Part shown: positions 1 through 64,000 of the stretch, one piece after another
How the letters are laid out: every line of letters begins with the position of its first letter
Position numbering within the stretch: the first letter of the stretch is position 1
The notes under the pieces: model-generated
What the model saw: only the letters and a program-made list of their open reading frames with translations
Databases searched by the model: none
What the model was told of the DNA's origin: nothing
Made by a program: the position numbers and the translations under genes
Assembly (NCBI GenBank): GCA_024708885.1
Contig: JANJXT010000061.1
Location: forward strand, 1-64,000
DNA: 64,000 bases
Direction of reading: 5' to 3'
From: Thiobacillus sp.
Lineage (GTDB): Bacteria; Pseudomonadota; Gammaproteobacteria; Burkholderiales; Thiobacillaceae

Positions 1-174
1 AATCTTGGAGTCGTATGTCGTGGCCGTCTTGAGGCCGGTGGCGTCGTCCTTGGCGCTGTTGATGCGCAGGCCGGAGGACAGGCGCTCCTGGGCGGTTTGC
101 AGGCCGCTGGCCGACTTGTTGAGGGCCGCGCCGGCGAAGAGTGAGGCGACGTTGGTATTGACTACCTGTGCCAT
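1..174 (-). CDS. fliC: Flagellin, N-terminal part (runs off the left edge)
   Basis: Subunit of the flagellar filament. Only the first 58 codons are in the window. They open with [12 protein letters not shown] and contain [17 protein letters not shown], the conserved flagellin D0/D1 helix that packs inside the filament. The start is fixed by GGAGA a few bases upstream (AAAGGAGAACCATCATG). The residues after DDATGL ([10 protein letters not shown]) differ from the usual AISxRM continuation. The 137-bp leader contains a loose TAA...CGAC match to a sigma-28 promoter that I would not rely on. The ORF track shows nothing here because the gene is partial. Confidence 0.9.
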
Positions 175-311
175 GATGGTTCTCCTTTAGAGGGTCGATG
201 ATTCCGGCTTGCTTGACCCTTCAACACTGGTCTGTGTGAGCTGCCGTTGGGTGAGGAATCGTCGGGGGTCGGAGAAAGTTAAGGCTCGCGCCGCAAAAAA
301 CTGCGTGTTTT

Positions 312-1886
312 TCATTTTTCCGTGTCGTGCATCGTGGCGGCGGCCCGGCAGACTCGGTTCTTGCCGGTCTGCTTGGCCTGGTACATGGCGGCATCGGCGC
401 GGGCGACGAGGGTATCCTGCGCTTCGCCACCGGCGCGCTCGGCGACGCCGGCGCTGAAGGTGATGAGCACGCGTTCGTTGTTGTGCAGGAAATACTGCTT
501 GGTCAGCGTGCGTTGCAGGCGGGCGACGGTGCGCTGCGCCTCGTCGATGCCGGTGTTGGGCATGAGGATGAGGAATTCCTCGCCGCCCAGCCGTGCGATG
601 TGGTCGGTGACGCGCAGCGCCTCTTTCGCCACCTTGACCAGATGGACCAGCGCCTCGTCGCCGGTCTGGTGCCCGCGCAGGTCGTTCAGCGCCTTGAAGT
701 TGTCGATGTCGAGCACGGCAACGGAGAACGCCGTCTGGTAACGGTCGGCGCGCGCAACCTCGCGCACGAATTCCTCGTCCAGGCCGCGCCGGTTGAGGCT
801 GTGGGTGAGGGGATCCTCGCGCACCAGCGCGCTCATCTGCGCGAGTTCGCCTTCCAGATGACGGATGCGCGCCTCGGCCATTTGCGCGGCGTCGCGCTCC
901 AGGATCAACTGGTCGCGCGCGCGCTGGGTGTCGGTCTGCGCGGCGCGGGTGTCGTGCAGCAGGTTTTCCAGGATGCGGTTGAGTTCGAGCACGTCCTCGG
1001 TGCTGCTGATCTGTTCGATGTGTCCGGCGAGCTTGTTCTGGAATTCGTCGCTGGTGACCACCGCATCGCTCAGGCGCGAGACGAAGGTCGTCATGGTCGC
1101 CTTGAGTGTGGCGGTGGCCTCGCGCAGGCTGTGTTTCACCAGGCCCTGCTTGTAGACCACTTCCTTCAGGCGTTTTTCGATGTCCTGCAGGGTCGGCACG
1201 CGCAGGGTGCCGGTGAGCATTTCCTGCACCATGTCGATCTGGCCGCGCAGCCAGGTGTCGTCGTCCAGCAGCTCGCCGATGTTTTCCACCAGCAGCAGCA
1301 GGATGCGTTTGAGCATCTCCTGCTGGTCCATCAACTGCGAGGCGTTGAGGTCGACGTGGAACCACAAGGTTTTCAGTCCCGCGGCGGCCTTGCGCAGGGC
1401 TGCGGCACTGTGCGCCGCGCGCACCTCGGCGGCCAGGCGCTGGGCATCTTCGGCGAGCTTGGGCACATGGCCAAGCAGCGCCGCCAGCGCCAGTTCCAGC
1501 GTTTTGGCCAGCAGCTCGCGCAGCGTCGCCAGGCTTTCGGTCTCGGATCCGGCATCGGCCTGCTTTTTCAATTGCAGCGACACCAGGCCCAGCTGCTTGC
1601 GTGCAAGCTTCCAGTCGGCGTTGCGCACCGCGTCGCCGAGCACGTCGACCACGCTGCCGAGCGCGGGGTGGTGCAGGCTCAGATCGGTGACCAGTCCGGA
1701 CAGCGCCGCCGCCGCGCCGTCGGGCGGGCTGGTGTCGGCGGCGGCGGGCTTGCCGACGATTTCCTCGTACAGGGCCTGGTAGTTGTCCGGCGTCGGCGCG
1801 ATCTTGCGCAGCGCCAGGCGGCGCAGCGTTTCGCGCGCGACTTCCGTCGGCTTGCCAAGGTTGATGTTTGCGGTCGGCTCGGCCAT
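312..1886 (-). CDS. Diguanylate cyclase (GGDEF domain)
   Basis: Makes c-di-GMP from two GTP. The protein is 524 residues. Roughly 350 residues of helical, probably soluble N-terminal sequence lead into a GGDEF domain. The active-site motif is GGEEF at about residue 434, preceded by RVTD exactly five residues upstream, a canonical RxxD inhibitory I-site, so product feedback is expected. No membrane segment is visible. I chose the ATG at 1886 (MAEPTANINLGK) over the track start at 1913 because GGAAG sits 7 bases upstream and the extra nine residues look non-coding. It lies divergently beside no obvious partner; the flagellin gene is next downstream on the same strand. Confidence 0.88.
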   Translation of the reverse strand: MAEPTANINLGKPTEVARETLRRLALRKIAPTPDNYQALYEEIVGKPAAADTSPPDGAAAALSGLVTDLSLHHPALGSVVDVLGDAVRNADWKLARKQLGLVSLQLKKQADAGSETESLATLRELLAKTLELALAALLGHVPKLAEDAQRLAAEVRAAHSAAALRKAAAGLKTLWFHVDLNASQLMDQQEMLKRILLLLVENIGELLDDDTWLRGQIDMVQEMLTGTLRVPTLQDIEKRLKEVVYKQGLVKHSLREATATLKATMTTFVSRLSDAVVTSDEFQNKLAGHIEQISSTEDVLELNRILENLLHDTRAAQTDTQRARDQLILERDAAQMAEARIRHLEGELAQMSALVREDPLTHSLNRRGLDEEFVREVARADRYQTAFSVAVLDIDNFKALNDLRGHQTGDEALVHLVKVAKEALRVTDHIARLGGEEFLILMPNTGIDEAQRTVARLQRTLTKQYFLHNNERVLITFSAGVAERAGGEAQDTLVARADAAMYQAKQTGKNRVCRAAATMHDTEK

Positions 1887-2014
1887 GTCAGCGCTTCCGC
1901 CCCAAGGGGGCATTTGTCATGCCTCGCATGGTAGGGCGGCCGGGTCCAGGGCAAAGACCGGATTAGGACGGGAAAAGGGGGGTTATTTTGAGGCGAGGGG
2001 GCGCGGTCAGCGCA

Positions 2015-2353
2015 TCAGAGCGGCATCGGCTTGTTTTCGTTGAGATTCAGCCAGCCCTTGGCGATGCGGTAGACGAACCAGACGAAGGCGACGCTCCATA
2101 CGAGCCAGCCGATGAGGATGATCCAGGTGATCCCGCCGACGACGACCCACACCAGGCCCCACCAGAAGGTGCGGATCTGCCAGGAGAAATGGCTTTCCAG
2201 CCAGGTGCCGCGGACATCGTCCTGCTTGATGTAGTTGAGCACGATGGCGACGATCGCGGAAACCCCGGCGAACAGCGACAGGGCGTACAGGGCGTAGATG
2301 ACGGTGGTGAGCGTCTTCAGGCTGGCGAGTCGTTCGTCGGTGGCGTCCATCAT
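2015..2353 (-). CDS. Small membrane protein, DUF4870/Tic20-like
   Basis: A 112-residue protein with three hydrophobic segments (about residues 16-42, 62-82 and 84-98) and a short charged C terminus. The SHFSWQIRTFWWGLVW stretch between the first two segments is typical of small DUF4870-like membrane proteins; the function of that family is not established. Its ATG overlaps the stop of the upstream M48 peptidase gene (ATGA), so the two are translationally coupled and probably act together at the envelope. The longer track ORF (281 aa) is a shadow of the peptidase in another frame. Confidence 0.7.
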   Translation of the reverse strand: MMDATDERLASLKTLTTVIYALYALSLFAGVSAIVAIVLNYIKQDDVRGTWLESHFSWQIRTFWWGLVWVVVGGITWIILIGWLVWSVAFVWFVYRIAKGWLNLNENKPMPL

Positions 2354-3126
2354 CGGGCTTTCTCGTAGATCGGCAGCATCTGCGGCACCAGGGCGTTGAG
2401 CGCCTGCATGCGGTTGGTGGGCGAGGGGTGGGTGCTGAGGAACTGCGGCGGACCGTTGCCGCTGGCGGCGCCCATTTTCTCCCACAGGCGCACCGCGGCG
2501 CGCGGGTCGAAGCCGGCGCGCGCGGCGAGTTCGATGCCGTAGCGGTCGGCTTCGGTCTCGCCTTCGCGGCTGTTGGGCAGGGTCAGCGCGATGTCGGCGA
2601 CCGGCGTCAGACCGCTCAGGTCGCGTCCGGCAACCGCCGAACCGAGCAGAATGCCGCCCTGCATGGCGATGGCGCGCGACATGCGCTCGCGGCCGTGGCC
2701 GAGCAGGGCGTGGGCGATCTCGTGGCCCATGATCTGGCCGATCTCGTCGTCCGTCAGACCGAGCTTGCGGATGATGCCGGTGTAGATCGCCATCTTGCCG
2801 CCGGGCATGCACCAGGCGTTGAGCGTGGGCTCGTCGAGCACCGCGACCGACCACTTCCATTGCCGGCTCGGCGCATACATGTTGCCGGCCTGCACGATGA
2901 GGCGGTCGGTGATGCGCTTGACGCGGGCGTTGAGCGCCGCGTCGGTGCTGAGCTTGCCGGCTTTCTGCGCCTCGTCGAGGGTCTGCGCGTAGGCCTGCGC
3001 CGAGGAGGACTGCGCCTGCTCCTCGGACACCAGCACGAGCTGCTTGCGCCCGGACACGGGGTTGGCCTGGCAGCCGATCAGCACGGCGGCGGCGAGGGCG
3101 GCGGCGAGCAGGGTGGAGATCTTCAT
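2350..3126 (-). CDS. M48-family zinc metallopeptidase, lipoprotein
   Basis: Periplasmic, membrane-anchored protease of the LoiP/YcaL/BepA type, likely in envelope quality control. The 258-residue product starts MKISTLL and has a lipobox ending at Cys19 (VLIGC). The zinc site HEIAH is at 135-139, and a downstream ETEADRYG supplies the third ligand. It lacks the C-terminal TPR domain of BepA, so it is closer in length to LoiP or YcaL. The start is set by the signal peptide; the 486-aa track ORF is extended upstream through the dapD region. It is followed by a coupled small membrane protein. Confidence 0.88.
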   Translation of the reverse strand: MKISTLLAAALAAAVLIGCQANPVSGRKQLVLVSEEQAQSSSAQAYAQTLDEAQKAGKLSTDAALNARVKRITDRLIVQAGNMYAPSRQWKWSVAVLDEPTLNAWCMPGGKMAIYTGIIRKLGLTDDEIGQIMGHEIAHALLGHGRERMSRAIAMQGGILLGSAVAGRDLSGLTPVADIALTLPNSREGETEADRYGIELAARAGFDPRAAVRLWEKMGAASGNGPPQFLSTHPSPTNRMQALNALVPQMLPIYEKAR

Positions 3127-3158
3127 CGCGTTTTCTTGCACGGGACGGCGGATTGGGC

Positions 3159-3983
3159 TCAGATTCCGCGCAGAAGTTCGTTGATGCCGACCTTGGACAG
3201 GGTCTTTTCGTCGACTTTCTTCACGATGACGGCGCAGTACAGGCTGTAGCTGCCGTCCTTGGACGGCAGGTTGCCGGACACCACCACCGAGCCGGCGGGC
3301 ACGCGGCCGAAATGCACTTCGCCGGTCTCGCGGTCGTAGATCTTGGTGGACTGGCCGATGTACACGCCCATGGAAATGACGCAGTTGTCCTCGACGATGA
3401 CGCCTTCGACCACTTCGGAACGCGCTCCGATGAAGCAGTTGTCGCCGATGATGGTGGGGTTGGCCTGCACCGGCTCGAGCACGCCGCCGATGCCGACACC
3501 GCCCGACAGGTGCACGTTCTTGCCGATCTGCGCGCACGAGCCGACCGTGGCCCAGGTGTCGACCATCGCGCCTTCGTCGACGTAGGCGCCGATGTTGACG
3601 TAGCTGGGCATCAGCACCACGTTCTTTGCAATATAGGAGCCTTTGCGGGCGGCGGCGGGCGGCACGACGCGGAAACCGCCTTCGCGGAAGTCCTTCGAAT
3701 TGAAGTCGGCGAACTTCGACGGCACCTTGTCGTAGTAGTTGGTGTGGCCGCCCTTGATGAACTGGTTGTCTTCCAGACGGAACGACAGCAGCACGGCCTT
3801 CTTCACCCACTGGTGGGTGACCCAGTTCTGCCCGTCACTGCGCTCGGCGACGCGCAGTTGTCCCATGTCGAGCAGGTCGATCACCGCCATGACCGCGTCC
3901 TTGACCTGCGGCGGCGTGTTGCGCGGGGTGAGTTCGGCGCGGCGCTCGAAGGCGTCTTCGATGGTGGCTTGCAGTTCTTGCAT
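3159..3983 (-). CDS. dapD: 2,3,4,5-tetrahydropyridine-2,6-dicarboxylate N-succinyltransferase
   Basis: Succinylates tetrahydrodipicolinate using succinyl-CoA in the succinylase branch of lysine and diaminopimelate synthesis; cytoplasmic. The 274-residue length matches the family. A short helical N-terminal domain ([15 protein letters not shown]) is followed by a left-handed beta-helix built from hexapeptide repeats (about 100-235, for example [23 protein letters not shown]). Its partner dapC lies upstream on the same strand, but about 390 bp of repeat-rich sequence separates them, so co-transcription is uncertain. dapE is 13 kb away. Confidence 0.95.
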
Positions 3984-4008
3984 GACAGGTTCCTGTGGTG
4001 AAACGTGA

Positions 4009-4372
4009 AATTATCCCAGATTATCCATGGGCCGACGCGCCCGGCGGCCGGCCCTTGCAGGAGGGCCCCCCGGCCCGATTGCCGTGGTGGTTGCAGCGCT
4101 CCAATCGCGGCGAGCACCCGGAGGGCATACATAAAGGCACTGCTCCATGAGGGTCGTTGCCTTCCGCTGATGCGAAGGGAGGCTCCTCCTTCCCTGTGGG
4201 AGGCCCGCCCTCGGGCCGATGCCGTGGTGCTTGTGGCGCTCCAATCGCGGCGGGGGCGCCGCTCCTACAGGGGGGATTGCGCGCTGCGCCGATGGTGGTG
4301 GAGGCGCACCTTTTGTATGCAGGCGGGGCGCAGCTTCTACCGGGGGGCGGTGGCCGATACCTGGACGCCGGG
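4009..4372. repeat. Repeat-rich gap between dapC and dapD
   Basis: No gene is supported here. Two related GC-rich units lie in direct orientation. Their similar cores (about 4071-4112 and 4212-4252) share GCCGTGGTG and GCTCCAATCGCGGCG. The second unit ends in GCGCCGCTCCTACAGG. Each core has a CGAT...ATCG inverted arrangement and could fold into a hairpin. The general GC-rich, hairpin-forming style, including GGCGCC and CTCCTAC, resembles the 34.7-kb hairpin, suggesting a dispersed REP-like family. ORFs drawn across this stretch have repeat-derived composition. Confidence 0.6.
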
Positions 4373-5569
4373 TCAGCCGGCGTCGCCCACGTACGCCGCG
4401 ATCCGGCGTGCGGCCTCGACGCAGGCGGGCAGGCTGTCGACCAGCGCGATGCGGATGAAGCCCTTGCCGGGGTTGCTGCCGGCGGCGTCGCGCGCGAGGT
4501 AGCTCCCCGGCAGCACGGTGACGTGCTGTTTTTCGTAAAGTCCGCGCGCGAAGGCGGTGTCGCCGCCGCCGGGCACCTTCGCCCACAGGTAGAAGGCGGC
4601 CTCGGGCGCGTCGAATTGCAGCACGTCCTTGAGCGCCGGCATGACGGCGGCGAACTTCTCGGCGTACTGGCGGCGATTCTCCGCGACGTGCGCTTCGTCG
4701 TTCCACGCGGCGATGCTGGCGGCCTGCACCGCAGGATTCATGGCGCTGCCGTGGTAGGTGCGGTAGAGCAGGAACTTCTGTATCACCGCGGCATCGCCGG
4801 CGACCATGCCGGAACGCAGGCCGGGCACGTTGGAACGCTTGGACAGGGAATTGAATACGACCAGATTCGCGATGCCGCGGCCAAGCTGCTGCGCCGCGGT
4901 GAGCGCGCCGAGCGGCGGCTCGCCCTCGTGGAAATGGATTTCCGAATAGCATTCGTCGGCAGCGATGACGAAACCATGCCGTTCCGACAGCGCGAACAGG
5001 GTCTGCCATTCGTCCAGCGCCATCACCTTGCCGGTAGGGTTGCCGGGTGAGCAGACGTAGACCAGGCTGATGCTTTCCCACAGGTCTTCCGGCACGCGCG
5101 ACCAATCCATGCGGAAACCGTTTTCCGGCAGGGTGTTGAGGAAGAACGGGCGCGCGCCGGCGAGCAGCGCCGCGCCTTCGTAGATCTGGTAGAAGGGGTT
5201 CGGCGACACCACCGTGCGCCGGCCGTGGCGGGTGGAATCGACGGCGGCCTGGGCGAAAGCGAACAGCGCTTCGCGCGAGCCGTTGACCGGCAGGATTTCC
5301 GTCGCTGGATTGAGCGCCACGCCGTAGCGGCGCTGTGCCCATGCGGCGATGGCCTGCCGCAGCGCCTCCGAGCCCTGGGTGATGGGATAATGCGCCAGGC
5401 CATCGAGGCCGGCGACGAGCGCGTCCTTGATGAATTGCGGTGTTGCGTGCTTCGGCTCGCCGATCGACAGGTTGATCGGGGCGAGTTCGGCGTTGGGCGT
5501 CACCCCGGCAAAGAGTTCACGCAGCTTCTGGAACGGGTAGGGATGGAGTTGATCGAGACGCGGATTCAT
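4373..5569 (-). CDS. dapC: Succinyldiaminopimelate transaminase
   Basis: PLP-dependent class I/II aminotransferase that converts N-succinyl-2-amino-6-ketopimelate to N-succinyl-LL-diaminopimelate with glutamate as donor. The 398-residue product has the fold-type I pattern: SIGEPKH substrate-loop region near residue 35, SPGNPTGK at 174-181, AADECY near 204, and the Schiff-base lysine in SLSKRSNVPG (K244). I set the start at MNPRLDQLHPYP (5569) because homologues begin this way; the track start 24 bases upstream is a TTG. Its usual partner dapD follows after a repeat-filled gap. A divergent exporter gene starts 43 bases away, so both promoters must be in that short space. Confidence 0.93.
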   Translation of the reverse strand: MNPRLDQLHPYPFQKLRELFAGVTPNAELAPINLSIGEPKHATPQFIKDALVAGLDGLAHYPITQGSEALRQAIAAWAQRRYGVALNPATEILPVNGSREALFAFAQAAVDSTRHGRRTVVSPNPFYQIYEGAALLAGARPFFLNTLPENGFRMDWSRVPEDLWESISLVYVCSPGNPTGKVMALDEWQTLFALSERHGFVIAADECYSEIHFHEGEPPLGALTAAQQLGRGIANLVVFNSLSKRSNVPGLRSGMVAGDAAVIQKFLLYRTYHGSAMNPAVQAASIAAWNDEAHVAENRRQYAEKFAAVMPALKDVLQFDAPEAAFYLWAKVPGGGDTAFARGLYEKQHVTVLPGSYLARDAAGSNPGKGFIRIALVDSLPACVEAARRIAAYVGDAG

Positions 5570-5612
5570 CGATGGGCGCAATGCATTGCACAACCGAATA
5601 GTATAAGGCCCT

Positions 5613-6515
5613 ATGTCATCATCCCGTGTGCAGCACTCTCTCGCCCTCGGCAGCCTTCTCTATGCGGCCAGCATGTGGGGGCTGATGTGGTATCCCTACC
5701 GCCTGCTCGACGAAGCGGGCGTCGGCGGCATCGCCTCGACCTTCTTCACCTATGCCGTGCCGCTCGCCGCGCTGGGCTGGCTGCATGGGCGCGAGCTTGC
5801 CCGGGTGCGCGGGCAGCGGCTGTGGCTGGCGGCGCTGGCGCTGGCGGCGGGCTGGACCAACCTCGCTTATGTGCTCGCCATGCTGCAGGGCGAGGTGGTG
5901 CGCGTGCTGCTGCTGTTTTTTCTGTCGCCGCTGTGGACGGTGCTGTTTTCGCGCGTGCTGCTGGACGAGCGGCTCAATCGCGCGGGGGTGGTGGTGATGG
6001 CGCTCGCCGCGGGCGGGGCGGTGACGATGCTGTGGCAGCCGGGCGAGTGGCCGCTGCCGGCCAGCCGCGCCGAATGGATCGCGCTGTCCGCGGGCATGAT
6101 GTTCGCGCTGAGCAATGTCATCAGCCGGCATCTCGGCGGGGTGAGCGAAGGTGCGCGCTCGACCGCCGTATGGGTGGGGGTCGTCGTGCTGACCGCCATC
6201 GGACTGGGGCTGACGCGGGGCGAACTCGAATTCGTCGGGCAGGCGGACTGGCGGCCCTGGGCGCTGCTGATCGGCGTGGGGGCGGCGATTGCCAGCGTGA
6301 CCTATGCGGTGCAGTACGGCCTCGCGCGCGTACCCGCCAACCAGGCCATCGTCATCTTTCTGGTCGAACTGGTGGTGGCCGCGGTGGCGGCTTATTTCCT
6401 GTCGCACGAACGCATGGGCCTGCAGGAATGGCTGGGCGCGGCGATGATCGTGACCGCCAGCCTGTTTTCCGGCCACATGCAGGAGGCCGCTTCGAAGGAA
6501 CCCGCGCATGCCTGA
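5613..6515 (+). CDS. DMT-superfamily permease (EamA domains)
   Basis: Inner-membrane transporter of the drug/metabolite type, probably an exporter of a small metabolite; the substrate cannot be read from sequence. It has 300 residues with about ten hydrophobic helices arranged as two EamA repeats. The C-terminal half keeps the family signature region YGLARVPANQAIVIFLVELVV near residue 235. A TATAAG hexamer lies just upstream of the start in the 43-bp divergent space with dapC. The following VOC gene overlaps its end by 8 bases, so the two form an operon. Confidence 0.85.
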   Translation: MSSSRVQHSLALGSLLYAASMWGLMWYPYRLLDEAGVGGIASTFFTYAVPLAALGWLHGRELARVRGQRLWLAALALAAGWTNLAYVLAMLQGEVVRVLLLFFLSPLWTVLFSRVLLDERLNRAGVVVMALAAGGAVTMLWQPGEWPLPASRAEWIALSAGMMFALSNVISRHLGGVSEGARSTAVWVGVVVLTAIGLGLTRGELEFVGQADWRPWALLIGVGAAIASVTYAVQYGLARVPANQAIVIFLVELVVAAVAAYFLSHERMGLQEWLGAAMIVTASLFSGHMQEAASKEPAHA

Positions 6516-6882
6516 CATCACCGCCTTGCTGCACGCCGGCCTCTTGGTGTCGGACCTCGCGCCCGCGCAAGCGTTCTACGAAACGGTGCTCGGCCTGGTG
6601 CCGTGCGCGCGCCCGCAGCTTCCCTATCCGGGCATCTGGTACGAGCTTGGCGATGGCCGGCAGCTGCACCTGATGCAGCTGCCCGACCCTGACGCGGGCA
6701 GCATGCGGCCGGAACACGGCGGACGCGACCGCCATGTCGCCTTCGGGGTGCTCGACCTCGATGCGCTGAAGGCCCGTCTGGACGCGGCGGGCGTCGCCTG
6801 CACCGCCAGCCGTTCGGGGCGGGCCGCGCTGTTCTGCCGCGATCCCGACGGCAATGCGCTCGAATTCGTCGCGCTGGCGTGA
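6508..6882 (+). CDS. VOC/glyoxalase-fold protein
   Basis: A 124-residue single-domain vicinal-oxygen-chelate protein; such proteins bind a divalent metal in dioxygenases, lyases or resistance proteins. It opens with ALLHAGLLVSDLAPAQAFYETVLGL, contains RHVAFGVLDLDALKARLDAAGV in the second half, and ends with FCRDPDGNALEFVAL, the typical closing strand with the glutamate metal ligand. His residues near 9 and 77 are candidate ligands. AAGGA lies 9 bases upstream of ATG 6508, inside the upstream permease gene. The substrate is unknown. Confidence 0.83.
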   Translation: MPDITALLHAGLLVSDLAPAQAFYETVLGLVPCARPQLPYPGIWYELGDGRQLHLMQLPDPDAGSMRPEHGGRDRHVAFGVLDLDALKARLDAAGVACTASRSGRAALFCRDPDGNALEFVALA

Positions 6883-6960
6883 TCCGGTGTGCCAGCGGGC
6901 GTGTCCAACTGCAGTGGTTGAAACGTCCGGCTTGATCGCACTGCCGGGACGTTCCGTCGC

Positions 6961-7710
6961 ATGCTGGAACAACTGATCCTGTTCGTCGCCTCGCTGGCGG
7001 CGAACTTTTTTTCCGCACTGTCCGGCGGCGGTGCGGGCCTGATCCAGTTTCCGATGCTGATCTTTCTCGGGCTGCCGTTCGGTGTGGCGCTCGCCACGCA
7101 CAAGGTCGCCAGCGTCGCGCTCGGCCTCGGCGCGACTTTGCGGCATGTACGGGAATCGCATCTCGAACGCCGCTTCTCGCTCGTCATCCTGGGTGCCGGC
7201 CTGCCGGGCGTGGTGCTTGGTGCGGTGACCATCCTGCACATTCCCGAGCGCGCCGCGACGCTTGCGCTCGGTGTGCTGACGCTCGGCCTGGGCCTGTATT
7301 CCGTGTTCAAGCCCAGGCTTGGCATGGAGTACGCGCCGCGCAACCGATCCGGCGCGGCCCTGGCCGCCGGCATGGGCGGATTGTTCGTGGTGGGCTTCCT
7401 GAACGGTTCGATCACCAGCGGCACCGGACTGTTTCTGACCTTGTGGCTGATCCGCTGGTTCGGCCTCGACTACACCCGTGCCGTGGTGTACACGCTGATC
7501 CTGTGCGGGCTGGTGTGGAACGGCACCGGCGCGCTGGTGCTGGGACTGATCGGCACCGTGGCGTGGGACTGGATGCCGGCGCTTCTCGCGGGTTCCATCC
7601 TGGGCGGCTACCTGGGCAGCCATCTGGCGATCAGGAAAGGTAACCTGTGGATCAAGCGCGCATTCGAGAGCGTGACCATCCTCATCGGGCTGAAATTGAT
7701 TATAGGGTGA
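6961..7710 (+). CDS. Sulfite exporter TauE/SafE family permease
   Basis: Integral membrane anion permease of 249 residues with seven to eight hydrophobic helices. The N-terminal stretch NFFSALSGGGAGLIQFPMLIFLGLPFGVALATHK and the second-half copy GFLNGSITSGTGLFLTLWLI are the duplicated glycine-rich motifs of the TauE/SafE family. Members move sulfite, sulfoacetate or other organic anions; the substrate here is not readable. It sits between a VOC gene (78 bp upstream) and a hybrid kinase 172 bp downstream. A DsrE-like protein further on hints at sulfur chemistry, which is inference only. Confidence 0.85.
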   Translation: MLEQLILFVASLAANFFSALSGGGAGLIQFPMLIFLGLPFGVALATHKVASVALGLGATLRHVRESHLERRFSLVILGAGLPGVVLGAVTILHIPERAATLALGVLTLGLGLYSVFKPRLGMEYAPRNRSGAALAAGMGGLFVVGFLNGSITSGTGLFLTLWLIRWFGLDYTRAVVYTLILCGLVWNGTGALVLGLIGTVAWDWMPALLAGSILGGYLGSHLAIRKGNLWIKRAFESVTILIGLKLIIG

Positions 7711-7882
7711 GCTTCTTCGTGCCACAGGCAGTCCGGCAGGCTCCTGGCGGGCTGGCGGGACCGGGCCGCTTGGCCTATATGGAGAGTATCCATTTCAATA
7801 CAGGGAGGCGCGGACGCGAGTTGGGATTTCCGTTCCGCTGAAACGTGGCCGTCGATTACCCCTGTCTCCTGCCGTTCCAGTC

Positions 7883-9811
7883 GTGCGTGCGCCGGGCGGC
7901 GGCACCACTTTGAAAATCCGGACACGCCTGTTTTTCATGGGCTTGCTGCCGACCCTGCTGGTGGCGGCCGTCCTGACGGCGTTCCACATCCACAGCCGCC
8001 TCGTGGATCTGGACAAGGCGATGACCCAGCGGGGCGTGGCCATGGCGCGCCATCTCGCCATGGCCGCCGAATACGGGGTGTTCAGCGGCAACCGCGCGGC
8101 GCTGGAAAGCCTGCTGGCGCAGACCATGAAGGAGGAACCATGGGTGAGCGGCACGATGCTGGTGTGGCCCGATCACAGCCTGCTGTTCCGCGGCCAGCCC
8201 AGCCGGCATTTGCCGGCACTGGCCAACGGCGCCACGTGGCACGACGACACGCGCGTCTGGTTCGCCAGCCCGGTGAGCTTGGAAACGCTCGGAGAGGCCG
8301 ACCCCTTCCTGGATGAGGTTGTGACGAAGTCGCCCGTGCCGCTTGCATGGGTGGTGATCGGCATCGACCTGCGGCAGAAGGAGGTGCTGGCGGAAGAACT
8401 GCTGTTGGCGAGCCTGGCGCTTACGCTGGTCGGCCTGCTGCTCGCGGTCGTGCTGATCGACCGCCTGGCCCTGTCAGGCGTGAAACCGCTGCTCGATATC
8501 GTGGCCAGCGTGCAGCGCATCAGTTCGGGCGCGTTCGGCACCCACATGGCGGTGACCGCAGGTTCGCCCGAGCTGCGCGAACTGCAGATCATGGTCAACC
8601 GCATGAGCGAATCGCTGCGTGCCTACCAGGAGGACATGGAGGCGCGGGTGCATGCCATGACCGCCGAACTCGCCTACAAGAAACGCGAGGCGGAGCAGGC
8701 CAATTTCGCCAAATCCCGTTTTCTTGCCACGGCGAGCCACGATCTGCGCCAGCCCATGCATGCGATCAGTCTGTACGTCGAAAGCCTGAAACCGGAGCTG
8801 CGCGGTCGGGCCGGCGAGCAGACGCTGGAAAAGATCGAGCGCTCGATCCTCTCGATGGTGGAACTGTTCAACGCCATTCTCGACGTCACCCGGCTGGACG
8901 CCGGGGTCATCCAGCCCGTGCGGGTGCCGCTGCGCATCCGCGCACTGCTGCGCGCGCTCGCGGAATCCTTCGTGCCGGAAGCCGAGCGCAAGGGCCTTTC
9001 GCTGCGGGTGCGGGCGGCCGACGTCTGGGCCGAGAGCGACCCCGTCCTGCTCGAACGCATCCTGCGCAATCTGCTGACGAATGCCATTCGGCACACGACA
9101 CGGGGTGGCGTGCTGCTTTCGGCGCGCGCATCCCGCGGGCGGCTGCGCGTGCAGGTGTGGGACACCGGCTGCGGCATCCCGGTCGAGCAGCAGGCGCGCG
9201 TCTTCGACGAGTTCTACCGCGGGGATCTCCGGGGCGAGGGTGCGTCCGGACACGGTCTTGGGCTGGGGCTTGCGATCGTGCGGCGCCTGGCGGATCTGCT
9301 GCAGCACCCCCTGCGGCTCGATTCCCGGCCGGGACGGGGTACGGTGTGCTCGCTCGACCTTCCCCTGGCGGTGGCCGAGGCGCGCGCGCCGGTGGCGGCC
9401 GACGCGGCCGGGCCGCCGACGCTCCACGGACGCGCGGTGGTCGTGGACGACGACCCGGAGGTGCGTGACGCGGTTTCGCGCCTGCTGGCACAATGGGGCA
9501 TCGAAGTGCAGGCGTTCGGCGGTTCCAAAGACGTGCGCCGGATGCTGCAACAGGCGCCGGACCTGGTGCTTGCCGACTACCAGTTGCTCGATGGCGCCAC
9601 CGGGCTGGAAGTCATCGCCGCCATTCGGAAACGCTGGGGGCAGGCGATCCCGGCAGTCGTCATCACCGGCGACACGCGCGCCGACACGGTCCAGCGGCTG
9701 GCCGCACAGGCGGTGCACGCGCTCTACAAGCCCGTGCATCCGGCCCGCCTGGCCGAACTTCTGTCCCGCCTCCTGTCCGTCAGGTCTAGGCTGGACGGCG
9801 AGCCCGGATAG
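7883..9811 (+). CDS. Hybrid histidine kinase with C-terminal receiver
   Basis: Membrane sensor kinase of 642 residues. One helix (about 13-34) precedes a roughly 130-residue extracytoplasmic region, a second helix (about 170-195) and a HAMP-like linker. HisKA carries ATASHDLRQPMHAISLY with the phospho-His near 288, followed by an HATPase domain (DTGCGIPVEQQARVFDEFYRG, GLGLGLAIV). A receiver begins at VVVDDDPEV (about 519) with its phospho-acceptor in LADYQLLDG (about 565) and a conserved ALYKPV lysine. No Hpt or output domain follows. The start is uncertain: GTG 7883 is used, but TTG 7910 (giving MKIRTRLFFMG) is equally plausible because neither has a convincing ribosome site. The DsrE-like gene lies 104 bp downstream. 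Confidence 0.85.
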   Translation: MRAPGGGTTLKIRTRLFFMGLLPTLLVAAVLTAFHIHSRLVDLDKAMTQRGVAMARHLAMAAEYGVFSGNRAALESLLAQTMKEEPWVSGTMLVWPDHSLLFRGQPSRHLPALANGATWHDDTRVWFASPVSLETLGEADPFLDEVVTKSPVPLAWVVIGIDLRQKEVLAEELLLASLALTLVGLLLAVVLIDRLALSGVKPLLDIVASVQRISSGAFGTHMAVTAGSPELRELQIMVNRMSESLRAYQEDMEARVHAMTAELAYKKREAEQANFAKSRFLATASHDLRQPMHAISLYVESLKPELRGRAGEQTLEKIERSILSMVELFNAILDVTRLDAGVIQPVRVPLRIRALLRALAESFVPEAERKGLSLRVRAADVWAESDPVLLERILRNLLTNAIRHTTRGGVLLSARASRGRLRVQVWDTGCGIPVEQQARVFDEFYRGDLRGEGASGHGLGLGLAIVRRLADLLQHPLRLDSRPGRGTVCSLDLPLAVAEARAPVAADAAGPPTLHGRAVVVDDDPEVRDAVSRLLAQWGIEVQAFGGSKDVRRMLQQAPDLVLADYQLLDGATGLEVIAAIRKRWGQAIPAVVITGDTRADTVQRLAAQAVHALYKPVHPARLAELLSRLLSVRSRLDGEPG

Positions 9812-9915
9812 GCTGCATGGACGATGTGGCGCGTGGCGTGAGGTCCAACAATGCAATCGGAGCGCGAGAGCGTTCGCGCGCCACCGATCCCTGACCCACG
9901 CCGAGATCCGACGCC

Positions 9916-10362
9916 ATGAATATCCAGCCCATGCACAGCGAACCCCGCGACGCCTTTCACGCGCATACTGAAATTCCGGCAGACTTCGTCCAGCCGATGT
10001 TCACGATTCTGCTGATGAGCGGCAAGGAAGACGGCGGCAAGCGTGCGACCCTGGCCTTCGTCGCTGCGGTCAGCGCCGCGGCGATGGGGCGGCCGGTGCA
10101 GGTCTTCATGGCGGGAGACGGTGCCGTGTGGGGCGACCCGCAGCAGGCCGAGAACGTCGAGATGGCCGGGTTTCCGTCGCTCGCGGCGCTGATTCGGGAA
10201 TACCTCGATCTCGACGGCGCCCTGCTGGTGTGCTCCACCTGCGAGCGATTCTGCATGAGGCCGGGCACGCTCGCCTCGGGAAACCGCTGGCCGTCGCTCG
10301 AGGCCCGCGGCATGGCCGCCCTGCTCGAATCGCAGGGCGATGGGCACAGCCTGAGCTTTTAG
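9916..10362 (+). CDS. DsrE/DsrF-like family protein
   Basis: A 148-residue cytoplasmic protein with a DsrE-like alpha/beta core. MFTILLMSGKEDGGKRATLAFVAAVSAAAMGRPVQVFMAGDGAVW matches the family start, in which a strand, a helix and an FxxxDG loop follow. A cysteine cluster CSTCERFC lies near residues 105-112, in the region where DsrE-type sulfur carriers keep their active cysteine. Whether it relays sulfur or is only structurally related cannot be settled here. It follows the hybrid kinase and ends convergently with the channel-like gene. Confidence 0.75.
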   Translation: MNIQPMHSEPRDAFHAHTEIPADFVQPMFTILLMSGKEDGGKRATLAFVAAVSAAAMGRPVQVFMAGDGAVWGDPQQAENVEMAGFPSLAALIREYLDLDGALLVCSTCERFCMRPGTLASGNRWPSLEARGMAALLESQGDGHSLSF

Positions 10363-10397
10363 CGTGAAACACCGCGAAGCGATTCCGTGTCCCCCGC

Positions 10398-10438
10398 TCC
10401 CGCAAGCGGGAAACGGGCAGGGACCGGATTCATGGTCC
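10398..10438. terminator. Hairpins between two convergent genes
   Basis: A perfect short hairpin (TCCCGC-AA-GCGGGA, 10398-10411) and a second one (GGACC...GGTCC, about 10421-10438) fill the gap where the DsrE-like gene and the channel-like gene converge. Neither has a long T tract, so they may be bidirectional transcript ends or part of a dispersed repeat. The stretch just right of them resembles the prmB end at 16.2 kb. Confidence 0.45.
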
Positions 10439-10461
10439 GGGGTGGCGACAAGCCATGCCCG

Positions 10462-11133
10462 TTAGTCGTCCGGCCGGGTCAGGCGCTTGATCACCCCCGC
10501 CGCCCACTCGCGGCCACCGAGGCCGAAGGCCAGCGCAAACGCCAGGCCAATGGCGCCGAAGCCGATCTGGAACGCGGCGGTGAGCAACTGGGTGCCGATC
10601 GCCAGCTGCTCCAGCGCAACGAAGACGACGAACACGATCACCGCATATTCGGCAAGGGTGCTGATCGTCAGCGCGCCCTGCACGCCGATGTTGTTGAGAT
10701 AGGCGAACACCAGGCGGTTGATGAAGCGCGCGATGAGCACACCGAACACCAGCACCAGAATGGCCACGATGATGTTGGGAATGTAGAGCACGACCTTGTT
10801 GAACAGCTCGGCCACCATGTGCAGGCCGAGGCTGTTGGCAACGGTGACGATGACGACAAGGATGACGATCCAGTAGGCCAGCCGGGCGAGCAGGCGCGAC
10901 AGGCTGAGGTCGAGATTGCCTTGCTTGAGGAAGGCCTCGATGCCGGTGCGTTCTGCCAACTGGTCGAAACGCAGCAGATCGAGCAGTTTGGTCACCCCGG
11001 TGCGCACCAGGTTGGCGAAGAGCCAGCCGAGGAACAGCAGCACCAGGGCCAGCAGCAACTGGGGTACGAATCCTGCGAGCTGGGTCCAGAACGATGTCAG
11101 TGAAGCCACGAATACGTCGAGTTGCTGCTGCAT
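10462..11133 (-). CDS. Mechanosensitive-channel-like membrane protein (CmpX/TM-helix repeat type)
   Basis: A 223-residue inner-membrane protein with five to six hydrophobic helices. It contains LLALVLLFLGWLFANLVRTGV and VLYIPNIIVAILVLVFGVLIARFI, the repeated conserved TM-helix unit of the CmpX family, and ends in AFALAFGLGGREWAAGVIKRL, the pore-helix-like stretch shared with MscS channels. It lacks the MscS beta domain. GGAGG lies 10 bases upstream of the start. The family is linked to envelope stress in pseudomonads; the role here is inferred by family only. Confidence 0.8.
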   Translation of the reverse strand: MQQQLDVFVASLTSFWTQLAGFVPQLLLALVLLFLGWLFANLVRTGVTKLLDLLRFDQLAERTGIEAFLKQGNLDLSLSRLLARLAYWIVILVVIVTVANSLGLHMVAELFNKVVLYIPNIIVAILVLVFGVLIARFINRLVFAYLNNIGVQGALTISTLAEYAVIVFVVFVALEQLAIGTQLLTAAFQIGFGAIGLAFALAFGLGGREWAAGVIKRLTRPDD

Positions 11134-11504
11134 GGCGCACGCCTCCTTCGTTGCGGTGGTTTTTCATTATGCCAAAAAGTCCATTGAACCTCCGTATGTG
11201 ACAAATCAACCTGGAAAAAGCAGTTGAACCACAGAGACACAGAGAACAGAGAGAAAAACATGTGCTTGTATTCTTTCCTTGGTTCACCCGGCGGGTGAGT
11301 GGGGAAAAGCACGGAGAATCCCTGTTTCTCCGGTTTCTCCGTGCCTCTGTGTCTCTGTGGTGCGGAATATGGGATCAACCGGATGCAGTTGGGGATTTGA
11401 CCGGACAGGTCCAAAAGCCCGCGACACCGCCGCCGGGATGGCAGTGGCTGTCGCTGGGCTGGTTTTGGGCATACACTGAACGCAGTCGAGTGAGCCGCGC
11501 GCGT
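11134..11504. other. Gap upstream of the hydrogenase operon
   Basis: 371 bases between the divergent channel-like gene and hydB. It holds a complete copy of a small palindromic element (11210-11373) and about 130 bases of ordinary sequence that must carry the hydrogenase promoter. TACACT at 11472-11477 is a possible -10 box but I see no convincing -35. The track ORFs 11262..12632 (upstream part) and 11097..11987 are read-through of the element. Confidence 0.7.
11210..11373 (+). mobile_element. Small palindromic non-autonomous element, copy 1 (164 bp)
   Basis: Begins CCTGGAAAAAGCAGTTGAAC and ends GCGGAATATGGG. ACCACAGAGACACAGAG occurs near the left end, and its inverted counterpart near the right end, so the whole unit can fold back on itself. 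The 5-bp sequence ATCAA flanks it on both sides (11205-11209 and 11374-11378), as expected for a target duplication. A diverged copy in the opposite orientation (41023-41202) matches along its whole length, including the ACATG/CTTG.ATTC centre. It encodes no protein, so any movement would need an enzyme supplied elsewhere. Confidence 0.8.
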
Positions 11505-12632
11505 ATGTTCAACGAAACCGAGCACACCGTTTTCCTTCCGCACGACCGCCTGGCTGGGCTGCTCGCGGCGATCCGCGCTGGCGGCTGGCAGTGCGTGGGG
11601 CCGCGCGTGGAGCAGGGCGCCATCGTCATGGCGCCGCTCGCCGAGAGCGAGGGCCTGCCGCGCGGTCTGCAGGCCGACCAGGCGCCGGGCCAATACCGGC
11701 TCGGTGCGGATGCGAAGCAGCGCTACTTCGCCTGGGCCAACGGTCCGCAGGCGCTCAAGCCGCTGGTTTTCGCGCCACAGGAAACGCTGTGGCGGGTGGC
11801 GCGCGGCACCGACGGCGCGCTGACCTTCGAGGCGGCCGTGCCGGATGCGCCGAAGCGCGCTGTGATCGGCGTGCGCGCCTGCGATCTGGCAGCGCTCGCG
11901 TTGCAGGATGCGCATTTCCTGCGCAAGGGGTGGGACGACGTCCATTATGCCGCGCGTCGCGCGCAGCTCTTTCTGGTCGCGGTGCAATGCGCCGTGCCGG
12001 CTGCCACGTGTTTTTGCGCCTCAACCGGTGACGGACCGACGCCGGGCATGGGCTACGACCTGGCGCTCGCCGAGCTCGACGCGGGCTTCGTCGTGGTGGC
12101 GGGCAGCGCGGCGGGGCGCGCGGTGCTGCAGCAGCTCGATCTTGCCGCCGCCACGCCCGCGCAGATCGGGGCGGCGCGAGAACAGGGTGACGCTGCGGCG
12201 GCGGCGCAGACGCGGCGTCTGCCCGGCCGCGATCTGCGCGATACGCTGATGGCGCGGCTGAAACATCCGCAGTGGGACGCCGTTGCGGCGCGCTGCCTCG
12301 CCTGCGGCAGCTGCACGGCGGTGTGCCCCACCTGTTTCTGCCACGCGGAACACGAGGCCCCTGCACTCGACGGCGCATCGAGCCATCACGCGCGCGAGTG
12401 GGATTCGTGTTTCGGCGAGACGCACGGCCATTTGCACGGTTTCAACGTGCGCCCCGACATCCGCACGCGCTACCGCCAATGGCTGACGCACAAGCTTGCC
12501 GGCTGGCACGATCAGTTCGGCCGCAGCGGTTGCGTCGGCTGCGGACGCTGCATCGCGTGGTGCCCGGCCGGCATCGACTTCACCGCGGAAGTCGCGGCGC
12601 TGACCGGCGCGCCTGACGTGAAGGAGGCCTGA
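11505..12632 (+). CDS. hydB: [NiFe] hydrogenase (group 3b type), beta iron-sulfur subunit
   Basis: Electron-transfer subunit that passes electrons between the flavin subunit and the NiFe core of a cytoplasmic bidirectional hydrogenase. The 375-residue product has two 4Fe-4S motifs in its C-terminal half: [17 protein letters not shown] (about residue 266) and [16 protein letters not shown] (about 345). The order beta-gamma-delta-alpha downstream matches the sulfhydrogenase-like operons hydBGDA. I take ATG 11505 ([12 protein letters not shown]); GTG 11490 in frame is an alternative, and no strong ribosome site decides. The longer track ORF reads through the palindromic element. Confidence 0.9.
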
Positions 12633-12633
12633 G

Positions 12634-13482
12634 ATGACACGTCACGCGGCAATCGATGCAGGCCCCCCGCATGCCGCGACGGTGGTGTCGCGCGTGCAGG
12701 AATCGCCGACCATCTTCACCCTGCGGCTGCGTCTTGACGACCCCGCCGCACAGGCTGCGTTCCGCTTCGCGCCGGGACAGTTCAACATGCTGTATCTGTA
12801 CGGCGTCGGCGAGGTGCCGGTGTCGATCATGTCGGATCCGGAAGAGCACGGCATCATCGGCCACACCATTCGTGCCATCGGGCGGGTCACGCGTGGGCTG
12901 TCGGCCCTGCAGCCGGGCGATCGCGTCGGGCTGCGCGGGCCTTTCGGACGCGGCTGGCCGCTGCAGGACCTGGGCGGCAACGACGTCGTGCTGGTCACCG
13001 GCGGACTCGGCTGCGCGCCCGCGGTGTCGGTGATCCACTATGTGCTGCGCCGCCGCGCACGGTTCGGCAGGCTGGTGATCATCCAGGGCGTGAAGCACGC
13101 CGACGACCTCATCTGGCACATGCAGTACGAGCAATGGGCGAAGCTGCCCGACACGCAGGTGCTGGTCGCGGCGAGCCAGGGTGCCGCGTTCTGGCCCTGG
13201 CACGTCGGCCGCGTCACGGAACTGTTCGGCCTTGCGCGCTTCAACCCGGCGCGCGCGGTGGCCATGCTGTGCGGCCCCGAGGGCATGATGCGCGCCGCGG
13301 CGGAAAGCCTGCTCGGCCGCGGCCTGCCGGAGGCGCACCTGTATCTCAGCATGGAGCGCAACATGCAGTGCGGGGTGGGACGTTGCGGCCACTGCCAGTT
13401 CGGCGGTGCCTTCGTTTGCCAGAACGGTCCCGTGTTCAACTGGGCCGAGGTCAGGGACCTGCTCGGCCACCGGGGATTCTGA
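12634..13482 (+). CDS. hydG: [NiFe] hydrogenase (group 3b type), gamma FAD/NAD(P)-binding subunit
   Basis: Flavoprotein that exchanges electrons with NAD(P)H. The 282 residues follow the ferredoxin-reductase plan: FAD-binding [21 protein letters not shown] (near 45), nucleotide-binding [17 protein letters not shown] (near 120), and a C-terminal 2Fe-2S site [17 protein letters not shown] (about 246-262), as in HydG and dihydroorotate dehydrogenase electron-transfer subunits. It starts one base after the hydB stop, and its own stop overlaps the hydD start, so translation is coupled. Preference for NADP is a property of the group and not visible here. Confidence 0.92.
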
Positions 13483-14271
13483 TGAGTGCGAACGCTTCTG
13501 TGCGCCCGCGCGTCGCGGTGCACAAATTCAGCTCCTGCGACGGCTGCCAGCTCGCCTTCCTCAACCTGGGCGAGGACCTGCTCACGCTTGCCTCGCGCGT
13601 CGACCTTGTCCACTTCGCCGAGGCCGGGCCGCTGGACGCCGACGCCGAGGTCGATGTCGCCTTCGTCGAAGGCAGCGTGTCGACGCCGGAGGACCTCGAA
13701 CGCATCCAGCGCATCCGCGCGCGCAGCCGCGTGCTGGTGGCGATCGGCGCATGCGCCGTGTCCGGCGGCATCCAGGGCTTGCGCAACGGCGCCGACAGCG
13801 CGTCGTGGGTGGCGCGGATCTATGACCACCCCGAGGCGATCGCCAGCCTGGAGCATTCGACGCCGATTGCCACGCACGTTGCGGTCGATTTCGAGCTGTG
13901 GGGCTGTCCGGTCACCGGCACCCAGGTGCTCGGTGTGGTCAACGCCCTGCTGCTCGGCGTGAGCCCGCGCGACAACGCCGACAAGGTGTGCACCGAGTGC
14001 AAGCGTCAGGGCTATCCCTGCGTGCTGGTGGCGCGCGGCATCCCGTGCATGGGGCCGGTGACGCGCGCCGGCTGCGGTGCGCTGTGTCCGGGTCTCGGGC
14101 GCGACTGCTACGGCTGCTTCGGTCCCGCGGAAAGCGCCAACACCGACGCACTGTCTGCGCAGTTCGCGCGGCTGGGGCTCGATACGCAGGCGATCGCGCG
14201 GCGCTTTCAGTCGATCAACAGCCAGGCGCCGATGTTCCGCCAGGCGGCGGACAAGGCAAGGGCGGCTGGCA

Positions 14272-14279
<8 letters not shown>
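13482..14279 (+). CDS. hydD: [NiFe] hydrogenase (group 3b type), delta (small) subunit
   Basis: Small subunit carrying the proximal FeS cluster next to the NiFe site. The 265 residues start [23 protein letters not shown], with the cluster ligands C19 and C22, and continue with GACAVSGGIQGL, an internal CTECKRQGYPC region, and CMGPVTRAGCGALCPGLGRDCYGCFGP near the C terminus. There is no twin-arginine signal peptide, so the enzyme is cytoplasmic. The start overlaps the hydG stop (TGATG). The 381-aa track ORF extends upstream in a shadow frame. Confidence 0.92.
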
Positions 14280-15563
<1,284 letters not shown>

Positions 15564-15567
<4 letters not shown>

Positions 15568-16010
15568 GGGTGCGCATCATCGGCATTGGCTCGCCTTCGG
15601 GCGACGACCAGGCTGGCTGGCTGGTCGTCGATGCCCTGGCGGCGCGCGCGGACCTCGCGCAGCGCCCGGATCTTCGCATCGAGAAGCTCGACCGCCCCGG
15701 CGCGGCGCTGGTCGAGCGCCTGGGCGATGCCGACCACGCGATCCTCATCGACGCCGTGCAAAGCGGTGCCGCACCGGGAACGCTTCACCGCCTGCGTGAA
15801 GGCGAGTGGGCCGGCTGGCGTGGCGGCCTGTCGAGCCACGGTTTCGGCGTGTTCGATGCGCTCGCGCTGGCGCAGGCGCTGCAGGCGCTGCCGCCGCGAC
15901 TGGATGTGTATGGCATCGAGATCGCGTCCGCCGAGCCGGGCACGCTGCCTGGTGCGGCCGTATGGACGGCGGTGGCGAGGCTTGCCGAGGTGTTGCAACG
16001 CGGGATCTGA
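15564..16010 (+). CDS. Hydrogenase maturation endopeptidase (HyaD/HycI family)
   Basis: Cleaves the C-terminal tail of HydA once nickel is inserted. The 148-residue protein shows the HybD/HycI pattern: VRIIGIGSPSGDDQAGWLVVD with the acidic metal ligand near residue 15, an IDAVQSGAAPGTLHRL strand-turn, and SSHGFGVFDALALA with the histidine ligand near 94. The usual GNxLxxDDG motif appears as GSPSGDDQA. The start codon overlaps the hydA stop (ATGA), placing it at the end of the hydrogenase operon and making HydA its obvious substrate. Confidence 0.87.
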
Positions 16011-16157
16011 GATTGCGCTCGTGGCGCCCTGTTTGACGTAAAGCTCGCGAAGCGAGACTTTGTCCCCCTCTGATGAAGCGACTAAGCGATCGACCAAGCC
16101 CGCAAGCGGGCAAGTCGCCGCTTATCCCGCTTGTGGGGGAGGGCGGGGAGAGGGAAA

Positions 16158-16209
16158 CGTTCATGGCGAGCGTCGTTTCATGCTCTGGGGCGGCGAATCG
16201 CCATGAACG
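16158..16209. terminator. Inverted repeat at the convergent end of the hydrogenase operon and prmB
   Basis: The 199-bp gap after the protease gene contains several hairpins: CTCGC-GAA-GCGAG (near 16046), GCCCGC-AA-GCGGGC (near 16105), and a perfect 12-bp inverted repeat CGTTCATGGCGA...TCGCCATGAACG (16158-16169 and 16198-16209) that abuts the prmB stop codon. These would end both converging transcripts. The last part resembles the sequence at the end of the 10.46-kb channel gene. Confidence 0.5.
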
Positions 16210-17109
16210 CTAGTCGGGAAGTTCCTCGCGCCGCAGCATGAACACGAACGAGTCGCCGCCCGCCGTGTCGAGCCAGGTGAAGGGCAGGGCGGGATAGGCC
16301 GCTTCCAGCGCGTCGCGGTTGTGGCCGATCTCGACCACCAGCAGGCCGCCTGGATTGAGGTGCGCCTTCGCCTGTGCCAGGATCTGGCGCGTGGCATCCA
16401 GGCCGTCTTCGCCCGAACCCAGTGCCAGTGCGGGCTCGGCGCGGTATTCCGGCGGCAGGGTGGCGACCGATGCGGCGTTCACATAGGGCGGATTGCTGAG
16501 GATGAGATCGTAGGTGCGGCCTTCGAGCGCGGCGAACAGGTCCGACTCGATCGGCGCGATGCGCGCACCCAGACCATAATCGGCGATGTTCTGTTCCGCG
16601 ACGGCGAGCGCGTCGGCCGACAGGTCGACGGCGTCGACGTCGGCGCCCGGAAAGGCCAGTGCGGCAAGAATGGCGAGACAGCCCGAGCCGGTGCACAGGT
16701 CGAGTACGCGCGTCACCGCGTCCGCGTCGTCGAGCCAGGGCGCGAGCTGGTCCTGCAGCAGTTCGGCGATGAAGGAACGCGGCACGATCACCCGTTCGTC
16801 GACATGGAAGCGGTGCCCGGCGAGCCAGGCCTCGCGCGTCAGATAGGCGGCCGGCAGCCGCTCGCGTATGCGGCGCTCGAGCATTGCCTGCACCGTCTCG
16901 GCCTCGCCGTGGGTGAGGCTGGCGTCGAGAAAGGGCTCGAGGCGGTCGAGCGGCAGGTGCAGGGTGTGCAGGATGAGATAGACCGCCTCGTCGAAGGCGT
17001 TGTCCGAGCCGTGGCCGAAGCACAGTTCCGCCTCGTTGAAGCGCGACACCGCGAAGCGCAGCCAGTCGCGCACGGTGATGAGGGATTCGGTGTCGTCGAA
17101 GTGTTTCAT
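16210..17109 (-). CDS. prmB: Ribosomal protein L3 N5-glutamine methyltransferase
   Basis: SAM-dependent methylation of a glutamine in ribosomal protein uL3. The 299 residues comprise an N-terminal helical domain and a Rossmann core with the SAM loop LDLCTGSGCLAILAAL (about 142), the adjacent DLSADALAVAEQNI, and the catalytic SNPPYV motif (about 207). The PrmB subfamily is supported by the N-terminal RDWLRFAVSRFNEAELCFGHG. I start it at MKHFDDTESLI (17109); the track's upstream 27 residues are translated from the palindromic repeat. It follows dapE on the same strand, a common betaproteobacterial order. Confidence 0.9.
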   Translation of the reverse strand: MKHFDDTESLITVRDWLRFAVSRFNEAELCFGHGSDNAFDEAVYLILHTLHLPLDRLEPFLDASLTHGEAETVQAMLERRIRERLPAAYLTREAWLAGHRFHVDERVIVPRSFIAELLQDQLAPWLDDADAVTRVLDLCTGSGCLAILAALAFPGADVDAVDLSADALAVAEQNIADYGLGARIAPIESDLFAALEGRTYDLILSNPPYVNAASVATLPPEYRAEPALALGSGEDGLDATRQILAQAKAHLNPGGLLVVEIGHNRDALEAAYPALPFTWLDTAGGDSFVFMLRREELPD

Positions 17110-17126
17110 TTCAATCTCAAAAGCCT

Positions 17127-17259
17127 CATCCGTAAAGGACGCGAAGGCGCGCGAAGAAAAGCCAAGCTTCGTTTGGTTGGCGTGCGCCATGTAGCCGCGA
17201 CGCCGCGGTCGCGTACTGTCGTGTTCCTGCTTCGCGTTTCTTCGCGTCCTTCGCGGATG
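17127..17259. repeat. Long palindromic repeat of the 'ttcgcgtccttcgcgg' type
   Basis: A 133-bp unit with imperfect inverted arms of about 30 bases. The left arm opens CATCCGTAAAGGACGCGAAG and the right arm closes CTTCGCGTCCTTCGCGGATG. It fills the space between dapE and prmB and would form a long stem in the transcript. I see no clear target duplication. Its sequence is unrelated to the 164/180-bp element. Confidence 0.7.
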
Positions 17260-17269
17260 AAAAAATCAT

Positions 17270-18400
17270 TCAGCCCAGCAGCTTTTCCAGGGTCTTCTCG
17301 TAGATCGCCGCCAGGCGCTCGATGTCCTCCACCGCGACATGCTCGTTCAGCTTGTGGATGCTGGCGTTCAAGGGGCCGAATTCGACCACTTCGCGGCAGA
17401 TTTCCGCGATGAAGCGGCCGTCCGAGGTGCCGCCGGAGGTGGACAGCCCGGGCGAGACGCCGGTTACTTCGCGGATTGCTTCGGCGAGCCTGTCGCACAA
17501 GGCGCCGCGCGGCGTGACGAAGGGCTTGGCGGACAGGTTCCAGTCGATTTCGTATTCGAGACCATGGCTGTCGAGGATCTCGTGCATCGCGTCCTTCAGG
17601 CCGTCGGCGCTGCTGGCGGTGGCGTAGCGGAAGTTGAACAGGATTTCGACTTCACCCGGAATCACGTTGGTCGCGCCGGTGCCGCCGTGAATGTTGGAAA
17701 TCTGCCAGGTGGTCGGCGGGAACCAGGCGTTGCCTTCGTCCCACATGGTATCGGCGATTTCGGCGATGGCCGGCGCCACCAGATGAACGGGATTCTTCGC
17801 CAGATGAGGGTAGGCGATATGGCCTTGCACACCCTTGACGCGCAGCGTGCCGGACAGGGAGCCGCGCCGGCCGTTCTTGATGGTGTCGCCGAATTCCGCG
17901 GCGCTGGTCGGCTCCCCGACAATGCAGTAGTCGAGCGTTTCGCCGCGCGCGCGCAGGGCGTCGACCACCTTGGCCGTGCCGTCGGTGGCGGGGCCCTCCT
18001 CGTCCGAAGTGAGCAGGAAAGCGATCGAACCGGCGTGAGCGGGGTGCGTGGCAAGGAAGCGTTCGGCCGCCGTGACGAAGGCGGCGAGCGAGGTCTTCAT
18101 GTCGGCGGCGCCGCGCGCGTAGAGCATGCCGTCACGCACCACGGGTTCGAATGGGCCGGACACCCACTGGTCGAGCGGGCCGGCTGGAACGACATCGGTG
18201 TGGCCGGCGAGACAGACCACGGGCGAGGCCGCCCCCTTGCGCGCCCACAGGTTGTCGACGCCATTGTGGCGGTGGCGTTCGACATGAAAGCCGAGCCGTT
18301 CCAGCCGCGCGGCGATCACGTCCTGGCAGCCCGCGTCGTCCGGCGTCAGCGATTGGCGCCGCAACAGTTCCAGCGCGAGATCGAGCGTGTCCTGTTTCAT
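17270..18400 (-). CDS. dapE: Succinyl-diaminopimelate desuccinylase
   Basis: Dinuclear zinc hydrolase (M20 family) that releases LL-diaminopimelate from its N-succinyl form. The 376-residue protein shows [13 protein letters not shown] (zinc His, about residue 67), [12 protein letters not shown] (bridging Asp, about 99), [11 protein letters not shown] (catalytic Glu, about 132), the dimerisation lid in the middle, and a C-terminal HKLNEHV with a ligand His. GGAGG 11 bases upstream supports ATG 18400 ([13 protein letters not shown]). The arsC-like gene ends 7 bases upstream, so the two are co-transcribed. Confidence 0.95.
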
Positions 18401-18407
18401 TGCTGCG

Positions 18408-18755
18408 TCAGCCTCCGAAAATGGCATGGTACTGGTCTTCGGAAAAACCGACATGATAGCGCCCCGCGTGCTCCAGCACCGGGCGCTTGATCACGCTCGG
18501 CTGCGCGAGCATCAGCGCGATGGCGCCGGCCTCGTTGTCCGCGGCGGCCTTGTCGGCATCGGCGAGCGTGCGCCAGGTGGTGCCGCGGGTGTTCAGCAGC
18601 GCCTGCCAGCCGGTCTCGCGGATGAGTTCGCGCAGCCAGGCCGCATCGACGCCATCCTTTTTGAAATCGTGAAACGCGACGTCGTGTCCGTGTGCGGCAA
18701 GCCAGGCGCGCGCTTTCCTGACCGTCGTGCAGTTGGGAATCCCGTAAAGCTTCAT
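18408..18755 (-). CDS. ArsC-family reductase (YffB-like)
   Basis: Small thioredoxin-fold protein of 115 residues. It starts [19 protein letters not shown] with a single cysteine at position 9 in the glutaredoxin-like site, and keeps FHDFKKDG and VIKRPVLEH, the arsenate-reductase-family phosphate/GSH-site segment. In Escherichia coli the homologue YffB sits next to dapE, as here, and its physiological role is not settled; I do not claim arsenate reduction. The start at 18755 is chosen because the 18 track residues before it are not conserved-looking. Confidence 0.85.
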
Positions 18756-18837
18756 GTGCGGTGTCGTCCACGCCGCCTTGGCGGCAACAAGGACGTAGAA
18801 TCGTTCCAATACGAATGCAAGGATTCTAACCGACGCG

Positions 18838-20637
18838 ATGCATCCCGCCTCCCATTTCGTGCTCGACGAACCGCCGACGGTGAACCCCGGCCTGCGCTCG
18901 ATCAGCCGCCTGTTTCCCTACATGTGGGAGTTCCGTGGGCGCGTGCTGCTGGCGCTGGCGCTGCTGATCGGTGCAAAACTCGCCTCGGTGGCGGTGCCGC
19001 TGGTGCTGAAAGACATCGTCGACGCCCTCGACCAGCCGCGTTCGGAACTCGTGCTGCCGCTCGCCCTCATTCTCGCCTACGGCGTGCTGCGCTTCGCCAG
19101 CACGACGTTTGCCGACCTGCGCGACGTGGTGTTCGCCAAGGTCACGCAACGTGCGATGCGCCGCATCAGCATGGCGGTGTTCGATCATCTGCATGGCCTG
19201 TCGCTGCGCTTCCATCTGGAACGCCACACCGGCGGCATCACGCGCGACATCGAACGCGGCGCCAAGGCGGTATCGAGCCTGGTTGGCTACCTGCTGTTCC
19301 GCATCACGCCGACGGTGCTGGAGATCGTCATGGTGGCCGGCATCCTCTTCGTCAAGCTCGACTGGGTGTTCGGCTTGATCACCCTGGGGACGCTCGCCGC
19401 CTACATCGGCTTCACCGTCACCATCACCGAATGGCGCACGCAGTTCGTGCGGCGCGCCAACACCCTCGATTCGCAGGCGTACGGCCGCGCCATCGACAGC
19501 CTGCTGAATTACGAGACGGTGAAGTATTTCGGCAACGAACGCTACGAAGCGCGCCGCTACGATGGCAGTCTGATCGAGTGGGAAAACATGGCCATGAAGT
19601 CGCAGCGCACGCTTGGCCTGCTCAACATCGCGCAGGCCGGCGTCATCGCCATCGGTGTTACGCTGCTGGTGCTGCGTGCTGCCGCGGGGGTGGTGAACGG
19701 CACGCTGACTCTGGGCGATCTGGTGATGGTCAACGCCTTCCTGCTGCAGATGTTCCAGCCGCTCGGCTTTCTCGGCGTGATGTACCGCCAGGTCAAGGAG
19801 TCGCTTGCCGATGTCGAGCGCATGTGCAGCCTGCTGCAACGCCCGCGCGAGGTCGAGGACGCGCCCGGTGCGCGCGCGCTCGACGTCACTGCCGGGGAGG
19901 TGGTGTTCGAACACGTGAGCTTCGCCTACAACCCGGACCGTCCGATTCTGCACGACGTCGGTTTCACCATCCCGGCCGGCCGCAGCGTCGCCGCGGTGGG
20001 CGCGAGCGGCGCCGGCAAGTCGACGCTCGCCAGGTTGCTGTTCCGCTTCTACGACGTCGGTGCTGGCGCCATCCGCATCGACGGCCAGGACATCCGGCAC
20101 GTCACGCAGGATTCGCTGCGCGCCGCCATCGGCGTGGTGCCGCAGGATACGGTGCTGTTCAATGACAGCATCTACTACAACATCGCCTACGGCCGCCCGG
20201 ACGCTCCGCGCGGCGCGGTGATCGCGGCGGCGCGGGCCGCACACATCCTCGACTTCATCGAGTCGCTGCCGCAGGGCTGGGACACCGTCGTCGGCGAACG
20301 CGGCCTGAAGCTCTCCGGCGGCGAGAAGCAGCGCGTGGCGATCGCGCGCACGCTGCTGAAGAATCCGGCCATCCTGGTGCTGGACGAGGCCACCTCGGCA
20401 CTCGACACCCGGACCGAAAAGGCGATCCAGGCCGAACTGCTGGAGATCGCGAAGAGCCGCACCAGTCTCATCATCGCGCACCGCCTGTCCACCGTGGTGG
20501 AGGCCGATGAGATCCTGGTGATGGAAGGCGGGCGCATCGTCGAGCGCGGACGCCATGCCGACCTGCTGGCACGCGACGGCGTGTATGCCCATATGTGGGC
20601 ACTCCAGCAGCAGGCCGAGGAGGGCGGCGGTCAATGA
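18838..20637 (+). CDS. Atm1/ABCB7-type ABC exporter (fused permease and ATPase)
   Basis: Homodimeric inner-membrane exporter of the heavy-metal-tolerance/Atm1 group, whose members move glutathione-linked compounds. The 599 residues hold a six-helix membrane domain (about 35-310) and an ATPase with Walker A GASGAGKST (about 388), signature LSGGEKQR, Walker B ILVLDEATSALD, and the H-loop IIAHRLSTV. The subfamily is supported by LNYETVKYFGNERYEARRYD and the SVPLVLKDIVDAL-like first helix. It is divergent from the arsC/dapE operon across 82 bp. Confidence 0.9.
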   Translation: MHPASHFVLDEPPTVNPGLRSISRLFPYMWEFRGRVLLALALLIGAKLASVAVPLVLKDIVDALDQPRSELVLPLALILAYGVLRFASTTFADLRDVVFAKVTQRAMRRISMAVFDHLHGLSLRFHLERHTGGITRDIERGAKAVSSLVGYLLFRITPTVLEIVMVAGILFVKLDWVFGLITLGTLAAYIGFTVTITEWRTQFVRRANTLDSQAYGRAIDSLLNYETVKYFGNERYEARRYDGSLIEWENMAMKSQRTLGLLNIAQAGVIAIGVTLLVLRAAAGVVNGTLTLGDLVMVNAFLLQMFQPLGFLGVMYRQVKESLADVERMCSLLQRPREVEDAPGARALDVTAGEVVFEHVSFAYNPDRPILHDVGFTIPAGRSVAAVGASGAGKSTLARLLFRFYDVGAGAIRIDGQDIRHVTQDSLRAAIGVVPQDTVLFNDSIYYNIAYGRPDAPRGAVIAAARAAHILDFIESLPQGWDTVVGERGLKLSGGEKQRVAIARTLLKNPAILVLDEATSALDTRTEKAIQAELLEIAKSRTSLIIAHRLSTVVEADEILVMEGGRIVERGRHADLLARDGVYAHMWALQQQAEEGGGQ

Positions 20638-20677
20638 GGCGGGATTGTTCAACACCAGACCCATCGCCATTCCTCAC

Positions 20678-21973
20678 ATGAACGTCCTGCTGCAACCCGG
20701 CGTGCGCAAACGCGAAGTATGGGCCTGGGCGATGTACGACTTCGCCAACTCAGGCTACACCACTGTGGTCATCACCGCCGTGTTCGGCGCGTATTTCGTC
20801 GCCGGTGTCGCCGGCGACGCACCCTGGGCGACCTTTGCCTGGACGCTCGCGCTGTCCGTGTCGTATGCCCTCGTCATGTTCACCGCGCCGCTGGTCGGCG
20901 CCTGGGCCGACGCCCACGCCAGCAAGAAGAAGCTGCTCTGGCTCACCACCCTTGGCTGCGTGAGCTTTACCGCGTTGTTGTATTGTGTCGGGCCGGGGGC
21001 GCTGGCGCTGGCGATCGTCGCCCTGGTGCTGTCGAATTATTTTTTCGGTACCGGCGAAAATCTCATCGCCGCGTTCCTGCCGGAACTTGCCCGCCCGCGT
21101 GCGCTCGGACGCGTGTCCGGCTGGGGCTGGTCGCTCGGTTACGTCGGCGGACTCGTTTCGCTGGGGGCCAGCCTCGCGTGGATCGGCTGGGCGCAGGAGC
21201 ACGGACAGGGCGCTGACCAGTTCGTGCCGGTGAGCATGCTCATCACCGCCGCGCTGTTTCTCGTTGCCAGCCTGCCGACGCTGGTGTTTCTTCGCGAACG
21301 CGCCGTGCCGCGGCCGGAACAGCGCGCGCGCAACGCATGGGCGCAGGTGCGCCACACGCTCGGCCATCTGCGGCAACTGCCCGACCTGCGACGCTTCCTC
21401 GTCTGCACCGTGCTGTACCAGGCCGGCATCCAGGCGGTCATCGCGCTGGCGGCGATCTACGCCAGCCAGGTGTTCCATTTCGACACCGCGCGCACCATCC
21501 GCCTGGTGCTGGTGGTGAACGTCACCGCCGCACTCGGTGCGTTCGTCTTCGGCCACGTGCAGGATCGCATCGGCCACGTGCGCGCGATCGCGCTGACGCT
21601 CGCTGGCTGGATCGGCATGGTGCTCTTGGCGTGGGCGGCGCCCGACGAAGGCATGTTCTGGATCGCCGCCAACCTCGCCGGTCTGTGCATGGGCGCATCC
21701 CAGTCGGCCGGGCGGGCAATGGTAGGCCTGCTCGCACCTTCGGCGCAGCAGGCGGAATTCTTCGGTCTGTGGGGGCTGGCGGTGAAACTCGCCTCGATCC
21801 TCGGGCCCGTGACCTACGGTGCGGCAAGCTGGATCACCGCGGGCGACCACCGGCAGGCGCTGCTCGTCACCGGCAGCTTCTTCGTCGCCGGATTGTTCGC
21901 ACTGCGCGGGGTCGAAGCGGGGCGTGGCTGGCGTGCCGCGCAGCGATTCGCACGGCATAACGGCGCGCAATGA
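20678..21973 (+). CDS. MFS permease, UMF1 (Atg22-like) family
   Basis: Twelve-helix transporter of 431 residues. [28 protein letters not shown] at the N terminus is the UMF1 signature. The family includes yeast vacuolar amino-acid effluxer Atg22; bacterial substrates are mostly unknown. The start is [13 protein letters not shown] (20678); the upstream 41 residues of the track ORF are a shadow of the ABC gene's end. It starts 40 bp after the ABC exporter on the same strand and may share its transcript. Confidence 0.85.
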
Positions 21974-21983
21974 GCGCGCTGTA

Positions 21984-22012
21984 TTGACAGACTTTCGATG
22001 CGGGCATAATCA
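21984..22012 (+). promoter_or_regulatory. Sigma-70-type promoter for miaA
   Basis: TTGACA (21984-21989), a 17-base spacer, then TAATCA (22007-22012); an alternative -10 is CATAAT two bases earlier. The -35 is a perfect consensus. The -10 ends only 4 bases before the miaA ATG, so transcription would begin at or next to the start codon. Confidence 0.6.
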
Positions 22013-22016
22013 CCCC

Positions 22017-22958
22017 ATGTCCGCACCCGTCCTGCCGCCCGCCGTCTTTCTCATGGGGCCGACCGCCAGCGGCAAGACCGCGCTGGCGGTGGCGCTCGCC
22101 GAACGCTTTGCGCTGGAGATCGTCAGCGTCGATTCCGCGCTGGTGTACCGCGGCATGGACATCGGCAGTGCCAAGCCCGACGCCGCCACGCTGGCGCGTG
22201 CGCCGCACCACCTCATCGACATCCGCGACCCGACGGAGAGCTACTCGGCCGCCGCCTTTCGCGACGACGCGCTGCGGCTGATGGCCGACATCACCGCGCG
22301 CGGCCGTGTGCCGTTCCTGGTCGGCGGCACCATGCTGTATTTTCGCGCCCTGCTGAAGGGGCTGGACGATTTGCCGGGCGCCGACGCCGCGCTGCGTCGC
22401 AGCATCGAAGCCGATGCGGCCGCGCGTGGCTGGCCGGCGCTGCACGCCGACCTCGCCGCAGTCGATCCGGTGACGGCCGCGCGCCTGGCGCCGAACGACG
22501 CGCAGCGCATCGGCCGCGCGCTGGAAATCTTTCGCCTGAGCGGGCAGCCGATGTCGGCCCTGCTCGCGCGTACCGAGCGCGCGCTGCCTTATCGCGTACT
22601 CCAGCTCGCGCTCGTTCCGTCCGACCGCGCCGAACTGCACCGGCGCATCGCCACGCGTTTCGACGCCATGCTGGCCGAAGGCCTGCTCGACGAAGTGCGG
22701 CGTCTGCGCGCCGATCCGCGCCTGGCGCCGGATCGGCCGGCCATGCGCGCGGTCGGCTATCGCCAAGCCTGGGCTTTTCTCGACGGCGGCATCAGCATCG
22801 AGGTCTTGCGCGAGCAAGGCATCGCCGCCACCCGGCAGCTCGCCAAGCGGCAGCTCACCTGGCTGCGGTCGTGGCCGGACGCGGTCGTGCTGGATTGCCT
22901 CGCCGCCGATCTGGACGCGCAGGCGGTTGCGGTCGTGGCCGCGCATCTGGGCACATAG
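22017..22958 (+). CDS. miaA: tRNA dimethylallyltransferase
   Basis: Transfers a dimethylallyl group to N6 of A37 in tRNAs reading UNN codons. The 313-residue product has the P-loop GPTASGKT at about 14-21, [36 protein letters not shown], and [10 protein letters not shown] near residue 243, all MiaA hallmarks. The start is ATG 22017 ([15 protein letters not shown]); the 379-aa track ORF reads in from the MFS gene. A strong promoter sits immediately before it. It converges on xseA with only 5 bases between them. Confidence 0.95.
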
Positions 22959-22963
22959 CGCGC

Positions 22964-24316
22964 TCAGGAATCGGTCGATTCCACCTTCACCTGCGCGCGT
23001 CCGTGCCGGAAACGCAGGTCGAGCGCGTCGCCCGCGGCGAGTGTCGCGGCGTCCTGCACCACGCGCCCGTCCGCGCGCTGCACGATACTGTAGCCGCGTG
23101 CGAGCACATTCTCGGGATTGAGGTGGGCAAGACTGCTGGCGAAGCGCGCGAGGCCGAGCTGCCTGTGCGCGAGGGCGCCTGCCATGGCGCGCCGCTGGCG
23201 CATCGCCAGCGCATCGATCTGGATGCCGTGACGCTGCAGCAGGTGAGCGGGACTCACCAGCCGCCGGCCGAGCGCTTCCAGGCGGGCCGTTTCACGCGCC
23301 AGCCGCAGCTGCCGGGCACCGGCCAGGCGGCGTGCGTACTGGGCCAGAGCGTCCTGCCGGCGGCGCAACTGTTCGGCCGGGTGCGCCAGGCGCCGCGCCA
23401 GATAATCGAGCTGCTGCATGCCGGCGTGCAGGCGGCGTTCGAAATGCTGGCGCAGGCGTTGCGCGTGGCGGTCGAGTGCGCGCAGCAGATCCTCGCGCAG
23501 CGGGCTTGCCAGCTCGGCGGCGGCGGTGGGCGTCGGGGCGCGCAGGTCGGCGGCAAAATCGGCCAGCGTGAAGTCGGTCTCATGGCCGACCCCGCTCACC
23601 ACCGGAATCGGGCTGGCGGCGATCGCGCGCGCCACGGCTTCGTCGTTGAACGCCCACAGGTCTTCCAGCGAACCGCCGCCGCGGCACACCAGCAGCACGT
23701 CGCACTCGGCGCGCGCGCCCGCGGCGCGAATCGCGGCGGCAATCTGGGCGCCCGCGCCGGCGCCTTGCACCGGCGTGGGATAAATGAACACCGGCAGCCC
23801 CGGCATGCGCCGCGCCAGCGCGGTCAGCACGTCGTGCAGCGCGGCGGCCTGCGGCGAGGTGACGATGCCGAGCCGGCGCGGCAAGCGGGGCAGCGGACGC
23901 TTCTTTGCCGCGTCGAACAGGCCTTCCGCTTCCAGCTTTGCCTTGAGTCTGAGATAGGCCTCGTACAGGCGGCCGGCGCCGGCGCGCCGTATCTGCTCGA
24001 CGCCGAGCTGGAACTCGCCACGCGCTTCGTACAGCGAAGGCAGGGCGCGCACCTCGACGCGGTCGCCGTTGGCGGGCGTGAAGCCGGCGAACTGGTTTCG
24101 GCCGCGGAACATCACGCAGCGCACCTGTGCGCTCGCATCCTTGATGGCGAAATACCAGTGCCCCGACGCGGCGCGGGTGAAATTGGACACCTCGCCTTCG
24201 ACCCACAGCAACGGCAGTTGCGATTCCAGCGCACGGCGCGCCATGCGGTTGAGTTCGCTCACGCTGAGCACGGGGGGCGCGGATTCGGTTGCGGCGCTGT
24301 CGTCGAAAAGATCCAT
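22964..24316 (-). CDS. xseA: Exodeoxyribonuclease VII large subunit
   Basis: Catalytic subunit of the single-strand-specific exonuclease VII. The 450 residues include an N-terminal OB fold (LSVSELNRMARRALES, LLWVEGEVSNFTRAASGHWYF), the catalytic core with LGIVTSPQAAALHDVL and GGGSLEDLWAFNDE, SGVGHETDFTLADFAADLRAPTPTAAAEL, and the long coiled-coil (about 270-395). The start chosen is MDLFDDSAATES (24316); earlier ATGs at 24328 and 24355 remain possible. The small subunit xseB is not nearby. Next to exbB in betaproteobacterial fashion. Confidence 0.94.
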   Translation of the reverse strand: MDLFDDSAATESAPPVLSVSELNRMARRALESQLPLLWVEGEVSNFTRAASGHWYFAIKDASAQVRCVMFRGRNQFAGFTPANGDRVEVRALPSLYEARGEFQLGVEQIRRAGAGRLYEAYLRLKAKLEAEGLFDAAKKRPLPRLPRRLGIVTSPQAAALHDVLTALARRMPGLPVFIYPTPVQGAGAGAQIAAAIRAAGARAECDVLLVCRGGGSLEDLWAFNDEAVARAIAASPIPVVSGVGHETDFTLADFAADLRAPTPTAAAELASPLREDLLRALDRHAQRLRQHFERRLHAGMQQLDYLARRLAHPAEQLRRRQDALAQYARRLAGARQLRLARETARLEALGRRLVSPAHLLQRHGIQIDALAMRQRRAMAGALAHRQLGLARFASSLAHLNPENVLARGYSIVQRADGRVVQDAATLAAGDALDLRFRHGRAQVKVESTDS

Positions 24317-24407
24317 GCCACGGAGCATAACGGGTTTGCCTGCGCCGTGACTCATGCACACGCGGACACGCGCGGCACAAGGAATCGGGCCACACACCTT
24401 GACAGTG

Positions 24408-24451
24408 CAATTGTTTTATAAGTCATTGATCATAAATATGAAAAACAATTG
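24408..24451. promoter_or_regulatory. AT-rich inverted repeat, possible operator or small-RNA hairpin
   Basis: CAATTGTTTT (24408-24417) and AAAACAATTG (24442-24451) are perfect inverse copies around a 24-base AT-rich loop containing TGATCA. TTGACA starts 9 bases before the left arm. The composition differs sharply from the surroundings. A regulator site for exbBD (a Fur-type site would be a natural guess) or a promoter are both possible; the sequence is not a good Fur box. Confidence 0.4.
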
Positions 24452-24526
24452 TCTACTTTTTGGGCCCGAGGTGGAATTCCTTTGGGGGCGGGCGCTTAGG
24501 CGGCAAGCGCGCCAGTTCCGCACAGA

Positions 24527-24551
24527 GTTATCCACATGAACTGTGGAGAAC
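24527..24551. promoter_or_regulatory. Inverted pair of DnaA boxes
   Basis: A perfect DnaA box TTATCCACA (24528-24536) faces TTCTCCACA on the other strand (24542-24550), giving the near-palindrome GTTATCCACA-N5-TGTGGAGAAC. It lies about 100 bp upstream of exbB. Two boxes are too few for an origin; regulation by DnaA or a titration site is the plausible reading. Confidence 0.5.
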
Positions 24552-24653
24552 TCGCTCGCGTCGCGCACGCCCGGCGATTCGCTGCGCACACTTGCTCAAA
24601 CCCGCGCGCGGGCGCTACATTTCGTTTGTTGTGTTCATCGGGAGTGGAATCCA

Positions 24654-25259
24654 GTGCTTGCCATCATCGAGGCTGCCGGTTGGCCGATCTGGCCGTTGAT
24701 CCTGGCGTCGGTCATCGCCGTGGCCATCATCATCGAGCGCCTGTACAGCCTGCGCAACAGCGAGGTTGCGCCGGAGGGGCTGCTCGCAGAAACGGTCAAG
24801 GCCTATCAGGAGCGTGGGGTGACGACGGAGCTGCTGAGCCGACTCAACGAGAGCTCGCCGCTGGGACGGATTTTTGCGACGGCCCTGAAGAACGCGCACA
24901 ACTCGCGCGAAGTGATGCGCGAGTCGATCGAGGAGTCGGGGCGCGCCGTCACGCACGAACTCGACCGCTTTCTCACCTCGCTCGGCACGGTGGCCAGCAT
25001 GGCGCCGCTGCTCGGCCTGTTTGGCACGGTGGTCGGCATGATCGAGATCTTCGGCGCGCAGACCGCCACCGGCACCAATCCCGGGCAGCTCGCGCACGGC
25101 ATTTCGATTGCGCTGTACAACACCGCGTTCGGCCTCATCATCGCGATTCCCGCGATGATCTTCTATCGCTACTTCCGCGCCAAGGTGGAGCGCCTGGTGG
25201 TCGACATGGAACAGCAGGCGGTCAAGCTCGTCGAGATCGTCCAGGGCGACCGGAAATAG
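24654..25259 (+). CDS. exbB: ExbB/TolQ/MotA-family proton channel subunit
   Basis: Part of the inner-membrane ExbB-ExbD motor that uses the proton gradient to energise TonB-type outer-membrane uptake. The 201 residues have three membrane segments: WPIWPLILASVIAVAIIIERL near the start, then SLGTVASMAPLLGLFGTVVGMIEIF and ISIALYNTAFGLIIAIPAMIFY in the conserved MotA/TolQ domain. I start at GTG 24654 (MLAIIEAAGWPIWP) because GGAG lies 9 bases upstream and the family begins this way; the 37 extra track residues are leader sequence. exbD follows after 3 bases. No tonB is seen nearby. Confidence 0.92.
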   Translation: MLAIIEAAGWPIWPLILASVIAVAIIIERLYSLRNSEVAPEGLLAETVKAYQERGVTTELLSRLNESSPLGRIFATALKNAHNSREVMRESIEESGRAVTHELDRFLTSLGTVASMAPLLGLFGTVVGMIEIFGAQTATGTNPGQLAHGISIALYNTAFGLIIAIPAMIFYRYFRAKVERLVVDMEQQAVKLVEIVQGDRK

Positions 25260-25262
25260 ACC

Positions 25263-25679
25263 ATGAACTTCAGAAAAGGCCGCCGCGAGGATTACCCGGA
25301 AATCAACCTGATTCCGTTCATCGACATCCTGCTCGTCATCGTCATTTTTCTCGCCGTGACGACGACCTACGCGCGCTTCGCCGAACTCAAGATCAACCTG
25401 CCCACCAGCACCGCCGAGCAGACGCCGACGCAGCCGAAGCAGATCGAGGTCGCGGTGGCGGAGGATGGCCGCTACCAGATTGACGAACGCGCCCTGGGCG
25501 ACGCCAGCATCGACACGCTGGCCGCGGCGCTGCAAGCGGCGGCAGCCAGCCAGACCGATCCCGTGGTGGTGATCAACGCCGATGCGCGGGCCACCCACCA
25601 GGCGGTGGTGAATGTGATGGAAGCCGCGCGCCGGGTCGGGCTTGCGCGCATCACCTTCGCCACGCAGACGCCGCCCTGA
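25263..25679 (+). CDS. exbD: ExbD/TolR-family motor subunit
   Basis: Partner of ExbB. In 138 residues, a cytoplasmic N terminus (MNFRKGRREDYPEINLIPFID) leads into one membrane helix, with the proton-carrying aspartate at D21 in PFIDILLVIVIFL. A periplasmic domain follows and ends DARATHQAVVNVMEAARRVGLARITFAT, the typical ExbD/TolR C-terminal strand. The gene starts 3 bases after exbB and is followed by lpxK after 11, so it is in one operon with lipid A genes. Confidence 0.92.
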   Translation: MNFRKGRREDYPEINLIPFIDILLVIVIFLAVTTTYARFAELKINLPTSTAEQTPTQPKQIEVAVAEDGRYQIDERALGDASIDTLAAALQAAAASQTDPVVVINADARATHQAVVNVMEAARRVGLARITFATQTPP

Positions 25680-25690
25680 CGGGGCCGCCG

Positions 25691-26671
25691 ATGCTGTTTT
25701 CCTGGCGGTTGTGGGCGCGCACCGGTGCGCTCACGCTGCTGCTGCTTCCGTTTTCCGCGCTGTTCGCCGCCGCCGTCGCGCTGCGCCGGCTGGCCTACCG
25801 CCGCGGCTGGCTGGCGGCGGTTCGCGTCGGTGTGCCGGTGATCGTCGTCGGCAACATCACGGCTGGCGGCAGCGGCAAGACCCCCATGGCAATCTGGCTC
25901 GTGGACCATCTGCGCGCGCGCGGGTTCCGGCCGGGCGTGGTCAGCCGCGGCTACGGCGGCCGCGCGCGCGGCTGCGTCGAGGTGGGCGCGGCCCATTCGC
26001 CTGCCGAGGTCGGGGATGAGCCCTTGCTGATCCGCCTCAAGACCGGCGCGCCGGTGGTCGTGGGGCGCGACCGCGTCGCCGCGGCACGCACCCTGCTGGC
26101 GCGGCATCCGGGTGTCGACCTCATCGTGGCGGACGACGGCCTGCAGCACTACCGCCTCGCGCGCGATCTCGAACTCGTGGTCGTCGATGCCGCGGCCGGC
26201 TTCGGCAACGGCTGGCTCCTGCCGGCGGGGCCCTTGCGCGAGCCGCGCAGCCGCCTGCACACGGCCGATGCGCTGATCCAGGCGGTGCGTCCTGGTGCGC
26301 AGCCGCGCGATCTCGCCGGATGGTGCGCCGATTTCGTCGCAGGCCGCGCCTGGCGCCTGCGCACGCCCGAGATGCGGCGGCCGCTCGAGGAACTGCCGCG
26401 AGGCGAGTGGCTCGCCGCCACGGGCATCGGCCGCCCCGAAGGTTTCTTCGATCTGCTCGCCCTCCATGGCGTGCGCTTCACGCCGCGCGCCTTCCCCGAT
26501 CACCACGCCTTCACGGCCGACGAACTGCCCGCCGACGGGCGAGTGCTGATGACCGAGAAAGACGCGGTAAAATGCCGGGATTTTGCGGGCGCCGATTGGT
26601 GGGCGGTGGAACTCGAAGCCGCACCGGAGCCGGCATGGGTCGATTGGCTGAATGCGCGCATCCCACGATGA
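25691..26671 (+). CDS. lpxK: Tetraacyldisaccharide 4'-kinase
   Basis: Phosphorylates the 4' position of the lipid A disaccharide to make lipid IVA at the inner membrane. The 326-residue enzyme begins with a membrane-associated helix (ALTLLLLPFSALFAAAVAL) and has the Walker A variant VGNITAGGSGKTP (about 54-66), followed by SRGYGG and the DDGLQHYRLARDLELVVVDA catalytic region. MTEKDAVKC near the C terminus is typical. Its stop overlaps an ATG of the next gene. It normally precedes ycaR and kdsB, but a GGDEF gene intervenes here. Confidence 0.95.
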   Translation: MLFSWRLWARTGALTLLLLPFSALFAAAVALRRLAYRRGWLAAVRVGVPVIVVGNITAGGSGKTPMAIWLVDHLRARGFRPGVVSRGYGGRARGCVEVGAAHSPAEVGDEPLLIRLKTGAPVVVGRDRVAAARTLLARHPGVDLIVADDGLQHYRLARDLELVVVDAAAGFGNGWLLPAGPLREPRSRLHTADALIQAVRPGAQPRDLAGWCADFVAGRAWRLRTPEMRRPLEELPRGEWLAATGIGRPEGFFDLLALHGVRFTPRAFPDHHAFTADELPADGRVLMTEKDAVKCRDFAGADWWAVELEAAPEPAWVDWLNARIPR

Positions 26672-26709
26672 CGACAAAGACAAGGGATGCGCCGGTGAGG
26701 GGACATCGA

Positions 26710-27813
26710 ATGCAGACTTCGGAGTGGACGGATCGGCGCCATCCCTGCCGCTGGGTGACGGAAGGCGAGGACGGCTTCTGGGTGCCGCGGCGTTCCGAAA
26801 TTCTCACCCAGTTCTTCACCCGTTACCTGTTCGTCTCGCTGGCGGTGATTTATTTCTCCACCCTGGGCGCGGTGCCGCCGGTGTTCCTCACCGTCGAGCA
26901 GTTGCTGATTGCGCTCGGCGTCTATTTCGTCGTCAACAGCGGGTTCCTGCGCCTCGCCCTGCGGGGCGTGACGCTGCTGAAGATCCGCAGCGCGATGGCG
27001 GCCGATCTGCTCATCGTGACCCTGTGCGTGATCCACGATCCCAACCCGATTCCGCCGTCCGCGCTGGCGTTTCTCATGGTGCTGCTCGGCAATGGCATGC
27101 GCTACGGCATGCGCCTGTTCGCCGAAGTGCTTGGCGGCGCCTTCCTCGGCATGGCGGCCGCCTTCGCTTTCCGTTATCGCCTGGGCGGTTTCTCGATCGG
27201 TGCGGGAGACGTGTTTTTCGGCGTGTTCTGGGTCACGCTCGCGGTGTATGCCTACATCCTCATGGGGCACATTGAAGGGCAGCGGCGCCAGCTCGACTAC
27301 CGCAGCCGCTTCGACACCCTGACCGGTCTGCTCAATCGCCACGGCCTGCTGGCCGCATCCGAGCAGGTCTTCGACCGTGCGGATCGCGGCGTGCCCGCCA
27401 CCGTGCTGTTCGCCGATCTCAACCAGTTCAAGGCAATCAACGATCGCTTTGGACACGGCGCGGGCGATCGTGTGCTGGCCGAATTCGCGCAGATCTTCAG
27501 CGAGTCGGCCGAAATGGGCGTATATGGACGCTGGGGGGGCGATGAATTCGTCGCCCTGCTGCCGGCGCGGGGCGACGCCGCCGTACGGCAGATTTTCGCG
27601 CGCATCGAGGCACGCATGGCGGCGTGGAACCAGAGCAACGGGCTGCCGATGGATGCGAGCCTGGGTGTGGCCCATGCGCCGCGCGACGGCCACGATCTCA
27701 TGACGCTGCTGTCGATCGCCGACATTCGCCTTTATCAGAGCAAGTCACAGCGGCCGGACGCGGCCGAAGCATCTTTTTACAGGACACCCGCCCATGAACC
27801 CGAAGCTTCTTGA
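26710..27813 (+). CDS. Membrane diguanylate cyclase (GGDEF) inserted between lpxK and ycaR
   Basis: A 367-residue inner-membrane protein. The N-terminal half has about six hydrophobic helices (from about 30 to 180) with short loops and no recognised ligand domain. The GGDEF domain begins at [13 protein letters not shown] and has an intact GGDEF motif near residue 277. The RxxD inhibitory site is missing (SAEM in that position), so feedback is not expected. I chose ATG 26710 ([10 protein letters not shown]) because AGGGGA lies 7 bases upstream; ATG 26668 would overlap the lpxK stop (ATGA) but lacks a ribosome site. Its 3' end overlaps ycaR by 20 bases. Confidence 0.85.
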
Positions 27814-27979
27814 AATCCTCGTCTGTCCGGTGTGCAAAAGCCCGCTGGAATGGAAAAAATCCGCCCAGGAGCTGATCTGCCATGCATGCCGCCTGGCTTA
27901 TCCGATTCGCGACGACATTCCGGTGATGCTGCCGGAAGAGGCGCGCACCCTGAGCGTCGAAGAAATCCACGGACAATAG
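27794..27979 (+). CDS. ycaR: YcaR/Trm112-like zinc-ribbon protein
   Basis: A 61-residue protein that begins [20 protein letters not shown] and has four cysteines (C11, C14, C29, C32) set up as a zinc ribbon, ending in the Trm112-like [16 protein letters not shown]. Its conserved position between lpxK and kdsB in proteobacteria links it to lipid A/Kdo genes, but no activity is established. It starts inside the end of the GGDEF gene and is followed by kdsB after 5 bases. Confidence 0.9.
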
Positions 27980-27984
27980 GGCAC

Positions 27985-28782
27985 GTGCACTTCCGCGTCG
28001 TCATTCCCGCGCGTTACGCGTCCAGCCGGCTGCCGGGCAAGCCGCTGGCGGACATCGGCGGCCGTCCGATGGTGCTGCGCGTACTCGATCAGGCGCTGCG
28101 TGCCGGTGCCGAAGCGGTCATCGTCGCCACCGACGACGCCCGCGTGGAGCAGGCGGTGGCCGCGGCGGGCCATGCGGCGCTGCTGACCTCGCCCGCGCAC
28201 CAGTCGGGAACCGAGCGGCTCGTCGAGGTCGTCGAGACGCTCGGCTGGCCGGACGATACCCTCGTGGTCAACGTGCAGGGTGACGAGCCGCTGCTTGATC
28301 CGGCGCTGATCCGCGAGGCGGCGCGGCAGCTCGTATTGCACGAAGATGCCGTGATGGCGACGCTGGCCCACGCGATCCACGATCCCGCCGACTTCGTCAA
28401 CCCGAACGTGGTCAAAGTGGTGGCCGATGAGTCCGGCTATGCCCTGTACTTCAGCCGCGCCCCCATTCCCTGGCCGCGTGACGCCTTCGCCGGCGGCGAG
28501 ACCATGCCGCACGACCTTGGCGCCTTGCGTCACATCGGCCTGTATGCCTATCGTGCGGGATTTCTGCGCACGTACGCGAGCCTCGCATCCTCGCCGCTGG
28601 AGCGCCACGAGATGCTGGAGCAGTTGCGTGTGCTGTGGCATGGCTACCGCATCAGCCTCGGCCTGGCGGCGCGTGCGCCCGCGCCGGGGGTGGACACTGT
28701 GGAGGATCTCGAGCGGGTGCGCGCGCTGGTCGCCGCGGGCGGGGGGTTTGAGCCGGATGAATCGGCGAATAAAATTTTTTAA
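27985..28782 (+). CDS. kdsB: 3-deoxy-manno-octulosonate cytidylyltransferase
   Basis: Activates Kdo to CMP-Kdo for lipopolysaccharide inner-core assembly. The 265 residues contain [24 protein letters not shown] (CTP-binding, residues 3-26), VQGDEPL near residue 93, and [11 protein letters not shown] and HIGLYAYR further on, all diagnostic of KdsB. The start is GTG 27985, five bases after the ycaR stop; the ribosome site is weak (AGGG). The 316-aa track ORF extends through ycaR in another frame. Confidence 0.94.
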
Positions 28783-28809
28783 GTGTTGCTTGAGGCACGC
28801 ATCGCTTAG

Positions 28810-29508
<699 letters not shown>

Positions 29509-29515
29509 AGACACG

Positions 29516-29881
29516 ATGCCGGCGCAGATCGCCCCGATGAGCGACACCGAACGCTGGGTCGTCCAGCAGGCGGTGAACGAGCGCTATACTCGCGAGATCG
29601 CGCTGCAGGACGTGGAGACCGAAATCCGCCTGCATGCCGAGGACCGCGAACTGGCGCTTTGCCCGGGTCTCTACTGGAACGAGCATGGCTGTCATTTCGT
29701 GCTCTCCAAGACGGGCGACTCGCGCTACCGCAGCATGTTCTTCTGGCGCATCCGCGACCGTTTCGCGACCGGGCGCGAGGAATACGACGACATCGGCGAC
29801 TGCGTGACGACCCTGCTGAAAATGCAGGCGGACGAGGAATCCCGACGCGTCGCCGAGTCCGGTCCTGCCGGCGGGAATTGA
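29516..29881 (+). CDS. Conserved-looking hypothetical protein after adk
   Basis: I do not recognise this 121-residue protein. It is acidic and soluble, with no signal or membrane helix, and contains RYTREIALQDVETEIRLHAEDRELALCPGLYWNEHGCHFVLSK, which looks like a helix followed by beta strands. It starts 7 bases after adk and is followed directly by a rho-independent terminator, so it is the last gene of the lpxK-kdsB-adk run. MSDTER (29537) is an alternative start. Confidence 0.65.
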   Translation: MPAQIAPMSDTERWVVQQAVNERYTREIALQDVETEIRLHAEDRELALCPGLYWNEHGCHFVLSKTGDSRYRSMFFWRIRDRFATGREEYDDIGDCVTTLLKMQADEESRRVAESGPAGGN

Positions 29882-29887
29882 TGATCG

Positions 29888-29915
29888 AGAGCCAGCCTGC
29901 GCTGGCTCTTTGTTT
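29888..29915 (+). terminator. Rho-independent terminator after the adk operon
   Basis: A 9-bp perfect stem AGAGCCAGC-CTGC-GCTGGCTCT followed by TTGTTT, starting 7 bases after the stop codon. It separates the adk transcript from pfp. Confidence 0.85.
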
Positions 29916-29960
29916 GACGAACGAAAACAGTTGGACCACGTTGTCCGAGGAGATCACTAC

Positions 29961-31217
29961 ATGGCGAAGAAAATGAACGCCTTCTATGCACAGTCCGGCG
30001 GCGTCACCGCCGTCATCAACGCCTCCGCCTGCGGCGTGATCGAGACCGCGCGCAAGCACAAGGACAAGATCGGCAAGGTCTATGCCGGCCGCAACGGCAT
30101 CATCGGCGCGCTCACCGAAGACTTGATCGACACCACCAAGGAATCCGCCGCCGCCATCGCTGCGCTGCGTTCCACGCCGTCGGGCGCGTTCGGCTCCTGC
30201 CGCTTCAAGCTGAAATCGCTGGAAGCCAACAAGCGCGAATACGAGCGCCTGATCGAAGTGTTCAAGGCGCACAACATCGGCTACTTCTTCTACAACGGCG
30301 GTGGCGACTCGGCCGACACCTGTTTCAAGGTCAGCCAGCTGTCCGAGCAGATGGGCTATCCGATCCAGGCGATCCACGTGCCGAAGACGGTCGACAACGA
30401 CCTGCCGATCACCGACTGCTGCCCGGGTTTCGGCTCGGTCGCCAAGTACATCGCGGTATCCGCGCTGGAAGCCAGCTTCGACGTGCGCTCGATGGCCAAG
30501 ACCTCGACCAAGGTGTTCGTGCTGGAAGTGATGGGCCGCCACGCCGGCTGGATCGCCGCCGCCGGCGGCCTGATCGAGGACCAGGGCATTCCGGTGGTGA
30601 TCCTGTTCCCCGAGATCGAATTCGATCAAAAGAAATTCCTCGCCCGCGTCGACAAGCTGGTGAAGGAACATGGCTACTGCACGGTGGTCGTCTCCGAAGG
30701 CTGCCACTATCCGGACGGCCGCTTCCTCGCCGAGCAGGGCACGCGCGACGCCTTCGGCCATGCCCAGCTTGGTGGCGCCGCCCCGGTGGTCGCCAACATG
30801 ATCAAGGACGCGCTCGGCCACAAGTTCCACTGGGCTGTCGCCGACTACCTGCAGCGCGCCGCGCGCCACATCGCGTCGAAGACGGATGTGAAGCAGGCGT
30901 ACGAGCTGGGCAAGAAGGCGGTCGATCTGGCGCTCAAGGGCCACAACTCGGTGATGCCGACGGTCGACCGCCTGTCCGACAAACCCTATCGCTACAAGAT
31001 CGGCATGGCACCCTTGTCCAAGGTCGCCAACGTCGAGAAGTTCATGCCGCGCGATTTCATCACCAAGGACGGCTTCGGCATCACGGAGAAGTGCAAGCGT
31101 TACCTGACGCCGCTGATCCAGGGCGAGGACTATCCGAAGTACAAGGACGGCCTGCCGGTGTATGTGACGCTGAAGAACGTCGCGGTCGAGAAGAAGCTGC
31201 CGGCGTTCAAGCTTTGA
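29961..31217 (+). CDS. pfp: Pyrophosphate-dependent 6-phosphofructokinase
   Basis: Phosphorylates fructose-6-phosphate with PPi (reversible), in place of the ATP enzyme of glycolysis. The 418 residues carry NGGGDSADTCFKV at the phosphoryl-donor site and PKTVDNDLPITD, where the lysine after the proline marks PPi-dependent enzymes (ATP enzymes usually have PGT). MGRHAGWIAAAGGL supplies the sugar-phosphate contact. GAGGAGA 8 bases upstream fixes ATG 29961 rather than the track's 29910. hppA, another PPi enzyme, lies 410 bp downstream. Confidence 0.9.
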   Translation: MAKKMNAFYAQSGGVTAVINASACGVIETARKHKDKIGKVYAGRNGIIGALTEDLIDTTKESAAAIAALRSTPSGAFGSCRFKLKSLEANKREYERLIEVFKAHNIGYFFYNGGGDSADTCFKVSQLSEQMGYPIQAIHVPKTVDNDLPITDCCPGFGSVAKYIAVSALEASFDVRSMAKTSTKVFVLEVMGRHAGWIAAAGGLIEDQGIPVVILFPEIEFDQKKFLARVDKLVKEHGYCTVVVSEGCHYPDGRFLAEQGTRDAFGHAQLGGAAPVVANMIKDALGHKFHWAVADYLQRAARHIASKTDVKQAYELGKKAVDLALKGHNSVMPTVDRLSDKPYRYKIGMAPLSKVANVEKFMPRDFITKDGFGITEKCKRYLTPLIQGEDYPKYKDGLPVYVTLKNVAVEKKLPAFKL

Positions 31218-31320
31218 GGAGCTGGGAGCTAGGGGCTAGGAGCCAGGGGATGAGCGGCTACGCCGCGTATTCAATAGGCGCGGGCTCCGTCTGCAGCAAC
31301 GCTGGATCCTAGATCCTGGC
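31218..31320. repeat. Palindromic repeat of the 'ctagcccctagctcc' type
   Basis: Directly after the pfp stop. The left arm (GCTGGGAGCTAGGGGCTAGGAGCCAGGGG) and right arm (ending GGATCCTAGATCCTGGCCCCTG) are imperfect inverse copies. The centre has a GCGGC-TAC-GCCGC hairpin. It could serve as the pfp transcript end. This is a third sequence family of palindromic repeat in the window. Confidence 0.6.
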
Positions 31321-31330
31321 CCCTGAAAAA

Positions 31331-31546
31331 ATGACGCTCGACCGCGCACGCCAGATGCTCAAAGTCCAGGCGGATTTTGGCGGCTTCTACAACGGCAATT
31401 CCGCCAAGCTGATCCTCTCCGAGGTGCAGCGGGAACATGGCCAGGCCGCGGTCGATGCATTGATTGTCGAGCTTCAGCTCGATCGGGTGTTCGGGTTCGA
31501 GCCGGGCACGCGGTTCGAAGGTGGGCTTGCGATCGGAAAAGAGTGA
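31331..31546 (+). CDS. Small hypothetical protein between pfp and hppA
   Basis: A 71-residue protein, not recognised. MTLDRARQMLKVQADFGGFYNGNSAKLILSEVQREHG followed by AVDALIVELQLDRVFGFEPGTRF has a regular helical pattern and ordinary codon use for the neighbourhood, which favours a real gene. No ribosome site is evident. It lies between two PPi enzymes, but a functional link would be a guess. Confidence 0.6.
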   Translation: MTLDRARQMLKVQADFGGFYNGNSAKLILSEVQREHGQAAVDALIVELQLDRVFGFEPGTRFEGGLAIGKE

Positions 31547-31626
31547 TTCCGATCTGAATATTTGTTGAGTTGGGTGGCGACGCCAGTTGCTGTCCGTGTC
31601 GTTAAGAACCGAAAAGGAGACGTTAC

Positions 31627-33666
31627 ATGTCGACGGAGATGTTGTGGATTCTGGCCAGTGCCATCCTGGCCTTGTTGTACGGGGTATTCTCGATCGGCTG
31701 GATTCTGAAGAAACCGGCCGGCAATGCCCGCATGCAGGAAATCGCGCTGGCCGTACAACAGGGTGCGCAGGCCTACCTCAACCGGCAGTACACCACCATC
31801 GGCCTCGTCGGCGCGGTGCTGTTCGTCGCCCTGTGGCTCGCCCTGGGCAGCTACACCGCGATCGGCTTCCTGATCGGCGCGGTGCTCTCCGGCGCCGCCG
31901 GCTACATCGGCATGAACGTCTCGGTGCGCGCCAACGTGCGTACCGCGGAAGCGGCCTCGCACGGCCTTAACGCCGCGCTCAACATCGCCTTCAAGGGCGG
32001 CGCCATCACCGGCATGCTGGTGGTCGGTCTCGGCCTCCTGGGCGTGGCCGGCTACTATGCCGCGCTGACCTCGATGGGCGTGGACCACATGGACGCGATC
32101 CACGCGCTGGTCGGCCTGGGCTTCGGCGGCTCGCTGATTTCCATCTTCGCGCGTCTGGGCGGCGGCATCTTCACCAAGGGCGCCGACGTCGGCGCCGACC
32201 TGGTGGGCAAGGTCGAAGCCGGCATTCCCGAGGACGATCCGCGCAACCCCGCGGTGATCGCCGACAACGTGGGCGACAACGTGGGCGACTGCGCCGGCAT
32301 GGCCGCCGACCTCTTCGAAACCTACGCGGTGACCCTGATCGCCACCATGCTGCTCGGCGCGCTGATGTTCAGCGCCAGCCCCAACGCGGTGATCTACCCG
32401 CTGGCGCTCGGCGCGGTGTCGATCGTTGCCTCCATCGTCGGCTCCTTCTTCGTCAAGGCGCGCGAGGGCGGCAAGATCATGAACGCGCTGTATCGCGGCC
32501 TCGCCATTTCCGGCGTGATCGCGCTGGTCGCGTTCTATCCCGTGACCACCATGATGTTCGGTGACGGCCTGACGGCGAACGACGGTACGCTCATTCCCGC
32601 GATGAATCTGTATTACGCCGCGATCATCGGCCTGGTGCTGACCGCCGCGATGGTGGTCATCACCGAGTACTACACCGCCACCGAATACACCCCGGTGCGT
32701 CACATCGCCCAGGCGTCCACGACCGGCCACGGCACCAACATCATCGCCGGTCTCGGTGTGTCGATGAAGGCCACCGCCGCGCCGGTGCTCGCCGTGTGTC
32801 TGGCGATCTGGAGCGCGTACGAACTGGGCGGCCTGTACGGCATCGCCATCGCCGCCACCGCCATGCTCTCCATGACCGGCATCATCGTCGCGCTCGACGC
32901 CTACGGCCCGATCACCGACAACGCCGGCGGCATCGCCGAGATGGCCGAACTGCCCAGCGCGATCCGCGACATCACCGACCCGCTCGACGCCGTGGGCAAC
33001 ACCACCAAGGCCGTCACCAAGGGCTACGCCATCGGCTCGGCGGGTCTCGCCGCGCTGGTGCTGTTCGCCGACTACACGCACGCCCTGGAAAGCAAGACCG
33101 GCGGCGTGACGCTGTTCGACCTGTCCGACCACATGGTCATCATCGGTCTGTTCATCGGCGGCATGGTGCCCTATCTGTTCGGCGCCATGGGCATGGAGGC
33201 GGTCGGTCGCGCCGCGGGTTCCGTGGTGGTCGAAGTGCGCCGCCAGTTCAAGGAAATCCCCGGCATCATGGAAGGCAAGGCCAAGCCGGATTATTCCAAG
33301 GCGGTCGACATGCTGACCAAGGCGGCGATCAAGGAAATGATCGTTCCCTCGCTGCTGCCCGTGCTGGTTCCGGTGCTGGTCGGCGTCATCCTCGGCCCCA
33401 AGGCCCTGGGCGGCGTGCTGCTCGGCACCATCATCACCGGCATCTTCGTGGCGATTTCCATGACCACCGGCGGCGGCGCGTGGGATAACGCGAAGAAGTA
33501 CATCGAGGAAGGCAACTTCGGCGGCAAGGGCTCGGAGGCACACAAGGCCGCCGTCACCGGCGACACCGTGGGCGACCCCTACAAGGACACCGCGGGTCCG
33601 GCCGTCAACCCCTTGATCAAGATCATCAACATCGTCGCACTGCTGATCGTGCCGCTGATCGCCTGA
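31627..33666 (+). CDS. hppA: K+-independent membrane proton-pumping pyrophosphatase
   Basis: Hydrolyses cytosolic PPi and pumps H+ across the inner membrane (or runs in reverse to make PPi). The 679 residues form about 16 helices. Catalytic motifs are intact: [11 protein letters not shown] (substrate/Mg) near residue 190, [13 protein letters not shown] near 216, and a third aspartate-rich loop ([18 protein letters not shown]). The sequence [10 protein letters not shown] has lysine and threonine at the positions that separate K+-independent from K+-dependent enzymes (alanines in the latter). AAGGAG precedes the ATG by 7 bases, and a strong terminator follows. Confidence 0.96.
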
Positions 33667-33683
33667 TCGGGCGCGCGTGTGGT

Positions 33684-33720
33684 AAAACCGCCTTGCACCT
33701 TCGGGTGCGGGCGGTTTTGT
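33684..33720 (+). terminator. Rho-independent terminator after hppA
   Basis: AAAACCGCC...GGCGGTTTT pairs around an inner GCACCTTCGGGTGC hairpin with a UUCG-type loop. Starts 18 bases after the hppA stop. Confidence 0.9.
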
Positions 33721-33834
33721 GTTCCGGATTGCCGTCGCGCGACGTTCTGCGACGGGAAATGCGGTAAGCTTGCAAAGGGTACCGTTCCCGAAAACCAAAC
33801 CGGGAAACACCTTCACAGAGAGAGAGGAGACGCA

Positions 33835-34041
33835 ATGAAAAAGAACATGGGTGGTATGGATCGTGGCATTCGTGCCGTTGTCGGGCTGGGTCTGATGGGC
33901 TATGCAATGTCCAATCTGCCGGGCGCCGAGAGCCTCATGGTGCCGGCCGGCATCGTCGGCTTTGTTTTTGTGCTGACTGCGGCCATCGGCTGGTGCCCGG
34001 CCTATCTGCCGTTCGGCATCAAGACCTGCAAGACGAAATAA
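33835..34041 (+). CDS. DUF2892 (YgaP-transmembrane-like) small membrane protein
   Basis: A 68-residue protein with two hydrophobic segments (IRAVVGLGLMGYAM and LMVPAGIVGFVFVLTAAIGWCPAYLPFGI) and the DUF2892 ending GWCPAYLPFGIKTC. Free-standing DUF2892 proteins resemble the membrane part of the YgaP rhodanese; the function is unknown. GAGAGGAGA 5 bases upstream fixes ATG 33835. It lies between two strong terminators, so it is transcribed alone. Confidence 0.85.
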   Translation: MKKNMGGMDRGIRAVVGLGLMGYAMSNLPGAESLMVPAGIVGFVFVLTAAIGWCPAYLPFGIKTCKTK

Positions 34042-34066
34042 ACTTTCACACCGTTTTGCGGTCTGC

Positions 34067-34097
34067 AAAGTGCGCCCACGGGGCGCACTTTTTTTCG
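34067..34097 (+). terminator. Rho-independent terminator after the DUF2892 gene
   Basis: AAAGTGCGCCC-ACG-GGGCGCACTTTTTTT, an 11-bp stem with a T tract. Confidence 0.92.
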
Positions 34098-34100
34098 TAC

Positions 34101-34120
34101 GTGCGCCCGGCAGGGCGCAC
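34101..34120 (+). repeat. Second GTGCGCCC hairpin in the lolA leader
   Basis: GTGCGCCC-GGCA-GGGCGCAC lies 4 bases beyond the terminator and repeats its stem sequence, ending 14 bases before the lolA start. The two stems could pair alternatively, which might form a crude attenuator; this is inference. Confidence 0.45.
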
Positions 34121-34134
34121 TCCTGGAGCTCCTC

Positions 34135-34743
34135 ATGCGACTTGTCATCCTGCTGATCGCCCTGGCCGTTTCCACCGCCGCGCACGCCGGCGGCGTCGAA
34201 CGCCTGAAAGCCTTCATCGCCGGTGTGCGCACGGCCGAAGCCGACTTTACCCAGAGCGTGCAGGACCGCAGCGGGCGGGTCACGCAGAAAGCGAGCGGCA
34301 AGATGGCTTTTGCACGCCCCGGCAAGTTCCGCTGGGATTACACGGCGCCTTACGAGCAGGTGATCGTCGGCGACGGCGCCCGCTTGTGGCTGTACGATGC
34401 CGACCTCGAGCAGGTCACGGTCAAGCCCCTCGCCGAAATCATCTCCGGCACGCCGGCGGCCTTGCTGGCCGGCGACGATGCCATCGAGAAATACTTCGTG
34501 CTCAAGGATGCCGGCCACAGCGCGGGGCTGGAATGGCTGGACGCCGTGCCGAAAGACAAGGACACCACCTTCGAGCGCATCCGCATGGGCTTCCGCGGTG
34601 AAACCCTTGCGGAAATGCGGCTCTTCGATCATTTCGGCCAGCGCACCACGCTGGTGCTGTCGCGCCTGGTGCGCAATCCATCCATCGCAGCATCGCGCTT
34701 CAGCTTCACGCCGCCCAGGGGGGTGGATGTGATTGGAGAGTGA
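34135..34743 (+). CDS. lolA: Outer-membrane lipoprotein carrier protein
   Basis: Periplasmic chaperone that ferries lipoproteins from LolCDE to the outer membrane. The 202 residues start with a signal peptide ([18 protein letters not shown], cleavage after AHA). The mature part has [51 protein letters not shown], characteristic of LolA. rarA follows, as in many proteobacteria (lolA-rarA), with a hairpin in between. Confidence 0.94.
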
Positions 34744-34749
34744 CCCCGC

Positions 34750-34818
34750 AGGAGGGGCGCCCTCGCCCCGATTGTCGGCACATCACCGTCACAGCATCGG
34801 GGCGAGGGCGCCCCTCCT
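34750..34818. repeat. Perfect 23-bp inverted repeat between lolA and rarA
   Basis: The arms 34750-34772 and 34796-34818 are exact inverse complements (starting AGGAGGGGCGCC and ending GGCGCCCCTCCT) around a 23-base loop. It begins 7 bases after the lolA stop. It shares GCGCC and CTCCTAC features with the repeat block at 4.0-4.3 kb. A transcript terminator or RNA-stabilising hairpin is the simplest role. Confidence 0.75.
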
Positions 34819-34857
34819 ACAACGGGCCCCGGGGGTTCTGACGGATAATGGGCAGCA

Positions 34858-36186
34858 ATGTCCACACCAGACCTCTTCCAGACCGATACGCCGGACGCGG
34901 CGCCTGACTCGAATGCGCCGCTGGCGGAACGCCTGCGCCCGCATACGCTCGCCGATGTCGTCGGGCAGGCGCATCTGCTCGGCTCCGGCAAGCCGCTCAA
35001 GCTCGCCTTCGATTCGGGCAAGCTGCATTCGATGGTTCTGTGGGGGCCGCCGGGTGTCGGCAAGACCACGCTCGCGCGGCTGACGGCGCAGGCCTTCGGC
35101 GCGGATTTCATTGCCATTTCGGCGGTGCTCTCCGGGGTGAAGGACATTCGCGAAGCGGTCGAGCGGGCGCGGGCGAACCGCGCCATGGGGCGCGCCACCA
35201 TCGTCTTCGTCGACGAGGTGCACCGCTTCAACAAGGCACAGCAGGATGCCTTCCTGCCGCACGTCGAGGCGGGGCTGTTCACCTTCATCGGCGCCACCAC
35301 CGAAAATCCCTCGTTCGAAGTCGTCGGCGCGCTGCTGTCGCGTGCCCAGGTCTACGTACTGAAACCGCTCACGCCCGACGAGCTTGGCGAGCTGATGCAG
35401 CGCGCGCTGAAAGAACTGCCCGGCCTGAAGCTGGGTGAGGGCGTCGACACGCTGCTGGCCGCCTACGCCGACGGCGATGCGAGAAAACTGCTCAACCTGC
35501 TCGAACAGCTCGACATCGCGGCACGCACCGCGAAGGTCGAAGACGTCGACGCCGCCTTCGTCGAGAACGCGCTGGCGCAGTCGTTGCGACGCTTCGACAA
35601 GGGCGGCGAAGTCTTCTACGACCAGATTTCCGCGCTGCACAAAAGCGTGCGCGGCAGCGATCCCGATGCCTCGCTCTACTGGCTGGTGCGCATGCTCGAC
35701 GGCGGAGCCGACCCGCGCTACCTCGGGCGGCGGCTGATCCGCATGGCGAGCGAGGACATCGGGCTCGCCGATCCGCGCGCCCTGCGCCTCGCGCTCGATG
35801 CCGTCGAAACCTACGAGCGCCTCGGCTCACCCGAAGGCGAGCTCGCGCTCGCCGAAGCCTGCCTCTATCTGGCCTGCGCAGCGAAGAGCAATGCGGTCTA
35901 CGTCGCGTACAACGCCGCGCGCGCGTTCGTGCAGGCGCATCCCTCGAACGAAGTTCCCATCCATCTGCGCAATGCGCCGACCCGGCTGATGAAGGAACTC
36001 GGTTATGGGCGCGCCTACCGCTACGCGCACGACGAGCCGGACGCCTACGTGGCCGGCGAACGCTACTTTCCCGAGAATGTTCCGGAACAGGCGTTCTACC
36101 AGCCGACGCCGCGCGGGCTGGAGGGCCGGATCGCCGAGAAGCTGGCGCATCTGAAAAAACTCGACGAAGAAGCGGGGGAAACGTGA
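34858..36186 (+). CDS. rarA: Replication-associated recombination protein A (AAA+ ATPase)
   Basis: Clamp-loader-like ATPase of the MgsA/WRNIP1 family acting at stalled forks. The 442 residues contain PLAERLRPHTLADVVGQAHLLG, Walker A GPPGVGKTT (about 63), Walker B IVFVDEVHRFNKAQQDAFLP, sensor GATTENPSFEV, and the C-terminal tetramerisation part with SVRGSDPDASLYWLVRML. The length is normal. It shares the lolA strand with 114 bp between them. Confidence 0.94.
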   Translation: MSTPDLFQTDTPDAAPDSNAPLAERLRPHTLADVVGQAHLLGSGKPLKLAFDSGKLHSMVLWGPPGVGKTTLARLTAQAFGADFIAISAVLSGVKDIREAVERARANRAMGRATIVFVDEVHRFNKAQQDAFLPHVEAGLFTFIGATTENPSFEVVGALLSRAQVYVLKPLTPDELGELMQRALKELPGLKLGEGVDTLLAAYADGDARKLLNLLEQLDIAARTAKVEDVDAAFVENALAQSLRRFDKGGEVFYDQISALHKSVRGSDPDASLYWLVRMLDGGADPRYLGRRLIRMASEDIGLADPRALRLALDAVETYERLGSPEGELALAEACLYLACAAKSNAVYVAYNAARAFVQAHPSNEVPIHLRNAPTRLMKELGYGRAYRYAHDEPDAYVAGERYFPENVPEQAFYQPTPRGLEGRIAEKLAHLKKLDEEAGET

Positions 36187-36279
36187 GGGCGCAAAAGCCC
36201 CGTATTCATGCGATGTTGAAAGCGCGATGGCGCTGTCGACTGAAGTTTTCAGGATAATCGGCCATTCAGCCTGAAACCG

Positions 36280-37182
36280 ATGCCGTCCATGCACCGTCTT
36301 GCCGTCTTTCTGTCCGCCGTCCTGCTTGCTGCCTGCGCGACGCCGCCCCCTGCGCCAACGCCCATGCCCGCGCCGCCACCGGTCGTCGTGCCTGCTCCCA
36401 AGCCGCCGCCCAAGGTGGCGCTGGTGCTGGGCGGCGGCGCGGCGCGAGGTTTTGCGCACATCGGTGTGATCAAGGCGCTGGAGGCCCAGGGTATCGTGCC
36501 CGACATCGTCGTCGGCACCAGCGCCGGATCCGTGGTGGGCGTGTTGTATGCATCGGGCCTGGACGGCTTCGCGCTGCAAAAGCTGGCGCTTGGCATGCAG
36601 GAGGACATGGTGGCCGACTGGACGCTGCCGAATCGCGGCGTCTTGAAGGGCGAGGCCCTGCAGGCGTTCATCAACCGGAACCTGGGGAACCAGCCCTTGC
36701 AGAAGCTGCGCCGGCCGATGGGCGTGGTCGCCACCGATCTTCTGAGCGGTGAAATGATGTTGTTCCGTCGCGGCGACGCGGGCGTCGCGGTGCGCGCATC
36801 CAGCGCCGTGCCGGGCGTGTTCCAGCCGGTCGAGATCAGCGGGCGCGAGTATGTCGACGGTGGCCTGACCTCGCCGGTACCCGCGCAATCGGCACGCGCG
36901 ATGGGGGCGGACTTCGTCATCGCGGTCGACATTTCCAGCGCCGGCCGCCGCGAGAAACTCTCCGGTACGCTGGATGTGCTGTTGCAGACCTTCGCCGTGA
37001 TGGGGCAGGCGCTCAGCCGCCACGAACTGGAAGACGCAGATGTGGTGATCCGGCCGAAAACGGCGGCGGTGAGCAGCACGAATTTCGAGGACCGCCATCT
37101 CGCCATACTCGAAGGCGAGAAGGCCGCGGCGGCGGTGATGGCCGAGTTGAAGGCCCGGCTCGCCAAGGCGCAGGCGCGTTGA
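36280..37182 (+). CDS. Patatin-like phospholipase, lipoprotein
   Basis: Predicted lipid acyl hydrolase (RssA-like) tethered to the envelope. The 300 residues start with a lipoprotein signal ending at Cys19 (LLAAC), then a proline-rich linker (PPPAPTPMPAPPPVVV), then the patatin domain: oxyanion loop LGGGAARGFAHIGV (about 49), nucleophile elbow GTSAG, and the DGG dyad aspartate in YVDGGLTSPVPA. All catalytic parts are present. ATG 36289 is an equally likely start. Confidence 0.88.
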   Translation: MPSMHRLAVFLSAVLLAACATPPPAPTPMPAPPPVVVPAPKPPPKVALVLGGGAARGFAHIGVIKALEAQGIVPDIVVGTSAGSVVGVLYASGLDGFALQKLALGMQEDMVADWTLPNRGVLKGEALQAFINRNLGNQPLQKLRRPMGVVATDLLSGEMMLFRRGDAGVAVRASSAVPGVFQPVEISGREYVDGGLTSPVPAQSARAMGADFVIAVDISSAGRREKLSGTLDVLLQTFAVMGQALSRHELEDADVVIRPKTAAVSSTNFEDRHLAILEGEKAAAAVMAELKARLAKAQAR

Positions 37183-37226
37183 CGTGAAATTCGCGCAGCG
37201 AGGCGCGCGTCTCATTGGGAGCTGAC

Positions 37227-37445
37227 GTGGACATTCCGGAATTCAGGTTGCGCGGCGAGCATGTCGCGCTGTGCGATCTTCTCAAGCTTGTCGGCATGGC
37301 TGACAGCGGCGGACAGGGCAAGGCGCTGATCGCCCGTGGCGCGGTCAGCGTCGACGGACGGCCGGAATTGCGCAAGACGGCAAAAATCCGCGCCGGCCAG
37401 ACCGTGACATGTCACGGGCGGCACGTGCGGGTGGCGGCGTCCTGA
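37227..37445 (+). CDS. S4-domain RNA-binding protein (YbcJ-like)
   Basis: A 72-residue protein that is essentially one S4 RNA-binding domain: FRLRGEHVALCDLLKLVGMADSGGQGKALIARGAVSVDGRPELRKTAKIRAGQTV. YbcJ-type proteins are probable RNA binders of unknown target. GTG 37227 is chosen because GGGAG lies 6 bases upstream; the track start is a TTG 12 bases earlier. Confidence 0.85.
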   Translation: MDIPEFRLRGEHVALCDLLKLVGMADSGGQGKALIARGAVSVDGRPELRKTAKIRAGQTVTCHGRHVRVAAS

Positions 37446-37446
37446 A

Positions 37447-37716
37447 TCAGAGAAAACAGAAATAGAAACGCCCGGCGTCGAAGCTGACCGCCAGGCGTGC
37501 GCCGCGGTTGAGTGCGTAGTCCCACGAACCCCTGGTCGCGCAACCCTCGTGGCATTCGCTCACTCCCGCCGGCGATTCGACGTCGCGTTCGCGGTCGTAC
37601 CAGCTCAGCAGCATGGTGGTGTCACCAAGCCGATGTTCGGCGATGGCGGTGGCGAGTTTCAATGCGGCGTTGAAGTCGAGGCCGAGTTCGCTTGCGTCGA
37701 GGTGCAGGCTTTTCAT
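37447..37716 (-). CDS. Small conserved-looking protein coupled to mutS (possibly DUF5619/AF1514-like)
   Basis: An 89-residue protein. [59 protein letters not shown] and the ending [17 protein letters not shown] resemble the small AF1514-like family; function unknown and the match is from memory. Three cysteines occur. Its ATG overlaps the mutS stop (ATGA), so it is made from the mutS transcript. The 236-aa track ORF is this gene plus a shadow of mutS. Confidence 0.7.
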
Positions 37717-40262
37717 GGTGCGGTGCCGGTGAGCGCCTTCAAGGCATAGAGCATGTCGAGCGCGGCTTTGGGCGTGAAGCTGTCGGGGTCGAGCTCGCGC
37801 AGTTGCTCGAGTGCGGGATGTTCCGCCACGGCGCTTGCCTGCGCCACGGCAAACAGATCGCCCTGCGGCCCTGCCTGCACTTGCGCGTCTTCCAGTTCGC
37901 GCAGGCGTCGGCGCGCGGCCGCGATCACCGGACTCGGCACCCCGGCCAGCCGCGCGACCTGAATGCCGTAGCTCTGCGAGGCCGGGCCGTCCTCGACCGC
38001 GTGCAGGAACACCAGATCGGCGCCGTGCTCCTTGGCATCCAGGTGCACGTTGGCGAGCTGCTTGAACTCGTGGACCAGTTGGGTCAGCTCGAAATAATGG
38101 GTGGCGAACAGGGTGAACGCGCGCGTCGCGCCGACCAGGTGCCGCGCCACCGCCCACGCCAGCGCGAGGCCGTCGAAGGTGGACGTGCCGCGCCCGATCT
38201 CGTCGAGCAGGATGAGACTGCTGGCGCTGGCGTTGTGCAGGATGTGGGCGGTCTCGGTCATCTCCACCATGAAGGTCGAGCGTCCGCCGGCCAGATCATC
38301 CGACGCGCCGATGCGGGTGAAGATCTGGTCGATGTCGCCAAGCTTCGCCGAAGCCGCCGGCACCCAGAGGCCACAGCAGGCCAGGAGCGTGATGAGCGCG
38401 ACCTGGCGCATGTAGGTCGACTTGCCACCCATGTTGGGGCCGGTGATCAAGAGCATCTGGCGGGTGCGGCTCAACTGCGTGCCGTTGGCGATGAAGTGCT
38501 CGACCTGCGCCTCGACCACGGGATGACGCCCGCCGCGGATGAGGACGCCCGGTTCGCTGACGTATTCGGGCGGGCACAGCCTGAGGGTGGCGGCGCGCTC
38601 GGCCTGGCTTGCCAGCACGTCGGTTTCGGCGAGCGCGCCGGCGACGGCGAGCAGTTGCGGGACGTGCGGTGTGAGCGCGTCGAGCAGCGTCTCGAACAGC
38701 GCCTTCTCGCGCGCCAGCGCGCGTTCCTGCGCGGACAGCGCCTTGTCCTCGAACGCCTTGAGCTCGGGTGTGATGTAGCGTTCGGCGTTCTTCAGCGTCT
38801 GGCGCCGGCGGTAGTCATCGGGCACCTTGTCGGCCTGGGCGCGGCTCACCTCGATGTAGAAACCGTGCACCTTGTTGTATTCGACCTTGAGGGTGCCGAT
38901 GCCGGAGCGTTCGCGCTCGCGTTTTTCCAGTTCCAGCAGGAAGGCGCCGGCATCGCGCGTCAGCGCGCGCAGTTCATCGAGTCCGGCGTCGTAGCCGTCG
39001 GCGATCACGCCGCCTTCGCGCAGCACACTGGCCGGCTCCGGCAGGATGGCGCGGGCAAGCAGCGCATGCAGGTCGGGGCGCGCGACGAGGGACGCCTTGA
39101 GCGCGGCCAGCCGCGCGCCGTCGTCGTCCGGCAGGAGCGCGGCAAGCTCGGGCAACAGCGCGAGGGTATCGCGCAGGCCGGAAAGATCGCGCGGGCGTGC
39201 GTTCCTGAGCGCGATGCGCCCGCCGATGCGCTCGACGTCGGCGCAGCCCCGGAGCATGCGGGTGAGCGCGGCGGCGGTGTCGGGGCGCTCCAGCAGCGCG
39301 CCGATCGCGTCGCGCCGGCGCGTGAGGGTTTCGCGGTCGCGCAGGGGATGATGCAGCCAGTGCCGCAACAGGCGTGTGCCCATGCCGGTCGCGGTGGTGT
39401 CGAGCACGCTCAGGAGCGTCGGTGCGGGCTCGCCGCGCAGCGTTTCGGTGAGTTCCAGATTGCGTCGCGTGGCGGCGTCGAGCTGGACGAACTCGCCGTC
39501 GCGCTCGGCGTGGACCGCCTGGATGTGAGGGAGGGCGGTGCGCTGGGTGGCCTGGATGTAGTCGAGCAGCGCCCCTGCCGCGGCAATGCCCTGGCGCAGG
39601 TCGGCCACGCCGAAGCCGGCGAGGTCACGGCTGCCGAACTGCTGCGCCAGGCGCTTCTCTGCGCCGGCAGGGTCGAACTGCCACGGCGCGAGACGGCGCA
39701 CCGCGCACGGCGCCGCGAGGTCGAACCCGTCCGGAGCAAGGACTTCCGCCGGCCGCACGCGCGCCAGCAGCGCGGGCAGCCTGGACGGCGCGATTTCGCT
39801 GACCTGGAAACGGCCCGCGGCAAGGTTGAGCCAGGCCACGCCGAGCGTGTCGTGCGCGACGGCAATCGCCATGATCAGCGTGTCGCGCGTCTCGTCCAGC
39901 AGGCCCGAATCGGTCAGCGTCCCGGGCGTGACGATGCGCGTGACCTGACGCTCGACGGGGCCTTTCGATGTGGCCGGGTCGCCGACTTGCTCGGCAATCA
40001 CCACCGACTCGCCCAGCTTCAGCAGGCGCGCGAGGTACTGCTCGGCACTGTGATGGGGCACCCCGGCCATGCGGATCGGTGCGCCGGCCGAGGTGCCGCG
40101 TGTGGTGAGCGTGATGTTCAGAAGCCGCGCCGCCTTCTCCGCGTCATCGAAGAACAGTTCGTAGAAGTCGCCCATGCGGTAGAACAGCAGCATGTCGGGA
40201 TGCTGCGCCTTGATGCCGAGGTATTGCTGCATCATGGGCGTATGCGGGGTGCCTGCACCCAT
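37713..40262 (-). CDS. mutS: DNA mismatch repair ATPase MutS
   Basis: Recognises mismatches and recruits MutL. The 849 residues match the family length. The mismatch-reading motif is [15 protein letters not shown] (about 27-41). The connector, lever and clamp follow, with Walker [15 protein letters not shown] near 607, [11 protein letters not shown], and Walker [14 protein letters not shown]. The start at ATG 40262 ([15 protein letters not shown]) is supported by AGGA 8 bases upstream; the track's 862-aa version begins at a GTG. A small gene is coupled at its 3' end. Confidence 0.96.
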
Positions 40263-40313
40263 CCTGTCTTCCTGGTTTTGTGAAAGATTGTTGTGTAACA
40301 CACTGATGTTGCG

Positions 40314-40672
40314 ATGAATTATCCTGTCGGACGGCTGTGCGCGCGGTCAACGACAACCTATCGGCCTGGGGATCATCTTACCAGCACGGCATATTCCGGC
40401 CTTCGAATAGAGGCATTTGCGAATCGGCGGATCTGGACGTACCGCTACCGCAGCCCTTTGGACGGAAAGCTGCGGCAAATCAAGATCGGGTCATGGCCGG
40501 CGATGTCGATCCATGCAGCAATAGCCGCATGAGAGCGGCTGCGCGATGAGCGCAATACGGGAAGGATCCTCGAGTCAACGCCCAACTGGTGTTCCCACCA
40601 AAGACGGATCGCGCGCGACATGCGCACTTTGACTTCCGCTTGACCGATTCAAATTCAGTCACCATGATTTGA
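40314..40672 (+). pseudogene. Decayed tyrosine integrase, N-terminal arm-binding domain
   Basis: The 72-aa track ORF reads YRPGDHLTSTAYSGLRIEAFANRRIWTYRYRSPLDGKLRQIKIGSWPAMSIHAAIAA, the DUF4102/arm-type DNA-binding start of phage and island integrases. It hits TGA where family members carry Trp. The same frame continues ERLRDERNTG, and after a frameshift KDPRVNAQLVFPPKTDR appears in another frame, as expected for the GKDPxxxxxL linker. The catalytic domain is absent. It lies just upstream of mutS and probably marks the remains of an integrated element. The 440-bp space 40263-40702 holds this relic and otherwise nothing I can identify. Confidence 0.7.
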
Positions 40673-40702
40673 AAATAATCAAATTCCGCCAGGAGGCGCA
40701 AC

Positions 40703-40969
40703 ATGACCGCAGCAACCAAAGTGCTGACCGCACATGTGCCGCTTCCGCTGGCCGACAAGGTAGATCAGATGGCTTCACGGCTTGAGCGCTCGCGCGGCTG
40801 GATCATGAAGCAGGCGCTTTCCGCCTGGATCGCCCAGGAAGAGGAGCGCGACAGACTGACCCAAGAAGCGCTGGCTGACGTAGACGCCGGCCGTGTCATC
40901 GATCACCAGGCCGTGCAAGCGTGGGCTGAGAGCCTTGGCACTGACCAGCCGCTGCCGGTGCCGCGTTGA
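40703..40969 (+). CDS. Ribbon-helix-helix antitoxin (ParD/RelB-like)
   Basis: An 88-residue protein. TKVLTAHVPLPLADKVDQMASRLERSRGWIMKQALSAWIAQEEERDRL is an RHH/CopG DNA-binding fold, and the acidic C-terminal tail (LTQEALADVDAGRVIDHQAVQAWAESL) is the type that wraps around a ParE/RelE toxin. GGAGG 8 bases upstream of ATG 40703. The stop overlaps the TTG start of the toxin gene, a classic type II arrangement; that toxin is broken by an insertion. Confidence 0.87.
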   Translation: MTAATKVLTAHVPLPLADKVDQMASRLERSRGWIMKQALSAWIAQEEERDRLTQEALADVDAGRVIDHQAVQAWAESLGTDQPLPVPR

Positions 40970-41429
40970 TAGCGCTGAAGTGGAGCAGCAAGGCGCTTTC
41001 CGATCTGGCGCGCTTGTATGAACCTAAATTCCGCACCACAGAGGCACAGAGGCACAGAGAAACCCGAAAAACAGGGCTTCTCCGCGTTTTTTCCCACTCA
41101 TCCATCGGGTGGGCCGCGGCAGGAATGCAAGCGTATGTTTTTGCTCGCTGCTCGCTGTTCTCTGTGTCTCTGTGTCTCTGTGGTTCAACTGCTTTTTCCA
41201 AGATGAATTCCTGGCTCCGTTGAACAAATCCGCCGCCACGCGGGCGGTGCAGGTGCTGGCCAAGGCCCCGACCATCCTGCTGACCAACCCACGCATCGGC
41301 GAGCAACTTTTCCAGTTCGAGCCGCGTGAGGTACGGCGAATTCTGGTCGGGGAGTACGAGGTTCGCTACGAACTTCAGGATTCGATCATCTACGTGCTGC
41401 GGCTGTGGCATACCCGAGAGAGCCGCTGA
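40966..41429 (+). pseudogene. ParE-family toxin gene interrupted by a palindromic element
   Basis: The N-terminal part (ALKWSSKALSDLARLYE) runs to 41022 and the C-terminal part (EFLAPLNKSAATRAVQVLAKAPTILL...YELQDSIIYVLRLWHTRESR) resumes at 41205. Removing the 180-bp element and one copy of ATGAA restores one open frame of about 93 codons, a full-length ParE with ...RLYEFLAPLNK across the junction. The insert plus duplication is 185 bp, so it also shifts the frame. The start is a TTG overlapping the antitoxin stop. The toxin should be inactive. Confidence 0.88.
41023..41202 (-). mobile_element. Small palindromic non-autonomous element, copy 2 (180 bp)
   Basis: Read on the minus strand it begins CTTGGAAAAAGCAGTTGAAC and ends GCGGAATTTAGG, matching copy 1 at both tips and through the middle. 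ATGAA flanks it at 41018-41022 and 41203-41207. It lies inside a ParE gene, which proves insertion rather than chance similarity. It is 16 bp longer than copy 1, mostly from an extra CAGAGACA-type repeat and a GCGAGCA duplication near the left side. It has no coding capacity. Confidence 0.88.
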
Positions 41430-41681
41430 ACTGAAAAAGCCTGGCTCGAACGAATACAAGAACGACACGTCGGCACGGTGTACGGCGATGTCGCAGGTTA
41501 CTGGTAATATCCGGTGCGGCTCGCCGGTGGCGCGACCGCCGAATTCCAGTGTGACGAGCGGTTGCGCGACAAGCCAGGGGCGACGGCTACCGGGAGATTC
41601 TCTCGCTCTGGCGACCAAGTTGACACAGGCGACAAACGATACTAGTGTGAGCCCTGTCTCAAGCCTGCTGGGGAGATGGCC
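41430..41681. other. Gap after the ParE relic
   Basis: 252 bases with no recognisable gene. The only useful feature is a promoter-like sequence at 41620-41648. Confidence 0.5.
41620..41648 (+). promoter_or_regulatory. Candidate sigma-70 promoter for the antitoxin-like gene
   Basis: TTGACA (41620-41625), 17 bases, TAGTGT (41643-41648). The -35 is consensus and the -10 is weak. It lies 34 bases before the start codon at 41682. Confidence 0.4.
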
Positions 41682-42308
41682 ATGTCCAATGCCATTGAAG
41701 TCATCGCCGGCCGCCTGCCACGCGTCACGGCGGAGGATCTGCGCCGCTTCGCGGATGCCGTCGAAATCCGAGACGCCAAGGCGTTCGCGGCGGAGCTGCA
41801 GGCGTTCGTCCGCGAGCGTGTGGCGGCGGTGAAACTGCCCGCCAACATGGAAGCGGAGACGGTGGAGAAGATCCTGGCACGCAAGACAGCCGCGCTGCGC
41901 GCCGACACGCGCGGGGCGCCGAATGAAACCGACGTCCAGCGTGGCCGTGCCGTGTTGCTGGAAACCTTCAACCAGCCGCAGAACCTGGCTCCCCCCGAGT
42001 TCGCCAAGCTGGCGCACAAGTCGCGTCAGCAGATCTACAAGGACATCCGCGCGCGTCGGCTGCTGGCGCTGAACGTGGGGCCGCGCGGCCAGAAGCTGCC
42101 CGACTGGCAACTCGATCCGGTGAAGCAGCAGTTGACCCAAACCGTGCTTCAGGACGTCGGGGGCATCGACAACTGGACGATCTACCGCGCGCTGTCCGAA
42201 CCGCTCGAAGGCTTGGGCCGGCGCTCACCCGTGGATGCAGTGATGCCCGGTATGATCGATGACGTGGCCAAAGCCGTGTTCAACGTGCTGGGCGTCCAGG
42301 TGCATTGA
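41682..42308 (+). CDS. Orphan antitoxin-like protein (possibly Xre/MbcA/ParS-type)
   Basis: A 208-residue soluble protein. The first ~75 residues are helical (VTAEDLRRFADAVEIRDAKAFAAELQAFVRERV). The middle has a helix-turn-helix-like stretch FAKLAHKSRQQIYKDIRARRLLALNVG. The end (YRALSEPLEGLGRRSPVDAVMPGMIDDVAKAVFNVLGV) resembles the toxin-binding tail of Xre/MbcA/ParS antitoxins, where a GRRPxDAV motif and an AxxAVxxALG helix recur. The assignment is tentative. GGGGAG 6 bases upstream favours ATG 41682 over 41676. Such antitoxins usually precede a RES toxin; none is present. Confidence 0.6.
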   Translation: MSNAIEVIAGRLPRVTAEDLRRFADAVEIRDAKAFAAELQAFVRERVAAVKLPANMEAETVEKILARKTAALRADTRGAPNETDVQRGRAVLLETFNQPQNLAPPEFAKLAHKSRQQIYKDIRARRLLALNVGPRGQKLPDWQLDPVKQQLTQTVLQDVGGIDNWTIYRALSEPLEGLGRRSPVDAVMPGMIDDVAKAVFNVLGVQVH

Positions 42309-42320
42309 GGCGAGATAGCC

Positions 42321-42401
42321 ATGAATCGCGAGCCGTCTTCCTTCCTGATCGAGGCGGGCGAACTGCTTCAGCATCTGAGTCGCGGCGTCTATTGTGACTG
42401 A
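42321..42401 (+). CDS. Truncated 26-codon ORF after the antitoxin-like gene
   Basis: MNREPSSFLIEAGELLQHLSRGVYCD, starting 12 bases after the previous stop with GGCGAGA upstream. Its stop overlaps the GTG start of the next kinase gene. It may be the left stump of a lost toxin partner, or only a chance ORF; I cannot identify it. Confidence 0.3.
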   Translation: MNREPSSFLIEAGELLQHLSRGVYCD

Positions 42402-45400
42402 CACCAAGCCCGAACCGGGCGAACTCGCCCGCCGTCGCGCCTGCGTCATGGTCCGCAAGGCTGCGGGCATCCCGCTCGTCATGGCGGCGGCGCTGTTTTG
42501 CGCCGCGGTCTGGATGGCGCCGGACACGGTGCGCACCCAACTGCCGATGGCGCTCCAGATTGGCTTCAATACGTCCGTGGCGCTGCTGCTGGCAGGTCTG
42601 GCCTTGCTGTTGCCGCGTTCCCGCGCGTGGCTGGGCGGACTTGTCGCAGCGCTCGGCGCGGCGGTCATCGCGCAATATCTTCTTGCCTGGATGCCGCCTG
42701 ACGGACCCTGGCGTCTTGCCCTCAACGTCGACAGGGACGCCGCGCTGGGCGCGGTACGCATGGCGCCGCTCACTGCGTTTGCCCTGTTGTGCGCCGGCCT
42801 GGCGCTGGCCCGCCTCGATCGCGCACGCGGCATTGCCGAACAGATTTTGCTGCAGGTGGCGCCGGGGCTGGTCCTGGCCGCGGCGCTCGGTGGTCTTCTC
42901 AATTACGCTCTCGATGGGCTGCTGTTCGTGTCGACCCTGGGCCGCTATGCGGTGATGCGGCCGCCGGCCACGGCCGCGCTGGGTGTGCTGGTCGTCGGTT
43001 ATCTTGCGGCGCTGGTCGAAACCTCTTGGTTTCGCCGCTTCTACGCCGCGCGTGCCGAGCGGCAGGTGCTCGCAATCTGCTTGAGCGGCTTCGTCGCCGC
43101 ATTGCTGCTGGCAGGTGCCGGATCCATCGCCATGCTCGCCAGACAGATGCAGGCGGCCGTGGAGAAGGAACTCGCGCGCTCGGTGCAGAACCAGGCGGCC
43201 ATGCTGCCGCTGGCGGTGTCGACCACCCTGCACGGGGTGCACGCACGCGCGGCCGGGCTGCTGTCCTATGCGGACCAGGTGAGCATGCTGCGGGGCCTGG
43301 CCGGTTCGGCGGGGGCGGCCTGGCTGGAGGCGGCCGACGGATCCGTGCGCGGGCATACCGGCCGGCCTGCCGACGATTCGCGGCTGCGTCTGCCTCTGGG
43401 CGACAGCAATCCTGCCTGGCTGACCTGGAACCGCGGATGGATGCTGGAGATGCATTTTCCGGCGACGCAGGAGCGGGACGCCGTGGTCGTGCAGGCGCCT
43501 TTGATGCGATTCAATAGCGTTGGGAACGAAGGCGCCGACGCCGAGGGGGTGGAAACCTATCTGTGCGGCCGCGAAGGCGCCGAACACGTCATGTGCCTGC
43601 CCTCGGGTTTCGTGCCGCATTCGTTTCGCGCACGCATCGATCACGAGAACACGCGATTCTCGATGCACTACGCCGTGGAGGGGCGGTGCGGTGTCACGGT
43701 CGCCCCCGATCATCGAGGCGTGATGGTGCTCGCTGCCTATGTGCCGGTGGCGGAACTCGGTTTCGGCATGGTGCGTGAAATCGAAGCCGACAAAATCTAC
43801 CAGCCCCTGCGCACTGCGATCTGGCAGGCAATCCTGATCATTGCCCTTGTTGGCGTGGTCGTGGCCACACTGATCTATCGGCGTGTTCGCTCGGTCGTGC
43901 GTCTTGCGGCTGAAACGGGCCGCCGCCTGCATGGCGTGCTGGACGCGCTGCCCATCGGTGTGTGGATTGCGGACGCCGCCGGACGCGTCGTCCTGAATAA
44001 CCCGGCAAGCTGCCGCATCTGGGGCGGAGCACACTGGCAGAGCATCGGCCAGGGCAACAAATGCAAAGGCTGGCGGCACGGCACCGGAGAACGCATCGAA
44101 GCACGCGACTGGGCGCTTGCCCGTGCCCTTGCGCACGGCAAAACTTCGCTGGACGAGATCGTCGACATCGAGTGCGCCGATGGCAGCCGCAAGACGATCA
44201 GCAATTCCGCGTCGCCGCTCTACGACGAGAATCGTGTCCTCGCCGGCGCCGTGGCGGTCTGCGCGGATATCACGCGGCAGGTGCAGGGCGAAGCGGAAAT
44301 ACGGCGCCTGGAGCGCGAGTTTCATTCTCTGGCCGAGCATTTGCCCGACGTCGTTTCCCGCTTCGACCGGGAATTGCGCCGCACCTATGCCAACCCCGCG
44401 ATCGAAAAAGCCACCGGCATGTCGCGTGAATTCCTGCTGGGCAAGACGCATGCCGAACTCGGTGTTCCGCACGAGGTGTCTGAAATATGGACCAACACGC
44501 TGCGACGGGTCCTGTCCACCGGTGAGCCCCAGGTGTTCGAGTTCGCATCCACCACGAAGAACGGGATCGTCAAGCACTTCCACACGCGAGCCGTTCCGGA
44601 ATACGATGCGAGCGGTGCGATCGAATCGATCCTCACCATTGCGCGCGACATCACCGCTTTGAAAGGTGCCGAAGCGGTGTTGCGCGAAAGCGAGGAACGG
44701 CTGAATGGAATCACCGCCAACGTGCCGGGCATGGTTTTCCAGTGTTACCGGCATGCCGGCAATGACTCGCTGCATTTCACCTACATCAGCACCGGCGCCA
44801 AGTGGCTGCTGGACCTGGACACCGAGGACATTCTGCGCGACGGCAATGAGTTCATTGCCTATATCGCGCCCGATGACGTGCCCGTGTTTCGCGACAGCAT
44901 GCGGCACTCGCAGGAAACGCTTTCATTCTGGAACTGGGAGGGGCGCGTCGTCACCGAGGGTGGCGTGCCGAAGTGGATCAACCTGCGCGCCACGCCGCGC
45001 GCCCATGGCGAAGACGTCTGCATGTGGGACGGCGTCGTGATCAACATCACGGAGAGCAAGGCGAGCGAGGAAAAGCTTGTCAAATCGCAACACATGCTGC
45101 GCGAACTTTCCGCGCACCTGGAAAACGTGCGTGAGGAAGAGCGCAAGCGCATCGCGCGCGAAATTCACGACGAGCTGGGGCAAACGCTCACGGCGTTGCG
45201 CATGGATGTCTCGCTGGCGCGTCTCGACTTCGGCGGATCCAATCCAAAAATGAAGGGGCGTTTGCAGTCCATGACCGAGCTGGTCGATCGCACCATCAAG
45301 ACCGCGCGGCACGTCACGGCGAGTCTGCGGCCGGGTGCGCTGGACCTTGGCATCGTTGCCGCGCTGGAATGGCTGGTGGAGGAATTCATCGGCCATGCGG

Positions 45401-45735
45401 ACATTCCCTGCGAACTGGTGCTGGGAGATGGCGAGATCGACCTGGACGAATCGACGGCGACCGCGATTTTCCGCATCGTCCAGGAGTCGCTGACCAACGT
45501 TGCACGCCACGCCCAGGCAAGCCAGGTCGAAATCATCGTGACGCGAGCCAATGGGGAACTGTGCTTCGAAGTGCGCGACAACGGCACGGGATTCGATGAG
45601 AATGCCGTGGCCGATGGTAAGTCGTTCGGACTGGTGGGAATGCGCGAGCGGGTTGCGATGATGAACGGCACGTTCGAGCTCTACAGCGAGCCCGGGCGCG
45701 GCACACGGATTCGCGTATGCGTTCCGGCGGCGTGA
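42394..45735 (+). CDS. Multi-PAS membrane histidine kinase, NarX/DegS-like (HisKA_3)
   Basis: Sensor kinase of 1113 residues. The N-terminal ~240 residues contain seven or eight hydrophobic helices. A large extracytoplasmic region (about 255-465) and another helix (about 470-490) follow. Three PAS-type domains come next (about 510-630, 640-760 and 770-900), then a HisKA_3 dimerisation helix with the phospho-His in RIAREIHDELGQTLTALRMD (H925), then HATPase with DNGTGFDE near 1065. The start is GTG 42394. The cognate regulator begins 17 bases downstream. The signal is unknown; three PAS domains suggest redox or small-ligand sensing. Confidence 0.88.
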   Translation: MTDTKPEPGELARRRACVMVRKAAGIPLVMAAALFCAAVWMAPDTVRTQLPMALQIGFNTSVALLLAGLALLLPRSRAWLGGLVAALGAAVIAQYLLAWMPPDGPWRLALNVDRDAALGAVRMAPLTAFALLCAGLALARLDRARGIAEQILLQVAPGLVLAAALGGLLNYALDGLLFVSTLGRYAVMRPPATAALGVLVVGYLAALVETSWFRRFYAARAERQVLAICLSGFVAALLLAGAGSIAMLARQMQAAVEKELARSVQNQAAMLPLAVSTTLHGVHARAAGLLSYADQVSMLRGLAGSAGAAWLEAADGSVRGHTGRPADDSRLRLPLGDSNPAWLTWNRGWMLEMHFPATQERDAVVVQAPLMRFNSVGNEGADAEGVETYLCGREGAEHVMCLPSGFVPHSFRARIDHENTRFSMHYAVEGRCGVTVAPDHRGVMVLAAYVPVAELGFGMVREIEADKIYQPLRTAIWQAILIIALVGVVVATLIYRRVRSVVRLAAETGRRLHGVLDALPIGVWIADAAGRVVLNNPASCRIWGGAHWQSIGQGNKCKGWRHGTGERIEARDWALARALAHGKTSLDEIVDIECADGSRKTISNSASPLYDENRVLAGAVAVCADITRQVQGEAEIRRLEREFHSLAEHLPDVVSRFDRELRRTYANPAIEKATGMSREFLLGKTHAELGVPHEVSEIWTNTLRRVLSTGEPQVFEFASTTKNGIVKHFHTRAVPEYDASGAIESILTIARDITALKGAEAVLRESEERLNGITANVPGMVFQCYRHAGNDSLHFTYISTGAKWLLDLDTEDILRDGNEFIAYIAPDDVPVFRDSMRHSQETLSFWNWEGRVVTEGGVPKWINLRATPRAHGEDVCMWDGVVINITESKASEEKLVKSQHMLRELSAHLENVREEERKRIAREIHDELGQTLTALRMDVSLARLDFGGSNPKMKGRLQSMTELVDRTIKTARHVTASLRPGALDLGIVAALEWLVEEFIGHADIPCELVLGDGEIDLDESTATAIFRIVQESLTNVARHAQASQVEIIVTRANGELCFEVRDNGTGFDENAVADGKSFGLVGMRERVAMMNGTFELYSEPGRGTRIRVCVPAA

Positions 45736-45751
45736 GCGGATAATCGCGCCC

Positions 45752-46384
45752 ATGATCAGACTCATCATCGTCGACGACCATGCCATCGTGCGCCACGGTC
45801 TCAAGCAGCTTCTCGCATTTGCCCCCGACATCGGCGTCGTCGGCGAAGCGGGCGGCGGCGAGGAGCTTCAGCAGGTGCTCGGGCGGACCGATTGCGACGT
45901 GGTGCAGCTCGACATGAACATGCCGGGCCTCGCGGGCGTCGAGTTGATCAAGTGGATCTGCGACACGCATCCGCATGTCGCGATCCTGGTATTGAGCATG
46001 CACGTCGAAGGGCAGATCGCCAGCCGTGCGCTCAAGGCGGGCGCGAGCGGCTACCTGACCAAGGACAGCGAGCCGGAAATCCTGATCGGTGCCATCCGCA
46101 AGGTCGCGCAGGGCGGGCGGTTCATCGACGCCGCCCTGGTCGAAACCCTCGTGTTCGATCACGATCCGGCCGGCAGTGCGCCGCACGAAGGGCTGTCGGA
46201 ACGTGAACTCCAGGTCTTTCTCATGCTGGCCGCGGGCAAGACGATCAGCGAGATCGCGAGCGCGCTCTTTCTCAGCATCAAGACCGTCAGCACGCACAAG
46301 TTCCGGCTCATGCGGAAAATGAATTTCCAGACGTCGACCGACCTCGTTCGCTACGCCATCCGTCATCGTTTGATCGACGGCTGA
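45752..46384 (+). CDS. NarL/FixJ-family response regulator
   Basis: Transcription factor of 210 residues. The receiver has the acidic pair in IIVDDHAIVRHG, phospho-acceptor in VVQLDMNMPG (about D54), and the conserved lysine in GYLTKDSE. The C-terminal LuxR helix-turn-helix reads LSERELQVFLMLAAGKTISEIASALFLSIKTVSTHKFRLMRKM. It pairs with the kinase just upstream. A nearby symmetric site at 46467-46480 is a candidate target. Confidence 0.92.
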   Translation: MIRLIIVDDHAIVRHGLKQLLAFAPDIGVVGEAGGGEELQQVLGRTDCDVVQLDMNMPGLAGVELIKWICDTHPHVAILVLSMHVEGQIASRALKAGASGYLTKDSEPEILIGAIRKVAQGGRFIDAALVETLVFDHDPAGSAPHEGLSERELQVFLMLAAGKTISEIASALFLSIKTVSTHKFRLMRKMNFQTSTDLVRYAIRHRLIDG

Positions 46385-46461
46385 GAGCGTCTCCTTCGCG
46401 GCATCCCGGTATTGCCGCCAACGGCCGCGCACGGCCGATCATCAACCTGCCCCCCGCGGCT

Positions 46462-46540
46462 GCGGGTAGGAATATTCCTACGCCATTGTGCGTCTGCGCT
46501 CACGCAGAAGCAGAGTTCACCGACTTCAGTTCCTACCCGC
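46462..46540. promoter_or_regulatory. Symmetric operator-like sites upstream of the chemosensory genes
   Basis: TAGGAATATTCCTA (46467-46480) is a perfect 14-bp palindrome. An overlapping longer half-site GCGGGTAGGAA (46462-46472) has an exact inverse partner TTCCTACCCGC at 46530-46540, about six helical turns away. CGATAA just beyond resembles the end of a sigma-28 -10 element (GCCGATAA), but no matching -35 is seen. The 216-bp gap contains no gene. Confidence 0.55.
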
Positions 46541-46600
46541 GTTTTCGATAATCAGTGTAGTGGCCCTGTGTCTGCCGGGCCTTGCGCGGAACAGGTGGGA

Positions 46601-46993
46601 ATGAAGCTGCTGTTGGTTGAACCGTCGATCCTTCTGCGCGAACGCCTGGCGGCCATGCTTGCCAGTCTGGGCTGTGTCGAGCTCACGCAGGCCGCCGCGG
46701 TCGAGGAGGTGGCGCACATGATTTTGGCGATCCAACCCGAGGTCGTGATCGTGGATGCGTGCCTACCCGATGAAGGCGGCCTGGGTGTCCTGTTGCGGGC
46801 ACGACTCGACTGCCGTTCCGCATGCCTGGTCGTGGTGAGCGCGCATTTCGCGGAGCCCTACAGGAAACGCTGGCTGCAGGCGGGGGCGGACCATGTGTTC
46901 GATCTTTCCACACAGGTCGATCTGCTGCTGAAAATGGTACGGCACCAGTGCCGGACGCATTCGTGTTCGATGCCGCGGCACGAACATCAATGA
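46601..46993 (+). CDS. Stand-alone receiver-like protein with degenerate active site
   Basis: A 130-residue single receiver domain: MKLLLVEPSILLRERLAAMLASLG, VVIVDACLPDEGGLGVL, VVVSAHFAEPYRKRWLQAGADHVFDLST. The expected acidic pair is reduced to one Glu (E7), the phospho-acceptor Asp is present (about D53), and the conserved lysine after the fourth strand is missing (FDLST). It may be poorly phosphorylated or signal-independent. GGTGGGA before ATG 46601 fixes the start. It heads the chemosensory run. Confidence 0.75.
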   Translation: MKLLLVEPSILLRERLAAMLASLGCVELTQAAAVEEVAHMILAIQPEVVIVDACLPDEGGLGVLLRARLDCRSACLVVVSAHFAEPYRKRWLQAGADHVFDLSTQVDLLLKMVRHQCRTHSCSMPRHEHQ

Positions 46994-47038
46994 CCGGGCG
47001 GTGATGAATTCAATCCGGGTGGAGATTGGGCGACAGCT

Positions 47039-48148
47039 ATGACGATCGGTTTTGGCGCATTGGGACTTACGCTGTTGGGGATGCTGATTTTTGCCGGCGG
47101 CATGGCGGCTGGCTGGGGTGCGCATCGAATCCGGGTGGCGCGCCAGCCCGCGAGCGGCGCTTCGCCGCAAGCCGCGGCCGGCCAACCCGCGGCCAGGCAC
47201 ATCCCCAATCTCGACAGCGTGTGCGCCAGTGTTCTGCCGATCTGGACGAAACAGATCGAGGCGGGACGCGCGCAGACCGAGGATGCGGTGACTGCGCTCG
47301 CGGTCCGCTTTTCCGGGCTGGTGGAAAAACTTGGGGACGCGTTGGCGGCCTCGCAATCGGCATCGAATGGACGCGATGCGGCACAGGGGCAGGACGGTGT
47401 GGTCGAACTGCTTGAAACGAGTCAGCGGGATCTTGGATGCATCATCGAATCGCTGCGCGAGTCCACCCTGGCCAGGCAGGCCCTGATGCACGAGATCGAC
47501 CGGCTGGCCCTGTTCACGGGTGAACTGAAGAAGATGGCCGCGGAGGTGGGCAGCATCGCCATGCAGACCAATCTGCTCGCGCTCAATGCCGCCATCGAGG
47601 CGGCGCGCGCGGGCGAGGCCGGGCGCGGATTCGCGGTGGTCGCCGACGAGGTGCGCAGGCTCTCGTCCATGTCGGCGGAGACGGGCAAGCGAATCAGCCT
47701 TGGTGCGGAAGAGATCGGTGCCGCGATTGCGTCCACCGTGGTGGCGTCCGAGCAGTCGGCCACGCGCGACGCGCAGTCGGTCACACATTCCGAAGCGGTC
47801 ATCAATGAGGTGATCGAGCGCTTTCACGGTGCTGCGGGCCGGCTGGTGGATTCCTCGCGCATCCTGAACGAAGCCGGCACGGGGATACGGGACGAGATTT
47901 CCGACGTGCTGGTGTCTCTGCAGTTCCAGGATCGCGTGGGTCAGATCCTCGCGCACATCCGCGATGACATCCGGAAATTCGACACACAGGTCAATGAATG
48001 CCTGTCGGGCGGCCAGTGCGCGGCGATCGATACGACCGCATGGCTGGACGAAATGGAAAAGACCTACACGACCATGGAACAGCGGGAGACGCACAGGGGT
48101 GCGGGCGTCGCGCAACTGGCCGCACCATCGGAAATCACCTTCTTCTAG
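47039..48148 (+). CDS. MCP-like signalling protein without a sensor domain
   Basis: A 369-residue protein with one N-terminal membrane helix (about 5-27), a short linker and a methyl-accepting cytoplasmic hairpin whose tip reads [38 protein letters not shown] (about 178-215). There is no periplasmic domain or HAMP, and the adaptation helices are short. [15 protein letters not shown] near 300 and the terminal ITFF tail recur in stand-alone MCP-like proteins of beta- and gammaproteobacteria. It likely senses the cell interior or serves as a scaffold for CheA/CheW. Confidence 0.85.
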
Positions 48149-48157
48149 GAGCAAGCT

Positions 48158-48526
48158 ATGGCAAAAACCATCATGGTCGTCGACGACTCGGCTTCACTGC
48201 GCCAGGTCGTCGGCATCGCGCTCAAGGGCGCCGGATTCGAGGTTCTCGAAGCGTGCGACGGCAAGGATGCGCTGTCCAAGATCACTGGACAGAAGATTCA
48301 CCTCATCATCAGCGACGTCAACATGCCGAACATGGACGGCATCAGCTTCGTGAAGGAGGTGAAGAAAATGGCGAACTACAAGTTCACGCCCGTCATCATG
48401 CTCACCACCGAATCGCAGGAAGCGAAGAAGCAGGAAGGGCAGGCGGCAGGCGCCAAGGCCTGGGTGGTCAAGCCTTTCCAGCCGGCCCAGATGCTGGCCG
48501 CGGTGTCCAAACTGATCATGCCCTGA
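48158..48526 (+). CDS. cheY: CheY-like single-domain response regulator
   Basis: A 122-residue receiver with all residues in place: acidic pair in MVVDDSASLRQVV (D9, D10), phospho-acceptor in LIISDVNMPNMDG (about D53), Thr in MLTTES, Lys in AWVVKPF. The close linkage to cheA and the standard CheY length indicate it is the main phosphoryl acceptor of this system. Whether it binds a flagellar motor or another target cannot be told. It starts 9 bases after the MCP-like gene. Confidence 0.9.
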   Translation: MAKTIMVVDDSASLRQVVGIALKGAGFEVLEACDGKDALSKITGQKIHLIISDVNMPNMDGISFVKEVKKMANYKFTPVIMLTTESQEAKKQEGQAAGAKAWVVKPFQPAQMLAAVSKLIMP

Positions 48527-48536
48527 TCGGCACGCC

Positions 48537-48869
48537 ATGGAAACCACCATGCACATCGGCGCGCGGCACGAAGACGGTACGTGCCGGCTGCGCATCGACG
48601 GCGAGTTCACCATCTACACCGCCTTGCAGATCAGGGACGGGCTGCTGGAGCGCCTGGCTGCCACGGGCGGAGTCGAAGTCGATCTGGGCGGTGTCACCGA
48701 GATGGACACCGCAGGCGTCCAGCTTCTGCTGGCGACGAAGCGGGAAGGCGCCCGCCTGGGCAAGAGCGTACGGTATGTGTCCCACAGCCAGGCTGTGCTG
48801 GAAGTCATCGACCTCTACAACATGGCGGCGCAATTCGGGGATCCGCTGCTGATCTCCGCACGTCCATAG
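48537..48869 (+). CDS. STAS-domain protein within the chemosensory cluster
   Basis: A 110-residue STAS fold (CRLRIDGEFTIYTALQIRDGLLERLAATGGVEVDLGGVTEMDTAGVQLLLATKREGA). The segment DLGGVTEMDTAGVQLL is the loop that carries the phosphorylatable residue in anti-sigma-factor antagonists; here a Thr (DTAG) takes the usual Ser position. Its place between cheY and cheA implies a role in the same pathway, perhaps as a switch target of the PP2C protein at the end of the block. ATG 48549 is an alternative start. Confidence 0.85.
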   Translation: METTMHIGARHEDGTCRLRIDGEFTIYTALQIRDGLLERLAATGGVEVDLGGVTEMDTAGVQLLLATKREGARLGKSVRYVSHSQAVLEVIDLYNMAAQFGDPLLISARP

Positions 48870-48896
48870 CCACCGCCGCATATCGAGGAGACGAAC

Positions 48897-51077
48897 GTGA
48901 GCATGGATCAGGCCTTGCAGACCTACATCGAGGAAAGCCACGGGCTGCTCGAGGAAATGGAGCGCATCCTGCTGCGGCTCGAGAGCGAGCCGCAGGACGA
49001 TGAAACCGTCAATGCCATGTTCCGGGCCGCGCACACGATCAAGGGATCCGCGGGCCTGTTCGGGCTCGATGCGATCGTGGCGTTCACCCATGTCGTGGAA
49101 AACGTACTCGAGGCGGTGCGTGACGGCACGCTGGCCGTCAGCGGCGAGCTGGTCGAGCTGCTGCTCCAGTGCCGTGACCACATCGGGCTGCTGATCACGG
49201 TGGTGGCGGAATCCGCGGCGGCGCTCGACGCGGAGCAGTCCGCCACGGGCGAGGCGCTTGCCGCGCGGCTGCGCGCCTTCATGGGTGGTGCGCCGATGGG
49301 CGACGCCGGCATGCCGGCCGTGCAGGAAAGCCCGTTGGCCGCGAGCGGCGGCGGCCCGCTCGAGGGCGACTACTGGCACCTGTCGATCGCCTTCGGCCAC
49401 GATGTCCTGCGAAACGGCATGGACCCCATCTCGTTCATCCGCTATCTGTCCACCATCGGTGACATCGTCTCGCTCAACGTCGACGACAGTGCGCTGCCGG
49501 AGCTGGACGCGATGGATCCGGAGGCCTGCTACCTGACGTATTCACTCGACTTCAAGAGCGAGGCGGACAAGCAGACCATCGAGGACGTCTTCGAATTCGT
49601 GCGTGACGACTGCACGCTGCGCATCTTCCCGCCGCCGAGCCATCTCGCCACCTTCGTCGACCGGCTCGAGCACGCGAGCGGCAATACCGACATGTTGGGC
49701 CAGTTGCTGATGGAAGCCGGCGTTCTCACCGAGCACGAGCTGGAAAGTGCGCTGCGTGCGCAGGACAGCATGAAAGCGGCAGGCGGCGACGCACAGCCGC
49801 CCATCGGCGAGGTGCTGGTCAAGGAAGGCATGGTGCAGAAGGAGGTGGTCGACGTGGCGCTGGAGAAACAGCGCCAGATTCGCGACCACAAGGCGCAGGA
49901 GGCGCGATTCGTGCGCGTGAGCGCGGAAAAGCTCGACGAGCTCATCAATCTCGTCGGTGAGCTCGTCATTGCGGGTGCCGGCGCCTCGCTGCTCGCCCGG
50001 CGCTCCGGCGACACGGCCCTGCACGAGGCGAACTCCGCCGTGTCGAACCTGGTCGAGGAAATCCGCGACGGCGCGCTGAAGCTGCGCATGGTCGAGATCG
50101 GCGAGACCTTCAACCGCTTCCAGCGTGTGGTGCGCGACGTGAGCAAGGAGATCGGCAAGGACATCGGCCTGGAAATCGGCGGCGCGGAGACCGAGCTCGA
50201 CAAGACCGTCGTCGAGAAGATCGGCGATCCCCTCATGCACCTCGTGCGCAATGCCATGGACCACGGCATCGAGCCGGCGGCGGTGCGGATGGCCGCCGGC
50301 AAACCGGCACGGGGCAGCGTGCGGCTGAATGCGTACCACGACTCCGGCAGCATCGTGATCGAGGTGGCGGACGACGGCGGCGGACTGAAGAAGGACCGCA
50401 TCCTGCGCAAGGCGATCGAGCGCGGCATCGTCGGTGCCGGCCAGAACCTGTCGGACGGCGAAATCTTCAATCTCGTTTTCGAGGCCGGCTTCTCCACTGC
50501 GGAACAGGTCAGCAATCTTTCTGGCCGCGGCGTCGGCATGGACGTGGTCAAGCGCAACATCCAGGCGCTGCGTGGAACGGTGGACATCGACAGCACGGAG
50601 GGGCAGGGCACGACGGTGCGCATCCGGCTGCCGCTCACGCTCGCCATCATCGACGGTTTCCTCGTCGGAGTCGGCAAGTCGTCCTTCGTGGTGCCGCTCG
50701 ACATGGTGCTGGAATGCGTCGAACTGTCGGAAGCCGACAGGCGGCTTGCGGCCACGCGCAACTACGTCAACCTGCGCGGCGAGGTGTTGCCTTTCGTGCG
50801 TCTGCGCGACGAGTTCGAGATCAAGGCGCCGCCGGGCAAGCGCGAAAACATCGTGGTGGTGCAATACGGCGGGCAGAAGGCGGGGTTCGTGGTGGATGAA
50901 CTGCTGGGGGAGTTCCAGACCGTCATCAAGCCCCTGGGCAGCGTGTTCCGGCATTTGAAGAGCATTTCCGGCTCCACGATTCTGGGGACGGGCGAGGTGG
51001 CATTGATACTGGATGTGCCGGCGCTGCTTCAGCTCGGCGTTGCGCGTGACGGGCAGCGGCTTGCCCACGAGACCTGA
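48897..51077 (+). CDS. cheA: Chemotaxis histidine kinase CheA
   Basis: Central kinase of the array, 726 residues. The Hpt domain has the phospho-His in FRAAHTIKGSAGLFG (H46). A middle region contains YWHLSIAFGHDVLRNGMDPISFIRYL (P2-like) and an extra segment MEAGVLTEHELESALRAQDSM...GEVLVKEGMVQKEVVDVALEKQ, an internal repeat I do not see in standard CheA. Dimerisation, HATPase (HLVRNAMDHGIE, DDGGGLK, GRGVGMDVV) and a C-terminal CheW-like domain follow. GTG 48897 is chosen because GAGGAG is 6 bases upstream. Confidence 0.93.
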   Translation: MSMDQALQTYIEESHGLLEEMERILLRLESEPQDDETVNAMFRAAHTIKGSAGLFGLDAIVAFTHVVENVLEAVRDGTLAVSGELVELLLQCRDHIGLLITVVAESAAALDAEQSATGEALAARLRAFMGGAPMGDAGMPAVQESPLAASGGGPLEGDYWHLSIAFGHDVLRNGMDPISFIRYLSTIGDIVSLNVDDSALPELDAMDPEACYLTYSLDFKSEADKQTIEDVFEFVRDDCTLRIFPPPSHLATFVDRLEHASGNTDMLGQLLMEAGVLTEHELESALRAQDSMKAAGGDAQPPIGEVLVKEGMVQKEVVDVALEKQRQIRDHKAQEARFVRVSAEKLDELINLVGELVIAGAGASLLARRSGDTALHEANSAVSNLVEEIRDGALKLRMVEIGETFNRFQRVVRDVSKEIGKDIGLEIGGAETELDKTVVEKIGDPLMHLVRNAMDHGIEPAAVRMAAGKPARGSVRLNAYHDSGSIVIEVADDGGGLKKDRILRKAIERGIVGAGQNLSDGEIFNLVFEAGFSTAEQVSNLSGRGVGMDVVKRNIQALRGTVDIDSTEGQGTTVRIRLPLTLAIIDGFLVGVGKSSFVVPLDMVLECVELSEADRRLAATRNYVNLRGEVLPFVRLRDEFEIKAPPGKRENIVVVQYGGQKAGFVVDELLGEFQTVIKPLGSVFRHLKSISGSTILGTGEVALILDVPALLQLGVARDGQRLAHET

Positions 51078-51130
51078 TCGGATCGCTTTCGGCGTGTCTG
51101 GTTTTTCTGATGATTTGACTGGAGAGTGCA

Positions 51131-52774
51131 ATGTTCAAGAACATGAAAATCGGGGTGCGATTGGGGATCGGATTCGGTCTGGTCGTGGTGCTGATGGTGG
51201 CGATCGCCATGATCGGGATCACGCGGATGAGTTCGCTCAACGAATCCATGGAAAACGTCAACCATGACAAATGGCCGAAGGTGCTGCTGCTGCAGGAGGG
51301 GCTGGCGGGCGTCAACGCGATCGGCCTCGCCGCGCGCGATCTCCTGATGGCCGGCGACAAGACCGGGATGGAAACCGCGAAGGGACGAATGCTCGAAGCA
51401 CGCGGCAACATCGGCAAAGCCTGGGACAAGCTCAAGCCAACGCTGGCAAACCCCAGGGGAATCGAAATTTTCCAGCAGATCATGGACTCGCGCGAGCGCT
51501 ACATCGCCGCACAGAACCAGCTCATCAAATTCGCCGAGGAGGGCAAGGTCGAGGACGGCCGGGCGTTCATGGAATCGGAATTCCGTCCGGCGGCCAACCA
51601 GTACCGCGGGCGTGTCGACGAGCTCGTTCAATTCCAGGGCGAACTCATGAGCGAACTGGGCACCACGGCAAGCGCACAATACAACCAGGCGCGAACCCTG
51701 ATGCTGGGCATGAGCGTGGCGGCCTTCCTGTTTGCGGCGGTGATCGCATTCTGGGTCACGCGTTCCATCACGCGACCGCTCGGCGAAGCCGTCGGTGTGG
51801 CCAACAGCCTCTCCGAGGGCGATTTCAGCGTGAAGATCGAGGTGCGGTCGAAAGACGAGACCGGCATGCTGCTCAACGCGATGAAGAACATGGTCGAGAA
51901 GCTGTCGCAGATCATCACCGAAGTACGCAGCGCCGCGGACAACCTTTCCAGCGCCTCGGAGGAGGTGTCCGCCACGGCGCAGTCCCTGAGCCAGGCGTCC
52001 AGCGAACAGGCCGCGAGCGTGGAGGAAACCTCCGCATCGATCGAGCAGATGTCGGCGTCGATCGGCCAGAACACCGAGAACGCCAAGGTGACGGACGGCA
52101 TGGCGTCCAAGGCGGCGAAGGAAGCCACCGAAGGCGGCGAGGCGGTGAAGGAAACCGTTGTCGCCATGAAGAGCATCGCCGGCAAGATCGGCATCATCGA
52201 CGACATTGCCTACCAGACCAACCTGCTGGCGCTGAACGCGGCCATCGAGGCGGCCCGGGCCGGCGAGCACGGCAAGGGCTTCGCGGTGGTGGCGGCGGAA
52301 GTGCGCAAGCTGGCGGAACGCAGCCAGGTCGCAGCCCAGGAGATCGGCGAGCTGGCGGGTGGATCGGTGGATATGGCGGAGCGGGCCGGCAAGCTCTTGG
52401 ACGAGATGGTCCCGTCCATCAACAAGACGTCCGATCTGGTGCAGGAGATTACCGCTGCGTCCGAAGAGCAGTCCGCCGGCGTCGGGCAGATCAACACGGC
52501 CATGTCGCAACTCAACCAGATCACCCAGCAGAACGCGTCCAGTTCCGAAGAACTCGCAGCCACTGCCGAGGAAATGAGCAGTCAGGCCGAGCAGCTGCAA
52601 CAGGCCATGAGCTTCTTTCATCTCGAAGGCAACCCGGCCGCGGCGATTGCGAAGGTCGGGAAATCGGCCGCCCAGAAGCTCGCCCAGGTTGCGCATGCCA
52701 AGGGTGCCGGCAGCAAGGCCGCAGCGAAGGCTGCCCCCGCCCTGAGTGACGAGCTCGAATTCGTCAAATTCTGA
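51131..52774 (+). CDS. Methyl-accepting chemotaxis protein (4HB sensor)
   Basis: Transmembrane chemoreceptor of 547 residues. Two membrane helices (about 11-31 and 195-215) bound a four-helix-bundle periplasmic domain ([30 protein letters not shown]...). HAMP, methylation helices and the signalling tip follow ([44 protein letters not shown], about 355-400). The C terminus is an Ala/Lys-rich tail ending ELEFVKF, which could tether CheR/CheB but is not the standard NWETF. The ligand is unknown. Located between cheA and cheW, so it is the receptor of this system. Confidence 0.93.
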
Positions 52775-52783
52775 GGAGGCGGC

Positions 52784-53335
52784 ATGAGTGCACTTGTAAA
52801 CGTGGCGCAACAGCCCGCGCCGAATGCACTGCTGGACCAGCAGCAGTACCTGACCTTCATGCTGGGGGGCGAGACGTTCGCGATCGGCATTCTCGCGATC
52901 AAGGAAATCATCGAGTACGGCAACCTTACCGAAGTCCCCATGATGCCTGGCTATATCCGCGGGGTGATCAACCTGCGCGGCAGCGTGGTGCCGGTGGTGG
53001 ACCTGTCGGCGCGTTTCGGCCGCAAGAGCACCGAGCTCACCCGCCGCACGTGCATCGTCATCATCGAGGTGGCAGCCGATGAGGAAAAACAGGTGATCGG
53101 CGTGGTGGTGGATGCGGTGAACGAGGTGCTGGAAATTCCCACGGAGGAGATCGAGGCGCCGCCGGCCTTCGGCGCGAAGATTCGCACCGATTTCATTCGC
53201 GGCATGGGCAAGGTGAACGGCCGCTTTGTGATCATCCTCAATGTGGGTAACGTCCTGTCGCTCGACGATCTGGCCTTGCTGGAACAGGCGCAGGGGCACG
53301 ACATGAGCGCCGTGAGCGGGGAGGCGGCGGGATGA
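52784..53335 (+). CDS. cheW: Chemotaxis coupling protein CheW
   Basis: Scaffold that links receptors to CheA. The 183-residue protein contains YLTFMLGGETFAIGILAIKEIIEYGNLTEVPMMPGYIRGVINLRGSVVPVVDLSARFG, the diagnostic CheW beta-barrel region, and FIRGMGKVNGRFVIILNVGNVLS near the C terminus. It starts 9 bases after the MCP gene. A 17-codon ORF between its stop and cheR shows nothing recognisable. Confidence 0.95.
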   Translation: MSALVNVAQQPAPNALLDQQQYLTFMLGGETFAIGILAIKEIIEYGNLTEVPMMPGYIRGVINLRGSVVPVVDLSARFGRKSTELTRRTCIVIIEVAADEEKQVIGVVVDAVNEVLEIPTEEIEAPPAFGAKIRTDFIRGMGKVNGRFVIILNVGNVLSLDDLALLEQAQGHDMSAVSGEAAG

Positions 53336-53398
53336 GCGGCGCTACACGGCATCCAGGGCCAACGCGTCGCGAGCGCGCTGCATAGGGGCGGGCGGAGC

Positions 53399-54211
53399 AT
53401 GCAGGCGGCCACGCTTTCCGACCAGGATTTCGGCGAATTCCAGCGCTTGCTGTACCGGATCGCGGGAATCAGCATTTCGCCCGCCAAGAAGGCGCTGGTC
53501 TGCGGGCGTCTGGCGAAGCGGCTGAAACATCATTCGCTCGATTCCTACCGCGATTACCTGCGCCTGCTGACGAGCGGTCGGGAGCCGGAGGAATTGCAGA
53601 CCGCGCTGGACCTGCTCACCACCAACGAAACGTATTTCTTTCGCGAGCCCAAGCACTTCGATCTGCTGCAGCAGGACTTGCTCGCCAGGCGGACACCCGG
53701 CGCGCCCTTCAGGGTGTGGAGCGCGGCCTGTTCGAGCGGCGAGGAGCCCTTCTCCCTGGCGATGGTGCTGGCCGATCGGCTCGGCGAGGCGCCATGGGAA
53801 ATCCTCGCGTCCGACATCAGCACGCGCGTGCTGGAACGCGCGCGCAGCGGGCTGTATGCGATGGAGCGCGCACGCCATATCCCGGAGCGCTATCTGAAGG
53901 AATACTGCCTGAAGGGCGTCGGCTCGCAGGAGGGCCGCTTTCTCGTCGACCGGCGGCTGCGCACGCGCGTCCGCTTCCAACAGATCAACCTCAACGAAAC
54001 CCTGCCGCAGCTGGGCGAGTTCGACGTGGTGTTCCTGCGCAACGTGATGATCTATTTCAACACCGAAACCAAGGCGAAAGTGGTCGAGCGCATCGCAGCG
54101 ACGCTCAAGCCCGGCGGCCATCTCCTCATCGGCCACTCGGAAAGCCTCAACGGGGTCACCGATGTACTGGCCGCCGTGCGTCCGTCGGTATACCGGAACC
54201 AGGGCGGGTGA
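53399..54211 (+). CDS. cheR: Chemotaxis protein methyltransferase CheR
   Basis: Methylates glutamates on the receptors with SAM. The 270 residues show an N-terminal four-helix domain (QDFGEFQRLLYRIAGISISPAKKALVCGRLAKRLK) and the SAM-binding core: NETYFFREPKHFDLL, WSAACSSGEEPFSLAMVLAD, FDVVFLRNVMIYFN, GGHLLIGHSESLNG. There is no TPR or C-terminal tether. It is followed by cheD after 6 bases. Confidence 0.95.
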   Translation: MQAATLSDQDFGEFQRLLYRIAGISISPAKKALVCGRLAKRLKHHSLDSYRDYLRLLTSGREPEELQTALDLLTTNETYFFREPKHFDLLQQDLLARRTPGAPFRVWSAACSSGEEPFSLAMVLADRLGEAPWEILASDISTRVLERARSGLYAMERARHIPERYLKEYCLKGVGSQEGRFLVDRRLRTRVRFQQINLNETLPQLGEFDVVFLRNVMIYFNTETKAKVVERIAATLKPGGHLLIGHSESLNGVTDVLAAVRPSVYRNQGG

Positions 54212-54217
54212 ACGGCC

Positions 54218-54742
54218 ATGCGCAAACCGCCTCACGTCATCGAAATCTTTCTCAATCCCGGCGAATTCTATTTCGGGGACCGCGATACGCGCATCCGGAC
54301 CATTCTCGGTTCCTGTGTGTCCATCACGCTCTGGCACCCGAAATTGCTGATCGGCGGCATGTGTCATTACATGCTGCCGAACCGGTGGGGGCGAGGCATG
54401 CAAACAGCCGACGGCAAATACGCCGACGAGGCGCTCGGGCTGCTGCTCGAGGAGATACGGAGGAGCGGGACGGCGCTCGAGGACTACCAGGTCAAGCTGT
54501 TCGGTGGCGGCAACATGTTTCACCGGCAGGTGTGCACGACCCAAACCCACATCGGTGCGAGAAACGCGGAGGTGGGCCGGAATCTGGTGAAATTCCACGG
54601 ATTGCACCTCGCCGCCGCCGATCTCGGCGGTGTCGGCCATCGCACGGTGATGTTCGACATCTGGTCCGGGCATGTGTGGGTGCGCCAGTCGCCGCCGCGG
54701 CCCGCGGTTCTGCGCAATGTCCCTGAGGCGGCGGCATCATGA
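54218..54742 (+). CDS. cheD: Chemoreceptor glutamine deamidase CheD
   Basis: Deamidates receptor glutamines and may bind CheY-type partners. In 174 residues the catalytic Cys is in [20 protein letters not shown] and the partner His in MCHYMLP, followed by KLFGGGNMF and [18 protein letters not shown], all typical of CheD. It overlaps cheB by 4 bases (ATGA), so it is part of the same adaptation module. Confidence 0.94.
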
Positions 54743-55812
54743 CAGCGCGCATCAAGGTCATGGTGGTGGACGACTCGGCCGTCGTGCGGCAGGTCCTGTC
54801 GGAGGCCCTGGCGGGGGACGCCGGCATCGAGGTGATCGCGGTGGCCGCCGACCCCATCTTCGCGCAGGAGAAGATGAAGAAGCAGTGGCCGGACGTGCTG
54901 GTGCTGGACATTGAAATGCCCCGCATGGATGGCATCACCTTCCTGCGCAGGATCATGGCGGAGCGTCCGACGCCGGTGGTGATCTGCTCCTCGATTTCGC
55001 AGAAGGGCTCGGAAACCGCCATGCAGGCCCTGGCGGCCGGCGCGGTCGGCGTCGTGCCCAAGCCGGGCATCGGCAACCGGCGCGCAGCCATGGAAGATGC
55101 GGCATCCGATCTGATTCGCGCGGTGAGATCGGCGGCCCACGCCAATGTGCGCAACCTGAAGACCGCTGGCGCGGCACCCGTCGTCGCGGCGGCCAAGCTC
55201 GGTGCGGATGCCATCCTTCCTGCGGTGAGCCAGGCCATGGCGCAGACGACCGAGCGCATCGTCGCCATCGGCACCTCGACCGGCGGGACCCAGGCGCTGG
55301 AAATGGTGCTGACCGCCCTGCCGCGGGTGTCGCCCGGCATCGTCATCGTGCAGCACATGCCGGAAAAATTCACCGCCTCCTTCGCGGCACGCCTCGATTC
55401 CCTGTGCCAGATCGAGGTGCGCGAAGCCCGCAACGGCGACCGCGTGATGCCCGGGCGCGCCTTGATCGCGCCGGGCGGGCAGCACATGCTGCTCAAGCGC
55501 AACGGATCACAGTATCACGTCGAAGTGGTGGACGGTCCGGTGGTCAACCGCCACCGGCCGTCGGTCGACGTGCTGTTCCGCTCGGTGGCGAAATTCGCGG
55601 GCAGGAATGCCCTGGGCGTCATCATGACCGGCATGGGCGACGACGGTGCGCGCGGCCTCAAGGAAATGCACGATGCGGGTGCGAGCACGGTCGCGCAGGA
55701 CGAGGCCACGTGCGTGGTCTATGGCATGCCCAAGGAGGCGGTCAGGCTGGGCGGCGTCGATCGCAGTGCGCCGTTGCAGGCCATCCCGGCGGAGATCATG
55801 AAGTATGTGTGA
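54739..55812 (+). CDS. cheB: Chemotaxis methylesterase/deamidase CheB
   Basis: Phospho-activated removal of receptor methyl groups. The 357-residue protein has a receiver ([30 protein letters not shown]) and a C-terminal esterase with the Ser-His-Asp triad in [19 protein letters not shown] and [11 protein letters not shown]. The start overlaps cheD. Its presence with CheR and CheD means this pathway has full adaptation, unlike many Wsp-type systems that lack CheD. Confidence 0.95.
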
Positions 55813-55835
55813 GCATCGAGCGAGGACGCATACCC

Positions 55836-58832
55836 ATGATTGAGCCGCAGACCACAGCAGCAGCGGTTCGGTTCTCGCCTTCCGGCGGCGGTCCGCGGCG
55901 TATCGCCTTTTTCGTCGCCGCGCTGGCGATTACCTCCGGCGTGCTGCCCGTGTTGATACCGGGGACGGTTGGCGACGCTCCGCATCACGGCGTATTCCAT
56001 CGACCGATGGATATCCTGGCCGTCGTGCTGGCCGGCATGATATGCGGGATCGCCTGGCAGGCGGCAAAGGCGCACGGCGCGGCCCTGTTCACCGCAATGT
56101 CGGCAGGGCTGCTCGCCGCAGCACTGCTGGACGCGGGGCATCTGCTGTCCTATCCGGGCATGCCCCCTTTCATTGCGCCGCCCGGGGAAGAGAGCGCCGC
56201 GTATTTCCGGCTTGCGGGACGGGTAACCGTGGCTGTCACGTTGCTCGCAGCCGTGCTCATGGGGTTCGTAGTCATCCGGCCGCGCGTGCGTCATGCGACG
56301 CTGGCGGCTGCGCTCATCTGGGTCGTGGCGGTCTACTGGGTGGCCGCGCATTCGCCGGAATGGTTTTCTGAGGGTTCCGCGTCATGGCAGGGCCGGATTG
56401 CGACCGGTGTGGGGGCTTTGGTCATCGCGCTGTACGTCGGGGCGGCTTTTTCCGTATATCCACGGTTGCGCACGGCGCGCGACGAAGCAGTACCGTTCCT
56501 GTTTGCCGCCATCGTCCTCCTGGCAGCGGGCGAACTGGATTTCACGCTTCATGGCTCCACGAACGAGGTCGCCGACCTTTTGGGACACGTCTGCAAGATC
56601 GTGGCGTACGGCTTTCTCTATCGTGTCGTCTTCCTCGTGGCCGTGCAGCGGCCGTATCGCGAACTGGCGGCGTCTCAGGGAACATTGCAGAAAAGCGAGA
56701 AGCGCTTCCGCATGCTTTTCGAGTCGGCCCCCGATGCGCTGTTCCTGCTCGATGCCAGCGGATGTATCGTGACGGCGAACGCGAGCGCCGTCACGATGCT
56801 GGGTTACCGTCACGCGGAACTGTTCGGCCAGCCGATGGACGGAATGTTCCGGGAACGTATCGACGGCAGCACCATGACACCGCATGGATGTCATGTCACA
56901 CGTCCCGCTCCCGATCTCGCCGTGATCAAAACGGAGTCGTTGGCCCGATGCAAGGACGGCGAGGAACTGCCGGTCTCGGTCAGCCTGTCGCGAATCGAAC
57001 TGGGGCAAACGTACGGAACCCTCGTCGCCATGCGCGACATCAGCGCCACCCGTGAGATGGAGAACTTGCTGCGGCGGCATTCGCAGGAATTTCAAGCGCT
57101 CGTTGACCATGCGCCGGATATCATCGTGCGCGTCGATCGGGCGCAACGCTTTCTTTATGCCAATCCCGCGCTGATGACAGCGCTCGGGGCAGAGTCGGAC
57201 GATTACTGGGGCAAGACCTGGGTCGAACTGGGGCTGTCGTCCGATGCGGCCGCACCCTGGATCCATGGCGTGGACGCGGTGTTTGCGTCGGGCGAGCCGG
57301 TCACCCTGGAGTGCGGCGTCGAATTGCCGCAAACGGGGCTGCATCACTTCCACGTGCGCATGGCCCCGGAAAGGGATTTGGAAAACCGTGTGGTCTCGGC
57401 GCTGGTGATCGCACGCGACATCTCGGAACGCAAGCGGCATGAAGAAACCTTGCTGCATCAGGCGCGCCACGACGGGCTCACCGGCCTGCCCAACCGCACG
57501 CTCATCCTTGACCGGCTCCAGCAGGCGATCGCACACGCCCGGCGCAGCGGGCGCGTGCTCGCCGTCGCCTATCTCGATCTGGACCATTTCAAGGACGTCA
57601 ACGATACCCTGGGGCATGGCACGGGCGACGCGCTGCTGTGCGAAGCGGCAGCGCGAATCGGCGTCGTGCTGCGCGAGGGCGACACCGTGGGACGGCAGGG
57701 GGGCGACGAATTCATCCTGCTTTTGCCGGACCTCATGCAGCTGGGAGACGCGGCGATCGTCGCCGAAAAGATCCTCGCCGCCCTGGCGCAGCCGTTCGTG
57801 ATGAATGGCCACGAAGTGTATGTCACGGCCAGCCTCGGCCTGTCGATCTGTCCCCTCGATGCCAGCGACGCGGAGGCCTTGCTGCGCAATGCCGATGTTG
57901 CCATGTATCGCGCCAAGGAAGAGGGGCGCAACACCTTCCGCTTCTATGTCCAGGAGATGGATGCGCAGATGCACGCGCGGATCGAGATCGAGCACGACCT
58001 GCGCCTGGCCCTCAAACGCGACGAACTGCTGCTGCACTATCAGCCGCGCGTCAGCCTGACGTCCGGGGCGGTGCTGGCGTTCGAGGCGCTGGTGCGCTGG
58101 AATCATCCGCGCCACGGCTTGATCGGGCCCGATCGCTTCATCGGTGTGGCCGAGGCCACCGGTCTCATCGCACAACTCGGTGACTGGGTGCTGGAAGAGG
58201 CGTGCCGGCGCACTCGGCAGTGGCAGACGCAGGGGCTGCCGGAGATCTGTGTCGCGGTGAACCTCTCCGCGCGACAGTTTCGCGACCCCGGTTTGGTGGA
58301 ACGGGTGCAACAGGTGCTCGCCGACACCGGACTCGACCCGCGGCATCTCGAACTGGAAATCACCGAAAGCACCGTGATGCAGGACAGCGAGGCCGCCGCC
58401 GATACGCTGCGCGCGCTCAAGGCACTGGGCATCACGCTGTCCGTGGACGATTTCGGCACGGGCTACTCCTCGCTGTCCTATCTCAAGCTGTTTCCGATCG
58501 ATGCGCTCAAGATCGACCGCTCCTTCGTGCGCGACATCATGACCGACCCGAGCGATGCCGCCATCGTCCGCGCCATCGTCAACCTGTCCCACAGCCTGGG
58601 CCTGGTCGTGGTTGCGGAGGGAGTCGAAGATGCCGCGCAGGCCGCCTTCCTGCGTGATGCAGGCTGCGACGAATTGCAGGGCTACTGGTTCAGTCGTCCG
58701 CTCTGCGAAACATCTGCCGAAGACATGCTGCGCAGCGCATGCCGTCTCGATACGGATGCGCTCGGAGGCGAACGGCCAGCGCAGCCCGTAAGCGCCGGCG
58801 ACGGCACGGCCGATGGTGGAGCGCATTCTTGA
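55836..58832 (+). CDS. MASE3-PAS-GGDEF-EAL c-di-GMP turnover protein
   Basis: A 998-residue membrane protein that could both make and break c-di-GMP. A MASE3-type N terminus with about eight helices (1-280; it includes LDAGHLLSYPGMPPFIAPPGEESAAYFRLAGR) is followed by two PAS domains (about 290-410 and 415-535). GGDEF has an intact GGDEF motif and an RxxD I-site five residues upstream (REGD). EAL has EALVRW, EITESTVM, DDFGTGYSSLSYL and the KIDRSF lysine, so both domains look active. ATG 55836 has GAGG upstream. It lies 23 bases after cheB, within the signalling block. Confidence 0.92.
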   Translation: MIEPQTTAAAVRFSPSGGGPRRIAFFVAALAITSGVLPVLIPGTVGDAPHHGVFHRPMDILAVVLAGMICGIAWQAAKAHGAALFTAMSAGLLAAALLDAGHLLSYPGMPPFIAPPGEESAAYFRLAGRVTVAVTLLAAVLMGFVVIRPRVRHATLAAALIWVVAVYWVAAHSPEWFSEGSASWQGRIATGVGALVIALYVGAAFSVYPRLRTARDEAVPFLFAAIVLLAAGELDFTLHGSTNEVADLLGHVCKIVAYGFLYRVVFLVAVQRPYRELAASQGTLQKSEKRFRMLFESAPDALFLLDASGCIVTANASAVTMLGYRHAELFGQPMDGMFRERIDGSTMTPHGCHVTRPAPDLAVIKTESLARCKDGEELPVSVSLSRIELGQTYGTLVAMRDISATREMENLLRRHSQEFQALVDHAPDIIVRVDRAQRFLYANPALMTALGAESDDYWGKTWVELGLSSDAAAPWIHGVDAVFASGEPVTLECGVELPQTGLHHFHVRMAPERDLENRVVSALVIARDISERKRHEETLLHQARHDGLTGLPNRTLILDRLQQAIAHARRSGRVLAVAYLDLDHFKDVNDTLGHGTGDALLCEAAARIGVVLREGDTVGRQGGDEFILLLPDLMQLGDAAIVAEKILAALAQPFVMNGHEVYVTASLGLSICPLDASDAEALLRNADVAMYRAKEEGRNTFRFYVQEMDAQMHARIEIEHDLRLALKRDELLLHYQPRVSLTSGAVLAFEALVRWNHPRHGLIGPDRFIGVAEATGLIAQLGDWVLEEACRRTRQWQTQGLPEICVAVNLSARQFRDPGLVERVQQVLADTGLDPRHLELEITESTVMQDSEAAADTLRALKALGITLSVDDFGTGYSSLSYLKLFPIDALKIDRSFVRDIMTDPSDAAIVRAIVNLSHSLGLVVVAEGVEDAAQAAFLRDAGCDELQGYWFSRPLCETSAEDMLRSACRLDTDALGGERPAQPVSAGDGTADGGAHS

Positions 58833-61810
58833 AGCGCGTATTCAAAAGCCTGCGCGCACGCATGGTCGCGCTGATCGTGGCGGCCATGCTGCCGATACTG
58901 GTGATCACGTGGTACGGCGGCCTGAAGATTTATCGCCATGCCATCGGAGACGTCTACTGGGAAGCGAAATCGCTGGTTCAGGAAATTTCACTCGAGCAGG
59001 ACAAGCACATCAATGCCGCGCAGTACGCGTTGATGGCTTTGGCGGCCAACCCGATGGTCGTCGAGCGCAGGCCCGGATTCTGTTCGATATTCGATGACGT
59101 ACTCGTGCAGCAGGAAATGTTCGCCAATGTGGGCATGACCGATCTCGACGGGAACAGCCTCTGCCGCAGCATCCGCATGACGCGCGACAACAGCTTCAAG
59201 GATCAGCTCTGGTTCCAGCGGATCCGTGATGGACATGAAGAGATCGTGGTGGGTGATTACCATTCCGGTGTGCTGGTCGATGAACCCGTGGTGATCGTGG
59301 CCAAGCCGATCAAGGGGCGCCAGGGCGAGCATCTCGCCTATCTTTTCGTGTCGGTCGATCTGTCCTGGTTCAACCGCAGCAACCTTGGGTCCAGGCTGCC
59401 GGAGGGCACCGAGCTGTTTTTTCATGACCATGACGGCGTCATTCTTCACAGTGATCCGCAGCCCGAAGTCTGGCGCGACCGGCCCATTGCCGCGGCAATC
59501 CAGCGCGTCGGCGAGGCGGATCGGGAGACCGGCGTGGTGGAGGCCTACGGGGGAGATGGCACATTGCGCCTGTTTTCCTTCGCCAGGCTGCGAAGCAGTC
59601 TGGCCAGTGAAAATGCCTTCGTCGCGGTTGGCATTCCGGCCAGCAACGCCTTGGTGCCGGTGCGCCGCGCCGGTGGGCTGATGCTCCTCGCCATCGTCGG
59701 TGTGTTCGGCGGCATGCTCGTGTTTGCCTGGCTGGGGGCCCGGCGCCTGGTCATCGCGCCGGTGCGCCGCATGGTTCGCCATGCGAACGCGTACGCGGCG
59801 GGGGACCTGACGCAACGCAGCGGCGTTGCGGAAGGCACCGAATTGAGCGAGCTTGCGCACGCGCTGGACGAGATGGCGGCGAAGATGGCGGAACGCGACC
59901 GCGTCCTGGCGCAGCACCTGCAGGCGTTCAACGAACACGCCATCGTCAGTGCCGCGGACACCGCCGGCCGCATCGTCTATGCCAACGACAAGTTCTGCGA
60001 GATCAGCCAGTACAGCCGCGAAGAAATCATCGGCAAAACGCATGCGCTGATCAATTCGGGCTTTCATCCGCCCGAATTCTTTGTCGACTTGTGGAACACG
60101 ATTTCACGCGGCGGCATCTGGCACGGCAACATCCGCAATCGCCGCAAGGACGGCAGCCATTACTGGGTCGCATCGACCATCGTGCCCTTCTTCGACCGCG
60201 ATGGCCGGCTGGAACGGTATTTCTCGATCCGCACCGACATCACGCGCGCCCTGGAAATCGACGCAGCCCTGCAGAAAAGCGAGGCGCATTTCCGCCTGCT
60301 TGCGAAAAACGCCCTTGACGTGATCTCGCTGCACGATCCGGACGGTCGCTTCGTCTATGTCAGCCCCTCGCTGGAGCGCGTGCTGGGCCATGAACCTTCC
60401 GCCATGATCGGGCTCGAATGGGATGCCATGGTGCATCCGGACGACATGGGGCGGGTGCGCGAAACGCTGCGCGCGCCGGTTTCGCGAGGAGAGCCGGGCG
60501 AGTGCGCGTACGTCCGGCTGCGCCACCGGAACGGCGACTATATCTGGGCGGACATATCGGCGGCGCCGACCCGGGACGAAGCCGGGCACATCCTCAACAT
60601 CCAGGCGTCGGCACGTGACGTCACGACGCGCAAGCGGATGGAGGATGAATTGCGCCTGCACGACCGGGCGCTTGCCGACAGCGGCACCGGCATCGTGATC
60701 TTCCGCTGCGGCGACCTCGCTATCGAGTACGCGAACACCGCGTTTCTGGAAATCGCCGAACTTGCGGAGGCCGGCATCACAGGCCAGGTCTGGCCGGTGC
60801 TGGCGCAAGCCGTGAAAAGCGCCGGTGGATGGCGTTTCCTGCATGACGCCATAACGCTGGGTGCCGAGCGGCATGCCGTGGTCGAGGGCAGGTCGCAGCG
60901 GGGCCGCACGGTGTGGTGCGACATTTTCATTTCACCGGTGCACAGCGAGGTGGGCGAAGTCACGCACTTTGTGGCTGCGATCAACGATGTGACCGACCAG
61001 ATCAGCATGGAGGATGAACTGGTGCGGGCCAAGGAAACCGCCGAACAGGCCAGCCAGGCAAAATCGAAGTTTCTGTCCCATGTCAGCCACGAACTGCGCA
61101 CGCCGCTCAATACCATCGTCGGTTTCGCCCAACTGCTGGAATCCGATCCGCAGGCGCCGCTCAACGACGAGCAGCAGGACAACATCAAGCGCATCCTGGC
61201 TGCCGGCTGGCTGCTGCGCGAACTGATCGATGACGTGCTGGATCTTTCCCGCATCGAAACCGGTCGACTCGAGCTGAAACCGGAGCAGGCCGACGTATCC
61301 GACCTGATTCGCGAGTGCCTGGAACAGATCGCTCCGCATGCCGCCGCCCAGGGGCTGGAACTGGTCAATCTGAGCGCCGAATGTGTGCGGCAAACCGTGG
61401 CGGTCGACGTGAATCGCTTCCGGCAGGTGTTGCTCAACCTGCTGAGCAATGCGGTGAAGTACAACCGGGAAGGCGGCCGCGTGACGGTGTCCTGCCACCT
61501 GCTGGAAAACGGTCGGCTGCGCATCGCGGTCACCGATAGTGGAATCGGTATATCTCAGGCGCGGCGCAATGAACTGTTTCAGTACTTCAGCCGGCTCGGG
61601 GCGGAAGAGTCCAGCATTCCCGGCATTGGCGTAGGGCTGGCGCTGTGCAGGCATCTGGTCGACCTGATGGGCGGCGTCATCACTGTCGACAGTGTGGAAG
61701 GCGAGGGCAGCAGTTTCACGATCGAACTGCCGGCGGCGCGCCGCGAGGCCGAAACGACCCGTTTGCGCGATGTGTCGGACGCGGGTGTGCCAGGCGGCAT
61801 GAACCAGTGA
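58829..61810 (+). CDS. Cache/HAMP/PAS histidine kinase
   Basis: Sensor kinase of 993 residues. A helix at about 11-32 is followed by a dCache-like extracytoplasmic domain (about 35-275, with SFKDQLWFQRIRDGHEEIVVGDYHSG), a second helix (about 280-305) and HAMP. PAS domains follow at about 375, 495 and 620. HisKA has FLSHVSHELRTPLNTIVGFAQLL (H754), and HATPase ends VTDSGIGISQARRNELFQYFSRLG...GIGVGLALCRHLVDLMGG. No receiver or Hpt is attached, so its partner should be the receiver of the downstream REC-PP2C protein. The TTG start at 58829 overlaps the previous stop (TTGA) and has GGAG upstream. Confidence 0.88.
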   Translation: MKRVFKSLRARMVALIVAAMLPILVITWYGGLKIYRHAIGDVYWEAKSLVQEISLEQDKHINAAQYALMALAANPMVVERRPGFCSIFDDVLVQQEMFANVGMTDLDGNSLCRSIRMTRDNSFKDQLWFQRIRDGHEEIVVGDYHSGVLVDEPVVIVAKPIKGRQGEHLAYLFVSVDLSWFNRSNLGSRLPEGTELFFHDHDGVILHSDPQPEVWRDRPIAAAIQRVGEADRETGVVEAYGGDGTLRLFSFARLRSSLASENAFVAVGIPASNALVPVRRAGGLMLLAIVGVFGGMLVFAWLGARRLVIAPVRRMVRHANAYAAGDLTQRSGVAEGTELSELAHALDEMAAKMAERDRVLAQHLQAFNEHAIVSAADTAGRIVYANDKFCEISQYSREEIIGKTHALINSGFHPPEFFVDLWNTISRGGIWHGNIRNRRKDGSHYWVASTIVPFFDRDGRLERYFSIRTDITRALEIDAALQKSEAHFRLLAKNALDVISLHDPDGRFVYVSPSLERVLGHEPSAMIGLEWDAMVHPDDMGRVRETLRAPVSRGEPGECAYVRLRHRNGDYIWADISAAPTRDEAGHILNIQASARDVTTRKRMEDELRLHDRALADSGTGIVIFRCGDLAIEYANTAFLEIAELAEAGITGQVWPVLAQAVKSAGGWRFLHDAITLGAERHAVVEGRSQRGRTVWCDIFISPVHSEVGEVTHFVAAINDVTDQISMEDELVRAKETAEQASQAKSKFLSHVSHELRTPLNTIVGFAQLLESDPQAPLNDEQQDNIKRILAAGWLLRELIDDVLDLSRIETGRLELKPEQADVSDLIRECLEQIAPHAAAQGLELVNLSAECVRQTVAVDVNRFRQVLLNLLSNAVKYNREGGRVTVSCHLLENGRLRIAVTDSGIGISQARRNELFQYFSRLGAEESSIPGIGVGLALCRHLVDLMGGVITVDSVEGEGSSFTIELPAARREAETTRLRDVSDAGVPGGMNQ

Positions 61811-61888
61811 ACCGCAGATCGGGACTCGGTCCGGCATGTCGGCTCAGCGCGTTCAGGCTTTTTGCAGTGTATTGAGAATGGAGAGAAG

Positions 61889-62194
61889 ATGAACATAGAT
61901 ACCCACAAGGACGGCAGCACGGCACGTCTCGTACTCAACGGGCGTTTCGATTTCAACAGCCATGCCGTATTCAACGAAACGACCGACGCGCTGCTGAGGC
62001 AGCCGGGTGTCAGTGAACTCGAGCTGGATTTCGACCAGGTGAAATATGTCGACAGCTCGGCCATGGGCATGCTGCTGCTGCTCAAGGAGCGCGCGAAAAG
62101 CGCGGCAAAGTCCATCACCCTGCTCAATTGCAAGGGCGCCGTGGCACAGGTGTTCGAGCTTTCGAATTTCAGCCGCCTGTTTACCATCAAGTGA
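61889..62194 (+). CDS. STAS-domain anti-sigma-factor antagonist, HsbA-like
   Basis: A 101-residue STAS protein: ARLVLNGRFDFNSHAVFNETTDALL, and the phosphorylatable loop YVDSSAMGMLLLLKERAKS with the candidate Ser. GGAGAG 5 bases upstream fixes ATG 61889. It overlaps the start of a REC-PP2C-HATPase gene, which should set its phosphorylation state. In Pseudomonas aeruginosa the equivalent HsbA binds either FlgM or the diguanylate cyclase HsbD; here a GGDEF-EAL gene lies two genes upstream. The parallel is inference. Confidence 0.87.
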   Translation: MNIDTHKDGSTARLVLNGRFDFNSHAVFNETTDALLRQPGVSELELDFDQVKYVDSSAMGMLLLLKERAKSAAKSITLLNCKGAVAQVFELSNFSRLFTIK

Positions 62195-64000
62195 TGCGAG
62201 ACGTCGATCCCATGAGCGCATCGGGCATGACGGTTTTGGTGGTGGACGACACCGCCAACAACGTTGCGATCGCAAGCCAGGTGGTGAAGAGACTGGGGCA
62301 TCGTCCGATCGTGGCGCGCTCGGGCGAGGAAGCGCTCGAGGTTTTTCTTGCCGAAGCGCCGGACATGATCCTGATGGACGTGATGATGCCGGGCATCGGC
62401 GGTCTGGAGGCAACACGGCGCATTCGGGAGGCGGCGGGCGCGCGCTGGCTGCCGATCCTGATGGTCACCGCGCTGACGCGCGAGGACGAAGTGCTCGAAG
62501 GGCTGCGCGCGGGGGCGGACGACTATCTGACCAAACCCCTGTCCCTGCCCGTGTTTCAGGCCAAGATCCAGGTGTTCCAGCGGATCGTCGCCTTGCAGCA
62601 GACGCTTGCGCGGCAGGCGAGCGAGCTTTCCACCTACTACCGGCAGGCGGAAGAGGAGCGGCGTCTGGGCGCGCAGTTGATGGAGTACATGGTCAACCGC
62701 GACGGGCTCGGCGATCCCGCCCTGCGCCATCGCATCGTGCCCGCGTGGCATTTCAGCGGCGACCTGATCGCGGCGGCGCGCACCCCCGGCAAATGCCACC
62801 ATCTCATGCTGAGCGACGGCATGGGACATGGTTTGCCGGCGGCGATGGCCACGCTGCCGCAGTTCGATACCTTCTATGCCATGACCGAACTGGGCTACGG
62901 CATCGGGCGCATCGCCGAGGTCATGAACAGCCGCATGCACGCCATGATGCCTCGGGGGCGCTTTGCCGCGCTGACCCTGGTGTCCATCAATCCGGTCATG
63001 GGCACGATCGATGTCTGGAACGGCGGAAATCCGGCGCCTTGCCTGGTCGACGCCAGCGGGAAAATCGTCAAGAGCTGGAAATCCCGGCATGTACCGCTTG
63101 GGCTGCTGCCACCGGAGGAATTTTCCCGGGAACTCGAGACGTGTGCCTACGAAAAGGATTGCCAGTTGTTTCTGTGGTCGGATGGTCTGACCGAGGCGGA
63201 GAACGCCGAAGGCGAGCAGTTCGGGATCGAGCGCGCGCAGGCCAGGCTGGCAGCGGCCGACCCCTTGCAGCGTTTCGACGCGCTGCTGGATGCGCTGGAC
63301 AGCCACTGCGCGAGCAAGAAACCTGTCGACGATATCGCCGTGCTCATGGTGACGCTCGGGGCACCGGGGGCGTCGGTGCCGGGCCTTGCACAGGCGCTTG
63401 ACCCGGAATCCGGCAGCCAGGGCCTGCGCATGTCCTACCATTTCGAAGCGCCCGAGCTGAAGACCCTGGATGTGGTGCCGACCCTGTTCGGCGTGATCGA
63501 ACACATCGCAGCCATCCGGGAACAGGCTGGCCAGGTTTTTCTCATTCTGTCCGAGCTGGTTACCAATGCGCTGGACCACGGCCTGCTGGGGCTGGATTCC
63601 TCGCTCAAGACCAGCAGCGACGGATTCGCAACCTATGCCGCGCGCCGCCAGAACGCCCTCCGGGAGCTCCGCGCTGGCTTCATCGACATCGATCTCGAAA
63701 TCGTGCGGCGCGACGCGCGCAGGATGCTGAAAATTTCCGTATGCGACAGCGGCCCGGGATTCGCCCCGGCGATCTTGTCCCGCGCGCCAGAGGCCGGCCT
63801 GCATGGACGGGGCCTCGACCTGGTGCGGCGCCTGAGTCGGGACGTCGAATTCCTCGGCGCCGGCAACGCGGTTGTCGCGTATTGCGAACTCGGGGTTCCG
63901 GCCCATGCGCCCGGCAGCAGCAAGGCAATTCACTTGCAGGATAGGCCGGAGGACCCGGTCACGAGCCATGGCGGCGATTCGGGAATCCGGCGGTCAGGCA
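62194..64000 (+). CDS. REC-PP2C-HATPase response regulator, HsbR/RsbU-like (runs off the right edge)
   Basis: At least 602 codons, open to the window end and so missing from the ORF track. The receiver has VLVVDDTANNV (D18, D19), the acceptor in MILMDVMMPG (D62) and a lysine in DDYLTKPLS. A SpoIIE-type PP2C phosphatase follows, with metal aspartates in LSDGMGHGLPAAMA (about 206), LFLWSDGLTEAEN (about 327) and PVDDIAVL (about 379). A GHKL ATPase domain closes it, with the N-box LILSELVTNALDHG (about 453) and SVCDSGPGFA, so one protein could both phosphorylate and dephosphorylate the upstream STAS partner. The start overlaps that gene's stop (TGATG). Confidence 0.88.
   Translation, partial: MRDVDPMSASGMTVLVVDDTANNVAIASQVVKRLGHRPIVARSGEEALEVFLAEAPDMILMDVMMPGIGGLEATRRIREAAGARWLPILMVTALTREDEVLEGLRAGADDYLTKPLSLPVFQAKIQVFQRIVALQQTLARQASELSTYYRQAEEERRLGAQLMEYMVNRDGLGDPALRHRIVPAWHFSGDLIAAARTPGKCHHLMLSDGMGHGLPAAMATLPQFDTFYAMTELGYGIGRIAEVMNSRMHAMMPRGRFAALTLVSINPVMGTIDVWNGGNPAPCLVDASGKIVKSWKSRHVPLGLLPPEEFSRELETCAYEKDCQLFLWSDGLTEAENAEGEQFGIERAQARLAAADPLQRFDALLDALDSHCASKKPVDDIAVLMVTLGAPGASVPGLAQALDPESGSQGLRMSYHFEAPELKTLDVVPTLFGVIEHIAAIREQAGQVFLILSELVTNALDHGLLGLDSSLKTSSDGFATYAARRQNALRELRAGFIDIDLEIVRRDARRMLKISVCDSGPGFAPAILSRAPEAGLHGRGLDLVRRLSRDVEFLGAGNAVVAYCELGVPAHAPGSSKAIHLQDRPEDPVTSHGGDSGIRRSG

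What the first reader, a model, noticed from the sequence alone, without database searches (positions are those of the whole stretch)
11210..11373. Second copy of the same element, with its own 5-bp duplication, upstream of the hydrogenase operon
Copy 1 (164 bp) and copy 2 (180 bp, opposite strand) share both tips (CYTGGAAAAAGC… and …GCGGAATWTRGG) and internal sequence, and each is flanked by a different exact 5-bp repeat (ATCAA, ATGAA). Two independent duplications of equal length define a true mobile unit of MITE type with an unknown transposase. Its position 131 bp before hydB could alter hydrogenase expression.
Basis: partly seen in the sequence, partly recalled or inferred. Interest (0 to 1): 0.75.

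Follow-up and report, generated by a model that had tools for sequence, protein, structure and literature searches.

The report
High-copy bacterial MITE, IS1380-like ends
The finding is one of roughly 45 copies of a short, gene-less jumping element that pastes itself with a 5-base duplication at WTNAW sites; it is a real but ordinary kind of element (a MITE), most likely moved by a transposase of the IS1380 family, and it sits beside rather than inside the likely hydrogenase promoter.

Summary
Observation confirmed. Window 11210-11373 (164 bp, TSD ATCAA) and 41023-41202 (180 bp, opposite strand, TSD ATGAA) belong to a family of about 45 copies in the 2.56-Mb genome. Among 37 copies with both ends, 21 have an identical 5-bp duplication and 27 match within one mismatch (shuffled mean 3.4, maximum 10 in 20,000). 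The target is WTNAW. In relatives carrying the uninterrupted copy-2 target, both duplications map to the same five bases. The relatives examined lack copy 1.

It is a MITE: no gene, tips CCTGGAAAAAGC...GCGGAATRYAGG, hairpin arms of CACAGAGA octamers. The "unknown transposase" can be narrowed. IS1380-family elements in the same order and class have CC-starting ends, 5-bp duplications and mostly the same WTNAW target. One (L142) has tip CCTCAAAAAAGC (10/12 match to one MITE tip); another (L159) matches the other tip at 9-10/12. No autonomous element with these exact tips was found, so the mobiliser is inferred.

An effect on the hydrogenase is not supported: a promoter-like motif conserved in relatives lies between element and hydB. 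Copy 2 interrupts a parE-type toxin gene. New member of a known kind; modest interest.

The parts
11205..11209 (+). left target-site duplication of copy 1, ATCAA
11210..11373 (+). MITE copy 1 (164 bp); left tip CCTGGAAAAAGC, right tip GCGGAATATGGG
11229..11244 (+). left arm of the hairpin, CCACAGAGACACAGAG (CACAGAGA octamer units)
11336..11361 (+). right arm of the hairpin, ...CTCCGTGCCTCTGTGTCTCTGTGG
11374..11378 (+). right target-site duplication of copy 1, ATCAA
11463..11480 (+). promoter-like motif TTTTGGGCATACACTG conserved upstream of hydB in genus mates (approximate coordinates); not part of the element
11505..12632 (+). hydB-like gene (group 3b type NAD(P) hydrogenase beta subunit), neighbour
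   Evidence: best NCBIfam hit sulfhyd_HydB, below its cut-off
10462..11133 (-). mechanosensitive ion channel family gene, divergent neighbour
   Evidence: PF05552
41018..41022 (+). target-site duplication of copy 2, ATGAA
41023..41202 (-). MITE copy 2 (180 bp), with an arm expanded by octamer units
41203..41207 (+). target-site duplication of copy 2, ATGAA
40703..40969 (+). ribbon-helix-helix antitoxin-like gene next to copy 2
   Evidence: PF01402
41205..41429 (+). 3' part of a ParE-type toxin gene that copy 2 interrupts
   Evidence: PF05016

Best explanation
The element is a non-autonomous DNA transposon (MITE). A DDE transposase supplied in trans, most likely of the IS1380 family (the part of it that makes 5-bp duplications), binds the two tips (CCT...), moves the element and inserts it at a 5-bp WTNAW site with staggered joining, which leaves the 5-bp duplication. 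Shown here: high copy number, defined tips, 5-bp duplication, WTNAW target, uninterrupted target sites in relatives, absence of copy 1 in relatives. Inferred: the identity of the transposase and whether the element still moves. The octamer arms form a hairpin that changes length by slippage and has flipped the interior in at least two copies; no cellular function needs to be assumed.
For: About 45 copies; TSD statistics; WTNAW in 56 of 78 flanks. Uninterrupted copy-2 target in relatives: with the two flanks aligned separately, both duplications map to the same five bases (L148, L151 and L153; L150 agrees to within a base). Copy 1 absent at the syntenic place in genus mates. Genus mates have related elements with exact TSDs ATGAA, TTTAT, TTTAT, ATGAA. 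IS1380 link: elements with IS1380 transposases in the order and class have CC-starting ends. Those that make 5-bp duplications use TTCAT, CTCAT, TTCAA, TTCAT, TTCAA (G104, five copies), ATTAA (L141), ATTAT/ATTAA (L142, one mismatch), TTAAA and TATAA (L159, L164), ATAAA (L160), and ATAAA (L183, Aliarcobacter). L142 is IS1380 by NCBIfam above cut-off; its nearest annotated plasmid relatives are IS1380/ISEcp1 transposases. MITE left tip vs L142 tip 10/12; right tip vs L159 tip 9-10/12; 0.2% and 1.3% of CC-starting 12-mers from the genome reach 10/12 and 9/12 or more against the same tip set. 5-bp duplications are published for IS1380 members IS1247 (PMC3281130) and ISEcp1 (PMC2887853).
Against: No autonomous element with these exact tips was found in the own genome (right-tip pattern; the non-MITE hits looked at were in non-element sequence) or among genus mates. 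The one IS1380 gene in the own genome (L060) has no recognisable ends and belongs to another branch. The two MITE tips are only 7/12 alike, so the L142 and L159 matches come from two different elements. L164 (TATAA) and published ISEcp1 (TATGA) depart from WTNAW. 10 of 37 copies have flanks differing by two or more bases, partly from tip decay or mis-set boundaries.
Confidence: 0.68

Rival explanations
1. A MITE mobilised by a DDE transposase of another family (for example IS1634, IS4 group, or a Tn3-type element as in TIMEs) that happens to make a 5-bp duplication at AT-rich sites.
For: The partner element has not been found; only IS1380 was searched for systematically. Tn3 elements also make 5-bp AT-rich duplications (PMC2887853).
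Against: CC-starting tips with 10/12 and 9-10/12 matches to IS1380 tips, plus the shared WTNAW target. Tn3-type ends are 38 bp and begin GGGG (own knowledge); these do not.
Confidence: 0.22
2. A structural or regulatory palindrome (REP/ERIC-like or RNA element) spread by other means, in which the hairpin is the selected feature and the flanking 5 bp are coincidental or part of the motif.
For: Very stable hairpin, -72.7 kcal/mol, z -5.5; high copy number; many copies sit between genes.
Against: The 5 bp are duplicated copy by copy with different sequences and map to a single 5-bp site in uninterrupted relatives. The main stem shows no compensatory changes (the three pairs changed on both sides are all in small inner helices; covariation term -0.55). 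No Rfam match in the window at gathering threshold. Copy 2 lies inside a gene.
Confidence: 0.04
3. The insertion at copy 1 changes hydrogenase (or channel gene) expression, for example by supplying a promoter, a terminator or by moving upstream regulatory sites.
For: Position in the divergent spacer; one terminator-like hairpin on the minus strand inside the element, 11332-11312.
Against: A promoter-like motif conserved in genus mates lies downstream of the element and is intact; no consensus promoter-like site was found in the spacer; the spacer is variable in relatives, so no fixed upstream site is evident.
Confidence: 0.12

Closest known systems
IS1380-family insertion sequences, 5-bp group (ISEcp1, IS1247; here L098, L141, L142, L159, L160)
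   Same: Tips starting CC, 5-bp duplication, AT-rich WTNAW-type target, tip similarity of 9-10/12
   Different: The element is about 165 bp with no transposase; no IS1380 element with its exact tips was found
Chunjie, a MITE of Geobacter uraniireducens (Chen et al. 2008, as described in review PMC10969869)
   Same: Non-autonomous, 178-235 bp, 38 copies with conserved ends and duplications plus many partial copies, mostly between genes
   Different: Sequence not compared here (the original paper is not held); its partner family was not examined
TIMEs, Tn3-derived miniature elements (PMC4133298)
   Same: Non-autonomous miniature elements; Tn3 duplications are also 5 bp
   Different: Tn3-type ends are long (38 bp) and begin GGGG (own knowledge); the tips here start CCT and do not fit
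REP/ERIC-type palindromic repeats
   Same: Short, high-copy, hairpin-forming, mostly between genes
   Different: No target-site duplication in REPs (own knowledge); here it is demonstrated

Membership tests
MITE (miniature inverted-repeat transposable element) | short and without a transposase gene | tested here: met
   156-181 bp in nearly all complete copies; no room for a transposase gene
MITE (miniature inverted-repeat transposable element) | multiple copies with common ends | tested here: met
MITE (miniature inverted-repeat transposable element) | target-site duplication | tested here: met
MITE (miniature inverted-repeat transposable element) | terminal inverted repeats | tested here: inconclusive
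   The outermost 12 bp of the two ends agree at 7 of 12 positions only; long subterminal inverted arms are present
MITE (miniature inverted-repeat transposable element) | mobilised in trans by a related autonomous element | tested here: inconclusive
   No partner with the same tips found
IS1380-derived element | tips start CC and resemble IS1380 terminal repeats | tested here: met
   10/12 to L142, 9-10/12 to L159; null 0.2% and 1.3%
IS1380-derived element | 4-5 bp duplication at an AT-rich target | tested here: met
   literature PMC2887853, PMC3281130
IS1380-derived element | derivation from, or mobilisation by, a named IS1380 element | tested here: inconclusive
   parent not found
TIME (Tn3-derived) | 38-bp-type ends beginning GGGG | tested here: not met
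   tips CCTGGAAAAAGC / CCTRYATTCCGC

The most novel reading that the evidence does not exclude
An unnamed MITE superfamily with CACAGAGA-octamer arms, spread over the genus, another family of the order (G049) and possibly distant families of the phylum, moved by 5-bp-group IS1380 transposases, persisting where the parent is lost, and able to flip its interior through its arms.
Probability: 0.35. Interest if true: 0.45.

Novelty: new member of a known kind. Interest (0 to 1): 0.28.

Why it matters
It gives this MITE family a probable transposase family and an exact target rule (WTNAW, 5 bp), which makes its mobility testable. It also explains four contig breaks in this assembly and an interrupted toxin-antitoxin locus. 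It does not bear on a long-standing question by itself.

Tried and rejected
Own IS1380 gene L060 as the mobiliser: no recognisable ends and no tip match; a wrong ORF was taken for L060 and this was corrected. Non-MITE right-tip hits in the own genome: those looked at lay in non-element sequence; the list was cut at 100 of 106 places. Left-tip pattern in 13 genomes: a poorly chosen last position (H) removed most copies, so its counts are not used; two non-MITE hits (G002:C86:7097, G013:C31:75749) were not followed. Scan of genome contigs with L142/L097 found only the same genome, because the patterns were too narrow; viral contigs none; plasmids and phages hold no similar element DNA. IS1380 fragments in the closest mate G348 (L166, L170) are remnants without the tips. 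Rfam: nothing at gathering threshold. Sequence strings searched in papers: only chance hits in unrelated papers. In one search the two flanks of copy 2 were joined in a script before I recognised that copy 2 lies in a bacterial toxin-antitoxin gene; that joined sequence is not used here, and the test was redone with the flanks aligned separately.

Full report
Observation. The 164-bp stretch at 11210-11373 and the 180-bp stretch at 41023-41202 (opposite strand) share both tips and the interior, and each is flanked by its own exact 5-bp repeat. The short tip patterns alone could occur twice by chance in 64 kb; the full-length match could not. A search of the whole genome (2.56 Mb, 67 contigs, 84% complete) gave about 42 places, and further copies were seen in fetched stretches, so the family has about 45 copies or more.

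Target-site duplication. In an alignment of 43 copies with flanks the sequence agreement ends at the tips. With boundaries set by the tips, 21 of 39 rows (two of them cut by contig ends) have an identical 5-bp duplication and 27 are within one mismatch; dealing the right flanks out at random gives mean 3.4 and maximum 10 in 20,000 trials. The signal is at length 5 and hardly at other lengths. 56 of 78 flanks fit WTNAW; the commonest exact duplications are ATGAA (7) and TTCAT (6), which are reverse complements of each other.

Uninterrupted sites. For copy 2, several genus mates have the uninterrupted locus. When the two flanks are aligned separately to them, the two duplications fall on the same five bases in L148 (1728-1724), L151 (1718-1714) and L153 (1717-1713, extrapolated by one base); L150 agrees. 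The closest mate, G348, has copy 2 at the same site. For copy 1, genus mates with the same gene order (channel gene, spacer, hydB) have no element there. The spacer itself is too variable for a base-exact pre-insertion site: G348 has 35 bp where the window has 273 bp, more than the 169 bp of element plus duplication. Copy 1 is therefore a younger insertion than the split from G348, G010 and G004.

Anatomy. The tips are CCTGGAAAAAGC and GCGGAATRYAGG; inside lie long inverted arms made of CACAGAGA octamers around a non-palindromic centre. Many lengths differ by 8 or 16 bp (157, 165, 181), and the alignment shows gain or loss of octamer units, as expected from slippage. Two copies (C48:25814-25996 in L036, and C50 near 109972 in L068) have the interior inverted relative to the tips. 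The main stem shows no compensatory base changes, so there is no sign of selection for an RNA structure.

Mechanism. The features fit a MITE moved in trans by a DDE transposase. From general knowledge of IS families, tips beginning CC with a 4-5 bp duplication are typical of IS1380, so I tested that family. IS1380 elements in the order have CC-starting terminal repeats; some make 4-bp duplications (CTAG, CTAA, TTAA), others 5-bp ones. The 5-bp group uses the same kind of target as the MITE: five copies in G104 have TTCAT, CTCAT, TTCAA, TTCAT, TTCAA; L141 ATTAA; L160 ATAAA, L159 TTAAA, L164 TATAA; L183 ATAAA. L142, an IS1380 transposase by NCBIfam, has tips CCTCAAAAAAGC and CCTCAAAAATGC with flanks ATTAT/ATTAA; 10 of 12 bases agree with the MITE left tip. 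L159's tip CCTAAATTCTGC agrees with the MITE right tip at 9-10 of 12. Among CC-starting 12-mers of this genome 0.2% reach 10/12 and 1.3% reach 9/12 or more against the same set of tips. Published IS1380 members also make 5-bp duplications (ISEcp1, PMC2887853; IS1247, PMC3281130). The step from this resemblance to 'mobilised by IS1380' is an inference: no autonomous element with these exact tips was found in the own genome or in genus mates, and the only IS1380 gene in the own genome, L060, is of another branch with no recognisable ends. G348 holds remnants of 5-bp-group IS1380 genes.

The hydrogenase. The genes at 11505-15567 encode a group 3b type NAD(P)-linked [NiFe] hydrogenase (the NCBIfam equivalog cut-offs are not reached, so the exact subtype is an inference). 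The element lies in the divergent spacer. A motif TTTTGGGCATACACTG, conserved in genus mates about 35 bp before the start codon, is intact and lies between the element and hydB. The consensus scan finds no promoter-like site in the spacer. An effect on expression is untested and nothing here favours it.

Distribution. 14 of 59 relatives (11 genus mates plus G033, G049 of another family and G058) had a match besides the own genome, several with many places; four relatives' loci show tips and exact duplications. In 398 genomes drawn from the phylum only six others matched at 1e-6, mostly through the octamer arm, so wide spread of the tips is not shown. Plasmid and phage collections had none.

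Verdict. A real, well-defined MITE family with a probable IS1380-type mobiliser: a new member of a known kind, with modest interest.

Noticed in passing
window 40703-41429: Copy 2 interrupts a ParE-type toxin gene next to a ribbon-helix-helix antitoxin-like gene (Pfam PF05016 and PF01402); genus mates have the uninterrupted locus.
   Followed up: yes
L006/L010 (G000:C45:11865-12192): Two copies in direct tandem, separated by the 5-bp sequence ATAAT, which is the exact duplication of the first copy; the second copy's right flank is TTGAT.
   Followed up: partly
L036 (G000:C48:25814-25996) and L068 (G000:C50 near 109972): Two copies have the interior inverted relative to their tips, suggesting flipping through the inverted arms.
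   Followed up: partly
G000 contigs C16 (end), C52 (end), C15 (end), C32 (start): Four contigs end inside copies of this element, so it limits the assembly.
   Followed up: no
L014 (G000:C54:50685) and L025 (G000:C12:70304): Short flanks of these two copies look alike by eye just outside the element, but a BLAST of the loci aligns little beyond the element; unexplained.
   Followed up: partly
window 41209-42240 against G348:C92: 99% identity to G348 here, against about 83-92% elsewhere in the compared parts of the window: possible recent exchange of this stretch.
   Followed up: no
L060 (G000:C16:13006-14277): A single IS1380 transposase gene with an open 463-aa frame but without recognisable terminal repeats; a relative, 41-43% identical, is in G123 (L171).
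   Followed up: partly
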